64,000 nt of DNA. It comes from an uncultured Desulfobacter sp. (GTDB lineage: Bacteria > Desulfobacterota > Desulfobacteria > Desulfobacterales > Desulfobacteraceae). The DNA is taken from assembly GCF_963665355.1 (NCBI RefSeq), contig NZ_OY762229.1, positions 620,001 to 684,000 on the forward strand, given 5' to 3'. Both the position numbers and the translations under genes were made by a program. Of this stretch, positions 1 to 64,000 are shown one piece after another (positions within the stretch are counted from its first letter, which is position 1; each line of letters starts with the position of its first letter). Under the pieces are notes generated by a model. It was not told the origin of the DNA. It saw nothing but the letters and a program-made list of their open reading frames with translations, and ran no database searches.

Positions 1-242
1 ACCCACTTATTTTTCGTCTGGGCTGCAATGACATTGGCCAGGGTGGTTTTACCACACCCCGGAGGTCCCCACAGAATCATGGAAAAGACCCGGTCCTCGG
101 ACACGGCACGTTCAAGCAGGGTGTTTTTGCCTGTAATGTGTTCCTGGCCCACAACATCTTCAAGACGTTTTGGGCGCATACGTTCGGCCAAAGGCGCCGT
201 CCCGGCCATATCCAGTTCTACGGTATGGTCAAAAAGATCCAT
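1..242 (-). CDS. rarA: Replication-associated recombination protein A, RarA/MgsA (N-terminal part, runs off window)
   Basis: Only the first 80 or so residues are present; the rest lies left of base 1. The visible N-terminus reads PLAERMRPKRLEDVVGQEH at about residues 17-35 and then a Walker A loop GPPGCGKTT at about residues 61-69. This is the start of the clamp-loader-like AAA+ ATPase RarA (MgsA/WRNIP1 family), which acts at stalled replication forks with single-stranded DNA-binding protein. The ATG at 242 overlaps the stop of the small upstream ORF (TAATG), so it is probably translated as the last gene of a der operon. The GPPG loop also occurs in RuvB and DnaX, but the PLAERMRP opening is typical of RarA. 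Confidence 0.85.
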   Translation of the reverse strand, partial: MDLFDHTVELDMAGTAPLAERMRPKRLEDVVGQEHITGKNTLLERAVSEDRVFSMILWGPPGCGKTTLANVIAAQTKNKW

Positions 243-424
243 TACAATACGTTTTTCTGATCCCGTTCTCGCTTCTTGCGGCTCTGCTCTTTGCGCTGTT
301 TATCCCGCTTTGTGGTAATCCGCTTTTTTTTCTCCTGGATTCTTTTGAACTCCTTTGTGTTGCCGGAAAATTCAATCTTACCGGTTTTTTCCCTGAAATA
401 AAGTTGAACAGGGGTCAAGGTCAA
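242..424 (-). CDS. Small basic hypothetical protein between der and rarA
   Basis: A 60-residue frame starting with TTG whose last bases overlap the der stop (TTGA), and whose TAA overlaps the rarA start (TAATG). The first half looks like ordinary protein (TPVQLYFREKTGKIEFSG) and the second half is a very lysine/arginine-rich tail, probably nucleic-acid binding or disordered. I recognise no family. The overlaps on both sides argue for a coupled gene; short length and the non-ATG start argue for caution. Confidence 0.4.
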   Translation of the reverse strand: MTLTPVQLYFREKTGKIEFSGNTKEFKRIQEKKKRITTKRDKQRKEQSRKKRERDQKNVL

Positions 425-1716
425 AGGATCATCTGGCGCAGCTGGTTGACCAGATACCGTTTATAGGAAAAATGTACGGCTTCGGGATAGTTGACAAAAC
501 AGACAAAACAGGGGGGTTTTATCCCAACCTGGGAGGCGTAAAAAAACTTGAGACGCCGGCCCTTGTGAAGGGAGGGCTCTTCCCGGTAAACAGCATCCTC
601 TATAATACGGTTGACCATGCCGGTGTTGATTCGATGGCAGTACTCTTTATAAACCTTCTCCACTTCATCAAAAACTTTGTGGCAGCGCTGGCCGGTTTTG
701 GCTGAAATGGTCACAGCAGGCGCAAAGGACAGAAACCGTGCCTTCTGACGCAACTCTTTGATAAAGGCCTGCTGGCCCTTTTCCGATTTATCCACAAGGT
801 CCCATTTGTTGAGCAGAAAAATGGCCCCGCATCCCCTTTTTTCCGCATAGCCTGCGATGGTGATGTCCTGGTCCGTGATCCCTTCGGCACAATCAATGAG
901 GATCAGGGCCACATCACACTCTTCCATACTGTCCAGAGCTTTAAGAATGGAAAATTTTTCAAGCTTGTCCGAGACCTTTCCCTTCCGGCGGATGCCTGCA
1001 GTATCTTTGAGGATAAATTCCCGGCCGTTCCGGGTCACGGATAATTCAATGGCATCCCGTGTTGTGCCGGCCTTATCGTCCACCACCACACGCTGTTCTC
1101 CGAAAAGCCGGTTGGCAAGGGATGATTTACCCACGTTGGGACGCCCGATAATGGCAATACGAATGGGCCCGGAGTCATCATCCTGCTCCGGTTCCATTGC
1201 TTCCTCCGGAACCGCAGTGTCGGGGAACATGAAAACCAGATCTGAAAGAAAATCGCCCACCCCCAGGCCATGTTCGGCGGACACCCTGTAAAACCGGTCC
1301 ACGCCCAGGGTGTAAAACTCCCCAAGTTCCTCTTCCTGCCGCTGCAGGCTTTCGACCTTATTAATCAAATAAAAAACAGGCTTTTCCGTACGGCGTAAAA
1401 AATCGGCAAGATCCCGGTCATAGGGTGAAAGCCCTGCCCGGCCATCCAGTATAAACACCAGGACATCGGCCTGGTCCACAGCCCGCATCAGCTGATCCTT
1501 AATCTGGGATGCAAAATAGTCATCATCCACACTTAAAAAACCGCCGGTGTCAATCAGGGTGAAGGCTTTATCCTCCCACTGGGCATCGGCATATTGCCTG
1601 TCCCGGGTCACACCGGGCATATCATCCACCAGGGCCTGACGGGACTTTGTAATTCTGTTAAACAATGTGGATTTTCCCACATTTGGGCGGCCTATGAGGG
1701 CCACAACCGGTTTCAT
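421..1716 (-). CDS. der: Ribosome biogenesis GTPase Der (EngA)
   Basis: Essential GTPase with two tandem G domains that helps assemble the 50S ribosomal subunit. From the ATG at 1716 (RBS GGGAGAAG just upstream) it is 431 residues, close to the family norm. The first G domain has GRPNVGKST at residues 9-17, DTGG and NKVE. The second starts near residue 185 with GRPNVGKSS, then DTAG and NKWD. The C-terminal about 100 residues form the KH-like RNA-binding domain. A frame extension 17 codons upstream encodes an aromatic, unlikely N-terminus, so it was trimmed. It heads a minus-strand operon with the small ORF and rarA. Confidence 0.96.
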   Translation of the reverse strand: MKPVVALIGRPNVGKSTLFNRITKSRQALVDDMPGVTRDRQYADAQWEDKAFTLIDTGGFLSVDDDYFASQIKDQLMRAVDQADVLVFILDGRAGLSPYDRDLADFLRRTEKPVFYLINKVESLQRQEEELGEFYTLGVDRFYRVSAEHGLGVGDFLSDLVFMFPDTAVPEEAMEPEQDDDSGPIRIAIIGRPNVGKSSLANRLFGEQRVVVDDKAGTTRDAIELSVTRNGREFILKDTAGIRRKGKVSDKLEKFSILKALDSMEECDVALILIDCAEGITDQDITIAGYAEKRGCGAIFLLNKWDLVDKSEKGQQAFIKELRQKARFLSFAPAVTISAKTGQRCHKVFDEVEKVYKEYCHRINTGMVNRIIEDAVYREEPSLHKGRRLKFFYASQVGIKPPCFVCFVNYPEAVHFSYKRYLVNQLRQMIL

Positions 1717-1774
1717 ATTCGCTTCTCCCGAATAAAAATAAGGATAAAAAGGATAAAAAAAATACAACTATACC

Positions 1775-1802
1775 ATAATATTAAAAATACAAACATTGCC
1801 AA
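1775..1802 (-). promoter_or_regulatory. Candidate sigma-70 promoter for der
   Basis: Reading the minus strand, TTGGCA (1802-1797) and TATTAT (1780-1775) are separated by 16 bases and lie about 60 bases before the der start. Each hexamer matches the housekeeping consensus at five of six positions. The region is AT-rich, so a chance match is possible. Confidence 0.45.
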
Positions 1803-2122
1803 TCTTTGAAAAAAAACAGACCACACAAAGAAGAACTATTTATTCCTATTTAATTTCAATCCAAAAGTTTTAACACCCATAGCTCCGCTTTTTATTCGCC
1901 TCTTCAGTTAACGCCGACACATGAAATTTCACTGAAAAAAAGGACCATTGGCATCTTTTCCACGCCTTCCAAGATCCCTGAGTTTATTTTTTCCGATATT
2001 GGCGCGCTTTATGAATCACACACCGCACCACAAGGCCGTGACCGGTTGTGCACCGATTGGCTTTGTGGTGCTTTAGAAAACAGGGGGCAAATGGCCTAAC
2101 AGATGCGGGAAAGTCGGATATA
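1803..2122. other. Intergenic region between divergent der and DUF418-like gene
   Basis: AT-rich spacer. Reading both strands I see no convincing gene, RNA or repeat apart from the der promoter. The frame of the downstream membrane protein stays open back to 2048, but that extension has no hydrophobic or conserved character. Confidence 0.5.
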
Positions 2123-3259
2123 ATGGAAAATACTGCGGAAAGCAGAGCAAAAAGAATACAAGGGTATGACCTGGCAAGGGGCGTCGCGATACTTGCCATG
2201 GTACTCATTGATTTTAAATCGTTTTTCTGTGTTGATCCCACTTTTCCGGAATGGTTTTGGGCACTGATTGACTATATGGACCGCAGGGCCGCTGTTGTCC
2301 TGGTAATGGTTGCCGGGGCGGGGATGACCATAATGTCGTGCAGATCCGGCATAAAAAACAGCCGAAACACGCTCGCCAAAAGAGCGGCGTTCCTCCTGCT
2401 TTTCGGTCTGTTGCTTTCCAGGATATGGCCGGCGGACATCCTTCATTTCTACGGATTTTTTATCCTAATCGGACTGGCAATGGCGCAGCTTTCCAATGCT
2501 CATCTCTTAACCGGGGCGGCCCTTTTCTGGTCAGTCGGTTTTCTGGGGTTTTCCGACACTATGTGCAGATACCTGGAAAGATTTGGATCCGACAGTCTGT
2601 CCGGCTGGCTGGCAGACCTGTTTTTCACCGGTTTTTACCCGGTTTTTCCATGGGCCTCGCTCTATATTCTGGGCATGTGGCTGGGGCGGCAGAATTTAAA
2701 AAATTATCGTATCACCATTCCGCTCCTGGCTTCAGGTTTTTTACTGGCAGTGTTATCGGAATGTGCAAGATATTTTATACCCGCCATGGCGTTAAAGGCA
2801 ATTTTGGCTCATTGCACCTGCGATGAAACAGCTGCACAAATTTTTATTCTGCTGTCCAAACTGACCGCTATGGATCTGGCTCTGCCAAGTCCGGTTGCCA
2901 TTGTGTCGGGGGCTGGTACCGGGCTTTGTGTGATCATGATGAGCTTTCTATGCGCCGTTGGACTAAAACAGGGACCGCCGCAATATTTCCTGATTGCAGG
3001 CAAAAACACCTTGTCTTTATATGTGCTGCATATCCTTGTTATCAAAGCAATAGAAAATCTTCCAGGCATGGGGGAGGATTACTCACTTCTTTGGGTCACG
3101 GCCGGGGCACTGCTTTTTATTATGGCGTATACGTCGTTTATACGCCTGTGGCTGAAAAAATTTAAAATGGGACCCCTTGAAAGTGCCATGAGAAATTTCC
3201 CCTATATAAGGAGGGTGCCCCGGATCGTCAAAGGGCATCCTGGTGCCAGTATGGGATGA
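2123..3259 (+). CDS. DUF418/YeiB-like multi-pass membrane protein
   Basis: About 378 residues with roughly ten hydrophobic segments. After a short cytoplasmic lead comes RIQGYDLARGVAILAMVLID, the 'R-x-x-x-D-x-x-R-G' opening shared by DUF418/YeiB and DUF1624 (heparan-alpha-glucosaminide N-acetyltransferase-like) membrane acyltransferases. Near the C-terminus WLKKFKMGPLESAMR resembles the 'GPLEWL' motif that ends DUF418 proteins. The substrate is unknown in this family. The ATG at 2123 is chosen because the motif starts 16 residues later; a start at 2048 is in frame but not supported by an RBS. It appears monocistronic. Confidence 0.75.
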   Translation: MENTAESRAKRIQGYDLARGVAILAMVLIDFKSFFCVDPTFPEWFWALIDYMDRRAAVVLVMVAGAGMTIMSCRSGIKNSRNTLAKRAAFLLLFGLLLSRIWPADILHFYGFFILIGLAMAQLSNAHLLTGAALFWSVGFLGFSDTMCRYLERFGSDSLSGWLADLFFTGFYPVFPWASLYILGMWLGRQNLKNYRITIPLLASGFLLAVLSECARYFIPAMALKAILAHCTCDETAAQIFILLSKLTAMDLALPSPVAIVSGAGTGLCVIMMSFLCAVGLKQGPPQYFLIAGKNTLSLYVLHILVIKAIENLPGMGEDYSLLWVTAGALLFIMAYTSFIRLWLKKFKMGPLESAMRNFPYIRRVPRIVKGHPGASMG

Positions 3260-3431
3260 GGAACGAAATCAATCCTCCACTTATGGCCTATCAGTTTAAC
3301 TGCATTTATCGGAATCAACAATTCCTATGGAAAGACAAGAAAGACACATCTTTTCTTGTTTTGTCCTGCCCAACACCGACAAAACAAAACAATTATAGAT
3401 AAAATCAAATAGATAAAAAAATACATTGCCA

Positions 3432-3476
3432 TGGCACAGGCGTTGCTGAATGTTGTCAACCATTGGCGGTTGATAA
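3432..3476 (+). promoter_or_regulatory. Sigma-54 promoter plus leader hairpin
   Basis: TGGCAC (3432-3437), five bases, then TTGCT (3443-3447): an exact match to the -24/-12 RpoN consensus (GG-N10-GC). It is about 100 bases before the small secreted-protein gene. Immediately downstream an inverted repeat, TTGTCAACC (3453-3461) and GGTTGATAA (3468-3476) with one mismatch, would form a hairpin near the 5' end of the transcript, or could be a protein-binding site. Confidence 0.75.
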
Positions 3477-3544
3477 TAACGCCACCATTTATATGATCGC
3501 TTTCAAGTGAGAAGCGTGACTAACTATACCCCAAGGAGAAAAAA

Positions 3545-3802
3545 ATGATGAAACGGGTTAAAGCACTCTTGTTAATGATGGTAATGGCACTGGTTGTAAT
3601 GACATGGGCGGGCTGGAGTCCGGCCATGGCCTCCAGCCAGGCTGATGATACATTCGTTGAAGAATCCGTAGAGCAGGAAGACGGAACGGCTGAAGAACAA
3701 TGGAACAATCAGGGGAATCCTGAATCTGAAGCCCAGGAAGAATGGAACGATCAGGAGAATCCTGAGTCCGAATCCCAGAAGGAAACCCCTTACAGCAATT
3801 AA
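3545..3802 (+). CDS. Small secreted acidic protein with tandem repeats
   Basis: An 85-residue protein with a clear signal peptide: basic MMKRVK, hydrophobic core LLLMMVMALVVMTW, and probable cleavage after AMA-S near residue 29. The mature part is short, very acidic and contains two copies of a 15-residue unit (EEQWNNQGNPESEAQ and QEEWNDQENPESESQ). The RBS AAGGAG is seven bases before the ATG. It sits alone between a sigma-54 promoter and a strong terminator, so it is a single-gene regulated unit. I recognise no family. The acidic Gln/Glu/Asn-rich repeats suggest a disordered exported protein. Confidence 0.8.
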   Translation: MMKRVKALLLMMVMALVVMTWAGWSPAMASSQADDTFVEESVEQEDGTAEEQWNNQGNPESEAQEEWNDQENPESESQKETPYSN

Positions 3803-3880
3803 TCTCTTGTCACTGCCCCATAATGATTATCTCAAACATTGAGGCTTAATGGGATAGGATCTACGAGTCAGCCTGCAATG

Positions 3881-3919
3881 AAAAGAGCACGAAAAAAATT
3901 TCGTGCTCTTTTATTTTTT
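3881..3919 (+). terminator. Rho-independent terminator
   Basis: Perfect 14-base arms AAAAGAGCACGAAA (3881-3894) and TTTCGTGCTCTTTT (3899-3912) with a four-base loop, followed by ATTTTTT. It is placed about 80 bases after the stop of the small secreted-protein gene. Confidence 0.9.
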
Positions 3920-4349
3920 AAGGCCAATTTCTGACTCTCCCACCACCGGTTTTCTGACCCACCTGACCGGTGAAGTGACTCCTCAAGTGCTCAATAAAGT
4001 TTGACCCACCTTCCGACATTTTATTGTTTTTCGTGCACTCATCTGATTCCCTCAATTTAATTCCGTTAAAATGAAATTTTGGGATTGATCATCTAAATTT
4101 CATATATCAGGCCGTTCTGATAACCGTTCAATAACAAATCAAAACAATGCCCTGTATAAATAGAGATCAAGGAGATTAAATTCGCCCTTGCCATCCAAAC
4201 GATAGTCAGTTTATTCTTCAATAAATTTGAATGCCGATTTTTTTTATGGCGGCACAAAATTTTCTTAAATTGTAGGGTGTTGACCTTTGTATCGGTGGGA
4301 CTACTGATAAAACGTTTCTGGTTATGCCTTCAGAGAATATGGAGACTAT
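3920..4349. other. Intergenic region, no gene seen
   Basis: 430 bases, increasingly AT-rich. No open frame with protein-like composition, no RNA fold I can name. The segment around 3950-4015 has short repeated words (TGACCCACC appears twice), which may be debris of a mobile element, but no terminal repeats are visible. Confidence 0.4.
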
Positions 4350-4796
4350 ATGAAAAAGACAAACAAGATCGGGATATTTATTTGTGACCGATATCGGAGA
4401 TGTGCCGGAGGAAAATGTTTCAAGTCACTCAAGAATCGGGAGGGTGCATTCAGCAGATACAAGGACATGAATGTTGAGGTTGTTGGATACACCAGTTGCG
4501 ACGGATGCCCTGGAGGCAACATCGAGTATGCCGTGGATGAAATGAAAGCAAATGGCGCAAATGTAATCCACCTGGCAACCGGGTTGATTGTCGGATATCC
4601 GCCATGCCCTCATATCGTCTATTTTCATGACTATATCGAAAGGAAATATGGCCTTGAAGTCGTATACGGTACCCACCCCATACCGGAAAAATATCTGAAG
4701 ATGCATGAAAAACTGGGAACGTGGAACAATGATGAATGGCAGGGAATCATTGGTGCGACAATGAATGATGAAAAAATGCGCCTGGCCTATAACTGA
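4350..4796 (+). CDS. CGGC domain-containing protein
   Basis: 148 residues. Cysteine motifs are regularly placed: CDRYRRCAGGKCFKSL at about 12-27, then YTSCDGCPGGNIEY at about 47-60, and a final YPPCPH near 103-108. The RCxGGKC and GCPGG signatures define the CGGC family, a predicted metal- or cluster-binding domain common in anaerobes. Its biochemical role is not established. The start ATG is preceded by ATGGAGAC. The gene stands alone at the left edge of the AT-rich accessory region. Confidence 0.85.
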   Translation: MKKTNKIGIFICDRYRRCAGGKCFKSLKNREGAFSRYKDMNVEVVGYTSCDGCPGGNIEYAVDEMKANGANVIHLATGLIVGYPPCPHIVYFHDYIERKYGLEVVYGTHPIPEKYLKMHEKLGTWNNDEWQGIIGATMNDEKMRLAYN

Positions 4797-4862
4797 GAAA
4801 AGATATAATCATAAAGCACAATCGGAATAGGACTCCCCATCACCGAGGAACCCTTTCACGCG

Positions 4863-4883
4863 AATCAAGGATACACCTTGATT
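4863..4883 (+). repeat. Short perfect hairpin after the CGGC gene
   Basis: AATCAAGG (4863-4870), five-base loop, CCTTGATT (4876-4883). There is no following T-run, so it is at best a weak terminator or a protein-binding palindrome. Confidence 0.4.
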
Positions 4884-4977
4884 AATTGTTGTTGGAATTA
4901 GGCAACTTTTTTCCTTATTTAGCTGTTGTTGGGAATCAGGTGAGGTGTCCTCTGAAATTTTTAACCAGAGATGACAA

Positions 4978-5245
4978 ATGGAAAAATTCACATTACCAGC
5001 GTTCAAAAAAGAACTATCCAAGAAAAAAAAGAAGAGATGAATTCGGCGTTGATGAAGAGAATTACTATTCTGAACCGGAAGATATGTTTGAAGAAGCTTT
5101 AAAACTGATTAATGAAAATGGGTTAACAAAAAAATTTGAAGCAAGGGCTTATGATATTGTTGATCAAGCAACTTCTGAATCATGGGGCCATTTTGATTCA
5201 CTCCAGGAAAGATATGAAAAAATTTACGGAGATTTTATTCGATAG
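4978..5245 (+). pseudogene. Small hypothetical gene with apparent frameshift at an A8 tract
   Basis: An ATG at 4978 opens MEKFTLPAFKKELSKKKKKR and stops at 5038-5040, right after an eight-A run (5023-5030). One frame over, the sequence continues as a protein-like stretch (RRDEFGVDEENYY ... RYEKIYGDFIR) to a stop at 5245. Joining the two at the A-run gives one plausible 88-residue charged protein. Alternatively the second frame is translated alone from an upstream TTG (4886). The family is not recognised. It could be a true frameshift, slippage-dependent translation or a sequencing error. The next small gene follows 36 bases later. Confidence 0.45.
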
Positions 5246-5281
5246 ACTTCGGTTTAAAAGTTTATTCCATTAGGAAATGAT

Positions 5282-5574
5282 ATGATCAAAAGCATTAAGG
5301 CTGGTAAAGAATATCCTTCTAAATCCCAATCGCCTGTTGGAGCTGTTTTGTTCAAGGATCAAAAAAAAAAGGGGGGGGGGGGGGGGGGGGGGGGAGTATA
5401 GAAAAAGCTTTCTTTCTTCCCATTCCCCAATTTGATCCACCGGATATTCGATATCAGTCCCCCAATAATAAAAATAGTCAACACTCGTTCAAAAAACACT
5501 TGGGAGTTGATAAATACCATTATTGCGGACCCTGGTATTTCTCAAATAAAAATGGCATTATGTGTATTCTATAG
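5282..5574 (+). pseudogene. Small gene interrupted by an A10-G24 homopolymer (possibly phase-variable)
   Basis: Start ATG at 5282 with a good RBS (AGGAAATGAT). It reads MIKSIKAGKEYPSKS... into the homopolymer, and with 24 Gs it stops at TAG 5399-5401. The frame starting at 5395 is open for 59 codons to TAG at 5572-5574, with a protein-like ending (GVDKYHYCGPWYFSNKNG). One extra G, or two fewer, would join the halves into a protein of about 97 residues with a polyglycine hinge. The family is not recognised. It follows the A8-tract gene and probably shares its transcript. Confidence 0.5.
5361..5394 (+). repeat. Homopolymer A10 followed by G24
   Basis: Ten A (5361-5370) then 24 G (5371-5394), inside the small gene starting at 5282. 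Tracts of this length mutate readily by slippage and are classic contingency-locus switches. A poly-G of this kind can also be an artefact of two-colour sequencing or of a contig join, so the tract length is uncertain. Confidence 0.9.
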
Positions 5575-5809
5575 GGCTGATATTTTTTTCTTGTAAATTA
5601 TATTGCTGCAATATATCCATTAAAATAGCAACAAATTGTTGCTTAGTCGGTAAGGCTGGGATTTATCCAAAAGCAGTCTGGCAAATCGTTTCACTGGCAA
5701 ATTCGATTTTTTGACTCACCGGTGCAAAAAAGCTGAGTTTGGGCAAAATAGACTAAAAACGTGCAGCAACATAATTACTGTTGACACTTAACAAATATAA
5801 CGAAATAAA
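5575..5809. other. AT-rich spacer with inverted repeats before the channel operon
   Basis: Two perfect short palindromes: ATTGC-T-GCAAT (about 5602-5612) and AGCAACA-AAT-TGTTGCT (5627-5643). No gene is visible. They may be operators for the channel operon or remnants of recombination sites. Confidence 0.45.
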
Positions 5810-6682
5810 ATGCTGAATTCATTTTTCAAACTTAACGGTGAATTTAAAAGACTTGAGTCAGAAGATGAATTTCTTGAACTCATAAGACATGCTGATGCAT
5901 TACGAGATCTGGAATATCGTCCTAACCAATTGCGCCCAGACAGACCTATGAACAAATTTTCAGGGAAAAAATTTACAAATATTAGTTTTGCAAAAACTGA
6001 ATTCATAGGTCTTGAGTTTAGCTGGTGTGAATTTATAGATTGCTTATTTATAGGAACAATTTTTATAGATTGTGAATTTCATGATTGCACCTTTAGTGGA
6101 TGTAATCCGCATAAAGTTAGGTTTAAAGGAACATATATTGATCCAATCTGCTTTTCCAAAATGCTATCACCGACAGAGCATGCCAACATAGGCACCTGGT
6201 TATTCCAGCAATTGTTAAGAAACAGTGCAGAATCCAGACAACCGTCTTTTGCACAGACAGCACAATACTATTTTCAGAAATGGAAACGATATCAGCTTTG
6301 GTATGACTACAAACAAAAAAATATTCCAGCATACCAATTTTTAAAGCGTTGGATTCCGAGTTTACTTTATGATCATTTAGCGGGCTACGGTATTCGTATA
6401 TTACCTTTAGTTCGGCTTACAGCTGGATTCCTGTTGTTTTGCACTACGTTCAATCATTACGCATGGCGTTTTTTTGGTATTCATTCATCATCAATCAAAG
6501 ACCTTACTCCATCGGTTACAAAATCCATTTATTACACTGTAATCACAGTAACGACCCTAGGCTACGGTGACTTAACACCCACTTCTGAATTTGGGATGAA
6601 CACAGCAAGTGTTGAATCTTTATTCGGGGTAGTATGGCTGGGACTTTTTGCAAATACGATTATCAAAAGGGTGACAAAATGA
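5810..6682 (+). CDS. Pentapeptide-repeat protein fused to a two-helix potassium channel
   Basis: 290 residues. Residues about 55-105 are pentapeptide-like repeats (FTNISFAKTEFIGLEFSWCE..., every fifth residue F or L), forming a beta-helix. After a helical linker come two membrane helices, near 195-215 and 258-285, with a pore loop between them carrying TVTTLGYGDLTPTS, the potassium selectivity filter of Ion_trans_2 channels. It is expected to be an inner-membrane channel with a cytoplasmic sensing domain. Its TGA overlaps the ATG of the nucleotidyltransferase (ATGA), so the two are translationally coupled. Such a pairing suggests a signalling or defence module in which the channel is the effector. 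No clear RBS precedes the ATG. Composition is markedly AT-rich. Confidence 0.8.
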   Translation: MLNSFFKLNGEFKRLESEDEFLELIRHADALRDLEYRPNQLRPDRPMNKFSGKKFTNISFAKTEFIGLEFSWCEFIDCLFIGTIFIDCEFHDCTFSGCNPHKVRFKGTYIDPICFSKMLSPTEHANIGTWLFQQLLRNSAESRQPSFAQTAQYYFQKWKRYQLWYDYKQKNIPAYQFLKRWIPSLLYDHLAGYGIRILPLVRLTAGFLLFCTTFNHYAWRFFGIHSSSIKDLTPSVTKSIYYTVITVTTLGYGDLTPTSEFGMNTASVESLFGVVWLGLFANTIIKRVTK

Positions 6683-7650
6683 TATGGCATAATACAAGAG
6701 CCGATGCCATAGCATTATATGGCTCTCAATTAAGATCTGATTTCGATGAATTGAGCGACAAAGATATAATGCTTGTTGGTAATTGTATCAATGATCTTTG
6801 CGTTGAAAAGCATAAGTTTGAAAAACTTGGTTTTTCTTGTGGATTGTATACTTGGGATAGACTTGCAAGAATGAAAGAAAAAGGCTCCCTCTTCATACAA
6901 CATTTGAAGCAAGAATCTTTAATACTTAAAGATGAAGGATTCAAATTAGCACTTTTTCTAAATAGCTATGAAGTAAAACCAGATTATAGTAAGGATATTG
7001 ATTATACTAAAAGTCTTATTGCTTCAACAGAATACATTGCAGATGACGAAATAATTAAAGGGTGGGTGCTTGATATATTAGCCGTTGCTGTTAGAAACAT
7101 TGGAATTCTAAAATTAGCAAATGAAGGAAAATATGTTTTTGGTTTTCCATATATTCTTAAAGAACTTGAATCAATTAGTGTAATTAATAAGGAAATGAGA
7201 TGGCAGCTTCTTCAATTAAGAAGATGGAAGCAATTGTATAGAAATAGAGCATTCCATTTAATGCCAAATATTAAGGCACTACAATCTTTTCAAAGCACAA
7301 TAGGTAAAGCATTCAACATTGATTTTGATTCAAAAATTCTGTCAAGTGAAAATTTAAAAAATAATTTAAAAACAAGAGGTTATCGCCATTCAGACAGATA
7401 TTGCCGATTCCGGCTTTTTGAAGCAGTAATCGGACTATATATTTATCACCAATCACCAATTGATAGTTCTCTAATCCACAAATTTAATCTAATAGTAAAA
7501 AATCAAAACCAATATGGGTTATTTTGTAATGATTTATCACGTCCACTGAAAAAGATAATTAAAGAATTGAATCAAAGAACTCTGTGCCAAAAAGTGTTTC
7601 AACCCGACGTTTTTCGCCGCTCCTTCGTCGCTCTGAAAAACGCAGGTTAA
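6679..7650 (+). CDS. Pol-beta-type nucleotidyltransferase, large helical C-terminus
   Basis: 323 residues from the ATG at 6679, which overlaps the channel stop. The N-terminus has YGSQLRSDFDELSDKDIMLV (residues 11-30), the GS...SDxDI active-site signature of the nucleotidyltransferase superfamily. It is followed by YTWDRLARMKEKGSLFIQHL and a mostly helical region with no further motif I know. Possible activities include nucleotidylation of a protein or RNA, or synthesis of a nucleotide signal; the sequence does not decide. The last 19 or so codons lie in a large imperfect palindrome (7594-7655) that may be an attC site, so the C-terminal tail may not be part of the ancestral protein. A longer in-frame start at 6634 lies inside the channel gene and is less likely. 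Confidence 0.75.
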   Translation: MIWHNTRADAIALYGSQLRSDFDELSDKDIMLVGNCINDLCVEKHKFEKLGFSCGLYTWDRLARMKEKGSLFIQHLKQESLILKDEGFKLALFLNSYEVKPDYSKDIDYTKSLIASTEYIADDEIIKGWVLDILAVAVRNIGILKLANEGKYVFGFPYILKELESISVINKEMRWQLLQLRRWKQLYRNRAFHLMPNIKALQSFQSTIGKAFNIDFDSKILSSENLKNNLKTRGYRHSDRYCRFRLFEAVIGLYIYHQSPIDSSLIHKFNLIVKNQNQYGLFCNDLSRPLKKIIKELNQRTLCQKVFQPDVFRRSFVALKNAG

Positions 7651-7663
7651 ACAAGTGTTAGCG
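7594..7663 (+). other. attC-like palindrome between the nucleotidyltransferase and HNH-like genes
   Basis: The left arm (7594-7615, ending CGACGTTTTTC) pairs imperfectly with the right arm (7635-7655, beginning GAAAAACGCAGG) around a 19-base loop. It is followed by GTTAGCG (7657-7663), which fits the R' core of integron attC sites where recombination falls between G and TT. I cannot find a fully complementary R'' box on the left, so the assignment is weaker than for the site at 8303. Confidence 0.5.
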
Positions 7664-7670
7664 AGAACAA

Positions 7671-8300
7671 ATGGTCAATTTAACCAAACTTCTCAAGGAA
7701 GGTGAGTTGCGCTGGATTGGGAAAAATTATCCAGGCCTATATCCAAAGAACTTACCAATCGCATCGAAAGGACTAAACGATTTTTCTGAAGTCACAGGAT
7801 TTAGAGTCTATAAGTTTGGACGGTTCAAAACAGAAAATGCAATTATTCTGCATGGTGGCCGAAAATATTTTTATGCTTATGTAAATCCTACATATAAAGG
7901 CTATAGGGGGTTCTTCAAAAAATTAATTCATACTACCCAACAAGAATTTGATGTTGACCATGTATTATCAAGAAACTTGGCCAAAAAATTAGAATACAAA
8001 TATGTTTTGCTTAGCATTATCCCCTGCAAGGTGAATCGGAAACATGGTAATTTTGAAAAGAAAATATTAAACATTCCATCACCAAATATTTGTTTTGCTG
8101 ATGAGCGTATTTACAATAAAGTGTTGTCAAGAAATCCATTGGCAAGATTGGATGATTCAGATTTCAAGAAAGGTTTTAATCCCAATCAAAAACCCAAATA
8201 TGGACTTACTTTGAAGCAAGCTGGTTTATGGAGTTCAGCTTTTGGTTTACATCTGATCAATGCTGAGACCACAAAACATAGGCTTAAACCTTTATGGTGA
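7671..8300 (+). CDS. HNH-like putative nuclease in a gene cassette
   Basis: 209 residues. The central motif FDVDHVLSRNLAKK followed by CKVNRKHGNFE resembles 'DxDHxxSR ... VNRxxG' regions of HNH/His-Me-finger proteins and toxins, so a nuclease is plausible but unproven. The gene starts 13 bases after TTAGCG (7658) and ends just before an attC site, so coding sequence fills the cassette as in typical integron cassettes. Codon use is AT-rich like the two genes before it. It may be a cargo gene unrelated to the channel operon, or a third member of that system. Confidence 0.6.
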   Translation: MVNLTKLLKEGELRWIGKNYPGLYPKNLPIASKGLNDFSEVTGFRVYKFGRFKTENAIILHGGRKYFYAYVNPTYKGYRGFFKKLIHTTQQEFDVDHVLSRNLAKKLEYKYVLLSIIPCKVNRKHGNFEKKILNIPSPNICFADERIYNKVLSRNPLARLDDSDFKKGFNPNQKPKYGLTLKQAGLWSSAFGLHLINAETTKHRLKPLW

Positions 8301-8302
8301 TC

Positions 8303-8360
8303 CGCTAACAAATAAATCCAGCGGAGGTAAAAAGCCGCGCCGCTGATTTTCACGTTCCAG
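8303..8360 (+). other. Integron attC site (cassette recombination site)
   Basis: Ordered boxes: R'' CGCTAAC (8303-8309), L'' CCAGCGG (8318-8324), loop, L' CCGCTGA (8340-8346), then CACGTT with the G|TT crossover at 8354/8355. L'' and L' are complementary over CAGCGG. R'' is the exact complement of GTTAGCG at the left cassette edge (7657-7663), which is what a circularised cassette 7658-8354 would require. No integrase gene lies in the window, so this could be an isolated attC cluster. Confidence 0.75.
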
Positions 8361-8533
8361 CCCAGCAAGACTGTTGACTTTGTCTATAATTGAACCCTGA
8401 GAACCTTTCCAGACAGTGCGTTGACTACTTCAGCATTGTGTCACCGAAGCTTTGCATGAGGCGGTGAGCACTTCTTCAGACAGCCATCGCCAAACGACAC
8501 AAACTTTTTTTGCCGTTTCATCGATGAAACAGC

Positions 8534-8992
8534 TCACAGCAGCTCGGAATGATTTTTGTGCCCGGACCATTTGCACAGATCATCCTGTATTTCAATCACC
8601 CTTGAACCATAAAAGAGATGGCATGTCGGTTTGAATGTCCCCGGCACATTGGCTGGATACCCAAAATCAAATAATGATGGGAAAGCGAGCCACATCCTTC
8701 GTCCCTCATCAGCAATAGGGGTGTCACATTTACCGCAGCGAACTTTGCAGGGAAGGATGCGCTCTGGCGTGTTTTGTTCACTGTTATAAAAAACCAGATC
8801 CTCCAAACCAGCGGTGAATCTCACATGGCGTTTGTGGAAAATTGCTGCCCACTGCATAGGAGCTCCATGTAGCCTTTGGCAAGTCGTACAATGGCAAATT
8901 TTGGCATCCACAGGGTCGGAACTCACCTCATAGCGGACGGCTCCACAAAAGCATGAGGCTGTGTATTTGGGAATAAACTCTGTGTCTTCCAA
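8534..8992 (-). CDS. GFA/CENP-V family zinc protein
   Basis: 152 residues with the zinc-binding pattern of the GFA (glutathione-dependent formaldehyde-activating-like) family: SCFCGAVRYEV at about 14-24, CHCTTCQRLHGAP at about 33-45 and CGKCDTP near 86-92. Members are carbon-sulfur lyase-like or of unknown function; real formaldehyde activation is not implied. The start is TTG at 8992 because an in-frame stop lies shortly upstream and no ATG fits. No clear RBS is visible. It overlaps the tail of a decayed J-domain frame read in another phase. Confidence 0.8.
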   Translation of the reverse strand: MEDTEFIPKYTASCFCGAVRYEVSSDPVDAKICHCTTCQRLHGAPMQWAAIFHKRHVRFTAGLEDLVFYNSEQNTPERILPCKVRCGKCDTPIADEGRRMWLAFPSLFDFGYPANVPGTFKPTCHLFYGSRVIEIQDDLCKWSGHKNHSELL

Positions 8993-9264
8993 TGAAGAAT
9001 AGTCTTATATGCAGTGGTCAATTTTTTTGTCATTTCATTGCATTTCTCATTATCGTCGGGGTATTTATCTGGATGCCACTGCATGATAAGTTTTCTGTTG
9101 ATCAAGGAAATCAAGATAATATCCTTATCCGACCAAAATCTACAGGGAAAAAATATGGTGCATGAAGAATTAAAATAATATCGCCAGCCCCCGCCATAGG
9201 CTTTTGGGTGTGCGGCCTCTTCGGACCTTATCAACGTGGACCTCAACATCACCTCTATAGCCAT
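8923..9264 (-). pseudogene. J-domain (DnaJ-like) remnant
   Basis: In this frame residues about 52-95 read LINRKLIMQWHPDKYP, then a TKKLTTAYKTIL helix. This is helix II, the HPD motif and helix III of a J domain, which stimulates Hsp70 ATPase. What precedes it looks non-homologous and what follows runs antiparallel to nothing recognisable and overlaps the GFA gene. It is most likely the truncated end of a small J-domain gene; a functional short J protein cannot be excluded. Confidence 0.45.
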
Positions 9265-9462
9265 GCCCTATAACCTCTGTCAACAAACGCTCACAAAATG
9301 GATCAGTATGCCCGGATCCCTGTTGTTGCCATTACAGCCCAGCCGATATTCAGCTTAAAGAAATTGAGCAGCTCCTGGATCAATTATCCAGGCACAGCTA
9401 AGACCATCAACCGTCCTGAAAACCAGGTTTCATGTGACAGCCGCGGTGGGAAAGACTGTGGG

Positions 9463-10647
9463 CTACCCCAGTGCAATGCGAAACCGATCAATGACGCGCA
9501 ACATATCATGATCTGACATGGCCGGAAAAAGCGGCAGGCTCAGCGTCTGGGAATAGTACAGTTCGGCATCAGGGCACTTGCCCTTTGGGTACCCGTATTT
9601 AGCAGCATAATAGGGCTGACGGTATATGGGTATATAATGAACCTGACACAATATATTATCGGCTTTCAGCGTTTCATACACCTGCCTCCTTTTTGCGGCA
9701 CCGGCCTTCAGACGGATGGGGTAAAGGTGGGGGCATGCGGTTAAGGCAAGGTTTTTGTGGGGCAATAACAGATCATCGCGGTCTGAAAAGGCATTGTTAT
9801 AATTGGAAACGATCTGCCTGCGCCGATTTCTGAACTGATCCAGCCGGGACAGTTGAGAGATACCCAGTGCGCACTGGATATCCGTAATCCGGTAGTTAAA
9901 TCCCAAACTGTTCATTTCATAAACCCAGCCGCCATGCTGACGGAGCAGATCATCATAACGCTCCATGCCATGGTTTCGCAAACATCTTACACGATCTGCC
10001 AGGCGTGCATCATTGGTCATAACCGCCCCGCCCTCTCCGGTGGTTATGGTCTTTACCGGATGAAAGGAGAAAATAGCCGCATCCGTATGGGTGCAGCTCC
10101 CGCAGGCATATTGTCTGCCATCAAATTCATAAAAAGAGCCCAGGGCGTGGGCCGCATCTTCGATAAGTGAAAAGCCATAGGTTTTGGATAGTTCAGCCAT
10201 GGCGGGAAGATCTGCGCCAAGACCGGCAAAATCCACGGGAATTACCACCCTGGGTGCTTTATGTTTCCGGCAATATGCGTCAAGGTGCTGCGGGGACAGA
10301 CAAAGCGTTTCCGGATCAATATCAATGAAATCTGTCCTGCCGTCACAGTATTCAATGCAATTGGCGGAAGCCAGAAAGGAGATGGGAGAGGTCAGGCCAA
10401 CCTCTTCCCGGCCAATCCCAAGCGCCATGCATGAAAGGTGCAGAGCCGCGGTGCCGCTGGCGCAGGCTATGCAGTGCCGTGACCCTGTAATTTCACACAG
10501 CAGGGCTTCAAACATCTCCACCCTGGGGCCTGTGGTCAAATAGTCGGCCGCCAATACATCCGCAACCGCGGAAATATCCATCTCACCTACACTCTGGCCA
10601 CCGTAGCCCAGAATCTTCGGCAAAAAATCTTCAGTGGGTGCAACCAA
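9463..10647 (-). CDS. pseC: PseC-like UDP-4-amino-sugar aminotransferase (DegT/DnrJ/EryC1 family)
   Basis: 394 residues, fold type I PLP enzyme. The active-site lysine is in FSFHPVKTITTGEGGAVMTN (about residues 193-212); the cofactor-binding DAAHALG is near 164-170. The stretch HYIPIYRQPYY close to the C-terminus is typical of PseC, which makes UDP-4-amino-4,6-dideoxy-N-acetyl-altrosamine in pseudaminic acid synthesis, often for flagellin glycosylation. The start is TTG at 10647 with AGGAG about ten bases upstream. No other pse genes are in the window, so another sugar 4-aminotransferase of the family remains possible. Confidence 0.8.
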   Translation of the reverse strand: MVAPTEDFLPKILGYGGQSVGEMDISAVADVLAADYLTTGPRVEMFEALLCEITGSRHCIACASGTAALHLSCMALGIGREEVGLTSPISFLASANCIEYCDGRTDFIDIDPETLCLSPQHLDAYCRKHKAPRVVIPVDFAGLGADLPAMAELSKTYGFSLIEDAAHALGSFYEFDGRQYACGSCTHTDAAIFSFHPVKTITTGEGGAVMTNDARLADRVRCLRNHGMERYDDLLRQHGGWVYEMNSLGFNYRITDIQCALGISQLSRLDQFRNRRRQIVSNYNNAFSDRDDLLLPHKNLALTACPHLYPIRLKAGAAKRRQVYETLKADNILCQVHYIPIYRQPYYAAKYGYPKGKCPDAELYYSQTLSLPLFPAMSDHDMLRVIDRFRIALG

Positions 10648-10803
10648 AACCTCAACTCCTGTTTTCCAAATGTCAGTTTTTTTTACAGATTGAAAAACCC
10701 ATCGACAAACTTAAGCGTCAAAATTTGCGGCTCTACCGATGCCGCAATAAATACTCTCTTTTATTTCAAACCGTTAAAATTTTTCCAGAACTGTTTTTTT
10801 ATC

Positions 10804-10819
10804 CGGCACCATAGTTGCT
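10804..10819 (+). promoter_or_regulatory. Sigma-54 promoter for the kinase/SLC13 operon
   Basis: CGGCAC (10804-10809), five bases, TTGCT (10815-10819): GG and GC are exactly ten bases apart as RpoN requires, with one mismatch in the -24 box. It lies about 57 bases before the TTG start of the histidine kinase. No enhancer-binding regulator gene is in the operon; the receiver proteins downstream lack AAA+ and DNA-binding domains. Confidence 0.65.
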
Positions 10820-10875
10820 CTTAGATAGGCCCAGACAAGAGATCCTTTTTTAAACAAGGAACAAAGGAGCAAATC

Positions 10876-12606
10876 TTGAGCAAATTAAAACAAAACAGAC
10901 AGCGGCTGAAAAGAACAATTTTCCTTAATATGACATTTTTCCCCATGATCCCTTTTATTATTGTTCTGGGGGTCAGCTTCTATTTCTTTTCCTCAACCCT
11001 GGATAAATCCACCCAGGCCAGCCTTGAAAGAACCCTGACAGACCACCGCAAGATGATTGAAGCATTCCTTCTTGAAAGACAATCCGATCTTGAGCTGATC
11101 ACCCGGGCATATACTTTTGAAAACATCATATCCGAGGGCGCCATCGGCACCATCTGCCGCAGTCTGCAGGAACGCTCTGCCGCCTTTGTTGATTTAGGTG
11201 TATTTGACGAAACAGGTAATCACTTAAAATATTCAGGGGCCTTTGCCCTGGCAGGAAAACGCTATACCGACGAACCCTGGTTCCAGCAGACCATGCTCCG
11301 GGGATTTTTCATCAGTGATATTTTCCTGGGGTACCGCAAAATCCCCCATTTTGTCGTTGCCGTACGCAGAATTGAAAACAACCGAACCTGGGTGCTGCGC
11401 GCCACCATTGATACTGTATTCTTTGATTCCATGGTATGCGGGGTACGCATCGGCAAAACAGGCGAAGCCTACATTTTAAACCAGGACGGGGTTGCCCAGA
11501 CCGCCAGGCGTTCCGGGGACATCGCTCTTCTTGATAAAGATCCGGCCTTTGGGTGGATGAACAAGCAGTTTTCCTCCAGCCGACAAACCTTCCAGCTATC
11601 ACCCAAAGGCCAACCCTTCTTATATGCAGTATCCAAACTGGCCAATAAATCCTGGTACCTGGTGGTCCGCCAGGAAAAAAGCGATGCCTACAGTGCCCTT
11701 TACTCTGCTGTCCTGATCTGTGTGGGCATCGCCATTCTAGGCCTGGCAGCCCTGGTGGTACTGGCCTACTTTACTTCCGAGGCCATCTGCCGCCGCATGG
11801 ACAGGCTGGACCAGGAAAAAGAACAGCTGGGCAGCCAGCTTATCCGGGCCGTTCAGCTGGCTGAAATCGGGGAAATGGCAGCCGGTTTTGCCCATGAAAT
11901 CAACAATCCTTTGCAGATCATCAAAAGTGAATATGCCCTGATTAAAATTCTCATGGAAGAGCTGTATCCGGAAAAGGAGAGCAGCGACAACACCCTTAAC
12001 ACCCAGACCTTCAATGATATCCAGGAAAGCGTGGACCAGATCCACAAACAGGTGGAGCGATGCCACGAGATCACATCGGCCATCTTAAAATTCGGCAGAA
12101 AAAAAGAGGTCAAGCCCATCGTTCTGACGCCGGACACGGTTATTCCCGAAATTCTCAAGCTTGTTGAAAACTCCGCCCGCACCAGCGGTGTAGAGATCAC
12201 CACCCGGATTGAAGAAAATGCACCAAGCTTTATGGGCGACCCGGGGCGGTTCCAGCAGGTCCTGCTGAATCTGGTCAACAATGCCATACACGCCGTGACC
12301 AGCCGGCACGGCGCCAAAGGCGGCGAAGTTGAGATCAGTGCGGCCCGGGCCGAGAATGATGAAGGCCGTGCCATGGTGAACATTCAGGTTAAAGACAATG
12401 GCTGCGGAATAGAGCCGGAACATATGAATAAAATTTTTTCACCCTTTTTTACAACAAAAGCCGTGGGCAAGGGAACAGGTTTAGGACTTTCGGTATGCTT
12501 CGGCATCATCGAAAGTTTTGGAGGGACCATGTCCGTGGACAGCCGTCCCGGAGAAGGCACCGTGTTTTCCATTCAGCTTGCGGCACATGAAACCCAATCA
12601 TCCTAA
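10876..12606 (+). CDS. Membrane sensor histidine kinase (Cache-type sensor)
   Basis: 576 residues, TTG start with RBS AAAGGAGC. Membrane helices near residues 17-40 and 273-297 flank an extracytoplasmic Cache-like sensor. The phosphoacceptor region is EMAAGFAHEINNPLQ (about 333-347). The ATPase domain has NLVNNAIHAV, DNGCGIEP, FFTTKAVGKGTGLGLS and a final FSIQL. There is no HAMP or PAS domain. It is the first gene of a co-directional series with a receiver protein, an SLC13 carrier and stress proteins, so it probably senses the carrier's substrate or an energy signal. The partner is presumably the single-domain receiver that follows. Confidence 0.92.
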   Translation: MSKLKQNRQRLKRTIFLNMTFFPMIPFIIVLGVSFYFFSSTLDKSTQASLERTLTDHRKMIEAFLLERQSDLELITRAYTFENIISEGAIGTICRSLQERSAAFVDLGVFDETGNHLKYSGAFALAGKRYTDEPWFQQTMLRGFFISDIFLGYRKIPHFVVAVRRIENNRTWVLRATIDTVFFDSMVCGVRIGKTGEAYILNQDGVAQTARRSGDIALLDKDPAFGWMNKQFSSSRQTFQLSPKGQPFLYAVSKLANKSWYLVVRQEKSDAYSALYSAVLICVGIAILGLAALVVLAYFTSEAICRRMDRLDQEKEQLGSQLIRAVQLAEIGEMAAGFAHEINNPLQIIKSEYALIKILMEELYPEKESSDNTLNTQTFNDIQESVDQIHKQVERCHEITSAILKFGRKKEVKPIVLTPDTVIPEILKLVENSARTSGVEITTRIEENAPSFMGDPGRFQQVLLNLVNNAIHAVTSRHGAKGGEVEISAARAENDEGRAMVNIQVKDNGCGIEPEHMNKIFSPFFTTKAVGKGTGLGLSVCFGIIESFGGTMSVDSRPGEGTVFSIQLAAHETQSS

Positions 12607-12616
12607 GGAGGAACCC

Positions 12617-13069
12617 ATGGAAAAAATGAAACTTTTACTGGTAGATGACGAAGCCCGTTACCTTGAGACCACCAAAAAGCTTATTGAAAGAAAGGGTTAC
12701 GATGTATGGACAGCCCCAACCGGAGAAAAAGCCCTTGAAACCCTGGCCGCCCACAATATCCATGTGGTGGTCCTGGATGTGAAGATGCCCGGAATGGACG
12801 GCAATGAGACCCTTAAACATATCAAGGAGATGTACCCTTTAACGGAAGTGATCATGCTCACCGGTCATGCCACGGTGGATTCTGCCATAGACGGCCTGAA
12901 ATCAGGTGCCTGGGATTATCTGATGAAGCCTGCCGATGTCGATGAAATCGTTGAAAAAGCAGAGCAGGCCTTTCAAAAACGAATGAACCAGGAGGAAAAA
13001 ATCCGGTCCGCCCAGGCTAAACAATATCTGAAATCCCCCCGGGAAATCCTCAAAGAGGGGCAGGAATAA
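12617..13069 (+). CDS. Response regulator, receiver domain with short tail
   Basis: 150 residues, ATG at 12617 behind AAGGAGG. The receiver shows LLLVDDEARY (acidic pocket), phosphoacceptor Asp in VVVLDVKMPGMDG (about residue 52), Thr in MLTGHAT and Lys in LMKPAD. After about residue 120 there is only a charged coiled tail, with no output domain. It probably passes phosphate on or acts by protein contact with neighbouring products. The second receiver protein in the same operon (15746) has a very similar domain. Confidence 0.93.
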   Translation: MEKMKLLLVDDEARYLETTKKLIERKGYDVWTAPTGEKALETLAAHNIHVVVLDVKMPGMDGNETLKHIKEMYPLTEVIMLTGHATVDSAIDGLKSGAWDYLMKPADVDEIVEKAEQAFQKRMNQEEKIRSAQAKQYLKSPREILKEGQE

Positions 13070-13093
13070 AAACGATAACAAGGAGTTACCTAA

Positions 13094-14944
13094 ATGAAAC
13101 CAGAAAAGAAGAAAGTCACCGGGTATGACAAATATATAGACTGGAAAATTTTTTCCATTCCTGTTGCCCTTTTACTGATACTTCTACTCATTCCCACGCC
13201 CAAAGGAATGAAGGACGTCGGCATGGAGTACCAGATCGGCACGCCAAAGGTTATCAATTTCATCGGCCAGCAGCTGTTTCAAAAGGACAGTTCAGACCTT
13301 GAGCAGTGGCAGATCCTCACCTCCCAGATCATGGAACAGAATATGCGCATCGGCGCCTTGACCAAAGACCGGTTCCTTAAACGGGATGCCAAATGGTGCA
13401 AAAAGTATAAAATCCCCAATGACAAAGCCAACTTTAAACGGGCCACGGAATACATTAAAGAACAGGTTCCCGAAGAGACCTATCTGGCAACCATGAAAGC
13501 TGCCATGGAACTTCGTAAAGATGGTTTGAGATACGAAAATTTAAACGATTCTGATAAAAAGGCGGCGGACAAAGGTGCCTGGCATATCAAAGTGTCTGTA
13601 GCCATGGGCGCGTTCGTTGTACTATGCTTTTTAACCGAGTGTATTCCTTTGCCGGCAGTGGCATTCTGTATTGGCCTGATCGTAGTCATGACCGGAGTTA
13701 CTTCATACTCGGAAGTGGCCATGCTTTACTGGTCCGATGCCTGCTGGTTTATCATGGGTTCGCTGATGTTTGCGGCTGCCTTCGTAAAAACCGGTGTTGA
13801 CAAGCGCGTCTGCCTGATGATGTTCAAAAAACTGGCCGTGCCCAACACCAAGTGGATTACCCTGATCTTCTTTCTCATCATTACACCCCTGGCTGCTTTT
13901 ATCTCTGACCACGCCCTGGCCGCCATGTTTCTGCCCATCGGCATGCTGCTTTATCAGAACAGTTTAACCGATGAGGTGCCCGAAGACATGGAGCTTGCCA
14001 AACTTTTAATGATCTCCATTGCCATGGCCTGTAACATCGGCGGGCCAGGTGCGCCTTCCGGCGGTGCCAGAAACGTTATCATGATGACTTATCTGGCCGA
14101 CATGTTCGGAGTGGATATCGGATATTTCCAGTGGGTCACCTACTGCTTTCCCTTCCTTGTTATCATGATCCCTGTGACCTGGTTCATTGTCAACATCAGG
14201 TTCCGCCCCAAAATAGTCAGTCTTGCGCCTGCCATGAATCATCTGCAAAGAGAGATCGGCAAAATGGGCAACTGGAACAGCAAACAGATCTGGGCACTGA
14301 TCATCTTCATTGTCATGGTATTTGGCTGGTTTACTGAAAAAGCATTCTTCCAGCTGGGCATCTACCCCGTACGAATGGGCATCGGCTCCATTGCCGTGGC
14401 CGGCGCGATGGCCTATATCATAGCAGGCGTCGTCAACTGGCGTGACTACCAGGAAAAGGTGGACTGGGGTGTGGTATGGCTGTATGCCGGTGCCATGATC
14501 TTTGGCCGGGTTCTGGACAAAACAGGCGCTGCCTACTGGCTGGCCAGAACGGTTATTGAGTTCCTGTCTCCTTTTGGCATGGATTCAGGCCTGCCGCTGA
14601 TGGCTGTCTCCAACGGCCTGACCGCTATCCTGACCAACCTCATGGCTGACGGTCCTGCTGCCGCATCCGTAGGTCCCATTACCCTGAACATGGCCGGTAT
14701 GGTTCATCCGGGCTCCACCTATCTGCCCTTCATGGCCATGGCCACCGCCATTGCATCATCCTTTGCCTACTGCCTGATCATTGGTACGCCGCCGAATGCC
14801 ATTGTATACGCATCCGGCTACCTTGAGCCCAAAGATTATCTGCGGGCAGGCATTCCCTTGTTCTTTGTTGCCAATGTCGTATTGTTGCTTCTCACCGGCG
14901 TATACTGGACAATCAGGGGATTCGGCACCATGCCCGGATTCTGA
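13094..14944 (+). CDS. SLC13/DASS-family anion:sodium symporter
   Basis: 616 residues, RBS AAGGAG. An N-terminal membrane helix (about 17-37) is followed by about 120 hydrophilic residues that do not occur in short family members. Then come roughly eleven membrane spans. Family landmarks are SDHALAAMFLPIG, NIGGPGAPSGGARN, LTNLMADGPAAASVGP and IIGTPPNAIVYASGYL; the last is the conserved SLC13 motif. Members import sulfate, dicarboxylates or related anions with sodium. In a sulfate reducer either substrate class is reasonable, and the sequence does not decide. The operon with a kinase and UspA proteins suggests regulation by energy state. Confidence 0.88.
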   Translation: MKPEKKKVTGYDKYIDWKIFSIPVALLLILLLIPTPKGMKDVGMEYQIGTPKVINFIGQQLFQKDSSDLEQWQILTSQIMEQNMRIGALTKDRFLKRDAKWCKKYKIPNDKANFKRATEYIKEQVPEETYLATMKAAMELRKDGLRYENLNDSDKKAADKGAWHIKVSVAMGAFVVLCFLTECIPLPAVAFCIGLIVVMTGVTSYSEVAMLYWSDACWFIMGSLMFAAAFVKTGVDKRVCLMMFKKLAVPNTKWITLIFFLIITPLAAFISDHALAAMFLPIGMLLYQNSLTDEVPEDMELAKLLMISIAMACNIGGPGAPSGGARNVIMMTYLADMFGVDIGYFQWVTYCFPFLVIMIPVTWFIVNIRFRPKIVSLAPAMNHLQREIGKMGNWNSKQIWALIIFIVMVFGWFTEKAFFQLGIYPVRMGIGSIAVAGAMAYIIAGVVNWRDYQEKVDWGVVWLYAGAMIFGRVLDKTGAAYWLARTVIEFLSPFGMDSGLPLMAVSNGLTAILTNLMADGPAAASVGPITLNMAGMVHPGSTYLPFMAMATAIASSFAYCLIIGTPPNAIVYASGYLEPKDYLRAGIPLFFVANVVLLLLTGVYWTIRGFGTMPGF

Positions 14945-14969
14945 CGCAAGAGTTTAAGGAGGACTTAAA

Positions 14970-15107
14970 ATGACACAGATTGCATCAAAAACAGAACCTA
15001 AAACGACCAATAGCAGAATCTATTTTTCAAAAAAGAGTGAACAGCGGTTTTTCTTCTACATGACGCTTATAATGCTTGCTGTAGGGCTTGTGAGCCGACT
15101 GATTTAA
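14970..15107 (+). CDS. Small single-span membrane protein
   Basis: 45 residues, too short for usual ORF cut-offs, with a strong RBS (AAGGAGG) eight bases before the ATG. It has a polar N-half and one membrane helix near the end (FFFYMTLIMLAVGLVSRLI). It lies 25 bases after the SLC13 gene in the same operon, so it may be a small subunit or regulator of the carrier. No family recognised. Confidence 0.75.
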   Translation: MTQIASKTEPKTTNSRIYFSKKSEQRFFFYMTLIMLAVGLVSRLI

Positions 15108-15138
15108 ACAAAATGGTTTAGGATAGGAGGAAAGTCCA

Positions 15139-15717
15139 GTGAAAAGTCTTTCAGAATACGCCTTTTCGCCTAAGGAGGATGAAATGAATAGATCAGGCGC
15201 ACTTGCGGCATTGAAATTTTACAGCCAGGGTGTCATCCGGCTGCTCATCGAACCAGTCCTGTTTTTTGAGCAGTTTCCCGGGGTCCACACCCTGGGCAGA
15301 GCCTTGGGGTTTACGGCCCTGTGTGCTGGATTTTATGCCGGTGCAGGACTGCTCACAGGCCCTGGTCCCCAATCTCCTGCGGTCATGGCATTGATCTATT
15401 TTATCAATGCAGCAGGCATGGTGCTCATCAGCTCTGTGACGGGCTTTTGCGCCATGGTGATGACCGGCGGCAAAAGCCGGAGCTTTTCTCTGGTGTTCGG
15501 GCTTTATGCTTATGCTTCGGGAATCACCATGCTCATCTCATGGCTGCCGTTCATGCTCTGGTTTACGGAGCCGTGGAAATACTGGCTGGTCTATACGGGA
15601 TTCAGGCAAAGCTGCGGCCTGTCCAAAGTCCGGGCAATTACTGTCCTTTTGATCTCTGTGCCTGTCCAGTGGTGCCTGATTTATTCGGCCATAACAGCAG
15701 TCACCGGCCGTGTGTAA
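15139..15717 (+). CDS. Yip1-family membrane protein with two possible starts
   Basis: 192 residues from GTG 15139 or 177 from ATG 15184. About five membrane helices cover residues 55-190, with the GRALGF and ITMLISWLPF elements seen in bacterial Yip1/DUF1282-like proteins of unknown function. Unusually both starts have good ribosome sites: AGGAGG before the GTG, and TAAGGAGGATGAA before the ATG, which lies inside the coding sequence of the longer form. Two isoforms differing by 15 residues are possible. It is part of the SLC13/UspA operon. Confidence 0.75.
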   Translation: MKSLSEYAFSPKEDEMNRSGALAALKFYSQGVIRLLIEPVLFFEQFPGVHTLGRALGFTALCAGFYAGAGLLTGPGPQSPAVMALIYFINAAGMVLISSVTGFCAMVMTGGKSRSFSLVFGLYAYASGITMLISWLPFMLWFTEPWKYWLVYTGFRQSCGLSKVRAITVLLISVPVQWCLIYSAITAVTGRV

Positions 15718-15745
15718 AAAATATTTTAAATAGGAGCAAAATAAA

Positions 15746-16669
15746 ATGACACAACCCATAAAGGTATTAATGGTTGATGATGAAAAACGGTTCCGGGAAA
15801 CCACGCGCAAGATATTAGAACGCAACGGTTTTCAGACTATTCTGGCCGAAAATGGCGCCGAGGCACTGAAAAGCCTGGACCAGGGGCCGGATGTGGTCAT
15901 CCTGGACATCCGCATGCCCGGTATGGACGGACATGAGGTCCTGGAAAAAATCATTGAAATAAAACCTGATCTGCCCGTGATCATGCTCACGGGTCATGGA
16001 GAGAAAGATTCGGCGGAACAGGCCCTGGTATTGGGTGCCTTTGACTACCTGTCAAAACCCTGTGACATTGATCTTTTATCCGATAAAATCCGGGAAGCGC
16101 GCCGGAGCAGACAGCAGGCGGGAAAGCCCCAGGAGGATCTGGTGGGTTCGGTGATGATCCCCTTGAGTGCGTATACCACCATTGACGAAGATGCCACCAT
16201 TGCCCAGGCGGTTGAGGCGCTTAAAAATTCCTTTGTGGCCCTGACCGCCACAGACCGGATCATGGAAACCGGCCACAGATCCGTACTGGTCATGGACAAG
16301 GAAAAGCAGATCCAAGGCATTCTCACCATCCGGGACCTTTTAGAACTGGTTTTGCCCGGTTACCTGACATCGCCCAAACCGTCCATGGCAGATTCCATCC
16401 AATACTCCCCCATGTTCTGGCGGGGGATGTTTACAAGTGCCATAGAACATGTCCGTTCGTCAACCATCAGTGAGGTTATGTCCCCTGTACCCGTATCCAT
16501 TGATGCGGACGCCACCCTGATGGAAGCGGCCTGGCTCATGGTGGACCAAGACCAGCGCCGTCTCATTATCACCCAGAACGGTAAACCTTTAGGGGTGATC
16601 AGGGAACAGGATCTGTTTTTTGAAATGGGAAAAGGATTGATCCCTTCAAGGACAAGGAGCGGCAGATGA
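15746..16669 (+). CDS. Response regulator with paired CBS domains
   Basis: 307 residues, RBS TAGGAGC. Receiver domain at about 1-120: VLMVDDEKRF, Asp in VVILDIRMPGMDG, MLTGHGEKDS, LSKPCD. Residues about 135-300 hold two CBS motifs (DEDATIAQAVEAL ... and DADATLMEAAWLM ... GVIREQDLF). CBS pairs bind adenine nucleotides, so this protein may combine phosphorylation and energy-charge signals. There is no DNA-binding domain. Its last bases overlap the following UspA gene (ATGA). Confidence 0.92.
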   Translation: MTQPIKVLMVDDEKRFRETTRKILERNGFQTILAENGAEALKSLDQGPDVVILDIRMPGMDGHEVLEKIIEIKPDLPVIMLTGHGEKDSAEQALVLGAFDYLSKPCDIDLLSDKIREARRSRQQAGKPQEDLVGSVMIPLSAYTTIDEDATIAQAVEALKNSFVALTATDRIMETGHRSVLVMDKEKQIQGILTIRDLLELVLPGYLTSPKPSMADSIQYSPMFWRGMFTSAIEHVRSSTISEVMSPVPVSIDADATLMEAAWLMVDQDQRRLIITQNGKPLGVIREQDLFFEMGKGLIPSRTRSGR

Positions 16670-17634
16670 CGGAAATCAAATCAATTATGGCCTGCATCGA
16701 CCTGTCCGCCTATTCTCCCATGAATCTGGGTTATACCCTGGGTCTGGCGGAACAGGGAGATCTTAAGGTCACCATTTGTTCCGTCATTCCCCTAAGGGAG
16801 GTCACCCCGGTGTTCATGACGGGGACCATATATCACTGCAGAGAAGACACAAAGGAATATCTGGATGAGCTCAAGGAAAATCGGAAAGCCCAAATCAATG
16901 ACCTGATCCAGAAGCAATTTCCGCAATTCAGTGGCGAAACGGACATCTGCATTAAAATGGGATCTCCGCCAGATGCAATCCTCGACATGATTGAAAGCAT
17001 CAACCCCGACCTTGTGGTCATGGCAAACAAAGGCCGGTCCAACCTGTCAAAATTCATGTTCGGCAGTGCTGCGGAATATATATTCCGCCATTGCAAGGCA
17101 CCGTTGTTAAGTGTCAGGGACAAACATATTTTTAACCGCACTTATTCGGGGTCAGCCACCCCCGAAGCCGGAAAGATCCGCACGGTTATGGCGGCGGTGG
17201 ACTTTTCCCCCTGGTCCACGGAGATCCTGGCCTGGGCCGGGTGGCTGGCGAAAATAAACGGGGCAAAGCTGCATGCCTTCAACTGCATCAGCAGCCAGGA
17301 GATCTCCTGGGTCAAATCCCATTATGTTCCTGAAAATTCCTTTGACCTGGAACAGTTCCTGCCCAAGGAAAAACAGCGGCGTCATGAGCTTTTGGCCGAC
17401 CAGATCAAAGCGGCCGGACTCAGCAGTATTGAAGGCGTTGAAATTTCAGTTGATTCGGGGGTACCTTACGAACAGATTCTTTCGATCTCACAGAATACCG
17501 GGGCCGATATTCTGGTGCTGGGTCCCAGGGGGCGCAGCCGTTCAGCCAGATTTGCCATCGGCAGCACCATCGAAAAAATCTTTCGTCACAGCCCGGTACC
17601 GGTACTTCGCCTAGGTCCCAGTATGAACAATTAA
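16666..17634 (+). CDS. Tandem universal stress protein (UspA x2)
   Basis: 322 residues forming two Usp domains. The first starts SIMACIDLSAYS; its ATP-loop is degenerate (VVMANKGRSNLSKFMFGSAA). The second starts VMAAVDFSPWS and has the fuller GPRGRSRSARFAIGSTIEK pattern, close to the G-2x-G-9x-G(S/T) ATP-binding motif. It overlaps the REC-CBS gene by four bases. Such proteins are cytosolic and accumulate on energy or nutrient stress. Confidence 0.9.
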   Translation: MTEIKSIMACIDLSAYSPMNLGYTLGLAEQGDLKVTICSVIPLREVTPVFMTGTIYHCREDTKEYLDELKENRKAQINDLIQKQFPQFSGETDICIKMGSPPDAILDMIESINPDLVVMANKGRSNLSKFMFGSAAEYIFRHCKAPLLSVRDKHIFNRTYSGSATPEAGKIRTVMAAVDFSPWSTEILAWAGWLAKINGAKLHAFNCISSQEISWVKSHYVPENSFDLEQFLPKEKQRRHELLADQIKAAGLSSIEGVEISVDSGVPYEQILSISQNTGADILVLGPRGRSRSARFAIGSTIEKIFRHSPVPVLRLGPSMNN

Positions 17635-17641
17635 AAAAGGG

Positions 17642-17673
17642 CCCGGGTTCGGGCAGAATGAACCGAACCCGGG
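17642..17673 (+). terminator. Intercistronic GC-rich hairpin
   Basis: Perfect 11-base arms CCCGGGTTCGG (17642-17652) and CCGAACCCGGG (17663-17673), followed by ACTTTTC. It lies between the two UspA genes, a few bases after the first stop and before the RBS of the next. It may attenuate transcription or protect the upstream message. Confidence 0.6.
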
Positions 17674-17696
17674 ACTTTTCCCCCAAGGAGGTACCC

Positions 17697-18629
17697 ATGT
17701 CAGACGAAAAAAAAATATTAGTGGCCCTTGACGGCTCGAAACGTTCGACAAGGACCGTTGATTATCTGTGCAGATTTAAACCGTTCAGAAACCGGAAGAT
17801 TACCTTATTTAATATAACAACGCCCGTGCCCGAAGCCTATTACGACCTGACCCGGGACTCCTTCAGCAAAGTTGCCATATCCCAGGTCAAAGCATGGGAA
17901 CTGGGCCAGAGAACAATAATGACCCAGTTCCTGGAAGAGGCGCGCCAGAAAATGATAGCGTCCGGTTATGCCCCGAATAATATCGGTTTCAAGCTTGTGG
18001 GCCGGGAAGGGGGAGTTGCCCGGGGCATTCTCAATGAAATCAGGGGCAATGAATACCACACCCTTGTTATCCGCAGACGCGGCAATGCAAACTCCATTAT
18101 CGGCGTCACCATAGGCGGCGTGGCTGCCAAGCTGGTGGAAAAAGCGGACAAAATCCCTCTGATCATTGCCGGAACCCGTGAGATCCGCCACTATCTGTGC
18201 ATTGCTGTGGACGGTTCCCCAGGGTCCAGGAACGCGATCCAGTATACAGCCGATATGATGGGAAAAACGGACTGCCGTATTCTGCTTTGCGCCATCATGC
18301 GCACGACGGTTGCAGATTCAGTGCCCGAAGGAAAGGACCCCTTTGCAGACATGGCGCTTCATGGCAAACGCATACTTGATGATGCCCTGATCGAAGCAAA
18401 AGAGATTCTCACCCGGGCCGGACTTCCGGAATCCAAAATCGAAACCCGCCTTATTCAGGGTGCCGACAGCCGGGCAGGCGCTCTTCTGGACACAGCCCGG
18501 GCCGCAGAATGCGACACCATTGTCCTGGGGCGTAAAGGCGTGTCGGATGTTGAAAATTTTGATCTGGGACGAATCCCCAAAAAAATTATTTACGCGTCCA
18601 GAAAATTTACCATCTGGCTGATTCCATAA
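17697..18629 (+). CDS. Second tandem universal stress protein
   Basis: 310 residues; ATG 17697 with AAGGAGG. The two Usp-like halves begin KILVALDGSKRSTRT and HYLCIAVDGSPGSRN. The ATP loop is recognisable in the second half as VLGRKGVSDVENFDLGRIPKK. It is divergent from the preceding UspA protein and separated from it by a GC-rich hairpin. A longer frame from 17658 would place the hairpin inside the coding sequence and has no RBS. Role by family: ATP-dependent stress signalling; the partner is unknown. Confidence 0.85.
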   Translation: MSDEKKILVALDGSKRSTRTVDYLCRFKPFRNRKITLFNITTPVPEAYYDLTRDSFSKVAISQVKAWELGQRTIMTQFLEEARQKMIASGYAPNNIGFKLVGREGGVARGILNEIRGNEYHTLVIRRRGNANSIIGVTIGGVAAKLVEKADKIPLIIAGTREIRHYLCIAVDGSPGSRNAIQYTADMMGKTDCRILLCAIMRTTVADSVPEGKDPFADMALHGKRILDDALIEAKEILTRAGLPESKIETRLIQGADSRAGALLDTARAAECDTIVLGRKGVSDVENFDLGRIPKKIIYASRKFTIWLIP

Positions 18630-18655
18630 TTCAAGAGTTAAGGAGAAAGGGACAA

Positions 18656-21130
18656 ATGGGGACGCAAAATCTATCCAGAATGTTCAATCCGGGTTCCATT
18701 GCGGTCATTGCAAGCTGCGAAAAACAGGGCCAGGTGGGTCACACCCTGATACGCAACCTTATTGAGGGAGGCTTTAAAGGCGCTGTCTATCCTGTCGATC
18801 CGGATCATTCCAAAGTCATGAATCTGCCTGCGGCAAAAAATGTTCATGACATCCAGGGCATTGTGGACCTGGCCGTGGTGGCAGCGCCCATCGGTGAGGT
18901 TCCCCGGATCATCGGGGCCTGCGCGGACAAAGGTGCAGCGGGGGCAGTTGTCATCAGCGGCGGAGGCAGGGAAACAGGAGATCAGGGGTCCAGGCTTGAG
19001 CAGGAGATTAAGGCCGTTGCGGAACAAAGCGGTATACGCATCATCGGCCCCAACTGCATCGGCATTGCCCATCCCGCCCTGAACCTGAATGCATCCCATA
19101 TGCCGGGGTGCCCCAGCAGGGGACGTGTTGCCTTTTTGTCCCAGTCCGGATCCGTGTGCGCTTCCGTCATGGATCTGGCTGAAAAAGAGAACCTGGGATT
19201 CAGCCACTTTGTCAGCTTAGGATCCATGCTGGATGTCGATTTTGCCGACATGATCGACTATTTGGGTGAGGAACGGGGCGTGGACAGCATCATTATGTAC
19301 ATGGAAAACATGACCCGAATCCGGCATTTTATGAGCGCAGCCCGGGCCGTCTCCCGAATTAAGCCTATTATCTGCCTGAAATCCGGACGGTCGGCGGCCG
19401 GGGCCCGGGCGGCATCCTTTCATACCGGCGCCCTTGCCGGAGAAGATGCGGTGTATGACATGGCCTTTGAGCGGGCAGGCATTATGCGTGTGGACACCTT
19501 TGAACAACTGTTTGACTTTACCCGGATTCTGGCAAAACAGCAGCGCCCCACAGGCAGACGCCTGGCCATTGTCACCAATGCCGGAGGCCCCGGGGTTATG
19601 GCGGTGGATGCCCTTTCATCCTTTGGTATAGACCCGGCTGTACTCAGCGTTCAAACCATTGAGGCCCTTGAGACTGCCCTTGAAAAACCATGGAGCAGAA
19701 CAAATCCGGTGGATGTCCTGACAGATGCGTCGTGTGCCCAGATCGGCCGGGCTGTCAGCATTGCAGGCCAGGCACCGGAGGTGGACGGCATACTCATGAT
19801 CCATGCGCCGGTGGATCACTTTGCCCCGGCTGATCTGGCCCAGGATCTGGCAGAGCTGCTACCTTCCCTGCACTGCCCCGTACTTACGGCCTGGCTGGGC
19901 GGATCAAGCATGGACAAAGCCCGGCAGATTCTCAATGAAAAAGAGGTGCTGACCTATGACACCCCGGAAAAAGCGGTCAGGGCGTTTGTGGGACTTTACC
20001 GCCACAGCCGCAATATTGACATGCTCAATGAAATACCCGTCCGACGGGACATCAAGCTGAAGATTAACCATGATCAGGCGGGATCAATTATTGAATCCGG
20101 CCTGAAAAGCGGCCAGCTCCTGCTCAGTGAAACAGATTCTAAAACGGTGCTGGAAGCCTATGGTATTCCTGTCAGCCGAACGGAGTCTGCCCGGACTGCG
20201 GTACCGGATTATGAACTTTATCTGGGTGCCCAACTCGATGCCCAGTTCGGACCGGTTATTAAATTCGGCATGGGCGGTGCCATGTCTGACATTATCCAGG
20301 ATACGGCCCTGGCCCTGCCCCCCTTAAATTCAGCCCTGGCTGCCCGGGCCATCAGTTCCACAAAAATAGCCAAAGTCTTAAAGGGATACGGTCAAATCAA
20401 AGCCGTGGACCAGGATCTTCTGGAGACCCTTTTAATACGCATAAGCCGTCTGGTTACCGATTTTCCCCAGATCTGTGAACTGACAATCAACCCCGTGGCG
20501 GTCACCAATGGCGAAGTGATGGGGATTAACGCCGGCATCTGTCTTGCTTCTCCTCCGGCAGCTGCACCCGACCACCTTATTATAAGCCCCTACCCGGCCT
20601 GGCAGGAACAGCTGTATACCACCCAGGAGAGTGAACAGGTGCTAATCCGGCCGATAAAGCCCGAGGATGCGGTGCCCATGCAGGATTTTTTTGAAAGTCT
20701 CTCCTCCCAGACCGTATATTTACGATTTTTCACACCCCTTAAACAACTTTCCAAACGCATGCTGATCCAGCTCACCCAGATTGACTACGACCGGGAAATT
20801 GCCCTGGTGGCTACGTTTCCGCCCCAGTCCGGAGGAAAGATCATTGGAAGCGCCAGAATCATATTCACGGCCAACGGCACCGAAGGAGAGTTTGCCATCA
20901 TGCTGGCTGACTCCTGGCAGGGAAAGGGAATCGGAGCGGCCCTTCTGAAGTCGTGCCTGGCGTTTTCCAAACGATACGGCCTGAAAAGGGTGTTTGGCGT
21001 GGTGCTTCGTGAAAACAAGCAGATGCTCCGCCTTGCCGACAAACTGGGATTTAAAAAGGTCAGCACCCCGGCCTCGGGTGAAATTGAACTTATTATTGAC
21101 ATCGAAAAGCTGGATCTTTACATGCTGTAA
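18656..21130 (+). CDS. Pat-like protein: ADP-forming acyl-CoA synthetase region fused to GNAT acetyltransferase, shortened ATP-grasp
   Basis: 824 residues. In order: CoA-binding Rossmann domain (about 5-135, NPGSIAVI, GPNCIGI), succinyl-CoA-ligase-like domains with the phospho-His site AASFHTGALAG near 257, an ATP-grasp-5 region, and a C-terminal GNAT domain (about 660-810) with acetyl-CoA loop WQGKGIGAALL. The ATP-grasp part runs directly from GIPVSRTESARTA to YELYLGAQLDAQFGPVIKFG. The roughly 90 residues that normally lie between, with the lysine of the ATP pocket and the HK motif, are missing in frame. Acyl-CoA synthetase activity is therefore unlikely and the protein probably works as a protein lysine acetyltransferase (Pat/PatZ type). 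It closes the stress operon. Confidence 0.88.
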   Translation: MGTQNLSRMFNPGSIAVIASCEKQGQVGHTLIRNLIEGGFKGAVYPVDPDHSKVMNLPAAKNVHDIQGIVDLAVVAAPIGEVPRIIGACADKGAAGAVVISGGGRETGDQGSRLEQEIKAVAEQSGIRIIGPNCIGIAHPALNLNASHMPGCPSRGRVAFLSQSGSVCASVMDLAEKENLGFSHFVSLGSMLDVDFADMIDYLGEERGVDSIIMYMENMTRIRHFMSAARAVSRIKPIICLKSGRSAAGARAASFHTGALAGEDAVYDMAFERAGIMRVDTFEQLFDFTRILAKQQRPTGRRLAIVTNAGGPGVMAVDALSSFGIDPAVLSVQTIEALETALEKPWSRTNPVDVLTDASCAQIGRAVSIAGQAPEVDGILMIHAPVDHFAPADLAQDLAELLPSLHCPVLTAWLGGSSMDKARQILNEKEVLTYDTPEKAVRAFVGLYRHSRNIDMLNEIPVRRDIKLKINHDQAGSIIESGLKSGQLLLSETDSKTVLEAYGIPVSRTESARTAVPDYELYLGAQLDAQFGPVIKFGMGGAMSDIIQDTALALPPLNSALAARAISSTKIAKVLKGYGQIKAVDQDLLETLLIRISRLVTDFPQICELTINPVAVTNGEVMGINAGICLASPPAAAPDHLIISPYPAWQEQLYTTQESEQVLIRPIKPEDAVPMQDFFESLSSQTVYLRFFTPLKQLSKRMLIQLTQIDYDREIALVATFPPQSGGKIIGSARIIFTANGTEGEFAIMLADSWQGKGIGAALLKSCLAFSKRYGLKRVFGVVLRENKQMLRLADKLGFKKVSTPASGEIELIIDIEKLDLYML

Positions 21131-21204
21131 GGTGAACAGCTATGCCCTGACTTGCGGATACCCTGGCCGAAGCTTGTACGGTCTCATCTTTACCGGATGG
21201 TGTT

Positions 21205-21867
21205 TCACAATTGTTTTTGTTCAAGAAAAGAATAATATCCTTTTTTCCCAAAAATAATGTGATCCAGCAAGTTGATTCCTAGAATTTGGCCTGCAGCTTT
21301 AATTTTTTCGGTTATTAAAACATCATTCTTGCTCGGAGTTAAATTTCCGGAGGGATGATTATGAGCGATAATTATTGCACAGGCCCTATCTATAATGATA
21401 TCAGCAAAAATTTCTCTGGGATGAACCTGACTTTGATTCACAAGCCCAATGGTAACCACCCGTATATTCATCACTTCATTAGCTCCATTGACAGAGATGG
21501 CAATAAAATGTTCTTGGGGACGATCTGCGTAATGTTGAATGAGTTGCAGCACATCTATGGGCTGTTTTATTTTTATCCCTTCCGGTTTTATTCTCCTGCG
21601 GACAAATTCAAACGCGGCAATTATGGTTGATGCTTTTGCAACCCCAATACCATCCACATTGGTCAAATCACCTATTGCAAGCCGGATTCCTTTTTCATCT
21701 ATTACATGGATGATTTTTTTTGCTATGTCTGTTACATGGCTTTTTGAGGTTCCAGACCCAATAAGAATTGACAGTAACTCCAGATCCGACAATGCCTCTG
21801 CTCCATTTTTCTGAAGTTTTTCACGGGGTCGGTCTGCTTCCGGAAGATCTGGAATGCGCTTAGGCAT
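21205..21867 (-). CDS. radC: RadC/MPN-family (JAB) protein
   Basis: 220 residues; ATG behind AAAGGAGG. An N-terminal helix-hairpin-helix (VDGIGVAKASTIIAAFE) precedes the MPN/JAB domain with the metal motif AHNHPSGNLTPSKND (about 170-184), a Ser-containing H-x-H-x(7)-S-x(2)-D pattern as in other RadC proteins. The supposed role in DNA repair is disputed; RadC genes are frequent in mobile and defence islands. It is the last gene of the ten-gene minus-strand island, 23 bases after the RAMA gene, and its end is close to the stop of pat. Confidence 0.9.
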   Translation of the reverse strand: MPKRIPDLPEADRPREKLQKNGAEALSDLELLSILIGSGTSKSHVTDIAKKIIHVIDEKGIRLAIGDLTNVDGIGVAKASTIIAAFEFVRRRIKPEGIKIKQPIDVLQLIQHYADRPQEHFIAISVNGANEVMNIRVVTIGLVNQSQVHPREIFADIIIDRACAIIIAHNHPSGNLTPSKNDVLITEKIKAAGQILGINLLDHIIFGKKGYYSFLEQKQL

Positions 21868-21890
21868 TTTCCTCCTTTAAACTGAAAAAA

Positions 21891-22478
21891 TTATTTGGTC
21901 ATTTTTCTCCAAATATCAGCCAATATCCAGCGCTGTAATTCAGGTATCCATAGCTCCCAATCTCTCCACCCATTCCTACTGGTTTGTGAAATCTTAACGG
22001 AAGCTGCCGAAAAAGAGGGGAATGCGCCGTAATTATCTACAACGATCTGATTGTCTTGTATTTCTGCTTTGTATAGCTGTTCTTTATAAGCGAATCTGCA
22101 CAATGTCCCGTCAGGTGGAAACTGCTTGGGAAGCCTTGGCTTCCTATTGGGGGTCATTTCATCTTTCTTTTTTTTACTGAGGTTTCTGGTTTGACCAGGA
22201 AAAATACGCTGTATATTTTCTATTAATTCTCTTTTTAAAGCTTTTTGTTTTTCAACGTCGTCCAACCCTGAGAGAAAATCAAGTTTCAATTTACGTAACT
22301 CAGGAGGAATGTCAATTCCTTTTTGTTGCATGCTATCGATGGTTTTTTCGATCTCCTGAAGCTGAGCGAACTTTCCTTTTTGGGAATCCTGAAGAAGCAT
22401 ATCAAAATAATTCATCAGGGATTCACATTCCCTTACGACAGCTTCAATACGATTTTTTAACTTGCCATAGTCATCCAT
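21891..22478 (-). CDS. Coiled-coil adaptor with RAMA domain
   Basis: 195 residues. Residues 1-95 are a predicted coiled coil containing GIDIPPELRKLKLDFLSGL. Residues about 120-190 match the RAMA (restriction adenine methylase associated) fold: PPDGTLCRFAYKEQLYKAEI, then FPSFSAASVKI and NGWRDWELW. RAMA domains are predicted to read modified DNA. The N-terminal half is similar to that of the protein at 26028 (IDIPPELRKLK against VDVPEELRRLK), so the two are paralogous adaptors with different C-terminal readers. RBS AAGAAG; 30 bases after the ATPase gene. Confidence 0.75.
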   Translation of the reverse strand: MDDYGKLKNRIEAVVRECESLMNYFDMLLQDSQKGKFAQLQEIEKTIDSMQQKGIDIPPELRKLKLDFLSGLDDVEKQKALKRELIENIQRIFPGQTRNLSKKKKDEMTPNRKPRLPKQFPPDGTLCRFAYKEQLYKAEIQDNQIVVDNYGAFPSFSAASVKISQTSRNGWRDWELWIPELQRWILADIWRKMTK

Positions 22479-22508
22479 AATCGCATCTTCTTTTTATGTT
22501 GGGCCAAA

Positions 22509-24035
22509 CTAATAATTCTTATAAAAAGCCTCAGCCGTAAATTTAGAAAATTCCTCTGTTTTAATCGAACTTCTGGCCACCACCTGCCAGGGCTCAAGCC
22601 GTGCAATTTCCGCCTGAAGGTCTTTGGCTGTTTTATTGCTGCATCCCAGAAGGTCCTGAACCGATTTTGCAGAAACGCCTTCACATTGAAAAATATATGT
22701 AAATTCAAGCAATTCCTGAAAATTAAAAAACTTTTGCTGATAATCATTGGGAGACTGGCTGGCAAAAAAGACAACAATGCCCTTTGATCGTCCCTCCCGA
22801 ATAATCCGCTGCAAAAACATATTTTTCTGTCCCAGGTAATTATGGGCTTCATCTATGACCAGAATGGTTCTTATGGTCCTGCGCCCATCTTCCACAGGAC
22901 TGTCCGGCAGGGCTGCCATCTCTTTATAAATTCGTTCGATAACCAGATAAGCCACCAGCTCTTTCAATACCGGCATGGCATGGACATCAATCAAAAGGGT
23001 TCGATTGGTCAACCGGTCTATGGGGGGAGTTTCACTGCCATGTTTCCAGAACAGATCAAAATCAGCCAGGTCCCTCAACACCTCTATCAGACTGTCATCC
23101 TTTTTCCCATCCTCTTCATACATGGCAAGGGCTATTTCCAGAATATCCTGAAAATCAGGATACGGCATTTCAGAATCCTGCCGCCTGGCATAAGCAGCCC
23201 TTATAGCCTCTGTTAGAGCACCTTTTTGAACAACGCCGAGTTTGGCGTTGATCGAGGCAAAACTCTCGGCTTTTTCTCTGGCGGAAACATTAATGTTTTG
23301 TTCGTCATATCCGGGAAGGACAAAAGGATTGATGGGCAGGGAGACCCCGCCCTGAAGAAGTTGAAACGACTGTACCCTGGCGGCCTTTAAAAACTTTTCA
23401 TTATCAACCACATCCCCCTTGTAATCAAAATAGATAAAATTGGTTTGAAAATTGGATTGCACCCTTAAATCCGTAAGGATTTTCAATAAAAACTGTGTCT
23501 TTCCGACACCGGGCTTCCCCATAATGGCCATATGGGAATTGGCGTGAATCCGGGTGTTGTTCAATTCCAGGAAAACATCTGTATTCTGCAAAAGGGTTTT
23601 CCCGATAAAAATATCAAGCCCCTTTCCCTTCATCTCTTTTCTGCCGCTGAACTCTACATGATCCGTCAACCTGGACAACAGTTTATTCCCATCCCTGCCG
23701 CATTCAATGAAAAATTGCGACAGATAACGGCACCCATTATCAATATGATTCTTAATGATGGATTTATTGGAATAAAAATCTTCTTCGGGAATATCAGGTT
23801 GTTCATATACATAGGCAATCAATGTCCTAAAAAAGAGTTCATCATCACCGATAAAGGTGGGCCGTTTCATCTCCCCGCCGGTAAATTTCAAACTTATGGG
23901 AACATCTTTTCCGTCTATCTTTAAAGACAGGGCAAATGCAATTTTGGCCAGCACTGCTTTTTCAAGCTTGGTTTCAAATCTCAGAGCACTTAACACATCA
24001 TCCGCTTCACTGCTGGTATATAAACGATCCGCCAT
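22509..24035 (-). CDS. DndE-HerA fusion ATPase
   Basis: 508 residues. The first about 100 resemble DndE: EADDVLSALRFETKLEKAVL, then KIAFALSL and a GGEMKRPTFIGDDELFFRTL stretch, the DNA-binding partner of Dnd systems. The remainder is a HerA/DUF87 hexameric ATPase: Walker A IMGKPGVGKTQFLLK near 170, Walker B ILVIDEAHNYLG near 385, and sensor FFASQSPNDY. Start ATG directly abuts the DndD stop. In known Dnd restriction, the HerA-like protein (DndH/DptH) is separate from DndE; here they are one polypeptide. It is expected to translocate or process DNA together with DndD. Confidence 0.85.
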   Translation of the reverse strand: MADRLYTSSEADDVLSALRFETKLEKAVLAKIAFALSLKIDGKDVPISLKFTGGEMKRPTFIGDDELFFRTLIAYVYEQPDIPEEDFYSNKSIIKNHIDNGCRYLSQFFIECGRDGNKLLSRLTDHVEFSGRKEMKGKGLDIFIGKTLLQNTDVFLELNNTRIHANSHMAIMGKPGVGKTQFLLKILTDLRVQSNFQTNFIYFDYKGDVVDNEKFLKAARVQSFQLLQGGVSLPINPFVLPGYDEQNINVSAREKAESFASINAKLGVVQKGALTEAIRAAYARRQDSEMPYPDFQDILEIALAMYEEDGKKDDSLIEVLRDLADFDLFWKHGSETPPIDRLTNRTLLIDVHAMPVLKELVAYLVIERIYKEMAALPDSPVEDGRRTIRTILVIDEAHNYLGQKNMFLQRIIREGRSKGIVVFFASQSPNDYQQKFFNFQELLEFTYIFQCEGVSAKSVQDLLGCSNKTAKDLQAEIARLEPWQVVARSSIKTEEFSKFTAEAFYKNY

Positions 24036-26027
24036 TTAAGCCTCCCAGAAATACCCTGTCTTTACGGTTGTCAGTTCCTGACCCTGATTAAATTCAAGAT
24101 GAACCGCGCCATTTAAATGCGGTTGCAGTAACCGGTAATAGTCATTATCGATTTCCGTGTCTGTGGACAGAATGACAACCTGTTCTCCGGCATTGGGGAA
24201 GTAATTATTGACGATATTATCCCTGTGGGTACTGTCCAGACGGGATAACGGTGTATCAACAATAATGGGAAGTGACAATCGGCTGGTTTGTGCAAGCCCC
24301 CACAGCAAAGAGACCGCAAACACCTCTTTTTCTCCGGCGGAAAGACCTGATTTCTTAATTTCATGCCCACTGCGGTCCCTGATTTTTATTTCATAGGTTT
24401 TATCATTAATAGAGATGTCTTTAATCAGCCCGCTTTTGCTGGAGAGCTGTTTATACATTTCAAAGGTCTTTTCCTGAAGCAGCTGTATCTTGCTCTTTCT
24501 TAACCGGACAACAAACTGGCTCAGCAGTCCGGCAATGGCATCACACTCATTGATGAAATCCGCCTTGTCTTTGGAGACATCATGTCGTTCATACAGTTTC
24601 TCAATTTCCTCTTCAACGATATTGACCTGTTTTTCAAGACGAATGATATCTTCTTCCACTATTCTCAGCTGTTCGGTTTTCCGTCCGATTTGAGTGGTAC
24701 AGCTTTCCATTTCGCTTTGAAGCTGATCAAATAACTCTTTTTCAGATTCACTGGCAGCCCCTGTTTGGAGGCTGGCTTCAATCTGCTTGATCTGTGCGTC
24801 AAGTTCCTGTTTTTCTTCCAATAGCGGCCGAATCAAAAACACATCCGAATTTTCAAACTGTTCAATCCGGAAAAGCATTCTTGCCGCATCTCTTTCGGAA
24901 AGATTCAGGATCCTGGGCACATCGGCAATGGCAGTCCCCTCTTTCAGTATTTTAAAAATACGCCCTTCAAGCTCCTGCATCTTTTCATCTGACAGGGTCT
25001 CTTTGTAAATGGGTTCGGGCTCTTCCACCGCACGAACAATTTTTTGGGCCAATTGTCCGGCATGGGCCTTGATGGCTTCTCCTTCAGCTGTTTCATGTTC
25101 TGCTTCGATCTGTTTTTTAATATCGTCAAAAAAGACGCCGGCAATGCTGAAAGGCAGAACGCTCTCACTCAATCCTTTGATTTCATTTTCCAACTGAGCC
25201 AGTCGGTTGGACTTTTGTATCCGCTGTTTCTCTTTTTCTTTTAAAAGCTCCCGGGTTTCCGGCTCAGCGTTGAATATGGCCTGGAACCTTGTCCGGGCTT
25301 CATCATACTGATGCCTGAATTGATCCAGTTCCTGGGTAAGATCTGCCTGTTCTATTTTTTTGCGGCCCAGTCGAGTCTTTTCTTTTTTAAGTTCCACCTG
25401 TTTAAACTCCAGATCATCATCTGAAATTTCCACAAAACCTTTGCGCTCTTCATTTTTAAGGTAGAGCATGTCACTCGAAAGCTGATTAATATATTGTATT
25501 CCCAAAGCTGCTTCCAAAGAAGACTTCAGTCTGACCTCGGAGTGATCATCCGCCGCGATCTCCTGGATCTTTTCCCCGTCGAAAAAAAAGAACTGGGTAA
25601 TACCGGGAGGAATGGCCGCACGGATATAATCCTGCCATATCTGCTTGTTTCGAACAGATACCCGTTTGCCGTCCCGGACCACCACAAGGTGTTCCTGCAA
25701 GTCATTGGCTTTGGGAGAATCCACGGCACCGGCACTCCAGGATCGTTGGACAATCAATTCTGAACAATCATCCATTTCAATAACCAGTTCAAACGCCACC
25801 TTTACATTGCCCAAGTTTTTTTCTTTCCGGTTCACGGCGTTAAAAATATCATGGGCCTTGCCACCATAAAGACAGAAATTCACCGCCTCCATGATGGATG
25901 TCTTTCCCGCACCGTTCATACCGCCAATCAAAAAAATACTTTTCCCGTCATCACCCTGGGGAAAATGGATCTGTGTGGGAAATTGAAACGACTTGTAGTT
26001 TTCAATCATCAACTTTTTGAATTTCAT
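24036..26027 (-). CDS. dndD: DndD-like SMC/Rad50-type ATPase
   Basis: 663 residues. N-lobe KKLMIENYKSF with Walker A GGMNGAGKTSIMEA (about 34-47) and the DndD hallmark FFFDGEKIQEIA (near 155). A long coiled coil covers about 195-510. The C-lobe has ABC signature LSAGEKEVFAVSLLWGLA and Walker B LPIIVDTPLSRLDS. DndD in phosphorothioation systems couples ATP hydrolysis to DNA handling. No dndA, dndB or dndC is present in the window, so sulfur incorporation is not indicated here. It abuts both neighbours without gap. Confidence 0.92.
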   Translation of the reverse strand: MKFKKLMIENYKSFQFPTQIHFPQGDDGKSIFLIGGMNGAGKTSIMEAVNFCLYGGKAHDIFNAVNRKEKNLGNVKVAFELVIEMDDCSELIVQRSWSAGAVDSPKANDLQEHLVVVRDGKRVSVRNKQIWQDYIRAAIPPGITQFFFFDGEKIQEIAADDHSEVRLKSSLEAALGIQYINQLSSDMLYLKNEERKGFVEISDDDLEFKQVELKKEKTRLGRKKIEQADLTQELDQFRHQYDEARTRFQAIFNAEPETRELLKEKEKQRIQKSNRLAQLENEIKGLSESVLPFSIAGVFFDDIKKQIEAEHETAEGEAIKAHAGQLAQKIVRAVEEPEPIYKETLSDEKMQELEGRIFKILKEGTAIADVPRILNLSERDAARMLFRIEQFENSDVFLIRPLLEEKQELDAQIKQIEASLQTGAASESEKELFDQLQSEMESCTTQIGRKTEQLRIVEEDIIRLEKQVNIVEEEIEKLYERHDVSKDKADFINECDAIAGLLSQFVVRLRKSKIQLLQEKTFEMYKQLSSKSGLIKDISINDKTYEIKIRDRSGHEIKKSGLSAGEKEVFAVSLLWGLAQTSRLSLPIIVDTPLSRLDSTHRDNIVNNYFPNAGEQVVILSTDTEIDNDYYRLLQPHLNGAVHLEFNQGQELTTVKTGYFWEA

Positions 26028-26642
26028 TTATCTTCCCCGTAATTCCCAAATCCCATGAGGAGAACCTGATTTTAAGGCACCTTCCCGAACCATGAAACCA
26101 CGTTCTTTTGTTATATTTAGAATCCATTGTTCGGTGCCGTTTTTTTTAATCCGGTCATTTTTCTTGAACTTTCCATCCAGATTGCGCTGAATTATCTCAA
26201 CAATTTCCTTCTTTCTTCCTTGTCCACCCAGCTCCCGCAACGCCTTTCGAATCTCCTTTTGCAAAATCGCAGGCGATGTCTCAAGCACATATCTTTTCTT
26301 GAGCCTTCGGGTTGTTGCGGCTTGCCCTTTTTTCGACAGCATTATCCTCAGCCCGTCGAGGAGTGTAGAAAGACGGATTTCCAAACCCTGAAGCTGTTGA
26401 ATGATTTTTTCCTGATCATGAACAGCTAACGACAGGGTGCTTTTCAGCCGCCGGAGTTCCTCCGGAACATCCACATCTTTTTCAGCCAACGCCTCAATGG
26501 CCCTGGTCACCTCTGCCAATTTTGCGGAGTTGGCATCATAATTGTTAAATTCAACGCTGCCGGAAATTTCTTTTATCACCTTTTCAAGGATATCAATTAC
26601 CTTACCCGGATGGTCAATGTATTTTTTCAGATAAGAAGCCAT
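26028..26642 (-). CDS. Coiled-coil adaptor with C-terminal winged-helix-like domain
   Basis: 204 residues. The N-half is a coiled coil with VDVPEELRRLKSTLSLAV, similar to the RAMA adaptor at 21891. Residues about 125-200 look like a helix-turn-helix unit (LQKEIRKALRELGG, KKEIVEIIQRNL) ending GSPHGIWELRG, the beta-wing ending typical of Mrr-N/winged-helix domains. It probably binds DNA or links system subunits. It sits between the 59-residue small gene (five-base gap) and DndD (abutting). Confidence 0.7.
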   Translation of the reverse strand: MASYLKKYIDHPGKVIDILEKVIKEISGSVEFNNYDANSAKLAEVTRAIEALAEKDVDVPEELRRLKSTLSLAVHDQEKIIQQLQGLEIRLSTLLDGLRIMLSKKGQAATTRRLKKRYVLETSPAILQKEIRKALRELGGQGRKKEIVEIIQRNLDGKFKKNDRIKKNGTEQWILNITKERGFMVREGALKSGSPHGIWELRGR

Positions 26643-26647
26643 TTATT

Positions 26648-26827
26648 TCAGCTCCCTTTTTTTTCCAGAACGATTTTTTTCAATGCCGCATAAATACCGG
26701 TGCGCCGCTCCTTGAATTCATACTCCCGTACGGTTAACAGCAGCTTGACCACCTTTTCAACACTGACATCATGTTGGATACACAGTTCTTCCAGCAGGTC
26801 TTTATCCTGTTTCGACAAATTGATCAT
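26648..26827 (-). CDS. DNA modification system-associated small protein
   Basis: 59 residues: starts MINLSKQDKDLLEELC, middle VEKVVKLLLTVREYEFKERR, ends KKIVLEKKGS. A short helical protein of this kind is repeatedly found next to DndD-type and methylase genes and carries the generic name 'DNA modification system-associated small protein'; I rely on memory for that. It starts two bases after the DUF1016 stop and ends five bases before the next gene, which supports it as real despite its size. Confidence 0.75.
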   Translation of the reverse strand: MINLSKQDKDLLEELCIQHDVSVEKVVKLLLTVREYEFKERRTGIYAALKKIVLEKKGS

Positions 26828-26829
26828 AA

Positions 26830-27936
26830 TTAATTGGCCTCCTCTAAACGTCGGCGTTCCCGGTGAAGCTCTCTTTCTAATTCTTCCTCGCTGGGCAGGT
26901 AGGTCACATACTTTGCCGCAAATAATTGTTTGCTCTCATTTAAAACCGAGTACCGGGCCACGGCTTCATTTTTTTCAGAACACAGGATCAGTCCGATGGT
27001 GGGGTAATCGCCCTCAACCTTATAATTGGCCTCAAACATCCGGACATAGCCGTCCATCTGCCCGATATCCTGATAGGTCAGCTTCCCGATTTTCAGATCA
27101 ATCAGTAAAAAGCATTTCAGGTGAAAATTGTAAAACACCAGATCAATGTAAAAATCTTCATCCTCAAACCGCATCCTTTTTTGCCGGGCCACAAATGAAA
27201 AGCCTTTGCCAAGCTCCAGCAAAAATTGCTGCAAATTGGTGATAATGGCTGTTTCCAGAGTGGATTCGTGAATTTGTTCTGCGTCGGGCAGGTTTAAAAA
27301 TTCCAGAACATAAGGGTCTTTTAAAACATTCGTTACATCAAGGGGCCCGGCCGCCTCCTGCCTGGCCTGGACCAGCATCCCTTTTTTATCCTTGCTGGCC
27401 AGAATCCGTTCGTAAAACAAGGAGTTGATCTGCCGTTCCAGTTGCCGCCGGCTCCAGGTGCCGGCCAGGGCTTCTTTTTCGTAAAACTGCCGGGCTTTTT
27501 CATTTTCAACCCGCATCAGCACCCGGTAGTGGGACCAGCTTAAATCCGGGTGAAAGCCGTTATCCGGTCCCAATTGGTCACCCACCGGGTGACCTGTTGC
27601 AGGCAATTTGAATTGGTCACCCGGTGGGTGACCAATTGAGGATAGTCGGTCCGGGTAGACTTGGTAAAAGGATCTGAAGTATTTCAAGTTGGTGGTGGAA
27701 AAGCCCTTACCGTATCGGGCCTGTAGTTTTTCCGAAAGCTGTTCCAGCAGCTTTTGACCGTATTGTGCCCTTTTTTCCCCAGCCTGAAGTGCCTCAAAAA
27801 TTTCTCTGCCGATATGCCAGTAGGCTGAAACGATTTGGGAATTTACGGTGCGAACGATTCTATACCGGGACTGGTCCAGGATGGCGGAAATCCGGTCAAA
27901 CAGAGGGTCAAAGGTGAATTCATTTTTTTCGCTCAT
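26830..27936 (-). CDS. DUF1016/YhcG-type PD-(D/E)XK nuclease
   Basis: 368 residues. The N-terminal DUF1016 helix bundle (about 15-165, with AYWHIGREI, YGQKLLEQLSEKL and FSTTNLKYFRSFY) precedes a PD-(D/E)XK nuclease core (about 215-345): YIDLVFYNFHLKCFLLIDLK carries the Asp and D-x-K residues and GQMDGYV follows. Between them is a low-complexity insert coded by palindromic DNA (GHPPGDQFKLPATGHPVGDQ). Family members often neighbour Type I methylase and specificity genes. Here no hsdR gene is present, so this protein and the nuclease head of the methylase are candidate cleavage components. Its start overlaps the hsdS stop (ATGA). Confidence 0.88.
   Translation of the reverse strand: MSEKNEFTFDPLFDRISAILDQSRYRIVRTVNSQIVSAYWHIGREIFEALQAGEKRAQYGQKLLEQLSEKLQARYGKGFSTTNLKYFRSFYQVYPDRLSSIGHPPGDQFKLPATGHPVGDQLGPDNGFHPDLSWSHYRVLMRVENEKARQFYEKEALAGTWSRRQLERQINSLFYERILASKDKKGMLVQARQEAAGPLDVTNVLKDPYVLEFLNLPDAEQIHESTLETAIITNLQQFLLELGKGFSFVARQKRMRFEDEDFYIDLVFYNFHLKCFLLIDLKIGKLTYQDIGQMDGYVRMFEANYKVEGDYPTIGLILCSEKNEAVARYSVLNESKQLFAAKYVTYLPSEEELERELHRERRRLEEAN
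27576..27637 (-). repeat. Paired palindromes inside the DUF1016 gene
   Basis: Two units of GGTCACCC-NNN-GGGTGACC (27576-27594 and 27615-27633), the second extended to AATTGG...CCAATT. They lie in frame and encode the similar peptides GHPPGDQ and GHPVGDQ between the two domains. They look like a small palindromic element inserted and duplicated in a tolerant linker. Confidence 0.75.
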
Positions 27937-29282
27937 GTTTGCCCCGCAGCCTGTTCAATGAGATCCTCCACCATTTGTGTAACTTGTTCAAGGAATTGTT
28001 TGGATTCCTCTTTAAGACGTAAAGACTCTTTCAATTTTTGTGAAATATATTCTTCTTTCGCAGTTTCAAGCCTTGGGATTACTATTTTGCCAACATCTTT
28101 AGGTGAGAGATGTCCGTTGGTTGACCCGGTGATCCACCGGCTGCACTGACTCTGACCAATTTGACTTTGCATAACAGCTAATAAATAAAATGGATTAATA
28201 TTGTTACATATTTCAAGCTTTAATAAGTCTCCACTAAAGGCAAGTTTTTCATATTGATTTACTATACCGATTTTTCCTATGGTTGCGCCGGTGATTGCCA
28301 GCAAAAGATTTCCACTTGTTGCAATCTGAGCCTCTTTTGTTGGAAAACAATAAGATTCTGCCACAAGTTCAATACCATCAATATCTTTGATACTTGCATA
28401 AGGCATTGTTCCCGAAGAATTAATTGGCATTTGCTTCCCTTTATCCATTGAAGATATTAACAGTCTAAGAAATGTATAATCCACATTTTTTTTCTTTAAG
28501 TGTTTTTCGTAAGCGATATAATTCGGGTTATAACACTGGGCATCTATTCTAAATGCACTTGAAATGTCACTAAAGCTTGTCTCATAATCCACAACGTCTT
28601 GAAATTTAATATCATACAGCCCAAATTCTTGTCCAATGACACCTTGTGCTTGATCATATAGTTCGTTAGATTTTTTTCTTGCAGCATATGATTTTTTTAA
28701 CAGTTTGCAGATCATTTCCTGCTGATATATATTTATTATCGGGATGATAAGACTCTCCAATATTTTTAAATTCACATGCCCCTGCACGCCTCCACTTGCA
28801 AAGCGAATTAATTGCTCGGAGCCGAATCTGGAATTTAAAAAGCTCAGGAAAAATCCTTTTGATATAATAGATTCTTGGATATCAATTATAATGATATCCG
28901 CAGAATTTATTGTGTCTTCATCTAAATAAATACTTGCCTTTCCAAATGAACCGCTCCTGGCAACCAGAATGTCGCCCTTATGAATTTGTGATTTCTTTAG
29001 CTTTTTATGAAATGCCGGCGTAATTTTGACACAATTATTTAAATTCAAAAAAAATTGATCAATTTGTTGAGTTTGTAATAATATTACCCCTTCTTGACAA
29101 TAGTTTTGCACCATACTGCCAACATGCCCAACATCAATTTTTTTTGAAATGCTCTTTAATTCTATATTCGCATTGTTTAATAATTGTCTTTCTATTTCTA
29201 TATAATCGGGCTTATAGAATTCAGAGTCCACTCTGCCATGTTTTAATTCTGTTAAAGCGACTTCACTCCAAACAGCCATCAC
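27933..29282 (-). CDS. hsdS: Type I restriction-modification specificity subunit HsdS
   Basis: 449 residues with two target-recognition halves: the first ends in FASGGVQGHVNLKILESLII and the second in WITGSTNGHLSPKDVGKIVI, each followed by a helical connector. HsdS decides the DNA sequence that the methylase modifies. The start is GTG 29282 or the next codon ATG, both overlapping the methylase stop (TGA). Its own stop overlaps the DUF1016 start. It is notably AT-richer than the flanking genes, as is usual for exchangeable specificity genes. Confidence 0.92.
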   Translation of the reverse strand: MMAVWSEVALTELKHGRVDSEFYKPDYIEIERQLLNNANIELKSISKKIDVGHVGSMVQNYCQEGVILLQTQQIDQFFLNLNNCVKITPAFHKKLKKSQIHKGDILVARSGSFGKASIYLDEDTINSADIIIIDIQESIISKGFFLSFLNSRFGSEQLIRFASGGVQGHVNLKILESLIIPIINIYQQEMICKLLKKSYAARKKSNELYDQAQGVIGQEFGLYDIKFQDVVDYETSFSDISSAFRIDAQCYNPNYIAYEKHLKKKNVDYTFLRLLISSMDKGKQMPINSSGTMPYASIKDIDGIELVAESYCFPTKEAQIATSGNLLLAITGATIGKIGIVNQYEKLAFSGDLLKLEICNNINPFYLLAVMQSQIGQSQCSRWITGSTNGHLSPKDVGKIVIPRLETAKEEYISQKLKESLRLKEESKQFLEQVTQMVEDLIEQAAGQT

Positions 29283-32023
29283 CCAACCCTCCAGAAATCA
29301 AGATCATGCTTCTGGGCAAAACGGACAAAGGCTTCGGCCACGCAAAGGCTTTCTTCCGGCAGGGCGGAAGCATCACTTAAATCATTATGCTTCAAACTGT
29401 AATTCACAAGATCCTGATCGATAAGCGGCTGGCCCGAAGCATCTTCCAGAATATTGCCGTCTGAATCCATCTGGTATTCATAATCCCCGGAATTGTTCTT
29501 CCCGCCCCGTTCGCTAACGGCCATGAAAATGGGGTAATCCAGTTTTTTGGCCACCTCTGCGTCGATCCAGCGTAATTTTAACCCTTCGATCATCTCTCCG
29601 TCTTCTATAGCCAGTTCCAGACGGCCTTTCAGGGTCAATCTCTTTTTAGCCTCTTCTGCAAGAACCAGATTTTTTTCCAGGGAGACAATCATGGCTTTAA
29701 GCTTTTTCCGGGTCTCTTTCTGCTCGGCCTTAAGCGTTTTTGTATCGGCTTTGAGTTTTTCTTTTATGGGCTTGAGTTCTTTGTTCAGATCTTTTTTGGT
29801 TCCTTCCCAATTTTGGGAGATCAAGTCGATTTCCTGAGCGGTTTTTTGATCCAGGGCTTCCAGGTCACTGTCCAGGTCCATCATCTGGGTTTTGGTTTTA
29901 AGAATTTCTTTTCTCAAGCCCGAGATCTGCTCCCCGGCCTGCTCAAGCTGGTCTTCAAGGTCCGGGGTCCCGTCAGCCGCTATGCCGAAACCCTGATCTT
30001 CTTCATCCATGGTGATTCCCAGATCTTCGGGTTCGGGATCTGAAAAATTTTCCTGAATCATCTCCATGACCTCTTCAGGAATCTCCTGTTCCGGGATATC
30101 TGTCTCATATACATGGGTCTGAATCAGGTCTTTGATTTGACTTGCATAGTCCGGACATGATGCCTGAACCTCCTGTTTGACCTTTTCAATTTCAGCCAGT
30201 TGCTGTTCGGTGTATTTCTGGACAAACAGAACGGAAGTTTTTGTGCCGGTATGGGGTTTGAATGTATTGGGATGGAGCCCCACCACCGCCAGAAGCCTTG
30301 CCTTTCTTAAAATCCACTCCCGGATAAAGGCAAGGGATGAGTTGTTGAATTTCCCTTGGGGCAGAACAATAGCCGCCCTGCCACCGGGTTTGAGAAATTT
30401 CATAATCCGTTCAATGAACAGGACATCCCGCTCCTCTTTGGCGGATTTATTTTTGGCCCGCTTTAGCGCCGGTTTGGCCAGATCATAATGTCCAAGCATG
30501 GCTTTGTCTTTCATTTCACCGGCAAAGGGAGGATTGGCAAGGACCACATTAAATTGAAGGTTGTCAAAATATTTCCAGGAGAGGTCATCGTCCTTTAAGA
30601 TTTTATCCTTGTCCTCCGGGTCAATGTTCCGGCTCAATAACTTGGCCTTGACCAGTTCCTGCATCAGGGTCTGGCCGGACATGGTTTCATGCCAGGTCTT
30701 GGGGTCCAGGCTGGACACATCCGGCCCGAAAATTTTGGTGTGGCCGTCTCCGGCAATGAGCATCAATGCCCGGGAGGTTTTGGCGGCCCGCTCTTCAAAA
30801 TCGACACCCCATAAATATTTTGACGCATATTTATGCATGCGCAACTCCCGGTCCGCATGGTTATCTGCCGGATAACACCACTCCATGGCATGGAGCAAAA
30901 AGCCTGCCGACCCGCAGGCCGGGTCCATCACATATTCTTTCTGGGTGGGATTGAGCATGCGCACGCACATTTCCACCACATGCCGGGGGGTAAAAAACTG
31001 CCCCTTTTTTTTTTTGGCCTCTGTGGGGAGCAGATATTCAAAGGCATCATCCATGATTCGCAGGTTTGATCCCATAAGCCGGACCCGCTCGATATTACCG
31101 ATGCAGACATGCAGATGACGTTTGGTCAGCTCAATGTTCTCGTTGTCCCGAAAAATCCCCGGCCACTCGTCACAAGCCTTACGAAACAGATTGTTGATCC
31201 GGTCATATGTGATTTCAGGATCCAGTGCTTTACAAAATTCCACCTCTTTACCCGGCCGGTTTTCATCCGCCTCTTTTTCATCCCAGATTTTGGCAAAAAT
31301 TAATTTGAAAATTTCGTTGAATTCATCTTTGCCGCTGTCCGCCAGAACCAGCTCTTCAAGACCCTGGATGATCTCCTTGAAGTTAAAGTGCCGCTCCAGG
31401 TGACCAAGGGTACGCCTGGCTTCCAACACATCCCTGGGTTGCTGGTTCCGCTTGGGAAGCTCGGATAAAGTATCATTAAAATCTTTGGGATATGGTCGGT
31501 AAAGGATTATTCGGTCGCTGATACTGCCGTTGGACCAAAGGCCCACCGGCGACCCTTCGGCATTCAGATAACTTTTAAGCTGCTCTATACCGTCTTTTCG
31601 TTTGGGCTTTTTAACTTCAACAATAATTTTAGGTGTCTGTTTCGAATTATCCGTATAAACAACGATATCCGCAGCTTTTGTTCCTTCTGTAGAACCGAAA
31701 TATACACTTTTTTCCAACTCAATCTCATCGGCCTGATAGCCATAGGTGTGAATCAGCTTATAAATCCAGAGCTGTCTCACAATCTCTTCAGGACAGGACT
31801 TTCCGCCTTCAGCAAATACCTGAATTTCCTCTTTCCCCGAAGCAAGGGGAACGAAGCTTTTTAAAAAATATTTTACCTTGCCGATATCCCTGCCGGCATC
31901 GGTTTGTTTGGGATAGATATCAATAATTTCTTCAAATGTTTTACCAAGAGTGTCAAATTCACTTAAGTCATACTTTGTCTTCGGGTCTTTAAATATTTTA
32001 TCAATCAGTTTTTTGGTGTCCAT
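29279..32023 (-). CDS. hsdM: HsdR-N nuclease domain fused to N6-adenine methylase (HsdM-like)
   Basis: 914 residues, much longer than plain HsdM. Residues about 80-190 match the Type I HsdR N-terminal nuclease fold (HSDR_N_2): EEIVRQLWIYKLIHTYGY, ADIVVYTD and IIVEVKKPKRKDG carry the PD-(D/E)XK residues. The methylase has MDPACGSAGFLL (motif I, near 365) and VVLANPPFAGEM (motif IV NPPF, near 505). Then a long coiled coil (about 690-790) precedes a C-terminal region of unknown function. The arrangement resembles Type IIG-like nuclease-methylases working with a separate HsdS. First gene of the island operon. Confidence 0.88.
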   Translation of the reverse strand: MDTKKLIDKIFKDPKTKYDLSEFDTLGKTFEEIIDIYPKQTDAGRDIGKVKYFLKSFVPLASGKEEIQVFAEGGKSCPEEIVRQLWIYKLIHTYGYQADEIELEKSVYFGSTEGTKAADIVVYTDNSKQTPKIIVEVKKPKRKDGIEQLKSYLNAEGSPVGLWSNGSISDRIILYRPYPKDFNDTLSELPKRNQQPRDVLEARRTLGHLERHFNFKEIIQGLEELVLADSGKDEFNEIFKLIFAKIWDEKEADENRPGKEVEFCKALDPEITYDRINNLFRKACDEWPGIFRDNENIELTKRHLHVCIGNIERVRLMGSNLRIMDDAFEYLLPTEAKKKKGQFFTPRHVVEMCVRMLNPTQKEYVMDPACGSAGFLLHAMEWCYPADNHADRELRMHKYASKYLWGVDFEERAAKTSRALMLIAGDGHTKIFGPDVSSLDPKTWHETMSGQTLMQELVKAKLLSRNIDPEDKDKILKDDDLSWKYFDNLQFNVVLANPPFAGEMKDKAMLGHYDLAKPALKRAKNKSAKEERDVLFIERIMKFLKPGGRAAIVLPQGKFNNSSLAFIREWILRKARLLAVVGLHPNTFKPHTGTKTSVLFVQKYTEQQLAEIEKVKQEVQASCPDYASQIKDLIQTHVYETDIPEQEIPEEVMEMIQENFSDPEPEDLGITMDEEDQGFGIAADGTPDLEDQLEQAGEQISGLRKEILKTKTQMMDLDSDLEALDQKTAQEIDLISQNWEGTKKDLNKELKPIKEKLKADTKTLKAEQKETRKKLKAMIVSLEKNLVLAEEAKKRLTLKGRLELAIEDGEMIEGLKLRWIDAEVAKKLDYPIFMAVSERGGKNNSGDYEYQMDSDGNILEDASGQPLIDQDLVNYSLKHNDLSDASALPEESLCVAEAFVRFAQKHDLDFWRVG

Positions 32024-32056
32024 TTATGTCGAAGTTCCAATCCGTAGAGAATTTGT

Positions 32057-32086
32057 ATTTTACTACCTATAATCAATTCAGGTCAA
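32057..32086 (-). promoter_or_regulatory. Candidate promoter of the defence island operon
   Basis: On the minus strand TTGACC (32086-32081), 18 bases, TAAAAT (32062-32057), about 35 bases before the methylase ATG. It fits a housekeeping promoter and is the only promoter-like site I find for the ten tightly spaced genes. Confidence 0.45.
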
Positions 32087-32126
32087 AAAACAAATAATAA
32101 ATGAGCAGCGCCTCAATTTTCAATGG

Positions 32127-32292
32127 TGATTATGATCTGGGAATTGCCATGGTGGCGCGTTTTCCGCCCCAGACCGGGGGAAAGATCCTTGTAAGCGCCA
32201 GAATCATATTCACGGCCAACAGCACAGAAGGGGATAAGGGGATTTTGCCATCATGCTGGCTGACTCCCGGCAGGGTACGGGGGTCAGCATCT
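32127..32292 (+). pseudogene. Decayed duplicate of the pat GNAT segment
   Basis: About 165 bases closely similar to 20780-20942 in pat, same orientation. The word GCGCCAGAATCATATTCACG is shared exactly and translation gives ARFPPQTGGKILVSARIIFT, against ATFPPQSGGKIIGSARIIFT in pat. A GATAAGGGG-like insertion shifts the frame before the ADSRQGTG part, and nothing of the remaining gene survives. It marks the right side of the 21.2-32.0 kb island as a direct repeat of the left flank. Confidence 0.85.
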
Positions 32293-32302
32293 AAAAATAG
32301 GT

Positions 32303-34939
32303 TCAAACACTATCTAATAATTTTCTCATGGTGTTAAGCAACTGGTGTGTATCCAAAGGCTTTTCAAGAAAGGCCTTGACACCGATTGCTTTGACCTCGG
32401 ACTTGGAAATGGTTTCATTAAAGCCGGAACATAGAATTATCGGCATATTTTTATTTTCCGACAAAATGGCTTTTGCCAGGGCAATCCCTGTGATCTTAGG
32501 CATCGTCATGTCTGTGATCACCAGATCAAAGTTGATATGACCATCCTGGTAGGCATCCAGGGCGCTTCGTCCATCACTAAACGTATGTACGGAATAACCG
32601 AATTTAGTAAGCAGCTCTTCAATCAAAGCCAGGATATCAGGTTCGTCATCCACCACCATGATGGTTTCTTTGCCTGATGCCACAGACATATCAATTCCTG
32701 TGTCACTTTCCGGGGATGAATCCTTTTTCGTTACCACTGGCAGATAAACGAAAAAGGAAGTCCCTTGTTCCGGGATACTTTCAATGAGGGAAAGGCCATT
32801 ATGCTCTTCGACAATGGCCCTGACCAGGGCAAGCCCCAATCCTGTGCCCGAGCCCATCCCTTTGGTTGTAAAATAGGGATCAAATGCCTTTTCAATGGTT
32901 TCCTTATTCATACCGTGGCCGGTATCTTCCACCACCAATTTTAAAAATGGGCCGGGCAGAGAATAATCTTTATTCTGGTGTTCCGGCGCAATGTGATCAA
33001 CTGTGGTCAAACTTACCGTCAAAGTCCCGCCGGATATCATCATTGCATGATAAGCGTTTGTGCACAGGTTCATGATCATCTGATGCATTTGGGATGGATC
33101 TGCATTCACCATATCTCGTGTTTCCACCCGGGTCACCATTTCGATGGTGGTGGGTATGGAAGATCTGAGAAGCTTAACTGCTTCTTTAACCACAAGATGC
33201 AGTTTCAACGGACTTTTTTCGTTGCCTGCCTGACGGCTGAAGGTCAGAATCTGTTTAACCAGGTCTGATGCCCGCTGGGCACCTTTAAGAATTTGATTCA
33301 GGTGATACGTAAGCTTCTCCGGGCTATCTGTGGTCATCAAAGCCAGTTGGGAATAACCGAAAATGCTGGACAAAATATTATTGAAATCGTGGGCAATTCC
33401 TCCGGCCAAAGTGCCGATGGCTTCCATTTTTTGTGATTTTTGCAATTGGATCAGAAGCTTGCGGCGTTCTTTTTCCACAAATTTGATCTCTGTAATATCT
33501 CTGCTTTCAGCGACAATAAACTCCACATCTTTGTCGTTGCATACAGGTTTCAAAGAGATGTCAACTTCTCTTATCTGTTTATCACCATCAATAAAAGTGG
33601 TCACAAGGCGAACCGCCTTCCCTGATGTCGCACTGTCCACAGCCAGTTTAATGTCCTGCCGGCACGTTTCATCATGCAGACACCAGGGACAGTCCCAGTA
33701 AGGCCGGTACAAAACATCAGTTGCCGCGCATTGGGAAAATGCAAGCTGGCTTTCATTGACATCTTCAAGAATCCCGTATGGAGAAAGAATAGATATCAGT
33801 TGAAAAGACTGGTTAAAATAAACCTGGCGCTTTAATTCATTGGCTTTAAGGGTGTCCTGGGCTGCACTGATTTCTTGACACTGATCATCTCGCCGATCAG
33901 GATATTTTCCTTTTTTTTCGATGGGTTTGGAGAGTAATCGAGACAATAGATAGATTAGACATACACACATCACAAGAAAAAATAAAATATCCAGGATAAC
34001 CAATGCATAGAATCTGCTTAAAGACGTGGCGCCCCCATCAACAGGACCTGTGACACCAATAATCCAATTGTATCGGGCAAGATATCTGAAAATGACCAGC
34101 TGCTCTCCTAAGGAGCTGTCCGGGGAAGACAACCCGGACGTTTTTATTTTTCCTGATTTTTCATTGATCATTTTTTTAACAACCCTGGAAAAAGCTTCGG
34201 GCTGTTCAAGCAGATTTTTCCCCTGCAGAAAAGGATGCATAACTGCATTCCCCGTTTCATCAACGATAAAGGCATACCCGTTTTTCTGAAATTTAAAAGC
34301 CGTTGTATAATTATTAATTTCGCTGATATCCACGAGGTGGGAAAAATCGTCTTTATACGCTGAAACACAGATAATCCAGTCAAGCGGTTTATAATAAGTT
34401 ATGAAAACAGCTTTCGGATATGTATCGTCCCCCTTGGAAATTTTTCCCCAGTTATACTCCAAATATCCATCTTTCATTCGCATCAATTTGTGAATAAAAT
34501 CAAGCCCGGAAATATTTTTCCCCCGAATTTGTTCGTCGGGATGTAAAATGACATCACCCATTGAATTGATGCAGTAGATATAGCCGCTTGCACCAATGGT
34601 CTGGGAAGTGACGATATCTTCTATGGTTTGCATTGCCTGGTGCTTGTCCATCAGACCGGATTGATATTTTGAATAAAAATAATCAACAATCTCAACATTT
34701 TTTTCAGCAATGGTTTTAAGCTTGTCTTTTATACCTATGCCTGCCGCTGTCCGGATCAAATCCTTGAGAAATGTTGCGCGCTGGTTAAGATCCTTTTCAA
34801 TACAGGCCTCAATCAGTTTTTGACTTTGAACATAGACCAGTGTTTTGGAGATTAATATGAAAGGCACAAAAATGATGAGAAACGAAATCAGCAGTTTGTT
34901 TCTGAATTTAAGATCCCGAATGTCGGCTAATGTGATCAA
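32303..34939 (-). CDS. Hybrid sensor histidine kinase with C-terminal receiver
   Basis: 878 residues. Membrane helices at about 17-38 and 305-330 enclose a Cache sensor (GASGYIYCINSMGDVILHPD, GYAFIVDETGNAVMHP). A PAS domain follows (about 375-500) with a cysteine group YWDCPWCLHDETC that might bind metal or sense redox. Then HisKA (GGIAHDFNNILSSIFGY), an HATPase (DTGHGMNKE, GMGSGTGLGLALV) and a receiver with Asp in LVITDMTMPKITG. No separate partner gene is adjacent. It is probably monocistronic, starting just outside the island. Confidence 0.9.
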   Translation of the reverse strand: MITLADIRDLKFRNKLLISFLIIFVPFILISKTLVYVQSQKLIEACIEKDLNQRATFLKDLIRTAAGIGIKDKLKTIAEKNVEIVDYFYSKYQSGLMDKHQAMQTIEDIVTSQTIGASGYIYCINSMGDVILHPDEQIRGKNISGLDFIHKLMRMKDGYLEYNWGKISKGDDTYPKAVFITYYKPLDWIICVSAYKDDFSHLVDISEINNYTTAFKFQKNGYAFIVDETGNAVMHPFLQGKNLLEQPEAFSRVVKKMINEKSGKIKTSGLSSPDSSLGEQLVIFRYLARYNWIIGVTGPVDGGATSLSRFYALVILDILFFLVMCVCLIYLLSRLLSKPIEKKGKYPDRRDDQCQEISAAQDTLKANELKRQVYFNQSFQLISILSPYGILEDVNESQLAFSQCAATDVLYRPYWDCPWCLHDETCRQDIKLAVDSATSGKAVRLVTTFIDGDKQIREVDISLKPVCNDKDVEFIVAESRDITEIKFVEKERRKLLIQLQKSQKMEAIGTLAGGIAHDFNNILSSIFGYSQLALMTTDSPEKLTYHLNQILKGAQRASDLVKQILTFSRQAGNEKSPLKLHLVVKEAVKLLRSSIPTTIEMVTRVETRDMVNADPSQMHQMIMNLCTNAYHAMMISGGTLTVSLTTVDHIAPEHQNKDYSLPGPFLKLVVEDTGHGMNKETIEKAFDPYFTTKGMGSGTGLGLALVRAIVEEHNGLSLIESIPEQGTSFFVYLPVVTKKDSSPESDTGIDMSVASGKETIMVVDDEPDILALIEELLTKFGYSVHTFSDGRSALDAYQDGHINFDLVITDMTMPKITGIALAKAILSENKNMPIILCSGFNETISKSEVKAIGVKAFLEKPLDTHQLLNTMRKLLDSV

Positions 34940-35093
34940 TGGTCGTGGCGAATCCCTTGGCCTGAATTATCGCATTATTAAAAAAGTCTAATATAAACTT
35001 AGATAAAAAGCCATAAAAATTGGAAAAGAAAAGTTTTGGGCAACCAGGGATGTTGCCAATGGGAAGAATGGGATTATTAAAAAGAGAAAAGGA

Positions 35094-36113
35094 TCAGAAT
35101 TTCTTTTTTTCGGCTTTGTGCCGGTACATTTTTGCATCTGCGGCTTTAAGCAGTCCGGATGGATTAGACACGCCGTCATCGGACAGACCTGCTATGCCAT
35201 GGCTTATTTGAATGGCAAAGGTATATCCACCGGAAACCAGAGGGTTCTCATCAAGGTGCTCGTTAACCCGCTTGATAAATTGTTCGGCATGCTCTTTACC
35301 GGTGGAAGGCAAAAGCACGACAAATTCATCCCCGGAAAGCCGGGCCACCACATCCTGTTCCCGTTTCATGCCCCCCAGAATGTCTGCAAGAAAACGTAAA
35401 GCCTCATCGCCAATGCTGTGCCCGGCGGTATCGTTTATGATTTTGAAATCATCAAAATCAACGAAAATAAGAGACAGTTCAACATCATAACGTTTGGCCC
35501 TTGAAAACTCCCGCTCAAGGATACGTTCAAAAACCCCCCGGTTAAACAGTCCTGTCAAAGGGTCATGATAGGCCAGAAATTTCAGTTGCTCATGGGCGGT
35601 GACATTGGACAGACACAGGGAGACTTTCTGAGCCAACTGCTCCAGAAGAGAGGTATCAATACCCGGTTCAAAACGGTGAGCATCAATATCCGCCTGGTTA
35701 ATACTTCCCACAAGTTTTCCATCCAGGGTTATCGGAGCTATGGCAATGGACCCTAAAGGCTCGGTCAGGGTAGCTGGCATCAAGTCTTTGAACATTGTTA
35801 AATTCCTGTTGGCCAGCACAGGTTTTTGATCCCTGATAATGGAAATAAAACGTTCCTGGGACACAACAGTGATCGAGGATTTCAGCCCTTTGCCTCCATG
35901 ACACGCTCTGATCTGATCGCAAATAATGCTTTCGCGGATAATTGAAAGCCATATATGGGGTATACTGAATTTGTCTGCGATCTGAAACAAAAGCCGTTCA
36001 AAAAAATCCTCAAAATTCAGGATACTTAAAATACTGATTTCAATCTCGTTGAACTTTCTGGCAATTTCCTCATTTTTTTTCAGTCGCTCTAACAGATATC
36101 GCGGTATTTCCAT
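35094..36113 (-). CDS. GAF-like (DUF484) diguanylate cyclase
   Basis: 339 residues from ATG 36113 (AGGATC upstream); in-frame starts at 36140 and 36149 are possible. Residues about 10-165 resemble the DUF484/GAF sensory fold. The GGDEF domain has YHDPLTGLFNR and the variant active site RLSGDEFVVLL (S replaces the first G, which is tolerated in active enzymes). An inhibitory I-site RxxD (REQD) is present five residues before it. It is predicted to make cyclic di-GMP with product inhibition. Soluble; no membrane segment. Confidence 0.88.
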   Translation of the reverse strand: MEIPRYLLERLKKNEEIARKFNEIEISILSILNFEDFFERLLFQIADKFSIPHIWLSIIRESIICDQIRACHGGKGLKSSITVVSQERFISIIRDQKPVLANRNLTMFKDLMPATLTEPLGSIAIAPITLDGKLVGSINQADIDAHRFEPGIDTSLLEQLAQKVSLCLSNVTAHEQLKFLAYHDPLTGLFNRGVFERILEREFSRAKRYDVELSLIFVDFDDFKIINDTAGHSIGDEALRFLADILGGMKREQDVVARLSGDEFVVLLPSTGKEHAEQFIKRVNEHLDENPLVSGGYTFAIQISHGIAGLSDDGVSNPSGLLKAADAKMYRHKAEKKKF

Positions 36114-36295
36114 AAATGATCCTGTCTCAAATAAAGACATGCCACTCAACGCCCTGTATTGAAACCGAGTATGAGTGTATTATTCCCATTTAATAAGCAT
36201 TGGCCGTAACGTCAATATAACTGAGGATTCCGCTAAGTTCGGGGCATGCGTTACATGGTTAACAGATGCCCCCTGTTCTCTCTATAACTATTAAG

Positions 36296-36388
36296 AAAGA
36301 TCTGTGTAATCTACACAGATCTTTCAATTTTCGTTGTGGGCTTAAGCCTGGCAACTGATATGTCGGGTCAGCCCATAGCTGTTATGTT
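36296..36388 (+). repeat. Dispersed palindromic element, copy A, with adjoining hairpin
   Basis: Hairpin arms AAAGATCTGTGTA (36296-36308) and TACACAGATCTTT (36312-36324) are followed by the element core 36333-36385, opening GTTGTGGGCTTAAGCCTGG and closing GTCAGCCCATAGCTGTTAT. The core folds through GGGCTtA/TCAGCCC-like arms. Its last TTA is the complement of the cobA-hemD stop codon (36382-36384). Together the two hairpins probably end the hem operon transcript. Confidence 0.75.
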
Positions 36389-37929
36389 GAAACACCGGAC
36401 ATTTCTTTTTCATAATGCGCAAGCAGTGCATCAATCAAAGCCTCAATGGTAAAAGGATCAGCTTCGATATTCGGTTCAAGCCCCTTGGCGCGAATGGTAT
36501 CCGATGTGATGGGGCCGATGCTGGCAAGGGTCACTCCGTCAAGCAGAGCAGACGTATTTTCTCCGTCAAGCAGGGTCAAAAAATTGGTGACCGTGGAAGA
36601 TGACGTAAAGGTCACCGCATCAATATCCCCGGATTTAAGCATATCAATGAGAAGGTCTTTCCCCTCATCTGCCAGCCGGGTTTCGTAGGCCGTAACCTCA
36701 TCCACATGGGCGCCCATACGGGCCAGCTCTTCGGGCAGGATGGTGCGCGCCTTTTTCGCCCGGGGTAGCAGGACCTTTTTGCCGGTCATATCAAGGCCTG
36801 AAAACGCATCCACAACAGATTCCGCCCGGTAGGTTTCGGGAAGAATATCGGAAATGATACCGTAGTCCGCCAGACGTTCCTTGGTCACAGGACCGATACA
36901 GGCAAATTTAAGGTGCCCCAGGGCACGGACATCCTTACCCTTTGCAAACAGGGTGTCAAAAAAGAATTTGACCCCGTTCACCGAGGTGAGCACCAGCCAG
37001 TCATACCGGTCCAGATGATCAATGGCCGCTTCCAGCGGGCCGTTATCTTCAGGCGGCGCGATTTTAATGGTGGGAATTTCTATGCACTGGGCACCCAGGC
37101 GGCCAAGATCGGCCACAAGGCCCGATGCCTGGGCCCGGGCCCGGGTAATCACAATTTTTTTCCCGAACAAAGGCTTTTTATCAAACCAGGAGAGCTCATC
37201 CCGTAAAGAAACCACATGGCCCACAACAATGATGGCAGGGGATTTCAGTCCGGCTTTTTCAACCTCGTCAACAATGGTGGCAAGGGTGCCGGTAACGGTC
37301 TGCTGACGGGTGGTGGTCCCCCAGCGCACCAGGGCCACGGGGGTATCCGACGGTTTGCCATGTTCCATCAACTTTGTCACGATATTGGACAGGTTTTTCA
37401 CCCCCATGAGAAACACAAGGGTGGCGTCGGACTTTGCAAATATGTCCCACTGCATCCGGGACTCTTTTTTATCAGGCCGTTCGTGACCCGTGATAAAGGA
37501 GACAAAGGAAGTATGATCCCTGTGGGTTACAGGAATCCCGGCATAGGCCGGGGCTGCCACGGCAGACGTGACACCGGGGATCACCTCGTAACTGATGCCG
37601 TACGACAAAAGCTCCTGGGCCTCTTCACCGCCGCGGCCGAACACAAAGGGGTCTCCGCCCTTGAGACGGGCCACGTTTTTGCCTTCCCGGGCCTTGTCCA
37701 CCAAAAGCAGGTTGATCTTGTCCTGGGTCAGGGTGTGATCTCCGCCTTTTTTACCCACATAAATAACTTCAGCATCTTTCCGGGCATACCCCAGCAGAAC
37801 GGGGGATGCCAGGTAATCATAAACCACCACATCCGCAGTCTGAATACACTCTTTTGCCTTTACGGTGATAAGTCCGGGGTCTCCCGGGCCTGCGCCAATC
37901 AGATAAACCTTGCCACTGATTTGTGTCAT
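36382..37929 (-). CDS. cobA-hemD: Uroporphyrinogen-III C-methyltransferase / uroporphyrinogen-III synthase fusion (CobA-HemD)
   Basis: 515 residues. N-terminal SAM-dependent methyltransferase (1-245): VYLIGAGPGDPGLITVKA, GGDPFVFGRGGEE, EVIPGVTSAVAAPAYAGIP. C-terminal HemD (about 255-505): KKIVITRARAQASGLVADL, WLVLTSVNGVKFFF, VTFTSSSTVTNFL. The fusion cyclises hydroxymethylbilane and methylates the product to precorrin-2, feeding siroheme, cobalamin and the alternative heme route used by sulfate reducers. The start overlaps the hemC stop (ATGA). The stop codon lies in a dispersed palindromic element. Confidence 0.96.
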   Translation of the reverse strand: MTQISGKVYLIGAGPGDPGLITVKAKECIQTADVVVYDYLASPVLLGYARKDAEVIYVGKKGGDHTLTQDKINLLLVDKAREGKNVARLKGGDPFVFGRGGEEAQELLSYGISYEVIPGVTSAVAAPAYAGIPVTHRDHTSFVSFITGHERPDKKESRMQWDIFAKSDATLVFLMGVKNLSNIVTKLMEHGKPSDTPVALVRWGTTTRQQTVTGTLATIVDEVEKAGLKSPAIIVVGHVVSLRDELSWFDKKPLFGKKIVITRARAQASGLVADLGRLGAQCIEIPTIKIAPPEDNGPLEAAIDHLDRYDWLVLTSVNGVKFFFDTLFAKGKDVRALGHLKFACIGPVTKERLADYGIISDILPETYRAESVVDAFSGLDMTGKKVLLPRAKKARTILPEELARMGAHVDEVTAYETRLADEGKDLLIDMLKSGDIDAVTFTSSSTVTNFLTLLDGENTSALLDGVTLASIGPITSDTIRAKGLEPNIEADPFTIEALIDALLAHYEKEMSGVST

Positions 37930-38852
37930 GGGATATTAAGTGCCTCCAATATGCGTTTTCCGCCTTTATCAAGAACAAGCTTTGCAAGTTCCCGGCCCTT
38001 TTCAGTTACCTGCTCAGGGGAGGATTCAACGGTTTCTTTAATTAAGGATCCGCCGTCCTCGGCTGCCACCACGGCAGTCAGCATCACGCGGTTGTCCTGA
38101 ATTTTGCCGAAACAGGCCACGGGAATATGGCAGCTGCCTTCAATCTCTTTAAGAAAAGCCCGCTCTCCGGTGACACACACCCGGGTGGGTTCATGGTCCA
38201 GGACAGATAAAATATCTGCCATATCCGGATCATTTTCCCGGGTTTCAATACAGAGCGCGCCCTGGCCAACCGCGGGCACCATGTCCGTTTCAGAAAGGTA
38301 CTCGGTGATCTCATTGCCCTGCCCCAAACGTTCAAGCCCTGCCGCAGCCAGAACAATAGCCGAATATTCACCGGATTTAAGTTTTTTAAGCCGGGTATCA
38401 AGATTTCCCCGGATGGATTTGATTTCAAGGTCCGGACGCAGGTGCTTAAGCTGGGACCCCCGGCGAAGGCTGGACGTGCCGATGACCGCGCCCCGGGGAT
38501 ATTCTTTAAAAAGATCACCCCGGGCGGATATGAGTACATCAAAGGGGTTGGCCCGTTCCGGTATGGCCCCGATAACCAGTCCTTGGGGCAGATCTCCGGG
38601 CATATCCTTCATGGAGTGGACAGCCAGGTCAATACGGCCCTCCAACAATGCCGTCTCAATCTCTTTAACAAAAAGACCTTTGCCACCCACCATGGCAAGG
38701 GGGCGGTCCGTTATCCGGTCTCCCGTTGTTTTAATAATTTCTATATCAACACGGATATCTGGAAATACATTTTCAATACAGTCTTTTACATGGTTGGCCT
38801 GCCACAGGGCTAACGCGCTTCCCCGGGTGCCGATGCAGATACTTGATTTCAT
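37926..38852 (-). CDS. hemC: Porphobilinogen deaminase (hydroxymethylbilane synthase) HemC
   Basis: 308 residues from ATG 38852, where the family's MKSSICIGTRGSALALWQ opening begins; upstream frame belongs to other genes. Key features are the substrate-binding HSMKDMPGDLPQG, GTSSLRRGSQL and the cysteine that holds the dipyrromethane cofactor in EGSCHIPVAC (about 235-244). It joins four porphobilinogen units for the following CobA-HemD enzyme; the two genes overlap by four bases. The FmdB gene ends only two bases before the start, so all three are probably co-transcribed. Confidence 0.96.
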   Translation of the reverse strand: MKSSICIGTRGSALALWQANHVKDCIENVFPDIRVDIEIIKTTGDRITDRPLAMVGGKGLFVKEIETALLEGRIDLAVHSMKDMPGDLPQGLVIGAIPERANPFDVLISARGDLFKEYPRGAVIGTSSLRRGSQLKHLRPDLEIKSIRGNLDTRLKKLKSGEYSAIVLAAAGLERLGQGNEITEYLSETDMVPAVGQGALCIETRENDPDMADILSVLDHEPTRVCVTGERAFLKEIEGSCHIPVACFGKIQDNRVMLTAVVAAEDGGSLIKETVESSPEQVTEKGRELAKLVLDKGGKRILEALNIP

Positions 38853-38854
38853 GT

Positions 38855-39109
38855 TCACCCGATCGTTGCGCTGGAGCTGCAGGAACTGCAATTTTTTGAA
38901 GAGCAGCTGGAACAGAGTGAACTGCCCGCTGATGAGGTTGTCTGGATCTGGCCGCCGGGGCCTGTGGATTTGGAGACAAACCCGCATTTTGACATCAGCC
39001 GTGCCAAGTCTTCGCTGCTGCACGCCGGACATTGAGGGGTATCACCACCCATCACCAGAGTTTCAAAATTTTTACCGCAGGCGTTGCAGGTATATTCATA
39101 AATCGGCAT
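38855..39109 (-). CDS. FmdB-type zinc-ribbon protein with cysteine/serine-rich tail
   Basis: 84 residues from ATG 39109 (GGCGGAAG upstream). It opens MPIYEYTCNACGKNFETL and closes the ribbon with TPQCPACSSEDLAR, the CxxC...CxxC FmdB pattern. The tail after residue 55 is unusually rich in Cys and Ser (SLCSSCSSKNCSSCSSS), possibly another metal site. FmdB proteins are putative regulators of unknown mechanism. It lies immediately before hemC. Confidence 0.9.
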   Translation of the reverse strand: MPIYEYTCNACGKNFETLVMGGDTPQCPACSSEDLARLMSKCGFVSKSTGPGGQIQTTSSAGSSLCSSCSSKNCSSCSSSATIG

Positions 39110-39269
39110 TCTTCCGCCCCTTTTTATTGGTTTACAGTTTAAAAATAACACAATAATATACTGGCATGGGGTCTGTTTTTCAAGGCCATGATCCAAATTG
39201 TAATAAAAGTCCGATCCCACACGCAATGGCCGGGATCTGGGAGACCCAAAAATCATAAACCGATTCTGA

Positions 39270-40694
39270 CTATCGGTTAAATGCGTAAGAGCTGACAAAC
39301 AGTGTTGACCCTATGCACCTTGCCCACACAATATTCACCGCATCGGGATCAATGGGAAGTTTTTGCTCCAGGACCTTCCCTGAAAGATTTGACACCTTGA
39401 TGGTCAAGCCGGGTTCGTCCAGATTGCCGCAATAGAAAAGAGTTTTCCGGGGCACCATGTTCCAGGCCCTAAGATCAGCCTGATTGACAACCAGATTGAA
39501 TAAAGATAAAAATGCTTTCACAATTTTTTCCAAAACCTCGTCTTGGGTCTCTGATTTGGTCTTATCAATTAAGCCTTTATCCCTGATGGTCTGCCAAAGC
39601 ACCCTTAATACAGCCTTGGTGATCTTGAACGGAAGATCTTCCTGGTACTGTTTTAACGCAAGCTGATCCAAATCGGCAAGAGGCATCATCCGCCCTGAAA
39701 CCCGTGATGCATTGTCTAGAATATCAACGGCAGCTATGGTGGAGGGAACCCGTGCCAATTTTGAAATACAAAACGATGTCAAGGTTTTACTGACAGGATT
39801 GTAAAAGGGGAACTGGGCATTTTCCCGGGTCGGGGCAAATCCTGTCTGGGTAAAGACAAAGACGTTGTTTTTAGATATCAGGGAAGAGCTGTCTTTGCGG
39901 AAATCAGAAAAAAGACGTTTTACATACTGATTTTCCGTGATGTCATTGGCGTTTTTAAGCTGGGGCCGGGCATTTTCCGGCTCGTGGTTCAGGCTGAAAA
40001 CCAGGGCCGACAACAGATAGGTGAACCCGTTTTCATAGGAATTTCTCAAAGAGATAACCGCCTGGGCCTGATTGGCTGAAAGGCCTGCCTGTCGGGTCAG
40101 GTGATAAATTTGATCATCCACGTTAATGTCATTTATCTCCGCCTGCTCGGCCTGCTGTTTCACCAGGGCTTTGCTTGTGTTTATCTCGGCGGTTTTAAAT
40201 TCGGCCATCTCCTTTACCCGGGAATGCTGCCTGATCCCTCGCATAACCTCCACACGGGCCCCCTCAACTTTTCCAATCATCAGGTAATTCATGGCCTTTA
40301 TGGTGTGGAGATAGATTTTCTCATAGAGTGCCATTTCGTATGGGCCAGACCCTTCTGCCAGTAAAATGTCCAGCATCTCAGTGGTCGCACCCCTGACATT
40401 GATCCGGGCACGTTCCTCGTACTGGGTGTACTTGCCGTGGGCTGATTCCAGAACCTGGTTACTGGGGACATATTTTTTCTGCAAGGGATACATGGCGCCT
40501 AATTCAAGCAGTTCGATCAGATCGGCGCTTTCTTTGACCATGCCGTGGCTGTCAAAAACATCCTCTTCAAGCCTGCTGGTATTGCACACCCCTTTTTGAA
40601 CAAGATCCTGTTTAAAAACATCCATAGTGGATGTGTGCATGTGTGCGGCACAACCAACTATTATGACCAGAACAGTAAGTGAACAAATTTTCAT
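39270..40694 (-). CDS. COG3014-family lipoprotein
   Basis: 474 residues from ATG 40694. A lipoprotein signal peptide (MKICSLTVLVIIVGCAAHMH; Cys15 in a VGC lipobox) is followed by a helical, TPR-like region (ARINVRGATTEMLDILLAEG, MNYLMIGKVEGARVEVMRGI) and a beta-rich end. It matches the uncharacterised COG3014 lipoproteins, which cluster with LpoB-like and FlgT-like genes, exactly as here (the next two genes upstream). The envelope role is unknown. It overlaps nothing; 69 bases separate it from the FlgT-like gene. Confidence 0.75.
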   Translation of the reverse strand: MKICSLTVLVIIVGCAAHMHTSTMDVFKQDLVQKGVCNTSRLEEDVFDSHGMVKESADLIELLELGAMYPLQKKYVPSNQVLESAHGKYTQYEERARINVRGATTEMLDILLAEGSGPYEMALYEKIYLHTIKAMNYLMIGKVEGARVEVMRGIRQHSRVKEMAEFKTAEINTSKALVKQQAEQAEINDINVDDQIYHLTRQAGLSANQAQAVISLRNSYENGFTYLLSALVFSLNHEPENARPQLKNANDITENQYVKRLFSDFRKDSSSLISKNNVFVFTQTGFAPTRENAQFPFYNPVSKTLTSFCISKLARVPSTIAAVDILDNASRVSGRMMPLADLDQLALKQYQEDLPFKITKAVLRVLWQTIRDKGLIDKTKSETQDEVLEKIVKAFLSLFNLVVNQADLRAWNMVPRKTLFYCGNLDEPGLTIKVSNLSGKVLEQKLPIDPDAVNIVWARCIGSTLFVSSYAFNR

Positions 40695-40763
40695 AATGCG
40701 GGTTTGAAAATACGGCCTCAAGAGCTCCTCCTCAACTGTAACTTACAACAAACAGGAAACCGT

Positions 40764-41951
40764 CTATTGATTTTTTAAAAAGAGCAAACTGGTCCCTTCT
40801 GCCAAACCGGTTCGTAATGAAATTCCTTTTTTCCCAAGCCCGTTTTTGAGTTCCCGCTGGAGGTCAAAACTTTTTCCCAGATAATTGACATCCACTTGAA
40901 GCTGGTCGGTGGACAGGCGCCGCACATTGTTATCCCTGGTACCGGCCATATTTTCGATGACACCAACGATGGTTGTCATCTCGTCCTGACTGAAGCCATT
41001 GAACCGGCAGGTGAAAAGTGTTCCGTCATTGCTCCGGCGTTCAAAATAGGCCACCGTATCCTCAAAGGTGAGTTCGGCAACTTTTTTAGCAAGCTCCCTC
41101 ATGGGGGCTGCAATGAGCGGATTTTCGTCGCTGGTCTGCTGGGCGGTTCTCGACGTCCTGACCACCCTGGATTCTTTGTTCACACATACCTCTTCCGCAC
41201 TCCCGCAGGCCACGGCCTGAACAGTCACAGAGAGTGAAATCTCTTTAAAGTAGGGATTGCTGAGCCCCGTACGCTCCACGGCATCTACGTCGAAAAGCAG
41301 CAACAATTCTGCCTGATAGGCCAGGGCAAGCTGGGAGATCCCTTTGAAATCGGTTCCTGGGAAATCCTGCCGAGCCATGCGGCGGGAGAATTCCCTGCTG
41401 GCAGAACGGTTGATCACGATAAATCCTTTTTTCAGAAATGCATCCTTGATCGCAGTTTCCGCTTCCCTGACCGCAAGGCTCTTTGCGTTGGCAGAGGCGT
41501 TGCTTTGCGGCAGGTAGGCCACCACAAACCGGGGATTTCCCACGCGTTGTCGAAGGATACCCATGGCCCTTAAATCATTTTCAATATCTGTGGTTGCAAC
41601 GGTTGCCTCGATGCAGGTTTCAAAGGTTCTGCCGCTGGACGTCAGCCCTTCGGCCGTAACATGGTAATCGGTAACGTATCCTTTTGCCTGGGAATATATA
41701 CGGTCTTTGATGAGAACAGCATTGTTGACGATGGTATCGGCAGCGACCAGGGTGCCAAGGCCCTTTTCCACGGCATTGCGTTGTGCATCCGCCAGGGCCG
41801 AGGCCATAGCCTGTGCCGTGTTCCCGTCCACCACTTCACCCATACCGCAGGCGGTTACGGTTTTTGATTCACATATTGCCCTGCCGGGAAACAGGCATAC
41901 CAGCCCCAGCAAAATAACAGGTATCAGTCGGATACGGATCTTTATCATCAT
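40764..41951 (-). CDS. Secreted FlgT/LPP20-like protein
   Basis: 395 residues, ATG 41951 (or the next codon) behind AAGGACTTG. Signal peptide to about residue 28 (cleavage near AIC-ES). The region ADAQRNAVEKGLGTLVAADT (about 54-73) is the N-terminal FlgT/LPP20-like fold, followed by repeats of mixed alpha/beta domains and conserved cysteines. It is related to proteins anchoring the flagellar basal body or forming LPP20-type envelope lipoproteins. No lipobox is visible here, so periplasmic. Part of the lpoB - FlgT-like - COG3014 cluster. Confidence 0.65.
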   Translation of the reverse strand: MMIKIRIRLIPVILLGLVCLFPGRAICESKTVTACGMGEVVDGNTAQAMASALADAQRNAVEKGLGTLVAADTIVNNAVLIKDRIYSQAKGYVTDYHVTAEGLTSSGRTFETCIEATVATTDIENDLRAMGILRQRVGNPRFVVAYLPQSNASANAKSLAVREAETAIKDAFLKKGFIVINRSASREFSRRMARQDFPGTDFKGISQLALAYQAELLLLFDVDAVERTGLSNPYFKEISLSVTVQAVACGSAEEVCVNKESRVVRTSRTAQQTSDENPLIAAPMRELAKKVAELTFEDTVAYFERRSNDGTLFTCRFNGFSQDEMTTIVGVIENMAGTRDNNVRRLSTDQLQVDVNYLGKSFDLQRELKNGLGKKGISLRTGLAEGTSLLFLKNQ

Positions 41952-42025
41952 CAAGTCCTTTTAAAAAAGCGTGGCAGGCCCGGCATGGGGAAAGCCGGAA
42001 TTGCTGTCCTTTCAAATCATTCGTC

Positions 42026-42619
42026 TTACCAGCCAAAAAGTTTCTTCTTCGCCACTTTCCTTAGTTGGGCCTCATCCATCCACTCCAAAACCCCGGACTT
42101 GAAATCCACCAGTTTCAATGAAAACTTGTAAAAAACATCTTTGGTATCCTCGGTTACCGTTTTAATTTCAGTCAGTTCTCCGTAGATGCGATACCGTGGG
42201 GCAGCCTGGTCGGAAGTATACATCTGCCGGTCTTCATCGCTGATCCGGCCTTCAAAACTCTCCTGGGCAGCTCTTTTTTCATACTCTTGTATTTCCTCGT
42301 AATCCACGGCAAACCGGACCTTTCCACTTTTCATGATTTTTGCAGTGATGGTGTCGGTGATGGCTTTTGTATCAATGTGTTCATCGGTTTTATTTTTTAC
42401 GACATCGACGCGAACCAATGGCCGCTGGTCACCGAAATCAAAATGATTGACCATGGAGTCCGCTATTCTTTCAGCCACAATGAGCAAATCCGTGGCACTG
42501 AATGTCGTATACGTCTGTTTGCTGTAATCAGCATCAACCCTTTGGGTTTTCATGCCTGAACATCCTGCCAGAAACATGATGCCAATGATTACAACCATGC
42601 CGATTCCTTTTTTAAACAT
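42026..42619 (-). CDS. LpoB-like penicillin-binding protein activator lipoprotein
   Basis: 197 residues, ATG 42619 with RBS GGAGGGGGAAGC. The lipoprotein signal MFKKGIGMVVIIGIMFLAGC (Cys20) is followed by the PF13036-type domain: TFSATDLLIVAERIADSMV, VRVDVVKNKTDEHIDT, RYRIYGELTEI, and a final LVDFKSGVLEWMDEAQLRK. LpoB activates peptidoglycan synthases from the outer membrane; in this phylum the partner is untested. First gene of the three-gene envelope cluster. A palindromic element (copy B) lies in its leader. Confidence 0.85.
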   Translation of the reverse strand: MFKKGIGMVVIIGIMFLAGCSGMKTQRVDADYSKQTYTTFSATDLLIVAERIADSMVNHFDFGDQRPLVRVDVVKNKTDEHIDTKAITDTITAKIMKSGKVRFAVDYEEIQEYEKRAAQESFEGRISDEDRQMYTSDQAAPRYRIYGELTEIKTVTEDTKDVFYKFSLKLVDFKSGVLEWMDEAQLRKVAKKKLFGW

Positions 42620-42641
42620 AGCTTCCCCCTCCATATTTCAT

Positions 42642-42735
42642 ATAACAGCCATGGGCTGACCTGACATATCAGCTGCCAGACTCGGCACACAACATAGATT
42701 GAAAAATCTGTGCAGGTTACACAAATTATCTTGAA
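42642..42735 (-). repeat. Dispersed palindromic element, copy B, with adjoining hairpin
   Basis: On the minus strand the core opens GTTGTGTGCCGAGTCTGG (from 42693) and ends CAGCCCATGGCTGTTAT (42642). It is preceded by a sequence similar to the copy A hairpin (TGTGTAACCTGCACAGATT). It is upstream of lpoB, within the probable 5' leader. Confidence 0.75.
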
Positions 42736-42808
42736 AATTATCAACGGACTTTTTCGTACGGTATAGGACAGAAATTTGCTTTTTGTCAACCAAAGTATAA
42801 ACGCCAAA

Positions 42809-43981
42809 TCACGGAGCCATAAAGGCGTTGGTGACTTTGCACCTAAAATCTTGTTCGATGATGAACTGCAAGGCCATCCGGGCAAGGATCCGGGCGGTTT
42901 TTTTCATCTGGGAAAACGCAAAGTCCGTTCCTGCAGCCCGGGCAAATTCTCTGGAATGAAGACTGATGTCGGGATTATCCCGGGTAATGTTGAAATAGGC
43001 ATGCATGGCCGGCACTTCATAGGTGACATCGCCGAAATCCGAAGAGCCCCGGGAGGGCTTTGACCATTGGGGCTGCATGCCGGCATCCCGGGCAAGGCGG
43101 AAAAAGGCCTGGTTTAAAGGATCATTGGGAATACCCGGCTTATACGGGTTGGGGATTTCCGAAAATTTCAGGGCCGTATCGGTCATAAGTGCCGCGCCTT
43201 TGGCAATATTCTCAAAACGGACCTGCATCTGATCAAGAAATTTAAGATCAAAATCCCGTAAGTAGAACTTGGCCCTGGCAAAATCAGGGATAATATTTGG
43301 GGCCTGGCCACCGTCCCGGATTACCCCATGAACCCGGCTGGTTTCTGGGAGTTGCTGGCGCCAGGCATCTACGCCGTTAAACAGAAGCCGCACGGCATCC
43401 AGGGCGTTGACGCCCTTTTCCGGGCAGTCCGCTGCGTGTGCGGGTTTCCCCGTATAGGAGACCATGAACTGTCTGATACCGGACTCTCCGGCATAGGGGG
43501 ATGTGGCACCGTCCGACGGGTGCGCCATGAGCACCAGGTCCACACCCTTCAGTGCCCCGGCCTTTATCAGATCAATCTTGGCGCCCCGCTGCTCTTCGGC
43601 AGGGGTTCCCATCACCGCCACCCTGCCTGAAAAATTGTGGTGTGCCAAAAGATTTTTCAACACCACTGCCGCGCCCAGCGCCACCCCGGCGATCAGGTTA
43701 TGGCCGCACCCATGCCCAATACCGGGCAGAGCATCGTATTCAGCCAGAAAACAGACATGGGGCCCGCCTGTGCCTGCAGTTGCATTAAAGGCCGTGGCAA
43801 TCCCTTTATAGCCTGTTTCCACAGAAAACCCCCAGGCTTTAAGCAAATCTGCCTGCCAGGCACATGCCCGGGTTTCTTCTTGGGAAAGCTCGGGGGTTTC
43901 ATGAATGTTACGCACCACGGACACCAAATCCTGTTCGTGGGCCTGCCATATGACTTGGATCAGTTCTTCGGGCTTTGTCAT
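42809..43981 (-). CDS. M20-family amidohydrolase (M20D, aminobenzoyl-glutamate hydrolase-like)
   Basis: 390 residues. Metal-binding and catalytic motifs: LAEYDALPGIGHGCGHNLI (about 78-96), MGTPAEEQRGAK (Glu-Glu), MAHPSDG, and a late SSDFGDVTYEVP. The small dimerisation domain begins near GKPAHAADCPEKG. The family removes acyl or aminoacyl groups from amides such as p-aminobenzoyl-glutamate or N-acyl amino acids; the substrate cannot be told. Gene stands alone between two palindromic elements. Confidence 0.88.
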   Translation of the reverse strand: MTKPEELIQVIWQAHEQDLVSVVRNIHETPELSQEETRACAWQADLLKAWGFSVETGYKGIATAFNATAGTGGPHVCFLAEYDALPGIGHGCGHNLIAGVALGAAVVLKNLLAHHNFSGRVAVMGTPAEEQRGAKIDLIKAGALKGVDLVLMAHPSDGATSPYAGESGIRQFMVSYTGKPAHAADCPEKGVNALDAVRLLFNGVDAWRQQLPETSRVHGVIRDGGQAPNIIPDFARAKFYLRDFDLKFLDQMQVRFENIAKGAALMTDTALKFSEIPNPYKPGIPNDPLNQAFFRLARDAGMQPQWSKPSRGSSDFGDVTYEVPAMHAYFNITRDNPDISLHSREFARAAGTDFAFSQMKKTARILARMALQFIIEQDFRCKVTNAFMAP

Positions 43982-44165
43982 CTATTTGTCATCTATTTCC
44001 CACCTAAGGGCTTTTGTGATTACGATGTTAAAAAAACAACAAACCATTTGTTTTTCAAGCTCAATGAATGAAATTTTTCAGGATTGGAGTAAAATGTCAA
44101 GTTGGAAAACTAAGAATTAAAATAGTGTGGTATCCCTGAAAACAAAACGATATACTGCGGCTTTA

Positions 44166-44257
44166 CTAACGGCCATGGGCCGACCTGGTCTCTCAACACC
44201 CAGGCCCAACCCACAACAAAACATGAAAGTAACTCAGCAGCTTATTGGTACTTTCAT
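44166..44257 (-). repeat. Dispersed palindromic element, copy C (divergent), with adjoining hairpin
   Basis: On the minus strand GTTGTGGGTTGGGCCTGGG opens the core and GGTCGGCCCATGGCCGTTAG closes it; the middle differs from other copies. A hairpin with arms ATGAAAGTA/TACTTTCAT (44223-44231 and 44249-44257) precedes it, in the same relative place as in copies A and B. It lies between the divergent amidohydrolase and DMT genes. Confidence 0.65.
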
Positions 44258-44279
44258 ATAAATTTAAGGATATATTTGG

Positions 44280-44726
44280 ATGAAATTCATATTTCTACTG
44301 GTTCTTGCCTTTGCGGCGGGCATGCTGGCACCTGTCCAGGCCGGAATGAATGCAAAGATTGGCAAAGCGTTGAACGACCCCTTTTATGCAGCCCTGATTT
44401 CATTTGCCGTGGGCACGGCAGGTCTTTTAGCCTATGCGTTGACCGGCAAAATGGATTTTGCCGTAATCCGAACCGTTTCCGGCGTTCACTGGACGCTTTG
44501 GCTGGCAGGGCTTTTAGGCGCCTTTTATGTAACCGCCACCATCGTACTGGCACCACGGCTGGGCACAGCCCTGACCTTTGGACTGGTGGTGGCAGGTCAG
44601 CTGGTCATGGCCGTGGTCATGGACCATTTTGGTCTGTTCGGCATGCCGGTTCAGCCGGTTAACTGGCCCCGCCTTGCCGGCATTGCGTTGATAGTCGGGG
44701 GGACCATGCTGATACGCTGGTTTTAA
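44280..44726 (+). CDS. DMT-family transporter, DUF606/YdcZ type
   Basis: 148 residues, five hydrophobic helices. The opening FLLVLAFAAGMLAPVQAGMN and the central GAFYVTATIVLAPRLGTAL match DUF606 (half-size drug/metabolite transporter superfamily, which work as dimers). Substrate unknown. The start follows AAGGATATATTTGG. Its stop overlaps the convergent gmhA stop by four bases. Confidence 0.85.
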   Translation: MKFIFLLVLAFAAGMLAPVQAGMNAKIGKALNDPFYAALISFAVGTAGLLAYALTGKMDFAVIRTVSGVHWTLWLAGLLGAFYVTATIVLAPRLGTALTFGLVVAGQLVMAVVMDHFGLFGMPVQPVNWPRLAGIALIVGGTMLIRWF

Positions 44727-45292
44727 CCGGGAAACAGCATCCTTTCGGCAAGATCGCAAAGAATATGCCCCAGGGTAATATGAACCTCCTGGATACGGGC
44801 CGTTACAGGAGAGTCCACACAAAAGGCCATGTCACTCATCTCTTTTAACTTTCCCCCGGCCCCGGAAAATCCCACCAGGGTGAGTCCCTGGTCCTTTGCC
44901 GCGGCAGCCGCCCGGATCACATTGGCAGAGTTGCCCGACGTTGAGATACCAATGGCCATATCCTGTTTGTTGCCCAGGGCCTGGACCTGCTTTGAAAAAA
45001 TTTCGTCAAAGGAGTAGTCATTGCCGATACTGGTAATAATCGATGTATCGCAGGTCAGGGCAATGGCGGGTAAGGGTCTACGTTCCATCTGAAACCGGTT
45101 GACAAATTCCGCGGCAATGTGCTGGCAGTCCGCCGCAGACCCGCCATTGCCGAACAGCAGCAGTTTTCCTCCGGATTCAAGGGTTTCTGCCATTTTCCGG
45201 GCACAGGTTTCAATGAGATTCTCATGGGCTGCAAAGAACTTTGTCTTGGTTTCAATGGCATCCTGAACAGTCTGCCGGATCAGCGCTTTCAT
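44723..45292 (-). CDS. gmhA: Sedoheptulose-7-phosphate isomerase GmhA
   Basis: 189 residues with the SIS fold: LLFGNGGSAADCQHIAAEFV (about 45-64), GISTSGNSANVI near 114-125 and a late VHITLGHILCDLAE. It makes D-glycero-D-manno-heptose 7-phosphate for LPS core heptose; the zinc ligands His and Glu seen in GmhA are present. It is the last gene of a minus-strand group with the TPR protein, selA and cheD-HDOD. Confidence 0.95.
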   Translation of the reverse strand: MKALIRQTVQDAIETKTKFFAAHENLIETCARKMAETLESGGKLLLFGNGGSAADCQHIAAEFVNRFQMERRPLPAIALTCDTSIITSIGNDYSFDEIFSKQVQALGNKQDMAIGISTSGNSANVIRAAAAAKDQGLTLVGFSGAGGKLKEMSDMAFCVDSPVTARIQEVHITLGHILCDLAERMLFPG

Positions 45293-45331
45293 TTTTTTCC
45301 TTTAATTTGGGGTCCCGTGATGTCTACAATA

Positions 45332-46561
45332 TCAGGCTGATCTGATGGATCTGTCCTGATTTTTTTCCTCAATCTGGTCGTGGATATTTTGTATTTCTTC
45401 AAGACAATTTCTGTAATCCTCATTTTCAGGATCCAGCCCCACACTCTTTTTTGCAAAGCTTAAAGCAATGGGCAGATTCTTTTTCTGCAACGCCATGGCC
45501 CGGGCATAGCCATACAATGCCTCGGGATCATTGGGAGTTAGTTTTACGGCCTGGTTGAACTGGGCTGCCGCGCCCAGGGCATCTTCTCTGTCCAGAAGTA
45601 TCCGGCCTTTAATCCTGAATGCTGTGCCTGATTCGGGTTTGATCCGAATGGCGGCATCCAGGTGGACCATGGCCTGGTCAAATTGCTTTTTCTTGTACAG
45701 AAGATGCCCTAAAAGCAGTTCAATTTCAAAAACATCAGGATTGATTCCATGGGCTTTTTTAAGGTAGGCCAAGGCGGAATCGGTTTTATCGTTGATCCGG
45801 TGAATCAGACCGATGTTGTAAACAATCATCACCTCTTCAGGACTAATACTGCGGGCCTTTTCAAAAAACTCCATGGCCTTGTCCAGGCAGGCATCCACCC
45901 CAAAGGCCACACCCAGGCTGTTGAGCAGATTGATATCGGCCGGGGCAATGAAAAGCCCTTTTTCGTATTCTGCGATGGCGGCATCAATTTTATTAAGCTG
46001 AAACAGTCTGTCGCCACTGATGTTCAGGGACAGACCATCAAATTCCACAACATGCCCGGGGCCCAAAAATGCCGCATGATCCAGAGCCTTAAGCGCGCAT
46101 CCGGCCATCTCTTCAACCGGAAAATCATGAAAAGGAAAGGCAATTGTTCCCATGATCAGTTTGACATCCAGGGCCTGGGAGATTTTTTCATTGAGCAGGT
46201 CAAGCATTTTTTTACCCTGGACCGCTGTTTCATAATCCCAGAACACCAGGATGGCAGTGAAGGGGTCCAGGCATTCCCAGATGCCTCTGTTTTCATCCAG
46301 CACAGAATGAAAGCAGGCATGGAAGACCTCATTTGCTTTATCAATGGTTTTCACCGATGCTGCCGGATCAATCTGCATGGTTGCCGTGATAAATGTTTTT
46401 TGGGAGGCGCAGGTGTCTGCCATCCGCCGGGAAAAAATTTCAAATTCCCGTGAAGGCTGTATCAGCAGATCTGAGTAATAGGCTTTCGGGGGACTAAGGT
46501 CCGGAGCGTCCGAAGCTGGTTTTAAAAACTGAATCTCTCTAGCAATGAATTTTCGCATCAT
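45332..46561 (-). CDS. Degenerate GGDEF-like domain fused to TPR repeats
   Basis: 409 residues. Residues about 30-180 have the fold pattern of a nucleotide cyclase (MQIDPAASVKTIDKANEVFH, LDPFTAILVFWDYETA, ALKALDHAAFLGPGHVVEFD) but no GGDEF or metal residues, so it is catalytically dead, if related. Residues about 190-390 are six or so TPRs (AIAEYEKGLFIAPADINLLN, AMVHLDAAIRIKPESGTAFR). Cytoplasmic scaffold, function unknown. Starts three bases after the selA stop. Confidence 0.75.
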   Translation of the reverse strand: MMRKFIAREIQFLKPASDAPDLSPPKAYYSDLLIQPSREFEIFSRRMADTCASQKTFITATMQIDPAASVKTIDKANEVFHACFHSVLDENRGIWECLDPFTAILVFWDYETAVQGKKMLDLLNEKISQALDVKLIMGTIAFPFHDFPVEEMAGCALKALDHAAFLGPGHVVEFDGLSLNISGDRLFQLNKIDAAIAEYEKGLFIAPADINLLNSLGVAFGVDACLDKAMEFFEKARSISPEEVMIVYNIGLIHRINDKTDSALAYLKKAHGINPDVFEIELLLGHLLYKKKQFDQAMVHLDAAIRIKPESGTAFRIKGRILLDREDALGAAAQFNQAVKLTPNDPEALYGYARAMALQKKNLPIALSFAKKSVGLDPENEDYRNCLEEIQNIHDQIEEKNQDRSIRSA

Positions 46562-46563
46562 AA

Positions 46564-47970
46564 TTAATCTGTCAGTTTTTTTAAAATGTTGGCAAGTATC
46601 TGATCCTGTCCGGGTTGAAGTGTTCTGGGGTCAATGACGAACCAATCGTCCTCAATGCGTCCCATTACCGGCGGATCAAAGGCCCGCAGTTTTTTATCCA
46701 GGGCAGTTACGGACATGTTTTTGGGGCGGATGGTCAGGCAACGGGTGGGCAGGGTCAGCCCGGGATAGGAACCGCCACCCGGCCTGGACGCCATATCTGC
46801 CAGGGCCAGTTCCGCCCGGTCCCCCACCGCTTCTGAAACCCGTGAAAACAACGTTTGTGCATCCCGGCAGATCTGTTCATAGGACAAGGTCAGCATTCTC
46901 AGGGTGGGGATCTTTTCAACAGCCGCCAGGGGATCCCGGTAAAGTTTAAGCGTTGCTTCCAGGGCCGCCAGGGTCATCTTGTCAATGCGCAGAGCCCGGG
47001 TCAGCGGATTGGCCTTAATCTGATCCAGGTATTGCTTTTTACCCACAATAATTCCGGCCTGGGGACCGCCTAAAAGCTTGTCTCCGCTGAAGGTGACCAC
47101 ATCAGCACCTGCGGCCACCTGTTCAAAAACCGGAGGTTCCAAAGGCAACCCGAATGTACGGAAATCAATCAGGGTCCCCGAGCCAAGGTCTTCCATGACC
47201 GGAATGCCATGGGGTTTTCCAATCTCCACCAGTTCCTTGAGGCTGACCGATTTTGTGAACCCCTCAATTTTATAGTTGGAGGTATGAACCTTAAGCAAAA
47301 GCCCTGTATCTTCGGTGATGGCATTGGTGTAATCATGGGGATGGGTGCGGTTGGTGGTCCCCACCTCTTTCAATATACACCCGCTTTTTATCATCACGTC
47401 CGGCACCCGGAAGGAGCCGCCGATCTCCACAAGCTCCCCCCTGGAAACAATAACTTCCCGCCCCTGGGCCAGGGTGTTTAACGCCAGCAGCACGGCACCG
47501 GCGTTGTTGTTGACGGCCATGGCCGCCTGGGCTCCCGTCAACTCGCAAAGCAGCTTTTCAATTGCCGCATACCGGATGCCGCGCTTGCCCGTTGCAAGAT
47601 CAAGCTCAAGGTTGGAATACCACGAGGAAACCGCCATGACATTATCCAGGGCGTCCTGACAGAGCAGTGCCCTGCCAAGATTGGTGTGCAGGACCACGCC
47701 GGTGGCGTTGATCAGGGGGATAAGCCGGTTTTTCATTTTCCGGGCAGCAAACAGGGCCGCCTGCCTGATGATAACTTCATCACTGACCATAACAGGCCGG
47801 TCTTCAAGTATTTGTGTCCGGATATCATCAATGGCCTTTCGTACGGATTCCAATACGAGGCTGCGCGGTATCTGTGTAAACCGGTCATCGGTTTCGGCAA
47901 GGACCAGAATGTGATCCACACCGGGCAGGGATTTGAGTTGCAACTGCTTATCCGGCATTGGCTGTGTCAT
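46564..47970 (-). CDS. selA: L-seryl-tRNA(Sec) selenium transferase SelA
   Basis: 468 residues. PLP enzyme that turns seryl-tRNA(Sec) into selenocysteyl-tRNA. The lysine is in FSGDKLLGGPQAGIIVG (about 289-305); other landmarks are INATGVVLHTNLGRALL and NNNAGAVLLAL. It implies that the organism makes selenoproteins; selB, selD and the selC tRNA are not in the window. Its first 23 bases overlap the end of the cheD-HDOD gene, so the two are co-transcribed. Confidence 0.96.
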   Translation of the reverse strand: MTQPMPDKQLQLKSLPGVDHILVLAETDDRFTQIPRSLVLESVRKAIDDIRTQILEDRPVMVSDEVIIRQAALFAARKMKNRLIPLINATGVVLHTNLGRALLCQDALDNVMAVSSWYSNLELDLATGKRGIRYAAIEKLLCELTGAQAAMAVNNNAGAVLLALNTLAQGREVIVSRGELVEIGGSFRVPDVMIKSGCILKEVGTTNRTHPHDYTNAITEDTGLLLKVHTSNYKIEGFTKSVSLKELVEIGKPHGIPVMEDLGSGTLIDFRTFGLPLEPPVFEQVAAGADVVTFSGDKLLGGPQAGIIVGKKQYLDQIKANPLTRALRIDKMTLAALEATLKLYRDPLAAVEKIPTLRMLTLSYEQICRDAQTLFSRVSEAVGDRAELALADMASRPGGGSYPGLTLPTRCLTIRPKNMSVTALDKKLRAFDPPVMGRIEDDWFVIDPRTLQPGQDQILANILKKLTD

Positions 47971-49318
47971 GGGGTGATTCCTGTGTCAGTCTGTCCAATG
48001 GTAAATCGTCAATGAACCGGACCAGTGATGCACCGTCCAGGTCCATTTTTTTGATGATGGGTTCAAGGTGCAGGGCATTTATTTTATCAACATCAAATCC
48101 TGTAAAAAAACTTCCCACGATTTGGTCCGCCAGATAGACAATTTCCACCAGATTTGTATGATGTTTCGCGCCCTCCGGGTTATGGTGGTGGCGTATAACT
48201 TCGGTCAGCGCGTCTGAAAACGACCATTTTTTCGCCAGGATAACGCCGGCCCGGCAGTGGGTGAATCCCAGTACCTCTTCTTCGGCCTGAACGATGCTGT
48301 GTCCCTCTTCTTCCAGGGTACGGAAAAAAAGAGGCAAATGATCCGATATATGCTGGTCCAAAACGACCTTGCCGATGTCGTGAAGCAATCCTGCGGTATA
48401 GGCCTGCCAGGGAGGGGCGAGACCGGTTTGTCTTGCGATCTGTTCTGCAAGGCAGGCCACACCCACGGCATGAAAAAAAAGCCCTCCCTTGCACAGGGAA
48501 TAGCCCGACGGGCCGATCTGGTTGAAGTAACTTTCAAGGGCCGTTGTAATTATACTTTTGACCAGCATCTCCCCGCCAAGCATCATCACCGCATCTTTGA
48601 GCGTGTCAATTTTTATGACTCCCGAAAAAAGCACGGAGTTGCACATTTGCAATGTCCGGGCAGACAGCACCTGATCCCGGGACAGCTCCTTGGAAATATC
48701 ATCAAGGCTGTGAATGCCCTGGTTGAACATTCTTAAAATTTTTAATGCGGTCTGGGGGATGGGTTTGAGAGTATCAATGGTGGCCAGGATGGCTTTGGTA
48801 TCCGGGGCCTGGGCAATGTCATCCGGATCAAAGGCCGTCTCCCAGGACGGTGCAATCTGCGTCTCACCGGTCTGCAGGTCCAGTGCAAGGGTGCAGGCGA
48901 AAAAGCCGCCGGTTTCAGAGCTGATGATTTCAATGCCCTGTTCTTCCAATATCCGGCAGGCGATATTTGCGGAACGCCCCCCGATGTCCAGTCCCAGGTC
49001 CATCCGGGAAACCGGCCCCACCAGGGCACCACCGGCAATGGTGGCTTTCAGATTTTTGGTGGTGCATCCCATGCGTCTAAGTTCGTTAATCAGCATGGGA
49101 ATGCCCAAAGAGGCATATTTCTCCGGGGTATCAGGTTGAAAATCTGTATTTCCCAATGGAGAGGGCAAAAGAATATGAATCAGTCCTCCGGCTTTTTGCT
49201 TGTGGTCATATAATGCCACTCCCAGGCAGGTGCCAAGGATAGCCTGGAATATTTGGGCAGACTGTTTGCTTACCCTGAAGCGGCCTGTGGGAATGTACTC
49301 GTTGTGTATACAGTTCAT
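47948..49318 (-). CDS. CheD-HDOD fusion protein
   Basis: 456 residues. The N-terminal CheD domain (about 10-160) has the catalytic Cys in ILGTCLGVALYD and His in GGLIHILLPSP, as in chemoreceptor glutamine deamidases. An HDOD domain (about 180-400) follows: PIPQTALKILRMFNQ, LLHDIGKVVLDQ, and the HD-type motif. HDOD proteins are signalling scaffolds. The fusion links receptor modification and intracellular signalling. ATG at 49318 is preferred over TTG 49321. No other che genes are nearby, but a sigma-28-like promoter is next door on the other strand. Confidence 0.9.
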   Translation of the reverse strand: MNCIHNEYIPTGRFRVSKQSAQIFQAILGTCLGVALYDHKQKAGGLIHILLPSPLGNTDFQPDTPEKYASLGIPMLINELRRMGCTTKNLKATIAGGALVGPVSRMDLGLDIGGRSANIACRILEEQGIEIISSETGGFFACTLALDLQTGETQIAPSWETAFDPDDIAQAPDTKAILATIDTLKPIPQTALKILRMFNQGIHSLDDISKELSRDQVLSARTLQMCNSVLFSGVIKIDTLKDAVMMLGGEMLVKSIITTALESYFNQIGPSGYSLCKGGLFFHAVGVACLAEQIARQTGLAPPWQAYTAGLLHDIGKVVLDQHISDHLPLFFRTLEEEGHSIVQAEEEVLGFTHCRAGVILAKKWSFSDALTEVIRHHHNPEGAKHHTNLVEIVYLADQIVGSFFTGFDVDKINALHLEPIIKKMDLDGASLVRFIDDLPLDRLTQESPHDTANAG

Positions 49319-49448
49319 CAAATAAAAATTCAGATAAAAAGTTCAGATGCTGATTTTTCGGTAAAATAACTTTAATTATCATCAATGCCTGAAAGGATTC
49401 AAGCCCAATCTAACGGATTGGGCGCCATAAGGGCAATTCGGATACGGA

Positions 49449-49476
49449 TAAAGTTATCAGTCTTTGCTGCCGATTT
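49449..49476 (+). promoter_or_regulatory. Candidate sigma-28 (flagellar) promoter
   Basis: TAAAGTTA (49449-49456), 12 bases, GCCGATTT (49469-49476), against the FliA consensus TAAAGTTT-N11-GCCGATAA. It lies 55 bases before the EF-hand gene. A hairpin GCCCAATC/GATTGGGC (49403-49423) precedes it. Confidence 0.5.
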
Positions 49477-49530
49477 ATCTTTTTAATCCAGTTTGTTTCC
49501 TAAGAATTGTACGCGGTCAAAGGAGGGGCC

Positions 49531-50952
49531 ATGAAGATATCACAAAGCATTGTGGGGTTATCATCCTCTTATTTGCTTGAACAGGAGGATACAACAACCC
49601 GGGAGAAAACATCATCAAGAACAACCACAGCCAGAACCTTATCATCAAGGCGCAATAGTACGGCATCCGAAACCGACGATGCCCTGCCCCGTATGGTGGT
49701 AGATCGGGTCAGTATTTCCGGGACTGCCATCGGGGAGATATGCACTGAATACAGCCACTCTTTGTCATCACAATCCAGTGTCTGCTCTGGTGATAAAAAT
49801 AAGGAGACTGAGTTTTCCCAGCAGGAGATGGTGGAAAAACTGGTGTCTACTCTGGTCAGCGAACAGGTTTCAGCCACAAGCCTTACGGCGTCAGGAGCCG
49901 TGCAACAATTCGGGACCAACACCTTTTCTTCGGAACAGGCTTCAGGACAGATCCGTTCAGCAAAGACCACCATCACCCTGGATCGCACCACAAGCCATTT
50001 TGAGCAGGAGCAGATGACCTTTGCCTCCCGGGGACAGGTGTTGACCCAGGACGGCAGGGCCATCAATTTTTCCCTGGAACTGGCCATGGACAGAACAACC
50101 TTGACCGAAACCCGGGAGGCGGCGCTAATCAGTACCTGGCAGGAGGAAGTGGCCCTGATTGATCCCTTGATCATAAATCTTGAAGGCGGCGTACCGGCAT
50201 TGAGCGATACCCGTTTTGAGTTTGACCTTAACAATGACGGCATCACCGAAGAGATCAGCTTTGCCGCATCAGGTTCGGGATTTTTAAGTTTTGACAAAAA
50301 CAATGACGGCATTATCAACAACGGCTCCGAACTGTTTGGCCCGGGCACGGGTAACGGTTTTGATGAACTGGCGGATTATGACCTGGACGGCAACGGATGG
50401 ATTGATGAAAATGATGACGTGTTTTCCAGGCTCTCTGTATGGACCCGGGATGACACCGGCAATGATGTGCTTGTCTCTTTGGCAGAGGCCGGCATCGGAG
50501 CTGTTTACCTTGACAGTGCCGCCACCGGATTCCAACTGACGGATGGGGATAATACCCTTGCAGGAGAAGTGGCGCGCTCGGGCCTGTTTTTATTCGAAAA
50601 CGGCAATGTGGGAATTATTCAGCAAATTGACCTTGCAGCTCAATCGACCCAAGCTCAACAGGAATCGGACAACCAGACAGACCTGTCCCAGAGCTTTAAC
50701 GCGTCCCGGGCAGGTGCAGGGACCATTGATGCTGAAGTATCCCGGCCCATGGCCCAGCAGCCATGGCAATCAGAGGCTAAAACCCTTCTGGAAGAAATGA
50801 GGCAACAGATTCGTGACATGGAAAAGCAGATTCGCAGGCTTTTAAATCTGGAGTCAAAACCGGGGAACAGACTGGGAAACACCAACCGTCTTTTTAACCG
50901 GATCAGGCTTCACGATAAAGGGCTAACACACCGGACCGGGCAAGTTTTTTGA
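49531..50952 (+). CDS. EF-hand-like calcium-binding protein
   Basis: 473 residues, ATG 49531 with RBS AAAGGAGG. The first 110 residues are Ser/Thr-rich. The centre (about 230-300) holds several Dx[DN]xDG loops: FDLNNDGITEEI, FDKNNDGIINNGSELFGP, YDLDGNGWIDENDDVFSRL. This 'FD.N.DG ... GSELFG' arrangement is common in RTX/hemolysin-like and other secreted proteins. The C-terminus is a coiled coil (KTLLEEMRQQIRDMEKQI). No signal peptide, so export, if any, would be non-classical. Sigma-28-like promoter suggests a motility-linked role. The last 50 bases overlap ilvH on the other strand. Confidence 0.75.
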   Translation: MKISQSIVGLSSSYLLEQEDTTTREKTSSRTTTARTLSSRRNSTASETDDALPRMVVDRVSISGTAIGEICTEYSHSLSSQSSVCSGDKNKETEFSQQEMVEKLVSTLVSEQVSATSLTASGAVQQFGTNTFSSEQASGQIRSAKTTITLDRTTSHFEQEQMTFASRGQVLTQDGRAINFSLELAMDRTTLTETREAALISTWQEEVALIDPLIINLEGGVPALSDTRFEFDLNNDGITEEISFAASGSGFLSFDKNNDGIINNGSELFGPGTGNGFDELADYDLDGNGWIDENDDVFSRLSVWTRDDTGNDVLVSLAEAGIGAVYLDSAATGFQLTDGDNTLAGEVARSGLFLFENGNVGIIQQIDLAAQSTQAQQESDNQTDLSQSFNASRAGAGTIDAEVSRPMAQQPWQSEAKTLLEEMRQQIRDMEKQIRRLLNLESKPGNRLGNTNRLFNRIRLHDKGLTHRTGQVF

Positions 50953-51388
50953 TGCCGAAGGGTGACAGCTTTTCAAGGAGGATATCAATGGTGTCCTCAT
51001 CGCCGCACACTTCGAAAATAAAGTGCCGGGCCCCTTCATCCATCATGGTGCCGTTGAATTCCTGAATCAGATTTCGGATCTCATCCTGGTTTTCAGGCAG
51101 GGCTTTGACACAGATCAGGGCCATTTCCCTTTTCACGGCCTTTTCACCGGTCATGTCCCTGAGTTTGATGACATTGACCAGGCGCTTGATCTGCTTCATG
51201 CACTGGTCTAAGATGTCAGGACGTGTATAGGTGGTGATGGTGATTCTTGACATTTTTGGATTTGCTGTGGGCGCACCGCAGATGGTTTCGATGTTATAGC
51301 CCCTGCCCGCAAAAAGCCCTGTGATTCTGGCCGTCACCCCGGGTTCATTTTCCACCAGCATGGTCAGGGTATACCTTTTTTTTTTCAA
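50903..51388 (-). CDS. ilvH: Acetolactate synthase small (regulatory) subunit
   Basis: 161 residues: ACT domain opening TLTMLVENEPGVTARITGLF and C-terminal FIFEVCGDEDTIDILLEKL. It confers valine feedback on the catalytic IlvB subunit, whose gene is not adjacent here, which is unusual. The start is TTG 51388, overlapping the stop of the diguanylate cyclase gene (TTGA). It ends convergently inside the EF-hand gene. Confidence 0.93.
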   Translation of the reverse strand: MKKKRYTLTMLVENEPGVTARITGLFAGRGYNIETICGAPTANPKMSRITITTYTRPDILDQCMKQIKRLVNVIKLRDMTGEKAVKREMALICVKALPENQDEIRNLIQEFNGTMMDEGARHFIFEVCGDEDTIDILLEKLSPFGIKKLARSGVLALYREA

Positions 51389-52437
51389 GGAAGAACCACG
51401 TCCTTGCCATTGTGGGTGCCCGTGCGGTTCCGGCCGTTATTTTTGGCCGCATACATAGCCTTGTCCGCCCGGACAATCAGGGAGTCTAAATCTTCACCCG
51501 GAATGAACTGGGCTACGCCCATGGAGATTGTTATGGTGCCGATATCCTTGCCTGAACTTTTGGATTGCCATCTCATTTTTTCCAGGCTGGTACGGATCTG
51601 TTCTGCCAGGACAAAGCCGCCGTCCATTTTGGTTTCAGGCAGCACCATGATAAATTCTTCGCCGCCAAATCTGCCGGCAAGATCCTTGCCTTTGATGTGT
51701 TTCTGTAAAAGCTTGGATATCAGCTTGAGAACATTGTCGCCGGTAAGGTGTCCATAACTATCATTTATCCGTTTAAAGTTATCGATGTCGGCAATGATCA
51801 GGGTTAAAGGCGCGGTCTCTTCCTGGGCATCTTTCATGGGCCCCGCAATGGCATCCTCAAAACCGCGGCGGTTAAGAAGCCCTGTGAGCATATCTGTTTT
51901 TGCCGCCTCCCGCAGGTTTCTGAGTTCCAGCTTCAAGGCATCAAGTTCGTTGATGGTATTGTGAACATTATTTTTAAGGTCGGTATTGCCGTCAATGATC
52001 CGCAGGGTTTCCGAAACAATATCCTGGGAAATATTTTTGATATCGTCTTCATCCGACGCAATGCTTAAAAGTTGGTTATGGGCTTTGAGCTGCTCTCCCT
52101 GCTGGCCCATGCGAAGTTCGGCATCAATAAGATGGAAGGTCATCCCGTCAAGAAGACTCCCTGCTTTTCTGGTTTGCTGTTCGGTGACAAGCAGTTGCCT
52201 GTTAGAAACATGGTGCCCGAACCATTCGAGGATCTTTTGATAGTCTATGAGAACCTTTTGCTTCCGCGCTGCCTTGATCGCCTTCTGAAGTGCTGGATTC
52301 CGGCCCGAGACATACTCATACCACACCGCGTATACGATCGGGTTAAAAGGAAGTTGTAGTTCAGAAATTTCTTTAAGAATTATTCGCAAATATTGCCCTG
52401 ATACTTCAAGGGAATCAGGATATAAATTTTTAAACAT
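51385..52437 (-). CDS. Diguanylate cyclase (GGEEF)
   Basis: 350 residues, ATG 52437 behind AAGGGAAC. The first about 180 residues are helical with no membrane span. The GGDEF domain (about 185-345) has TDMLTGLLNRRGFE, the active site RFGGEEFIMVLPE and SMGVAQFIPGE. The residues at the I-site position do not read RxxD clearly (KGKD instead), so product inhibition may be absent. It overlaps ilvH by four bases. Confidence 0.92.
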   Translation of the reverse strand: MFKNLYPDSLEVSGQYLRIILKEISELQLPFNPIVYAVWYEYVSGRNPALQKAIKAARKQKVLIDYQKILEWFGHHVSNRQLLVTEQQTRKAGSLLDGMTFHLIDAELRMGQQGEQLKAHNQLLSIASDEDDIKNISQDIVSETLRIIDGNTDLKNNVHNTINELDALKLELRNLREAAKTDMLTGLLNRRGFEDAIAGPMKDAQEETAPLTLIIADIDNFKRINDSYGHLTGDNVLKLISKLLQKHIKGKDLAGRFGGEEFIMVLPETKMDGGFVLAEQIRTSLEKMRWQSKSSGKDIGTITISMGVAQFIPGEDLDSLIVRADKAMYAAKNNGRNRTGTHNGKDVVLP

Positions 52438-52751
52438 TGAGTTCCCTTCTGTTACATGTAATTGGAACCAGAATTAATGGTTGTTAATAATTTATGTTAC
52501 ACTCGTATCTTAATGAAGCAATGCTTGTTCACCGAAAGGACAATAATAATAAACCAGTTATCATAAAAACAGCTAAATGATCAACATAATTTCTTGTTTA
52601 CCCACAGGTACTGACTGCTTATTACAAGTTTTTTACCCGTGTTTTTTTAAAGTAAAAAACAACCTTTTATGATAAGATTTGTACAATTTTTTTTATTTGT
52701 GAATGTGAACTATCCTTCTTGGTATCAAATACAAGATCGCAAAGGGAGCCC
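52438..52751. other. Intergenic region between divergent diguanylate cyclase and pyrF
   Basis: 314 bases, very AT-rich (runs TTTTTTTT, TTTTTAC) with no coding frame. It must contain promoters for both genes, but I cannot fix hexamers with confidence. No riboswitch fold recognised. Confidence 0.4.
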
Positions 52752-53486
52752 ATGCAGAAAACAGCAAAAGACTATATCATTTTTCCTCTGGATTTCCCCT
52801 CCATGGGGGAAGCCCAATCTCATATCCGACAGCTTGACGGCCGGGTGGGCATGTTTAAAATCGGCCTTGAACTGTTTATCCGCCAGGGACCGGCTGTGGT
52901 GGAGATGGTCAGAAATATGTCCAGTGCCGGTATTTTCCTGGATTTAAAACTGCATGATATTTCAGCCACGGTGGGCCGGGCCATGGCCCGGGTGGCGGAT
53001 CTCGGGGTGGATCTGGTGACGGTCCACGGGGCGTCCTGTCCCAAAATGCTTGGGGCTGCCGTTGCAAATGCGGGCAAGACCAAAGTCCTTGCCGTGACCC
53101 TTCTTACGGACAATGATGCCGATACGGTCCGGGCCCAGGGATTTAAGGATGAATATGTCCATGCCCCGGAAAAGCTGGTGCTGCTGCGGGCCCGCATGGC
53201 CCTGGATGCCGGGTGTGCCGGGGTGGTATGTTCGGGACAGGAAGCCGCCATGCTGAAGACCCAGCTGGGTCAAGGATGCCTGACAGTGACGCCGGGAATT
53301 AGGCCCCAATGGAGCCTGCCCCCCGGGGATGACCAGAAACGGGTGGTTACGCCGGCCAAGGCGATCCAGGCAGGTTCTGACTATATTGTTATTGGGCGGC
53401 CCATCAGGGATGCTGACGATCCGGCCCGGGCCGCTGAGAAAGTGGCTTTAGAAATTGAAGCCGGCCTGTCCGGCCCTGGCAAATAG
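52752..53486 (+). CDS. pyrF: Orotidine 5'-phosphate decarboxylase PyrF
   Basis: 244 residues, ATG 52752 (RBS AAAGGGAGC). Catalytic DxKxxD signature in FLDLKLHDISATVG (about 60-73), phosphate loop VTPGIRPQW and DYIVIGRPIRDADDP. Last step of UMP synthesis. Starts further upstream in frame (52719) lack support. The final codons sit in a long perfect hairpin. Confidence 0.96.
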   Translation: MQKTAKDYIIFPLDFPSMGEAQSHIRQLDGRVGMFKIGLELFIRQGPAVVEMVRNMSSAGIFLDLKLHDISATVGRAMARVADLGVDLVTVHGASCPKMLGAAVANAGKTKVLAVTLLTDNDADTVRAQGFKDEYVHAPEKLVLLRARMALDAGCAGVVCSGQEAAMLKTQLGQGCLTVTPGIRPQWSLPPGDDQKRVVTPAKAIQAGSDYIVIGRPIRDADDPARAAEKVALEIEAGLSGPGK

Positions 53487-53503
53487 GGCCGGACAGGCCG
53501 GCT
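53459..53503 (+). repeat. Perfect 19-base hairpin spanning the pyrF stop
   Basis: Arms 53459-53477 (AGCCGGCCTGTCCGGCCCT) and 53485-53503 are exact complements around a seven-base loop; the TAG stop is at 53484-53486. An A-run, not a T-run, follows, so it is not a standard intrinsic terminator for pyrF. It may protect the 3' end. Confidence 0.8.
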
Positions 53504-53526
53504 AAAAAAAAGAATGGCTTTACTTT

Positions 53527-53578
53527 GTTGTGGGCTGAGCCTGGCAGCTGATATGTCAGGTCAGCCCATGGCTGTTAT
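53527..53578 (+). repeat. Dispersed palindromic element, copy D
   Basis: Opens GTTGTGGGCTGAGCCTGG and closes GTCAGGTCAGCCCATGGCTG plus TTAT. Arms GGGCTGA/TCAGCCC and CCTGGCA/TGTCAGG fold it. The terminal TTA (53575-53577) is the complement of the lysC stop codon. It lies between convergent pyrF and lysC. Confidence 0.8.
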
Positions 53579-54819
53579 TGATCTCTACTATCTTCTTGAC
53601 TATCTTCTTGGCCCAGCCCAAAGGCTGCATGCAGCGTTCTGACGGCCAGTTCCGCATATTTGGCCAGAATGACGCATGAGATACGGATTTCAGAGGTAGA
53701 AATCAATCGAATATTGATATTTTCTTGGGCCAGGGCTTTGAACATCACTGCCGCCACGCCGGAATGGCTTTTCATCCCCAAACCGATCACAGATATTTTG
53801 GCAATCTCGGTGGCGGTTTTTATCTCTCCGGCATTGATCTGCTTGGCTATCTTTTCGGAAATTTCCAGTGCCCTTTTAAAATCATCCTTGGTCACGGTAA
53901 ATGTCAAGTCTGTTTCACCGCCGGTGCGGGTGTTCTGGATGATCATGTCCACGGAGATAGCGGCTTCGGCAAGGGCGCCGAAAACCTTGGCTGAGATGCC
54001 GGGCTGGTCAGGGACGCTTTTGAACGTGATTCTCGCTTCATTCAAGTCACAGGTGATGCCAGACACCACCGGGCTTTCCATATCCTCGCTTTCGTTGACA
54101 ACCATGGTTCCTTCCTCCTCATTGAATGATGACCGGACATGCACGGGCACATTGTATTTTTTTGCAAATTCCACAGACCTGATCTGGAGCACCTTGGCTC
54201 CCAGAATGGCCATTTCAAGCATTTCTTCATAGGAAATTCTGCGGATTTTCCTGGCGTCGGGACAGATTCTTGGATCGGTTGTGTACACCCCGTCCACGTC
54301 AGTGAAGATCTCACAGACATCAGCGTTGAGCGATGCGGCAATGGCAACGGCCGAAGTGTCGGACCCGCCCCGTCCCAGCGTGGTGATGTCTCCGTGGTCA
54401 TCCGCACCCTGAAACCCGGCCACCACGACAATATTTCCCTCATCCAGGGCATCGCGCAGGTTCTGGCTGTCGATATCCCGGATTCTGGCCTTGCCTGACA
54501 TATGGTCGGTATGGATGCCGGCCTGGAAACCTAAGAAAGATTTGGCTTTAAATCCTCTTGCCAAAAGCATCATGGCCAATAAAGCCGCAGTGGTCTGCTC
54601 CCCGGTGGCCAGCAGCACGTCCAGTTCCCGTTTATCCGGTGTTTCAGATACCTGCCCGGCAAGACTGATCAGCTTGTTTGTCACACCGGCCATGGCCGAA
54701 AGCACCACCACCATCTGGTCTCCATTTTCATGGGCCTTTTGTACCCGGTCGGCCACTTTGGAGATCCTTTCGATATCTGCCACAGATGTGCCGCCATATT
54801 TTTGCACCCGTAACGCCAT
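53575..54819 (-). CDS. lysC: Aspartate kinase
   Basis: 414 residues from ATG 54819 (GGGAG upstream). Kinase domain: LRVQKYGGTSVADIERI, GRGGSDTSAVAIAASL, and the EIFTDVDGVYTTDPR stretch. Two ACT domains follow (ITFKSVPDQPGISAKVFGAL; ISVIGLGMKSHSGVAAVMFK). First step of lysine/threonine/methionine and diaminopimelate synthesis. The C-terminus ends EDSQEDSRDQ, an odd repeated tail just before the palindromic element. Last gene of the cbiK-tag-nnrDE-tsaE-lysC series. Confidence 0.95.
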   Translation of the reverse strand: MALRVQKYGGTSVADIERISKVADRVQKAHENGDQMVVVLSAMAGVTNKLISLAGQVSETPDKRELDVLLATGEQTTAALLAMMLLARGFKAKSFLGFQAGIHTDHMSGKARIRDIDSQNLRDALDEGNIVVVAGFQGADDHGDITTLGRGGSDTSAVAIAASLNADVCEIFTDVDGVYTTDPRICPDARKIRRISYEEMLEMAILGAKVLQIRSVEFAKKYNVPVHVRSSFNEEEGTMVVNESEDMESPVVSGITCDLNEARITFKSVPDQPGISAKVFGALAEAAISVDMIIQNTRTGGETDLTFTVTKDDFKRALEISEKIAKQINAGEIKTATEIAKISVIGLGMKSHSGVAAVMFKALAQENINIRLISTSEIRISCVILAKYAELAVRTLHAAFGLGQEDSQEDSRDQ

Positions 54820-54858
54820 TGTGTCTCCCAAAAATTTAACTCTTGTTAATATAATGAT

Positions 54859-55332
54859 TTACAGGGATAGATTGCTTAGCAGATTTATTCCGGCTTGTCC
54901 AGATGGGGAAAAGGTTATTTTTCTATTATAGTCGGCATCAAACTCAAAATGGATGTGAAGATCAAATGCAAATCCGGTTTCAACAAGAAGATCCGGCCAC
55001 TCCACCACGGTGACACTATCCGGCCCCATCCGGTCCTCAATGCCGATATAGTCCAGCTCCCCGGCGTCGGAAAGCCGGTACAGGTCCAGATGACACAGGC
55101 GCATGCGTCCTGCCGGATATTCATTCATGATGGTAAAGGTGGGGCTTGTGATATAGTACCCGTCCGCCACGCCCAGCCCCCTGGCAAGGCCCTGGACAAA
55201 ACAGGTTTTGCCGCAGCCCAGATCTCCTGTCAGGGCCATGGCGCAACTTAAATTCTGTTCCCGGATATACCGGCCCAGCTGCCGGGCCGCATCCTGGGTC
55301 TGTTCCGGGCTTTGGGATAAAAGCTCTTTCAT
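54859..55332 (-). CDS. tsaE: tRNA threonylcarbamoyladenosine biosynthesis ATPase TsaE
   Basis: 157 residues from ATG 55332, which overlaps the nnrDE stop (ATGA). Walker A LTGDLGCGKTCFVQGLARGL (about 35-54), then TSPTFTIMNEY, CHLDLYRLSDAGELDYIG and VVEWPDLL. Helps TsaB/TsaD form t6A37 on tRNAs. The longer upstream frame lies inside the preceding gene. Confidence 0.94.
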   Translation of the reverse strand: MKELLSQSPEQTQDAARQLGRYIREQNLSCAMALTGDLGCGKTCFVQGLARGLGVADGYYITSPTFTIMNEYPAGRMRLCHLDLYRLSDAGELDYIGIEDRMGPDSVTVVEWPDLLVETGFAFDLHIHFEFDADYNRKITFSPSGQAGINLLSNLSL

Positions 55333-56888
55333 GACAAAACAGTACCCAAGGCGCAGGGAATACCCGCCACCATATCCGATGCCGAAAACCCGACAGCGTG
55401 CTCTTCGGCCAGAAGATCCCCGCACAGCCCGTGAATATAGACACCGGCAAGGGCAGCGGATTCAGGGGCCAGGCCCTGGGTTAAAAATGCCGCGATCATG
55501 CCGGTGAGCACATCACCCATGCCGCCGCAGGCCATGCCGGGATTGCCCGTGGGACAGATAAATACGGCCCCGTCCGGACAGGCCACAAGGGTCTGGGCCC
55601 CTTTGAGCACCAGAATAACCTTGTATGTCTCTGCAAAATTCCGGGCGGTTTCCATGCGGTTGTTCTGAACATCTGCCGTGGTTTTTCCGGTAAGACGGGC
55701 CATTTCACCGGGGTGGGGGGTAAGGATCACCGGGGCCTTGGCCGTGTGCAGAATATCAGGGTCATCGGCAATGCAGTTCAGGCCGTCGGCGTCAAGGACC
55801 ATGGGTACGGATGCAATGGGGATGATGCTTTTTATCAGTTCCCGGGTGCCGGAATCCGTGCCCATGCCTGGGCCTAGGGCCAAAGCCGCTTTGTCTGCCA
55901 GAAGGGAGACGATATCATCCAGGGCAGCGGCATCCAGGCCACCGGAAGGGGTCTGGGCAAGGGCGGCCGCCATGGGTTCGATGACCATGGGCTCCATGAC
56001 GGGCATAAGCCTTTCAGGAACCCCCAAGGTCACAAGCCCCGCACCGGTTCGCACGGCAGCGTTGGCGCACAACGCCGCGGCCCCGGTTTTGCCCGGAGAA
56101 CCTGCCAGCACCAGCAGATGACCGAAACTGCCCTTGTGGGCATTGAAATCCCTTGCCGGTATCAGCCCTGCAATATCATGGGGTTCAGGCAGAAATATAT
56201 TGGGAGACTGTGCTTTTGCAATGTGGCCGGGAATGCCGATGTCAATGACCTCCAGATCTGCTGTATAAAAATTGCCCGGGTACAGAATGTGCCCGGCCTT
56301 GGCAAAGGCAAAGGTAGCTGTGGCATCTGCCTGGATGGCCACCCCGCACACGGCACCTGTATCTGCATTGATTCCCGACGGAATATCCACGCTGAAAACG
56401 GCTTTGCCCGAATCGTTGATCAGTTCGATAACATCACGGTAAACACCCCGGATGTCCGAATTAAGCCCTGTGCCGAAAATGGCGTCCACAAACAGATCGT
56501 GGTCTGCCAGGATTCCGGCGGCCGCTTCCAGGGACTCCTGATCGGGAATTTCAATGAACTGGGACAGTGAATGTTCGGCCAGAAGATCCAGCACCAGATC
56601 CATATTTGCCCGGGCATCGCCCTGGACCCGCTCCCGGGTGGATAAAAGAAAAAAACTGACGCTCACCCCCATCTCCATCAGGTATCGTCCGATCACAAAC
56701 CCGTCGCCGCCGTTGTTGCCCCGGCCCGCCACCACAGCCACCCTGGCCCCTTCAAGCTCAAAGTACTCGGAAAGTATCTCCAGGGCACCCCGGCCTGCAT
56801 TCTCCATGAGCACCCGGCCCGGAATACCAAAGTTTTCAATGGTGTTCTTATCCATTTGCTGCATCTGTTGGGTGGTGACAATAATCAT
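55329..56888 (-). CDS. nnrDE: Bifunctional NAD(P)H-hydrate epimerase/dehydratase
   Basis: 519 residues. N-terminal epimerase (YjeF_N, about 1-215): VAGRGNNGGDGFVIGRYL, VDIPSGINADTG. C-terminal ADP-dependent dehydratase (about 225-515): HKGSFGHLLVLAGSPGKTGA, LGPGMGTDSGTRE, VILTPHPGEMARL, GNPGMACGGMGDVLTGMIA. Repairs damaged NADHX/NADPHX. Fusion of the two domains is standard in bacteria. Overlaps tsaE. Confidence 0.95.
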   Translation of the reverse strand: MIIVTTQQMQQMDKNTIENFGIPGRVLMENAGRGALEILSEYFELEGARVAVVAGRGNNGGDGFVIGRYLMEMGVSVSFFLLSTRERVQGDARANMDLVLDLLAEHSLSQFIEIPDQESLEAAAGILADHDLFVDAIFGTGLNSDIRGVYRDVIELINDSGKAVFSVDIPSGINADTGAVCGVAIQADATATFAFAKAGHILYPGNFYTADLEVIDIGIPGHIAKAQSPNIFLPEPHDIAGLIPARDFNAHKGSFGHLLVLAGSPGKTGAAALCANAAVRTGAGLVTLGVPERLMPVMEPMVIEPMAAALAQTPSGGLDAAALDDIVSLLADKAALALGPGMGTDSGTRELIKSIIPIASVPMVLDADGLNCIADDPDILHTAKAPVILTPHPGEMARLTGKTTADVQNNRMETARNFAETYKVILVLKGAQTLVACPDGAVFICPTGNPGMACGGMGDVLTGMIAAFLTQGLAPESAALAGVYIHGLCGDLLAEEHAVGFSASDMVAGIPCALGTVLS

Positions 56889-56900
56889 GACTGGCGCTCC

Positions 56901-57479
56901 TTATTTTAAAGCCATTACCTCTTGATATCTGAAACAGGACACCAGGTGATCGTTCACCATGCCTGTGGCCTGCATGTGGGCATAGATGATGGTGGAGCCT
57001 GCAAATTTGAATCCGCGTCGGCATAAATCCTTGGAAAAGGCATCGGACTGCCTGGATGTGGCCGGGACCTGGTCCTGACGGGTATAGTGGTTGATGACAG
57101 GCGCACCGTCCACAAATTGCCAGGCATAGGCATCAAAGGAACCGAAGGACTCCTGGATTTTTAAAAACGCCCGGGCGTTGGTAACCGCAGACCGGACCTT
57201 GAGTTTATTCCTGATGATACCGGGATCCTGCAGCCGCTTTTGAATATCGTCTTCGCTGAACCGGGCGACCTTTTCAGGGTCAAACCCGCAGAATGCATTA
57301 ACGTATCCCTGGCGGCGTTTAAGGATCGTCAGCCAGGACAACCCGGCCTGGGCCCCTTCCAGGATGAGAAATTCAAAAATTTTACGGTCATCATGAACCG
57401 GCACACCCCATTCCGTATCATGGTAGCGGATATATTCAGGGTCACCGGTTACCCAGCCGCAACGCGTAATATCGTTCAT
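56901..57479 (-). CDS. tag: DNA-3-methyladenine glycosylase I
   Basis: 192 residues from ATG 57479, aligned with the usual family start (MNDITRCGWV). Zinc-snap ligands are seen: Cys7, His in YHDTEWGVPVHDD, and a C-terminal His and Cys in NDHLVSCFRY. FEFLILEGAQAGLSWLTILK is the conserved core. Removes 3-methyladenine from DNA. GTG 57512 is an alternative start. Confidence 0.94.
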   Translation of the reverse strand: MNDITRCGWVTGDPEYIRYHDTEWGVPVHDDRKIFEFLILEGAQAGLSWLTILKRRQGYVNAFCGFDPEKVARFSEDDIQKRLQDPGIIRNKLKVRSAVTNARAFLKIQESFGSFDAYAWQFVDGAPVINHYTRQDQVPATSRQSDAFSKDLCRRGFKFAGSTIIYAHMQATGMVNDHLVSCFRYQEVMALK

Positions 57480-57515
57480 GACAGATTTATACAGTAACTT
57501 TTCGTCCAACACGAG

Positions 57516-58454
57516 CTAATAATGTTTCATAATATCAAGGGCCCGCTGAAGTCTTTGGCAGAAAAACTGAATGCACTCTTTCCTGAATGCCAGCCCCTTG
57601 AAATATTCCTGGGTTCCGCAGGTGATGGTGGGACAGTCCACCTCCATCCCCATTGCTTCAAACCTGGTGCGCCAGCTGCCCTTTTCACCCATGAGGTCAT
57701 CTTCCACATGAATGCCGGCCAGCAACATCACGGGGATCAGTCGAATTCTGGAAAACGGTGTGCGGGCATGGTCTTTTCTGATCTGACTGGCAATGCTTTC
57801 AATATGGGGTATCCCTTCAACCGTGGCCGCATACACATTATCATACATACCCGAGACAAGATGGCCGATGCCCATATAAACCATGTTCACAGGATCTGCC
57901 GCCAGCGGGGTGCCGTGCAGGGCAAGCAGGTTGATTTCCCCTGCCCCGGTGAGAAAGTCCCCTGACACCTCTGCCAGGACATCTTCAATAAAATCCCACC
58001 GATGGCACAGGGTCTCGCCCATAACCACCCGCAATCCCGGAAAATATAAAGAAGTCTCCTTGACCTGCTGGTACTCGGTGCCGGGAAAAACATGCAATGG
58101 CTGGACAACAGCTTTTCGATAACCGTCAGACTCTACTTTGGCCAGGGTCTCCAGAAGACTGGGCAGTCCTCTTTTCCTGCGGATAATTTCTGATGTATAT
58201 GCCCAGTAGATCTGATAATCTGCAAAGGTCTCGGTCAGCTGGGCTTCAACGGCGTCCATGGCGGCCTGTCCCCTGGACGACGATCCAAACGCCGCAACAA
58301 TGATTGCCGGTTTATCCTGAAGTTTCGGCAGCCGCATTTTGCGGCCAATGTAACCATGCTGATGCATATAATACCCTTTTTTATGGATTGCCGGCGGGGT
58401 TGCCAACAAAGACTGCCAACGGTTCTCACCCGCACTTGAATTAATTTTTACCAT
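57516..58454 (-). CDS. cbiK: Sirohydrochlorin cobaltochelatase CbiK
   Basis: 312 residues from ATG 58454; starts at 58475 or 58367 are also possible. CbiK features: AIIVAAFGSSSRG near 50-62, VVQPLHVFPGTEYQQV with the first metal His, INLLALHGTPLAADP, and MLLAGIHVEDDLMGEKGSW with the second. Inserts cobalt (or iron) into sirohydrochlorin, for cobalamin or siroheme. No signal peptide, so of the cytoplasmic kind. Product of the CobA-HemD pathway encoded 20 kb away is its precursor. Confidence 0.9.
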   Translation of the reverse strand: MVKINSSAGENRWQSLLATPPAIHKKGYYMHQHGYIGRKMRLPKLQDKPAIIVAAFGSSSRGQAAMDAVEAQLTETFADYQIYWAYTSEIIRRKRGLPSLLETLAKVESDGYRKAVVQPLHVFPGTEYQQVKETSLYFPGLRVVMGETLCHRWDFIEDVLAEVSGDFLTGAGEINLLALHGTPLAADPVNMVYMGIGHLVSGMYDNVYAATVEGIPHIESIASQIRKDHARTPFSRIRLIPVMLLAGIHVEDDLMGEKGSWRTRFEAMGMEVDCPTITCGTQEYFKGLAFRKECIQFFCQRLQRALDIMKHY

Positions 58455-58713
58455 TACTATTCCGATTTCCCGCAATTGTCAATTATATGGCTTTCGGCAT
58501 AAAAACCAGTGCCTGAACGCAAAAAAAGAGGCCAAAAATTTAAAAAACTGTTTGCAAAAATTCAATGCCGTGTAATAAAACTCAACACCTATCCAATACT
58601 GTCATGAAGGCAGCACTTAAAAAATTTAGGGATTCAATTCTTACTTCGAACTTAAACCCGGACTATATCCGGGTGTGGGGTTCGTGACTTCAATGCTGAT
58701 GAAAGGTAAGATA

Positions 58714-59544
58714 ATGGGAAGTGAAAAAAACAATGAATCCCGGGATTATGACAGAAAATGGATGAAGTGCGCCGTCATTGTATCTCTGCTCATACTCCCG
58801 GCATGGACCGGATCTGGCGCCCTTGCCCAGGTATCGGTTCCAAAGGATATTGAAGCCCCGGTCGGCAATGCCGTGGATACCCGCCAGGCCACCCAGGAAA
58901 CCAGGGAAAAATGGGATGCCCAGCGCCAGGCGCTTGCAGAGGAGTATGACCGCCTTAAAGAAGAAAATGAGCAACTTGCCTTTGCCAACGCCAATCTGAC
59001 CCAAAAGCGTGGGGATCTGGAAAAATCAATTCAGGACCTGACCCGGGAAAAAGAAGAGGCCCAGCGGATCAGGACGGAACTGGCCCCATTCTTAAAAGAA
59101 CTGCTTAACCGCCTGAAATCCCTTGTCACATCGGACATCCCGTTTTTATCCCGGGAGCGCAACGACCGTCTGGCCCGCCTGGAGGTGATCCTGGATGATC
59201 CTGATATCACCATCGCCGAAAAATACAGAAAAATGATGGAAGCCCTGTTTGTGGAAGCCGAATACGGCAACACGGTGGAGGTGTACCGGGAAAAAATTGT
59301 TGTGGACGGCGCAGAAGTCCTTGCGGACATTTTCCGCATGGGCCGGGTGGCGCTGTTCTTCCTGGCCCTGGACCGGGAAAACGCAGGAATTTTTGACGTA
59401 GCGGCAAATCAATGGCACACCCTGGACAAAACCCGTGTGCCGGCCATTGAGGCTGTGGTGGAGATGGCGGCCAAACACAGGCCCATGGAGGTGGTGGCCC
59501 TGCCCCTGGGCGCCATTGCGCCGGAAGGAGAAGATCAGAAATGA
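58714..59544 (+). CDS. DUF3450-family periplasmic coiled-coil protein of a TonB system
   Basis: 276 residues from ATG 58714 (AAAGGTAAG upstream). Signal peptide with core CAVIVSLLILPAWTGSGALA, then a coiled coil (about 55-130) and a globular part (RLARLEVILDDPDITIAEKY, YREKIVVDGAEVLADI, ALFFLALD). This is DUF3450, always linked to TtpC/ExbB-ExbD-TonB2 clusters. It overlaps the next gene (ATGA). Confidence 0.88.
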   Translation: MGSEKNNESRDYDRKWMKCAVIVSLLILPAWTGSGALAQVSVPKDIEAPVGNAVDTRQATQETREKWDAQRQALAEEYDRLKEENEQLAFANANLTQKRGDLEKSIQDLTREKEEAQRIRTELAPFLKELLNRLKSLVTSDIPFLSRERNDRLARLEVILDDPDITIAEKYRKMMEALFVEAEYGNTVEVYREKIVVDGAEVLADIFRMGRVALFFLALDRENAGIFDVAANQWHTLDKTRVPAIEAVVEMAAKHRPMEVVALPLGAIAPEGEDQK

Positions 59545-61073
59545 TACCGGCGAAACACATCTCCATTCATTTAAGGAAAGTAAAATTACTGATCAGCCTG
59601 GTCGTGGCCGCGGCAGCCGTCGGCCTGGCGGCCCCTGCCCCCAAAGCCCTGGCAGCTGATATGCGCAAGTCCTATGCGGATCTTGAACAAAAACGGGAAG
59701 CCATGGCTGCTGAAGCGGCAAAAGAACTGGCAGCCGCCAGGGCCGAGGCCCGGGAAGAGGCCCAGTCCATAAAAAATGATAAAGAGGCCCTTGTCTCGGC
59801 CATTGCAGCCCTGAAAGCCCGGAACGGCGTTCTTCAGGCCGCCAATGAAACCCTCAAGGAAAAAACGGATGCCATGGCCAAGGAACAGGCCGAACTGCAG
59901 AGCACCCTTGAAGAGTCCAGAATGGTAAACAAGGAACTGGCAGGCTTTGTGAGAACAGGGGCCAAGGATCTCAACAGCCTTCTGGTTCAAAGCCCCCAAA
60001 GCGCCTTTGACAAAAACCGGAACAGTTTTCTTGGACCCGTCATCAACCAGGAGCGGTTCTGGTCCATGGACGACATCCGCGGGATGTCCGATATCCTGTT
60101 TGACGAAATCCTGGCGTCGGGGGAGGTCTGCCTGCGCCGGGGCATGGTGGTGGACCGCCAGGGAAAGGACAGAACCGCCCGGATTTTGAGCATCGGCAAT
60201 TTCACCTCCCTTTACGTACTCAATGATGATGCAGGCCGCAAATCGGAAACCGGTTTTCTGCTCTATTCGGATCAAAGCAGCCGGTTCTTTGCCCTGTCCA
60301 GACTGCCCTCAACGAAACTTGCGGACCAGATTGATGACTATATTGCAGGTCAAAGCGACTGTGTGCCTGTGGATATCTCCAAAGGCGGGGCTCTCAGGCG
60401 GTTTACCCACGAGTTGAACCTGATGGATCAGATACCCAAAGGCGGCCCCCTTGTCTGGCCCATCCTCGCTCTATTGGCAGTAGCCGTTTTTATCCTGCTG
60501 GAGCGTGGGGTTTTCTTTTTCCGGCATCAAATCCGCATTGAGCCGTTTATGGCGAAACTTTCGCCTTTACTTGAATCCGGAAACTTCCAGGCCTGCCGGG
60601 ATCTGCTGCAAGGCAACAAAAACGGATTCATACCCCGGGTTCTGCTTAAAGCCCTGCCTGCCCGGGAGCAGAGCCGCATTGATATGGAGAATATACTCCA
60701 GGAAGCGATCCTGGCGGAAATCCCTGCCATTGAACGATTTCTCTCCACCCTGGGCATGCTGGCCGCCATTGCACCGCTCATGGGACTTCTGGGAACGGTG
60801 ACCGGCATGATCAACACCTTCCATGTGATCACCTATTACGGGGCCGGAGACCCCAGAATGATGTCCGGCGGCATCTCCGAGGCCCTTGTCACCACCATGC
60901 TCGGATTGACCGTGGCCATTCCCATCATGCTGTTCCACACCCTTCTGGCCCGGCAGGTGGAGACCCAGATCAGCACCATGGAGGAAAAAGCCGTGGCCTT
61001 TGTCAACATGGTGTTCAAGGCAAGGAACGGCTGCCGGTCCGCCGCCATGGACGATCAAAAAAGCCGGGATTAA
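59541..61073 (+). CDS. TtpC-like ExbB-family protein with periplasmic coiled coil
   Basis: 510 residues. Signal peptide or first helix (LLISLVVAAAAVGLAAPAPK), a long coiled coil (about 40-145), a beta-rich periplasmic domain, then the MotA/TolQ/ExbB proton channel (about 310-500): LERGVFFFRHQI, IERFLSTLGMLAAIAPLMGL, GISEALVTTMLGLTVAIPIM. It matches TtpC of Vibrio TonB2 systems, which couples with ExbB2/ExbD2/TonB2. RBS GGAAGGAG. Confidence 0.9.
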   Translation: MIPAKHISIHLRKVKLLISLVVAAAAVGLAAPAPKALAADMRKSYADLEQKREAMAAEAAKELAAARAEAREEAQSIKNDKEALVSAIAALKARNGVLQAANETLKEKTDAMAKEQAELQSTLEESRMVNKELAGFVRTGAKDLNSLLVQSPQSAFDKNRNSFLGPVINQERFWSMDDIRGMSDILFDEILASGEVCLRRGMVVDRQGKDRTARILSIGNFTSLYVLNDDAGRKSETGFLLYSDQSSRFFALSRLPSTKLADQIDDYIAGQSDCVPVDISKGGALRRFTHELNLMDQIPKGGPLVWPILALLAVAVFILLERGVFFFRHQIRIEPFMAKLSPLLESGNFQACRDLLQGNKNGFIPRVLLKALPAREQSRIDMENILQEAILAEIPAIERFLSTLGMLAAIAPLMGLLGTVTGMINTFHVITYYGAGDPRMMSGGISEALVTTMLGLTVAIPIMLFHTLLARQVETQISTMEEKAVAFVNMVFKARNGCRSAAMDDQKSRD

Positions 61074-61085
61074 GGAGCTGGCCGC

Positions 61086-61709
61086 ATGGACGAGCTTTTC
61101 TACCAGATGACCGCTTATATCCGTTCCGGCGGAGTGGTGATGGGGCCCATTTTGTGCGTCTCCCTTGTGATGTGGGTACTGATCTTCAACCGCCTGTTTT
61201 TTCTCCACCGCCTCTATGTGAAAAACATGCCCAGGGCCATGGCCGGGGAACTGGTCAGAGGAAATCTGTGGCCCGAAACAAAATATAAGGGGGCCAATGC
61301 TTTCCTGGTCCGGGCGTTTCTATCCCGGCGCAGCCCGGTATCCGACCCGGAACTTGACGAGCGGATTCTTGATGAAACGGTTATGGCCTTGACCGCCTCT
61401 TTGGACCGTTACCTGGCCCTGATCGGCGTGCTCTCTGCAGTGGCGCCCCTTATGGGTCTTCTGGGCACGGTGGTGGGGATGATGGAGACCTTTGATGTGA
61501 TCACGGTCTTCGGCACGGGCAATGTCCGGGCCATGGCCTCGGGGATCTCCGTGGCCCTTGTGACCACCCAGACGGGCCTTATGATCTCCATTCCCGGACT
61601 TTACATGAGCGGGTGGCTGAACAGGCGGGCCTCCAATCTGAAACACCGCATCGCCTCCACAGCCATGTATCTTAAACCCTTTATCCGCAACAGGAGTGTG
61701 TCATGCTGA
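61086..61709 (+). CDS. exbB: ExbB-type proton channel subunit
   Basis: 207 residues, three membrane helices. The channel motif DRYLALIGVLSAVAPLMGLL followed by GTVVGMMETFD and SVALVTTQTGLMISIPGLY. Forms the inner-membrane proton channel that powers TonB. It overlaps exbD by seven bases and follows the TtpC-like gene by 12. Confidence 0.92.
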   Translation: MDELFYQMTAYIRSGGVVMGPILCVSLVMWVLIFNRLFFLHRLYVKNMPRAMAGELVRGNLWPETKYKGANAFLVRAFLSRRSPVSDPELDERILDETVMALTASLDRYLALIGVLSAVAPLMGLLGTVVGMMETFDVITVFGTGNVRAMASGISVALVTTQTGLMISIPGLYMSGWLNRRASNLKHRIASTAMYLKPFIRNRSVSC

Positions 61710-62122
61710 ATATATCCGCGTCCAGGCGGGCCGCAAAAAAGAGCCTTGAACTCAATATCGCGCCTTTGATCGATATGGTGTTCATCCTTCTGATCTTTTT
61801 TCTGGTCACCACCTCCTTTGTCAAGGAGACCGGCGTGGACATCTCCCGGCCCACGGCCAGTACGGCTGTAGCCAAAACCAAATCCACCATTCTCATCGGC
61901 ATCACCCAAGACAATACCATTCATCTTGACCGCAGGGAAATCGATATCCGGGCCGTGCGCTCGGGTGTTGAGCGGGCCATGGCGGAAAATCCCGAGGCCT
62001 GTGTGGTGATTGTGGCGGACAAGGAGAGCAAAACCGGTATAGTGATCTCGGTCATGGATGCCTGCAAACTGGCCGGGGCGGAAAACGTGGCCATTGCCGC
62101 AAGCCAGCCCCAGGGTGAATAA
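61703..62122 (+). CDS. exbD: ExbD-type biopolymer transport protein
   Basis: 139 residues. LELNIAPLIDMVFILLIFFL holds the membrane helix and the proton-accepting Asp (about residue 24). A periplasmic domain follows. Start overlaps the exbB end. Confidence 0.93.
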   Translation: MLNISASRRAAKKSLELNIAPLIDMVFILLIFFLVTTSFVKETGVDISRPTASTAVAKTKSTILIGITQDNTIHLDRREIDIRAVRSGVERAMAENPEACVVIVADKESKTGIVISVMDACKLAGAENVAIAASQPQGE

Positions 62123-62854
62123 ATGACCGGTACTGCCCATACGCCATACAGGATATCATACAGGGAAAAGCCCCGAACATTGTATGCGGGTACGATCCTG
62201 GCCTGGACAGGAGCCATTGTCCTGGCCCTGGGGCTTAATCTGTTCATTTTCGGAATTCTGCCCACCTTTATCCAAAGGGTGCCGGATGCTCCGGAGAACA
62301 CCGAACCCATCCAGGCCATCCAGGTTGTCCGGATCAAGCGTCCGGAGACGCCGCCACGCAAAAAAGAGCCGCCCAAACCCCATGAACAGCCCAGGGAAAT
62401 GGTGTCAGCCGCCAAAATTGTGCAGAAACAAATTCAAAAACCCACCATTGACAGGCCGAATCTGTCTTTGGAGTTAAATCCCAACCTGCCCCAGCTGCCC
62501 AACAGTATTGCCCTGGGCCCGCTGTCAGATTTTTCCATGACAGCAGAAATGCCCCAGGGGCTGTTTTCCACGTCAGAGTTAGACCAGCCCCTGCAGACAC
62601 TGGTCCGGATGCCGGCCGCCTATCCCATGCGGGCCAGAAGACTTGGCATAGAAGGCTGGGTCAAAGTGGACTTCATTGTCACAAGAGAAGGCCTTGTCAG
62701 GGATATTACGGTGGTTGATGCTGAACCCAAAGGGGTATTTGATTCCAGTGTAACCCGGTCCGTATCCCAGTACCGGTTCAAGCCGGGAACTGTTGACGGC
62801 AGCATTGTGGAGGTGCGTGTCATAACCACCATCCGGTTTAAAATGGAGGAGTGA
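62123..62854 (+). CDS. tonB: TonB-family energy transducer
   Basis: 243 residues; starts directly after the exbD TAA. One N-terminal helix (ILAWTGAIVLALGLNLFIFG), a Pro/Lys-rich linker (RPETPPRKKEPPKPHEQPRE) and the TonB C-terminal domain (about 160-243; YPMRARRLGIEGWVKVDFIV, then VTRSVSQYRFKPGTVDG). Transfers energy to outer-membrane receptors. No receptor gene is in the window. Confidence 0.93.
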   Translation: MTGTAHTPYRISYREKPRTLYAGTILAWTGAIVLALGLNLFIFGILPTFIQRVPDAPENTEPIQAIQVVRIKRPETPPRKKEPPKPHEQPREMVSAAKIVQKQIQKPTIDRPNLSLELNPNLPQLPNSIALGPLSDFSMTAEMPQGLFSTSELDQPLQTLVRMPAAYPMRARRLGIEGWVKVDFIVTREGLVRDITVVDAEPKGVFDSSVTRSVSQYRFKPGTVDGSIVEVRVITTIRFKMEE

Positions 62855-64000
62855 TGGCAAAAGTATTATGGGCTTGCCTTGTGTCTCTTTTAACGGTTCT
62901 TTCAGTCTGTGCCCCTCTGTCGGCGGACCCGCAGAAAGATCCTCTTCCGGTTGCCGCAGGCATGTGTGCAAACAAGGTGAGCGCGCTTATGGACAAAGGA
63001 AACTATGCCGATGCTGTCCGGCACATTGAATCCTTCCAGGCCAAGGCCAAAACTGTTGATCCGGATACGGCACACAGCAAGGGCTACACCCACTATTACC
63101 TGGATTTTCTTCTGGGCAACTGCTGCATGATGATGGAAAAACAAGGGGCTGGCTATGTGAAAAAAGCTGTGTCGGCCTATGAACAGGCCGTTAAAAAATA
63201 TGACGGGTTTTACCAGGCATGGCTGAATTTAGGTCATTGCCGGTATTCCCTTGAACAGATGGACAAAGCGGCCCTGGCCCTTATCCGGGGATATGACACG
63301 GCCCCGGAAAAAAAAGGGGTGTACCTTTATCAGGCTGCGACATGTTATTATTTAAATGCCGATTATCAAAAAGCCCTTGATGCCTTCAGCAGGCTGCAGA
63401 AAGACCATCCCGCCGAAGTCACACTCGACAGAACCGAGGTTCTGGTCAACATTCTTTTTTCTTTGAAAAAAAACCGGCAGGCCCTGCCCTATCTCAGGGA
63501 ACTGGCTGAAAAATCCAAGGCCGAAAAGAAAAAGACCTGGCAGGAGGTGCTGCTGTACCAGTACATGGAACTTGGCATGGAGAAACAGGCCCTGGACTAT
63601 GCGGTGACCCTGACCCGGCAGGAACCGGAAGAACCCAAGTGGTGGCGGGCCCTGGCACATATCCATCTTGATAAAAACCGCCTTGAAAAAGGGCTTGAGG
63701 CGTTCATGATTTACAGCTTCACCACGCCTTTGTCCGCATCCGAAACCAAACTTCTGGCAGACCTGTTTGCCGGGTGCAATATTCCCCTGGAAGCGGCCAG
63801 GGTGTATGAAGCATGGCTGGAAAAAATTCAGAAAGACCCGACAGATCCAACCGATATCAAAGGAAAAAAGATGACAGACCGCTTCCTTGCCATAGCCCAG
63901 GCCTACCTGCAGGGCAGGGATTACGAAACAGCCCTTAAATGGGCGGAGACCGGCCTTTCCCAAGGATGTGATGCAAGGCTTTTAGCCTTTAAGGCGGACC
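62854..64000 (+). CDS. TPR-repeat protein of the TonB system (partial, runs off window)
   Basis: Open from the ATG at 62854 (TGATG overlap with the tonB stop, RBS GGAGG) to the window end, 382 residues so far. Signal peptide MAKVLWACLVSLLTVLSVCA with cleavage near LSA-DP, then TPR-like helices (AVSAYEQAVKKYDGFYQAWL, KALDAFSRLQKDHP). Such TPR proteins accompany DUF3450/TtpC/TonB2 clusters, presumably as periplasmic partners. Confidence 0.88.
   Translation, partial: MAKVLWACLVSLLTVLSVCAPLSADPQKDPLPVAAGMCANKVSALMDKGNYADAVRHIESFQAKAKTVDPDTAHSKGYTHYYLDFLLGNCCMMMEKQGAGYVKKAVSAYEQAVKKYDGFYQAWLNLGHCRYSLEQMDKAALALIRGYDTAPEKKGVYLYQAATCYYLNADYQKALDAFSRLQKDHPAEVTLDRTEVLVNILFSLKKNRQALPYLRELAEKSKAEKKKTWQEVLLYQYMELGMEKQALDYAVTLTRQEPEEPKWWRALAHIHLDKNRLEKGLEAFMIYSFTTPLSASETKLLADLFAGCNIPLEAARVYEAWLEKIQKDPTDPTDIKGKKMTDRFLAIAQAYLQGRDYETALKWAETGLSQGCDARLLAFKAD

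Follow-up and report, generated by a model that had tools for sequence, protein, structure and literature searches.

A nine-gene Desulfobacter operon combining a BsaXI-like nuclease-methylase with DndD and a DndE-HerA fusion

An uncultured Desulfobacter sp. carries, on the minus strand at positions 21205-32023 of the window (the whole stretch of 64,000 nucleotides that was analysed), a nine-gene operon in which a fused nuclease-methylase (RM) and its separate specificity subunit (S, or HsdS) stand together with DndD, a DndE-HerA fusion and a small protein, SP (Table 1). With moderate confidence, we read the operon from its gene content and motifs as a restriction-modification system in which methylation would be the self mark and DndD/DndE-HerA the motor. 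Profile scans located every gene that an earlier note on this DNA had named and bore out its description of a coherent, defence-like operon without DndA, DndB, DndC or HsdR; the operon is confirmed as real. The title of that note spoke of ten genes, but its own list held nine and nine were found; a further ORF of 131 aa (22457-22852) mostly overlaps the DndE-HerA gene and has no family match. Neighbouring genes overlap or lie at most 30 bp apart (spacings from RM to RadC of -4, -4, 2, 5, 0, 0, 30 and 23 bp), and the GC content of the operon is 0.43, against 0.52 nearby.

Table 1. Genes of the operon and parts of RM, in window coordinates.
Feature	Position	Strand	Assignment and evidence
RM subunit, 914 aa	29279..32023	-	HsdR-type PD-(D/E)xK nuclease + N6-adenine methylase + helical insert; BsaXI-like
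RM nuclease domain, residues 78-167	31523..31792	-	D119, E136-x-K138, Q148, Y152
RM insert, ~220 residues (609-828)	29540..30199	-	probably helical; position resembles BsaXI paddle region
S (specificity) subunit, 449 aa	27933..29282	-	two Methylase_S stretches; Pfam Methylase_S 44.9 bits, over cut-off
DUF1016/YhcG nuclease-like protein, exchangeable slot gene	26830..27936	-	Pfam YhcG_C 184.8 bits
SP, 59 aa	26648..26827	-	Pfam Sp-DndD 47.3 bits (cut-off 27.2)
Adaptor 1, 204 aa	26028..26642	-	shared N-terminal module + Mrr_N-type winged helix
DndD-clade ABC ATPase, 663 aa	24036..26027	-	TIGR03185 369 bits (cut-off 245.85)
DndE-HerA fusion, 508 aa	22509..24035	-	DndE ~23715-24026; HerA ~22593-23618; Pfam DndE + DUF87 over cut-off
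Adaptor 2, 195 aa	21891..22478	-	shared N-terminal module + RAMA-like domain
RadC family protein, last gene	21205..21867	-	Pfam RadC 135.9 bits

Gene products of the operon

Both the nuclease domain of RM (Pfam HSDR_N, HSDR_N_2; 69.7 bits) and its N6_Mtase domain (124 bits) score over their cut-offs, and the best solved relative in a profile search was RM.BsaXI (8w0p, E 3.2e-41). By segment, the methylase aligns strongly with 8w0p (E 2.8e-34), while the nuclease (i-Evalue 0.36) and C-terminal (0.011) segments are weak alone but co-linear. E136, Q148 and Y152 are kept in all 27 RMs compared, and D119 and K138 in 26, while the remaining one, at L048, is truncated by its contig. D119/E136/K138 align with BsaXI D90/E105/K107, which are needed there for cleavage, in the segment that scores weakly on its own. 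The nuclease and methylase motifs are intact in sequence. The insert is 210 residues or longer in 26 of the 27 linked RMs (110 in the truncated RM of L061) and has 216 in an RM on Trichormus plasmid D that is 66% identical and accompanied by S, with no motor on that plasmid. It is nearly missing, at 4, 4 and 10 residues, from three short RM relatives, of which two (L098, L099) adjoin S with no DndD or DndE-HerA within the fetched stretch, and the third, on a Klebsiella plasmid, neighbours S and two DUF262 genes.

The DndE domain scores 42.1 bits against Pfam (cut-off 25) and 39.3 against TIGR03184, under its 71.85. The HerA part matches DUF87 (27.6 bits, cut-off 23.2), has the DptH ATPase as best solved relative (7es4, E 2.2e-20) and belongs to a set in which the Walker A core and Walker B are invariant (47/47). 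No CxC or CxxC was present in any of 42 DndD homologues, that of the window included, although PADLOC PbeC models match DndD with up to 409 bits. SP matches positions 403-455 of the 481 of PADLOC DndC (E 8.5e-7; profile-profile E 7.2e-9, probability 95.8), and on this homology is a free-standing counterpart of the C-terminal tail of the DndC sulfurtransferase. DndC itself was not found over the cut-off in the window's own genome or in eight of ten other carriers searched; in the other two, L045 (Thiocapsa KS1) and L068 (Methylobacter KS41), the genome has one outside the operon. A tblastn search of L017-L071 with one DndC gave the SP of L070 as its sole match.

Adaptor 1 has no Pfam match and adaptor 2 only one, to DUF4357, at 19.6 bits (below the cut-off of 38.4); their N-termini are homologous (probability 97.8). 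Among related proteins at other loci, the Mrr_N cut-off (29.5) was passed only by that of L026 (32.9 bits), with L018 and L053 below it, and the RAMA cut-off (35.2) by those of L025 (41.1) and L030 (48.1); adaptor 2 aligns with a group in which two of the scanned members exceed that RAMA cut-off. On these alignments the winged-helix and RAMA proteins are one adaptor family, with a common N-terminal module and differing reader domains of types linked to restriction (Mrr_N) or adenine methylation (RAMA). Among 70 ORFs lying between SP and DndD or at most 1.1 kb past DndE-HerA, BLAST links 47 into a single cluster spread over 37 loci, and the other 23 are singletons. In 11 of the 45 loci where both SP and DndD are in view, no cluster adaptor was seen, and adaptors therefore cannot be essential to the mechanism; one of the 11 (L034) has only 221 bp downstream, and at another (L057) a c4-type ORF of the RAMA group lies instead upstream of RM.

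The slot filled here by DUF1016 holds RhuM, DarTG, zeta-like, DUF1016 or other genes in relatives, or nothing; of the 33 loci that show SP together with RM or S, 14 carry RhuM in the slot, 3 carry DUF1016 and 9 leave it empty. Among 43 loci that could be evaluated, 3 have RadC at most 1.5 kb downstream. Because DUF1016 is exchangeable, RadC seldom linked and the adaptors not universal, we ruled these out as core components and take the core to be RM, S, SP, DndD and DndE-HerA, which in some loci are the only genes present.

Recurrence and linkage of the core genes

We compared 56 loci, namely the window, a locus in genome G439 (L012) and 54 of the 55 loci confirmed among 250 stretches that fitted two short peptide patterns; the remaining one, L071, is 27% identical and was left out, and L063 was taken to be the same Desulfamplus contig as L008/L002 and counted once. 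Because it was found with these two patterns only, the set is not exhaustive and is biased to close relatives. The order of the core genes recurs: DndE-HerA is immediately preceded by DndD in all 52 evaluable loci, DndD is preceded by SP in 42 of 44 (the misses being L052 and L060, the latter with a partial SP at a contig edge), and RM is found upstream in 32 of 37. The RM misses are L023, L049, L053, L066 and L052, which retains an N-terminal fragment of RM, and the RMs counted include broken or truncated ones at L018, L028, L047 (two frames), L061 and L068. HsdS, searched with the window protein, was found in 29 of 39 loci, a count that is insensitive because HsdS varies: the median pairwise identity between loci is 0.27 for HsdS (n=25) against 0.71 for RM (n=27). 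The core order is kept across loci of 11 phylum-level groups, which excludes a chance origin. At L018, RM is split by two frames that read as a putative transposase.

Distances between loci are correlated for RM and DndE-HerA (r = 0.71, 26 loci) and for DndD and DndE-HerA (r = 0.90, 40 loci), with none of 2000 permutations as high in either case, and r is 0.51 for HsdS and DndE-HerA even though HsdS varies freely; part of this correlation may reflect shared host descent. At L049 the motor is accompanied by a TdeIII nuclease and an N6/N4 methylase, which make up a Type II pair, and the DndD gene there appears as two frames; no RM was seen at L023, L053 or L066, although the genome of L053 has a 40% identical RM relative on another contig. 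The earlier note had asked whether the Dnd and methylase halves move independently: they mostly travel together, as the RM counts and distances show, but these four loci indicate that they can separate. Horizontal spread with mixed descent would best explain the operon's occurrence.

Comparison with known systems and a proposed mechanism

In its fused nuclease-methylase (914 aa, against 916 aa in BsaXI) and separate S, the operon resembles BsaXI-type Type IIB enzymes, and one predicted nuclease/N6-adenine methylase polypeptide with a separate S is the arrangement of that type. The earlier note had assigned the methylase half to Type I, and we revise this in favour of BsaXI; Type I was also rejected for the whole, since HsdR (SF2 helicase + nuclease) is absent from the nine genes. 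Type IIB enzymes do not rely on an ATP-dependent translocase, according to passages of PMC11997821. Unlike them, RM + S sits here in an operon with DndD, DndE-HerA, SP and adaptors and so, judged by gene content, is accompanied by candidate translocases in DndD and HerA.

Of Dnd systems, the operon has the DndD and DndE pair (with TIGR03184 below its cut-off) but only the tail of DndC, in SP; of DndFGH, the hits listed match nothing but the C-terminal HerA portion of DndH. A DndE-HerA fusion beside a DndD-related ATPase, 'clade-3' HerA, is already in print in PMC10853773, sections of which assign it to a subset of phosphorothioate-modification systems. Having the same fused architecture and neighbour, ours is probably of the same or a sister family, but no phosphorothioate genes accompany it (no genomic DndC over the cut-off). 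The RM + S set is absent from sections 16, 17, 22 and 24 of that text, and HsdS, HsdM and DUF1016 have no occurrence in its main text. We found no description of the whole set in the literature searched (for PMC10853773, its main text), in agreement with the earlier note, which knew no named system with it; the fusion on its own had been noted. PbeABCD (CxC-DndE) systems, as sections of the same paper describe them, share a DndD-like ATPase, DndE, a small protein and sometimes base methylases. Identity with them was rejected: PbeA (HKD nuclease + SF2 helicase) is absent from the nine genes, the CxC zinc hook is found in 0 of 42 DndD homologues, and an adenine-type RM + S replaces cytosine methylases.

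In the mechanism that we propose, RM and S would assemble into an (RM)2S-like enzyme that marks self DNA by adenine methylation at a bipartite site set by S, and DndD and DndE-HerA into an ATP-driven complex that both scans and translocates. SP, a sulfurtransferase tail in ordinary Dnd systems, would be the plug on this complex, and the RM insert, with the adaptors where present, would bridge motor and enzyme; the docking of SP, insert and adaptors is inferential. At unmethylated sites on incoming DNA, ATP-driven movement would license the RM nuclease domain to cut. This would parallel HsdR in Type I systems, except that the motor would be of SMC-like/HerA type and not an SF2 helicase. The slot gene, here DUF1016, may be a replaceable second line of defence. 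This reading is supported by the conserved core order, the correlated distances, the conserved nuclease residues, the descent of SP from a DndC tail, the genome's want of a DndC over the cut-off, the Mrr_N and RAMA types of adaptor reader, and the presence of the insert in linked RMs against its absence from the three short ones; the 66-aa PbeB, absolutely required for protection by PbeABCD in the results presented in PMC6459918, may also count for it. RM + S standing motorless on Trichormus plasmid D, and the motor standing with a Type II pair or without RM, weaken it. The earlier note had proposed that methylation takes the place of sulfur as the self mark; a base methylase does stand where the sulfur machinery would (no DndC over the cut-off in its own genome or eight of ten other carriers), but not one of Type I.

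Alternatively, RM + S might be a self-sufficient Type IIB enzyme, with SP, DndD, DndE-HerA and the adaptors a second layer that reads the methyl mark or boosts a neighbouring restriction-modification enzyme. The unaccompanied RM + S of the Trichormus plasmid and the short pairs of L098/L099, the module with N6/N4 methylase and TdeIII nuclease at L049, the lack of RM at L023, L053 and L066, and the translocase-free action of Type IIB enzymes (PMC11997821, in part) would fit such separate layers, which we regard as possible but doubtful, given that RM is upstream in 32 of 37 loci, the insert tracks linkage, RM and DndE-HerA distances correlate, and L049 is a single locus with DndD in two frames. 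We think it quite unlikely that the replication of unmarked DNA is blocked without cutting and the RM nuclease domain is structural or vestigial. PbeABCD, whose components include a 66-aa protein, a homologue of DndE and an ATPase related to DndD (homologies as given in sections of PMC10853773), is reported in passages of PMC6459918 to stop virus replication with no cleavage detected. However, D119/E136/K138 in 26 of 27 RMs (the exception contig-cut) would not be needed by a vestigial domain, and PMC10853773 argues in those sections that PbeA carries a nuclease, disputing that viral DNA stays uncut.

That the slot gene is the real effector, with the remainder sensing and marking, is very unlikely: DUF1016/YhcG has a PDDEXK domain and related proteins are listed as the candidate defence PDC-S02, but the slot is empty in 9 of 33 loci, with DUF1016 in 3 and RhuM in 14. 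It is hardly credible that the operon belongs to a phosphorothioate (Dnd or Pbe) system using a sulfurtransferase from elsewhere in the genome. DndD and DndE do have their homologues in Dnd systems, and two genomes (L045, L068) have DndC outside the operon, yet there is no DndC over the cut-off in the operon, in its own genome or in eight of ten others, no PbeA, and no CxC (0/42). Almost no credence goes to a divergent MADS member: methylase, S subunit and HerA-like ATPase are of related families (RM, S and HerA match mad2, mad5 and mad8 in PADLOC, and MADS2 and MADS5 in NCBIfam), but at 262.8 of 720 and 158.2 of 400 bits the NCBIfam matches are far under the curated cut-offs, and no further mad gene appears among the best 25 PADLOC rows per protein. 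MADS is not known to have a DndD or DndE part.

Building on the proposed mechanism, we tentatively suggest that such operons form a class of restriction system of their own, whose mark-agnostic platform of SMC-like DndD and (presumably hexameric) DndE-HerA replaces the Type I helicase motor and takes DndC in Dnd, a BsaXI-like RM + S here or a Type II pair at L049 through a common plug, the DndC tail or SP, with optional, interchangeable reader adaptors. The part played by DndD and DndE in phosphorothioate systems is debated, and sections of PMC10853773 ask whether such cores serve only sulfur marking. If they work with a plain adenine methylase, their role would lie in scanning or moving on DNA, not in sulfur chemistry, and the question becomes directly testable. 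The operon would then provide a restriction enzyme powered by a motor of a new kind, and a small protein of obscure role would be explained as a detached DndC tail. The cluster recurs in bacteria of many phyla and appears to be a system for defence against foreign DNA, one that couples a marking and cutting enzyme to a motor related to that of a sulfur-marking system.

Distribution of the operon and its parts

A search for RM relatives outside known carriers found, among 395 genomes of the window's own phylum, full-length ones only in G000 and G439, besides a 304-residue RM fragment in G308 and two short forms at 47% identity. In 321 genomes of the class of G450, G450 alone had a relative; this search adds little because G450 was picked as a carrier of the system. 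A DNA-level search of E. coli genomes gave no match to the DndD/DndE-HerA stretch, and none of 141 stretches in viral contigs that fitted the DndE-HerA pattern was confirmed. Plasmid matches to DndE-HerA (22 records) start at residue 124 or later, past the DndE part, and none covers 80%; DndD has matches in six phage records, each below 60% identity. The set-aside Bacteroidales bin (L071) contains a more distant version of the pair, with DndE (48.9 bits) fused to HerA and adjoining DndD, but the part of that locus in view contains nothing that matches RM, S or SP. The pair adjoins a CBASS-type cyclase and a 2TM effector.

Cultured carriers in which the core genes are single open frames include Nitrosomonas sp. 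Nm51, Methylotuvimicrobium buryatense 5G and Halalkalibacter oceani 214.1.1, whose locus consists only of RM, S, SP, DndD and DndE-HerA.

Conserved core and distribution of the operon

The operon consists of nine genes on the minus strand running from 32023 to 21205, with inter-gene spacings of -4, -4, 2, 5, 0, 0, 30, and 23 bp: a fused nuclease-methylase subunit (RM), a specificity subunit (S, HsdS), a DUF1016 gene, a small protein (SP), an adaptor, DndD, a DndE-HerA fusion, a second adaptor, and RadC (families assigned by Pfam, PADLOC, and NCBIfam). Its GC content is 0.434, versus 0.515 for the parts of the window used in the comparison. The window sits within a contig of 5.54 Mb, and the genome measures 5.64 Mb. 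Scanned neighbors were a response regulator, universal stress proteins, an acyl-CoA-synthetase-like protein, a sensor kinase, a GGDEF protein, and heme-synthesis genes.

Apart from the window, full-length relatives were found in one of 59 close genomes (G019) and, across the phylum, in one of 395 (G439). Scanning a collection with one genome per species (84,980 species) by sequence pattern yielded 55 loci; best-segment identity was 60–86% for 54 of them and 27% for the remaining one, L071. Across the 56 loci compared (the window, G439, and the 54), DndD lay directly upstream of DndE-HerA in all 52 that had 1 kb of upstream DNA, and SP preceded DndD in 42 of 44; HsdS was detectable in 29 of 39, and RadC followed within 1.5 kb in 3 of 43. 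The Halalkalibacter oceani operon comprises RM, S, SP, DndD, and DndE-HerA only. The operon is real and conserved, and is most likely a defense system. The tree built from 47 full-length DndE-HerA sequences covered 11 phylum-level groups and did not resolve the larger ones as single clades (changes needed: Bacillota 5, Pseudomonadota 4, Bacteroidota 3). Transfer between phyla would be expected to give this pattern, which binning errors can also mimic.

Coordinates of the operon and of related or neighboring features
Locus	Coordinates	Source	Feature
Window	21205-32023	Desulfobacter sp.	Nine-gene operon, minus strand
Window	5810-8300	Desulfobacter sp.	Second low-GC patch: three plus-strand ORFs (290, 338, 209 aa), GC 0.32-0.36 vs ~0.5 for the chromosome
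L008	9935-11926	Desulfamplus magnetovallimortis contig	DndD gene with in-frame stop; RM, SP, DndE-HerA open; DndD intact in other loci
L049	4556-7038	Anaerolineaceae bin	Type II pair directly upstream of SP-adaptor-DndD-DndE-HerA
L071	7399-13070	Bacteroidales bin	Distant DndD and DndE-HerA fusion
L072	60-4198	Trichormus variabilis plasmid D	RM (66% identical) and S
L078	8001-11386	Picosynechococcus plasmid	Unannotated SP-like frame preceding DUF2442 gene, dndD, dndE; phosphorothioation-associated methyltransferase also on plasmid
L098	4650-8741		RadC directly upstream of short RM + S
L099	5661-9734		RadC directly upstream of short RM + S

The methylase half and its linkage to the Dnd half

The earlier note assigned the methylase half to Type I; profile comparison instead ranks a Type IIB enzyme first, and we read RM and S as Type IIB-like. 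The top match of a profile built from 13 RM proteins was RM.BsaXI (8w0p, E 3.2e-41), the score being carried by the methylase segment (i-Evalue 2.8e-34), while the nuclease segment (0.36) and a C-terminal 'AEVAK.LDYPIFMA' segment (0.011) are co-linear with BsaXI and weak alone. According to PMC11997821, BsaXI is a Type IIB enzyme with a 916-residue RM plus an S subunit, and its cleavage needed D90, E105, K107, and E73. All 27 RMs have E136, Q148, and Y152, and 26 of them have D119 and K138; D119, E136, and K138 align with BsaXI D90, E105, and K107 in the profile alignment, within that weak nuclease segment.

RMs linked to the Dnd half carry about 220 extra residues (609-828), nearly missing in short RM relatives (4 residues each in L098 and L099, 10 in a Klebsiella plasmid protein). 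The RM of Trichormus plasmid D has the insert, and this plasmid carries S and no DndE-HerA, perhaps as a remnant or a self-protection cassette. Given the position of RadC directly upstream of the short pairs, its link may be with RM and S, not with the Dnd half.

Independent movement of the two halves, which the earlier note named as evidence against a joint system, is found in a minority of loci. RM lies upstream in 32 of 37, and RM distances correlate with those of DndE-HerA (r 0.71, 26 loci), as do those of DndD (r 0.90, 40 loci) and HsdS (r 0.51, 23 loci), with none of 2000 permutations as high in each case; shared host descent may account for part of these correlations. On the other side, an N6/N4 methylase and a TdeIII nuclease replace RM and S in L049, and no RM was seen in L023, L053, or L066. 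Six loci labeled as lacking RM (L049, L053, L055, L056, L060, L062) force at least three changes on the tree, L049 and L053 alone having upstream DNA enough to judge. A search of the source genomes of ten loci that have no RM or are cut short recovered a 57% RM for L058, a locus cut by its contig, and weaker ones for L060 (45%), L053 (40%), and L055 (33%); six of the ten gave none at E 1e-20, an absence that is uncertain because most are metagenome bins.

Between RM and SP, judged in 33 loci, lies an exchangeable slot holding RhuM (14), DarT-DarG (3), DUF1016 (3), zeta-like (3), or unrecognized genes (4), or nothing (9); some loci hold two slot genes, and two of the three zeta-like genes co-occur with RhuM. 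DarT-DarG toxin-antitoxin pairs (DarT plus a macro domain) lie in this slot, upstream of SP, in L022, L023, L030, and L061. DUF1016 is placed between RM and S in L054.

DndD, DndE-HerA, SP, and the adaptors

The operon DndD belongs to the DndD clade, and a CxC hook was found in none of 42 DndD homologues. Among PDB entries, the HerA ATPase fused to DndE is nearest in sequence to that of DptH (7es4, E 2.2e-20). SP is a separate copy of the DndC C-terminal tail, matching positions 403-455 of 481 in PADLOC DndC (E 8.5e-7; profile-profile E 7.2e-9). Of 11 carrier genomes, 6 have an SP frame that the last part of the DndC model (about positions 387-446) also detects, the window's own not being among them at that threshold, and tblastn with SP gave weak matches (E 0.07, 0.2) to the ends of two annotated dndC genes directly preceding dndD. 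DndC over the cut-off was absent from the window's genome and present, outside the operon, in 2 of 11 carrier genomes. In PbeABCD, the 66-aa PbeB was reported to be absolutely required (PMC6459918).

Among 70 ORFs next to DndD or DndE-HerA, 47 formed one cluster. Adaptors share an N-terminal module (alignment profiles A4 vs A5, 97.8% probability; A4 vs A6, 97.2%) followed by a C-terminal reader of one of three kinds: a winged helix of the Mrr_N type, a RAMA domain, or a domain that matches no family above the cut-off. The window has one Mrr_N-type and one RAMA-like adaptor. Because 11 of 45 loci had none in the places searched, adaptors are common and not essential: an optional family with differing readers. 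In L057, an ORF of the RAMA-adaptor group lies upstream of RM, away from the usual places.

Published systems and a proposed mechanism

PMC10853773 describes DndE-HerA fusions adjoining a DndD-related ATPase and places them in some of the phosphorothioate systems; it also describes CxC-DndE systems that include a small protein and cytosine methylases. Its main text makes no mention of HsdS, HsdM, or DUF1016. In PMC12839542, HerA appears together with BREX parts, and DndD and DndE are not mentioned. Among the paper texts searched, none joins DndD, DndE, HerA, methyltransferase, and HsdS, and none joins DndD, DUF1016, and methyltransferase. The DndE-HerA fusion was reportedly first described in a 2020 survey. 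The combination of RM, S, SP, DndD, and DndE-HerA may already be described in print; what is added here is the gene combination and three corrections, namely a Type IIB-like RM and S, SP as a DndC tail, and an optional adaptor family with differing readers. We give slightly better than an even chance to a mechanism in which the DndD/DndE-HerA motor would license the RM nuclease. In the distant Bacteroidales locus (L071), which is outside the counts, DndD and DndE-HerA adjoin a CBASS-type cyclase and a 2TM effector.
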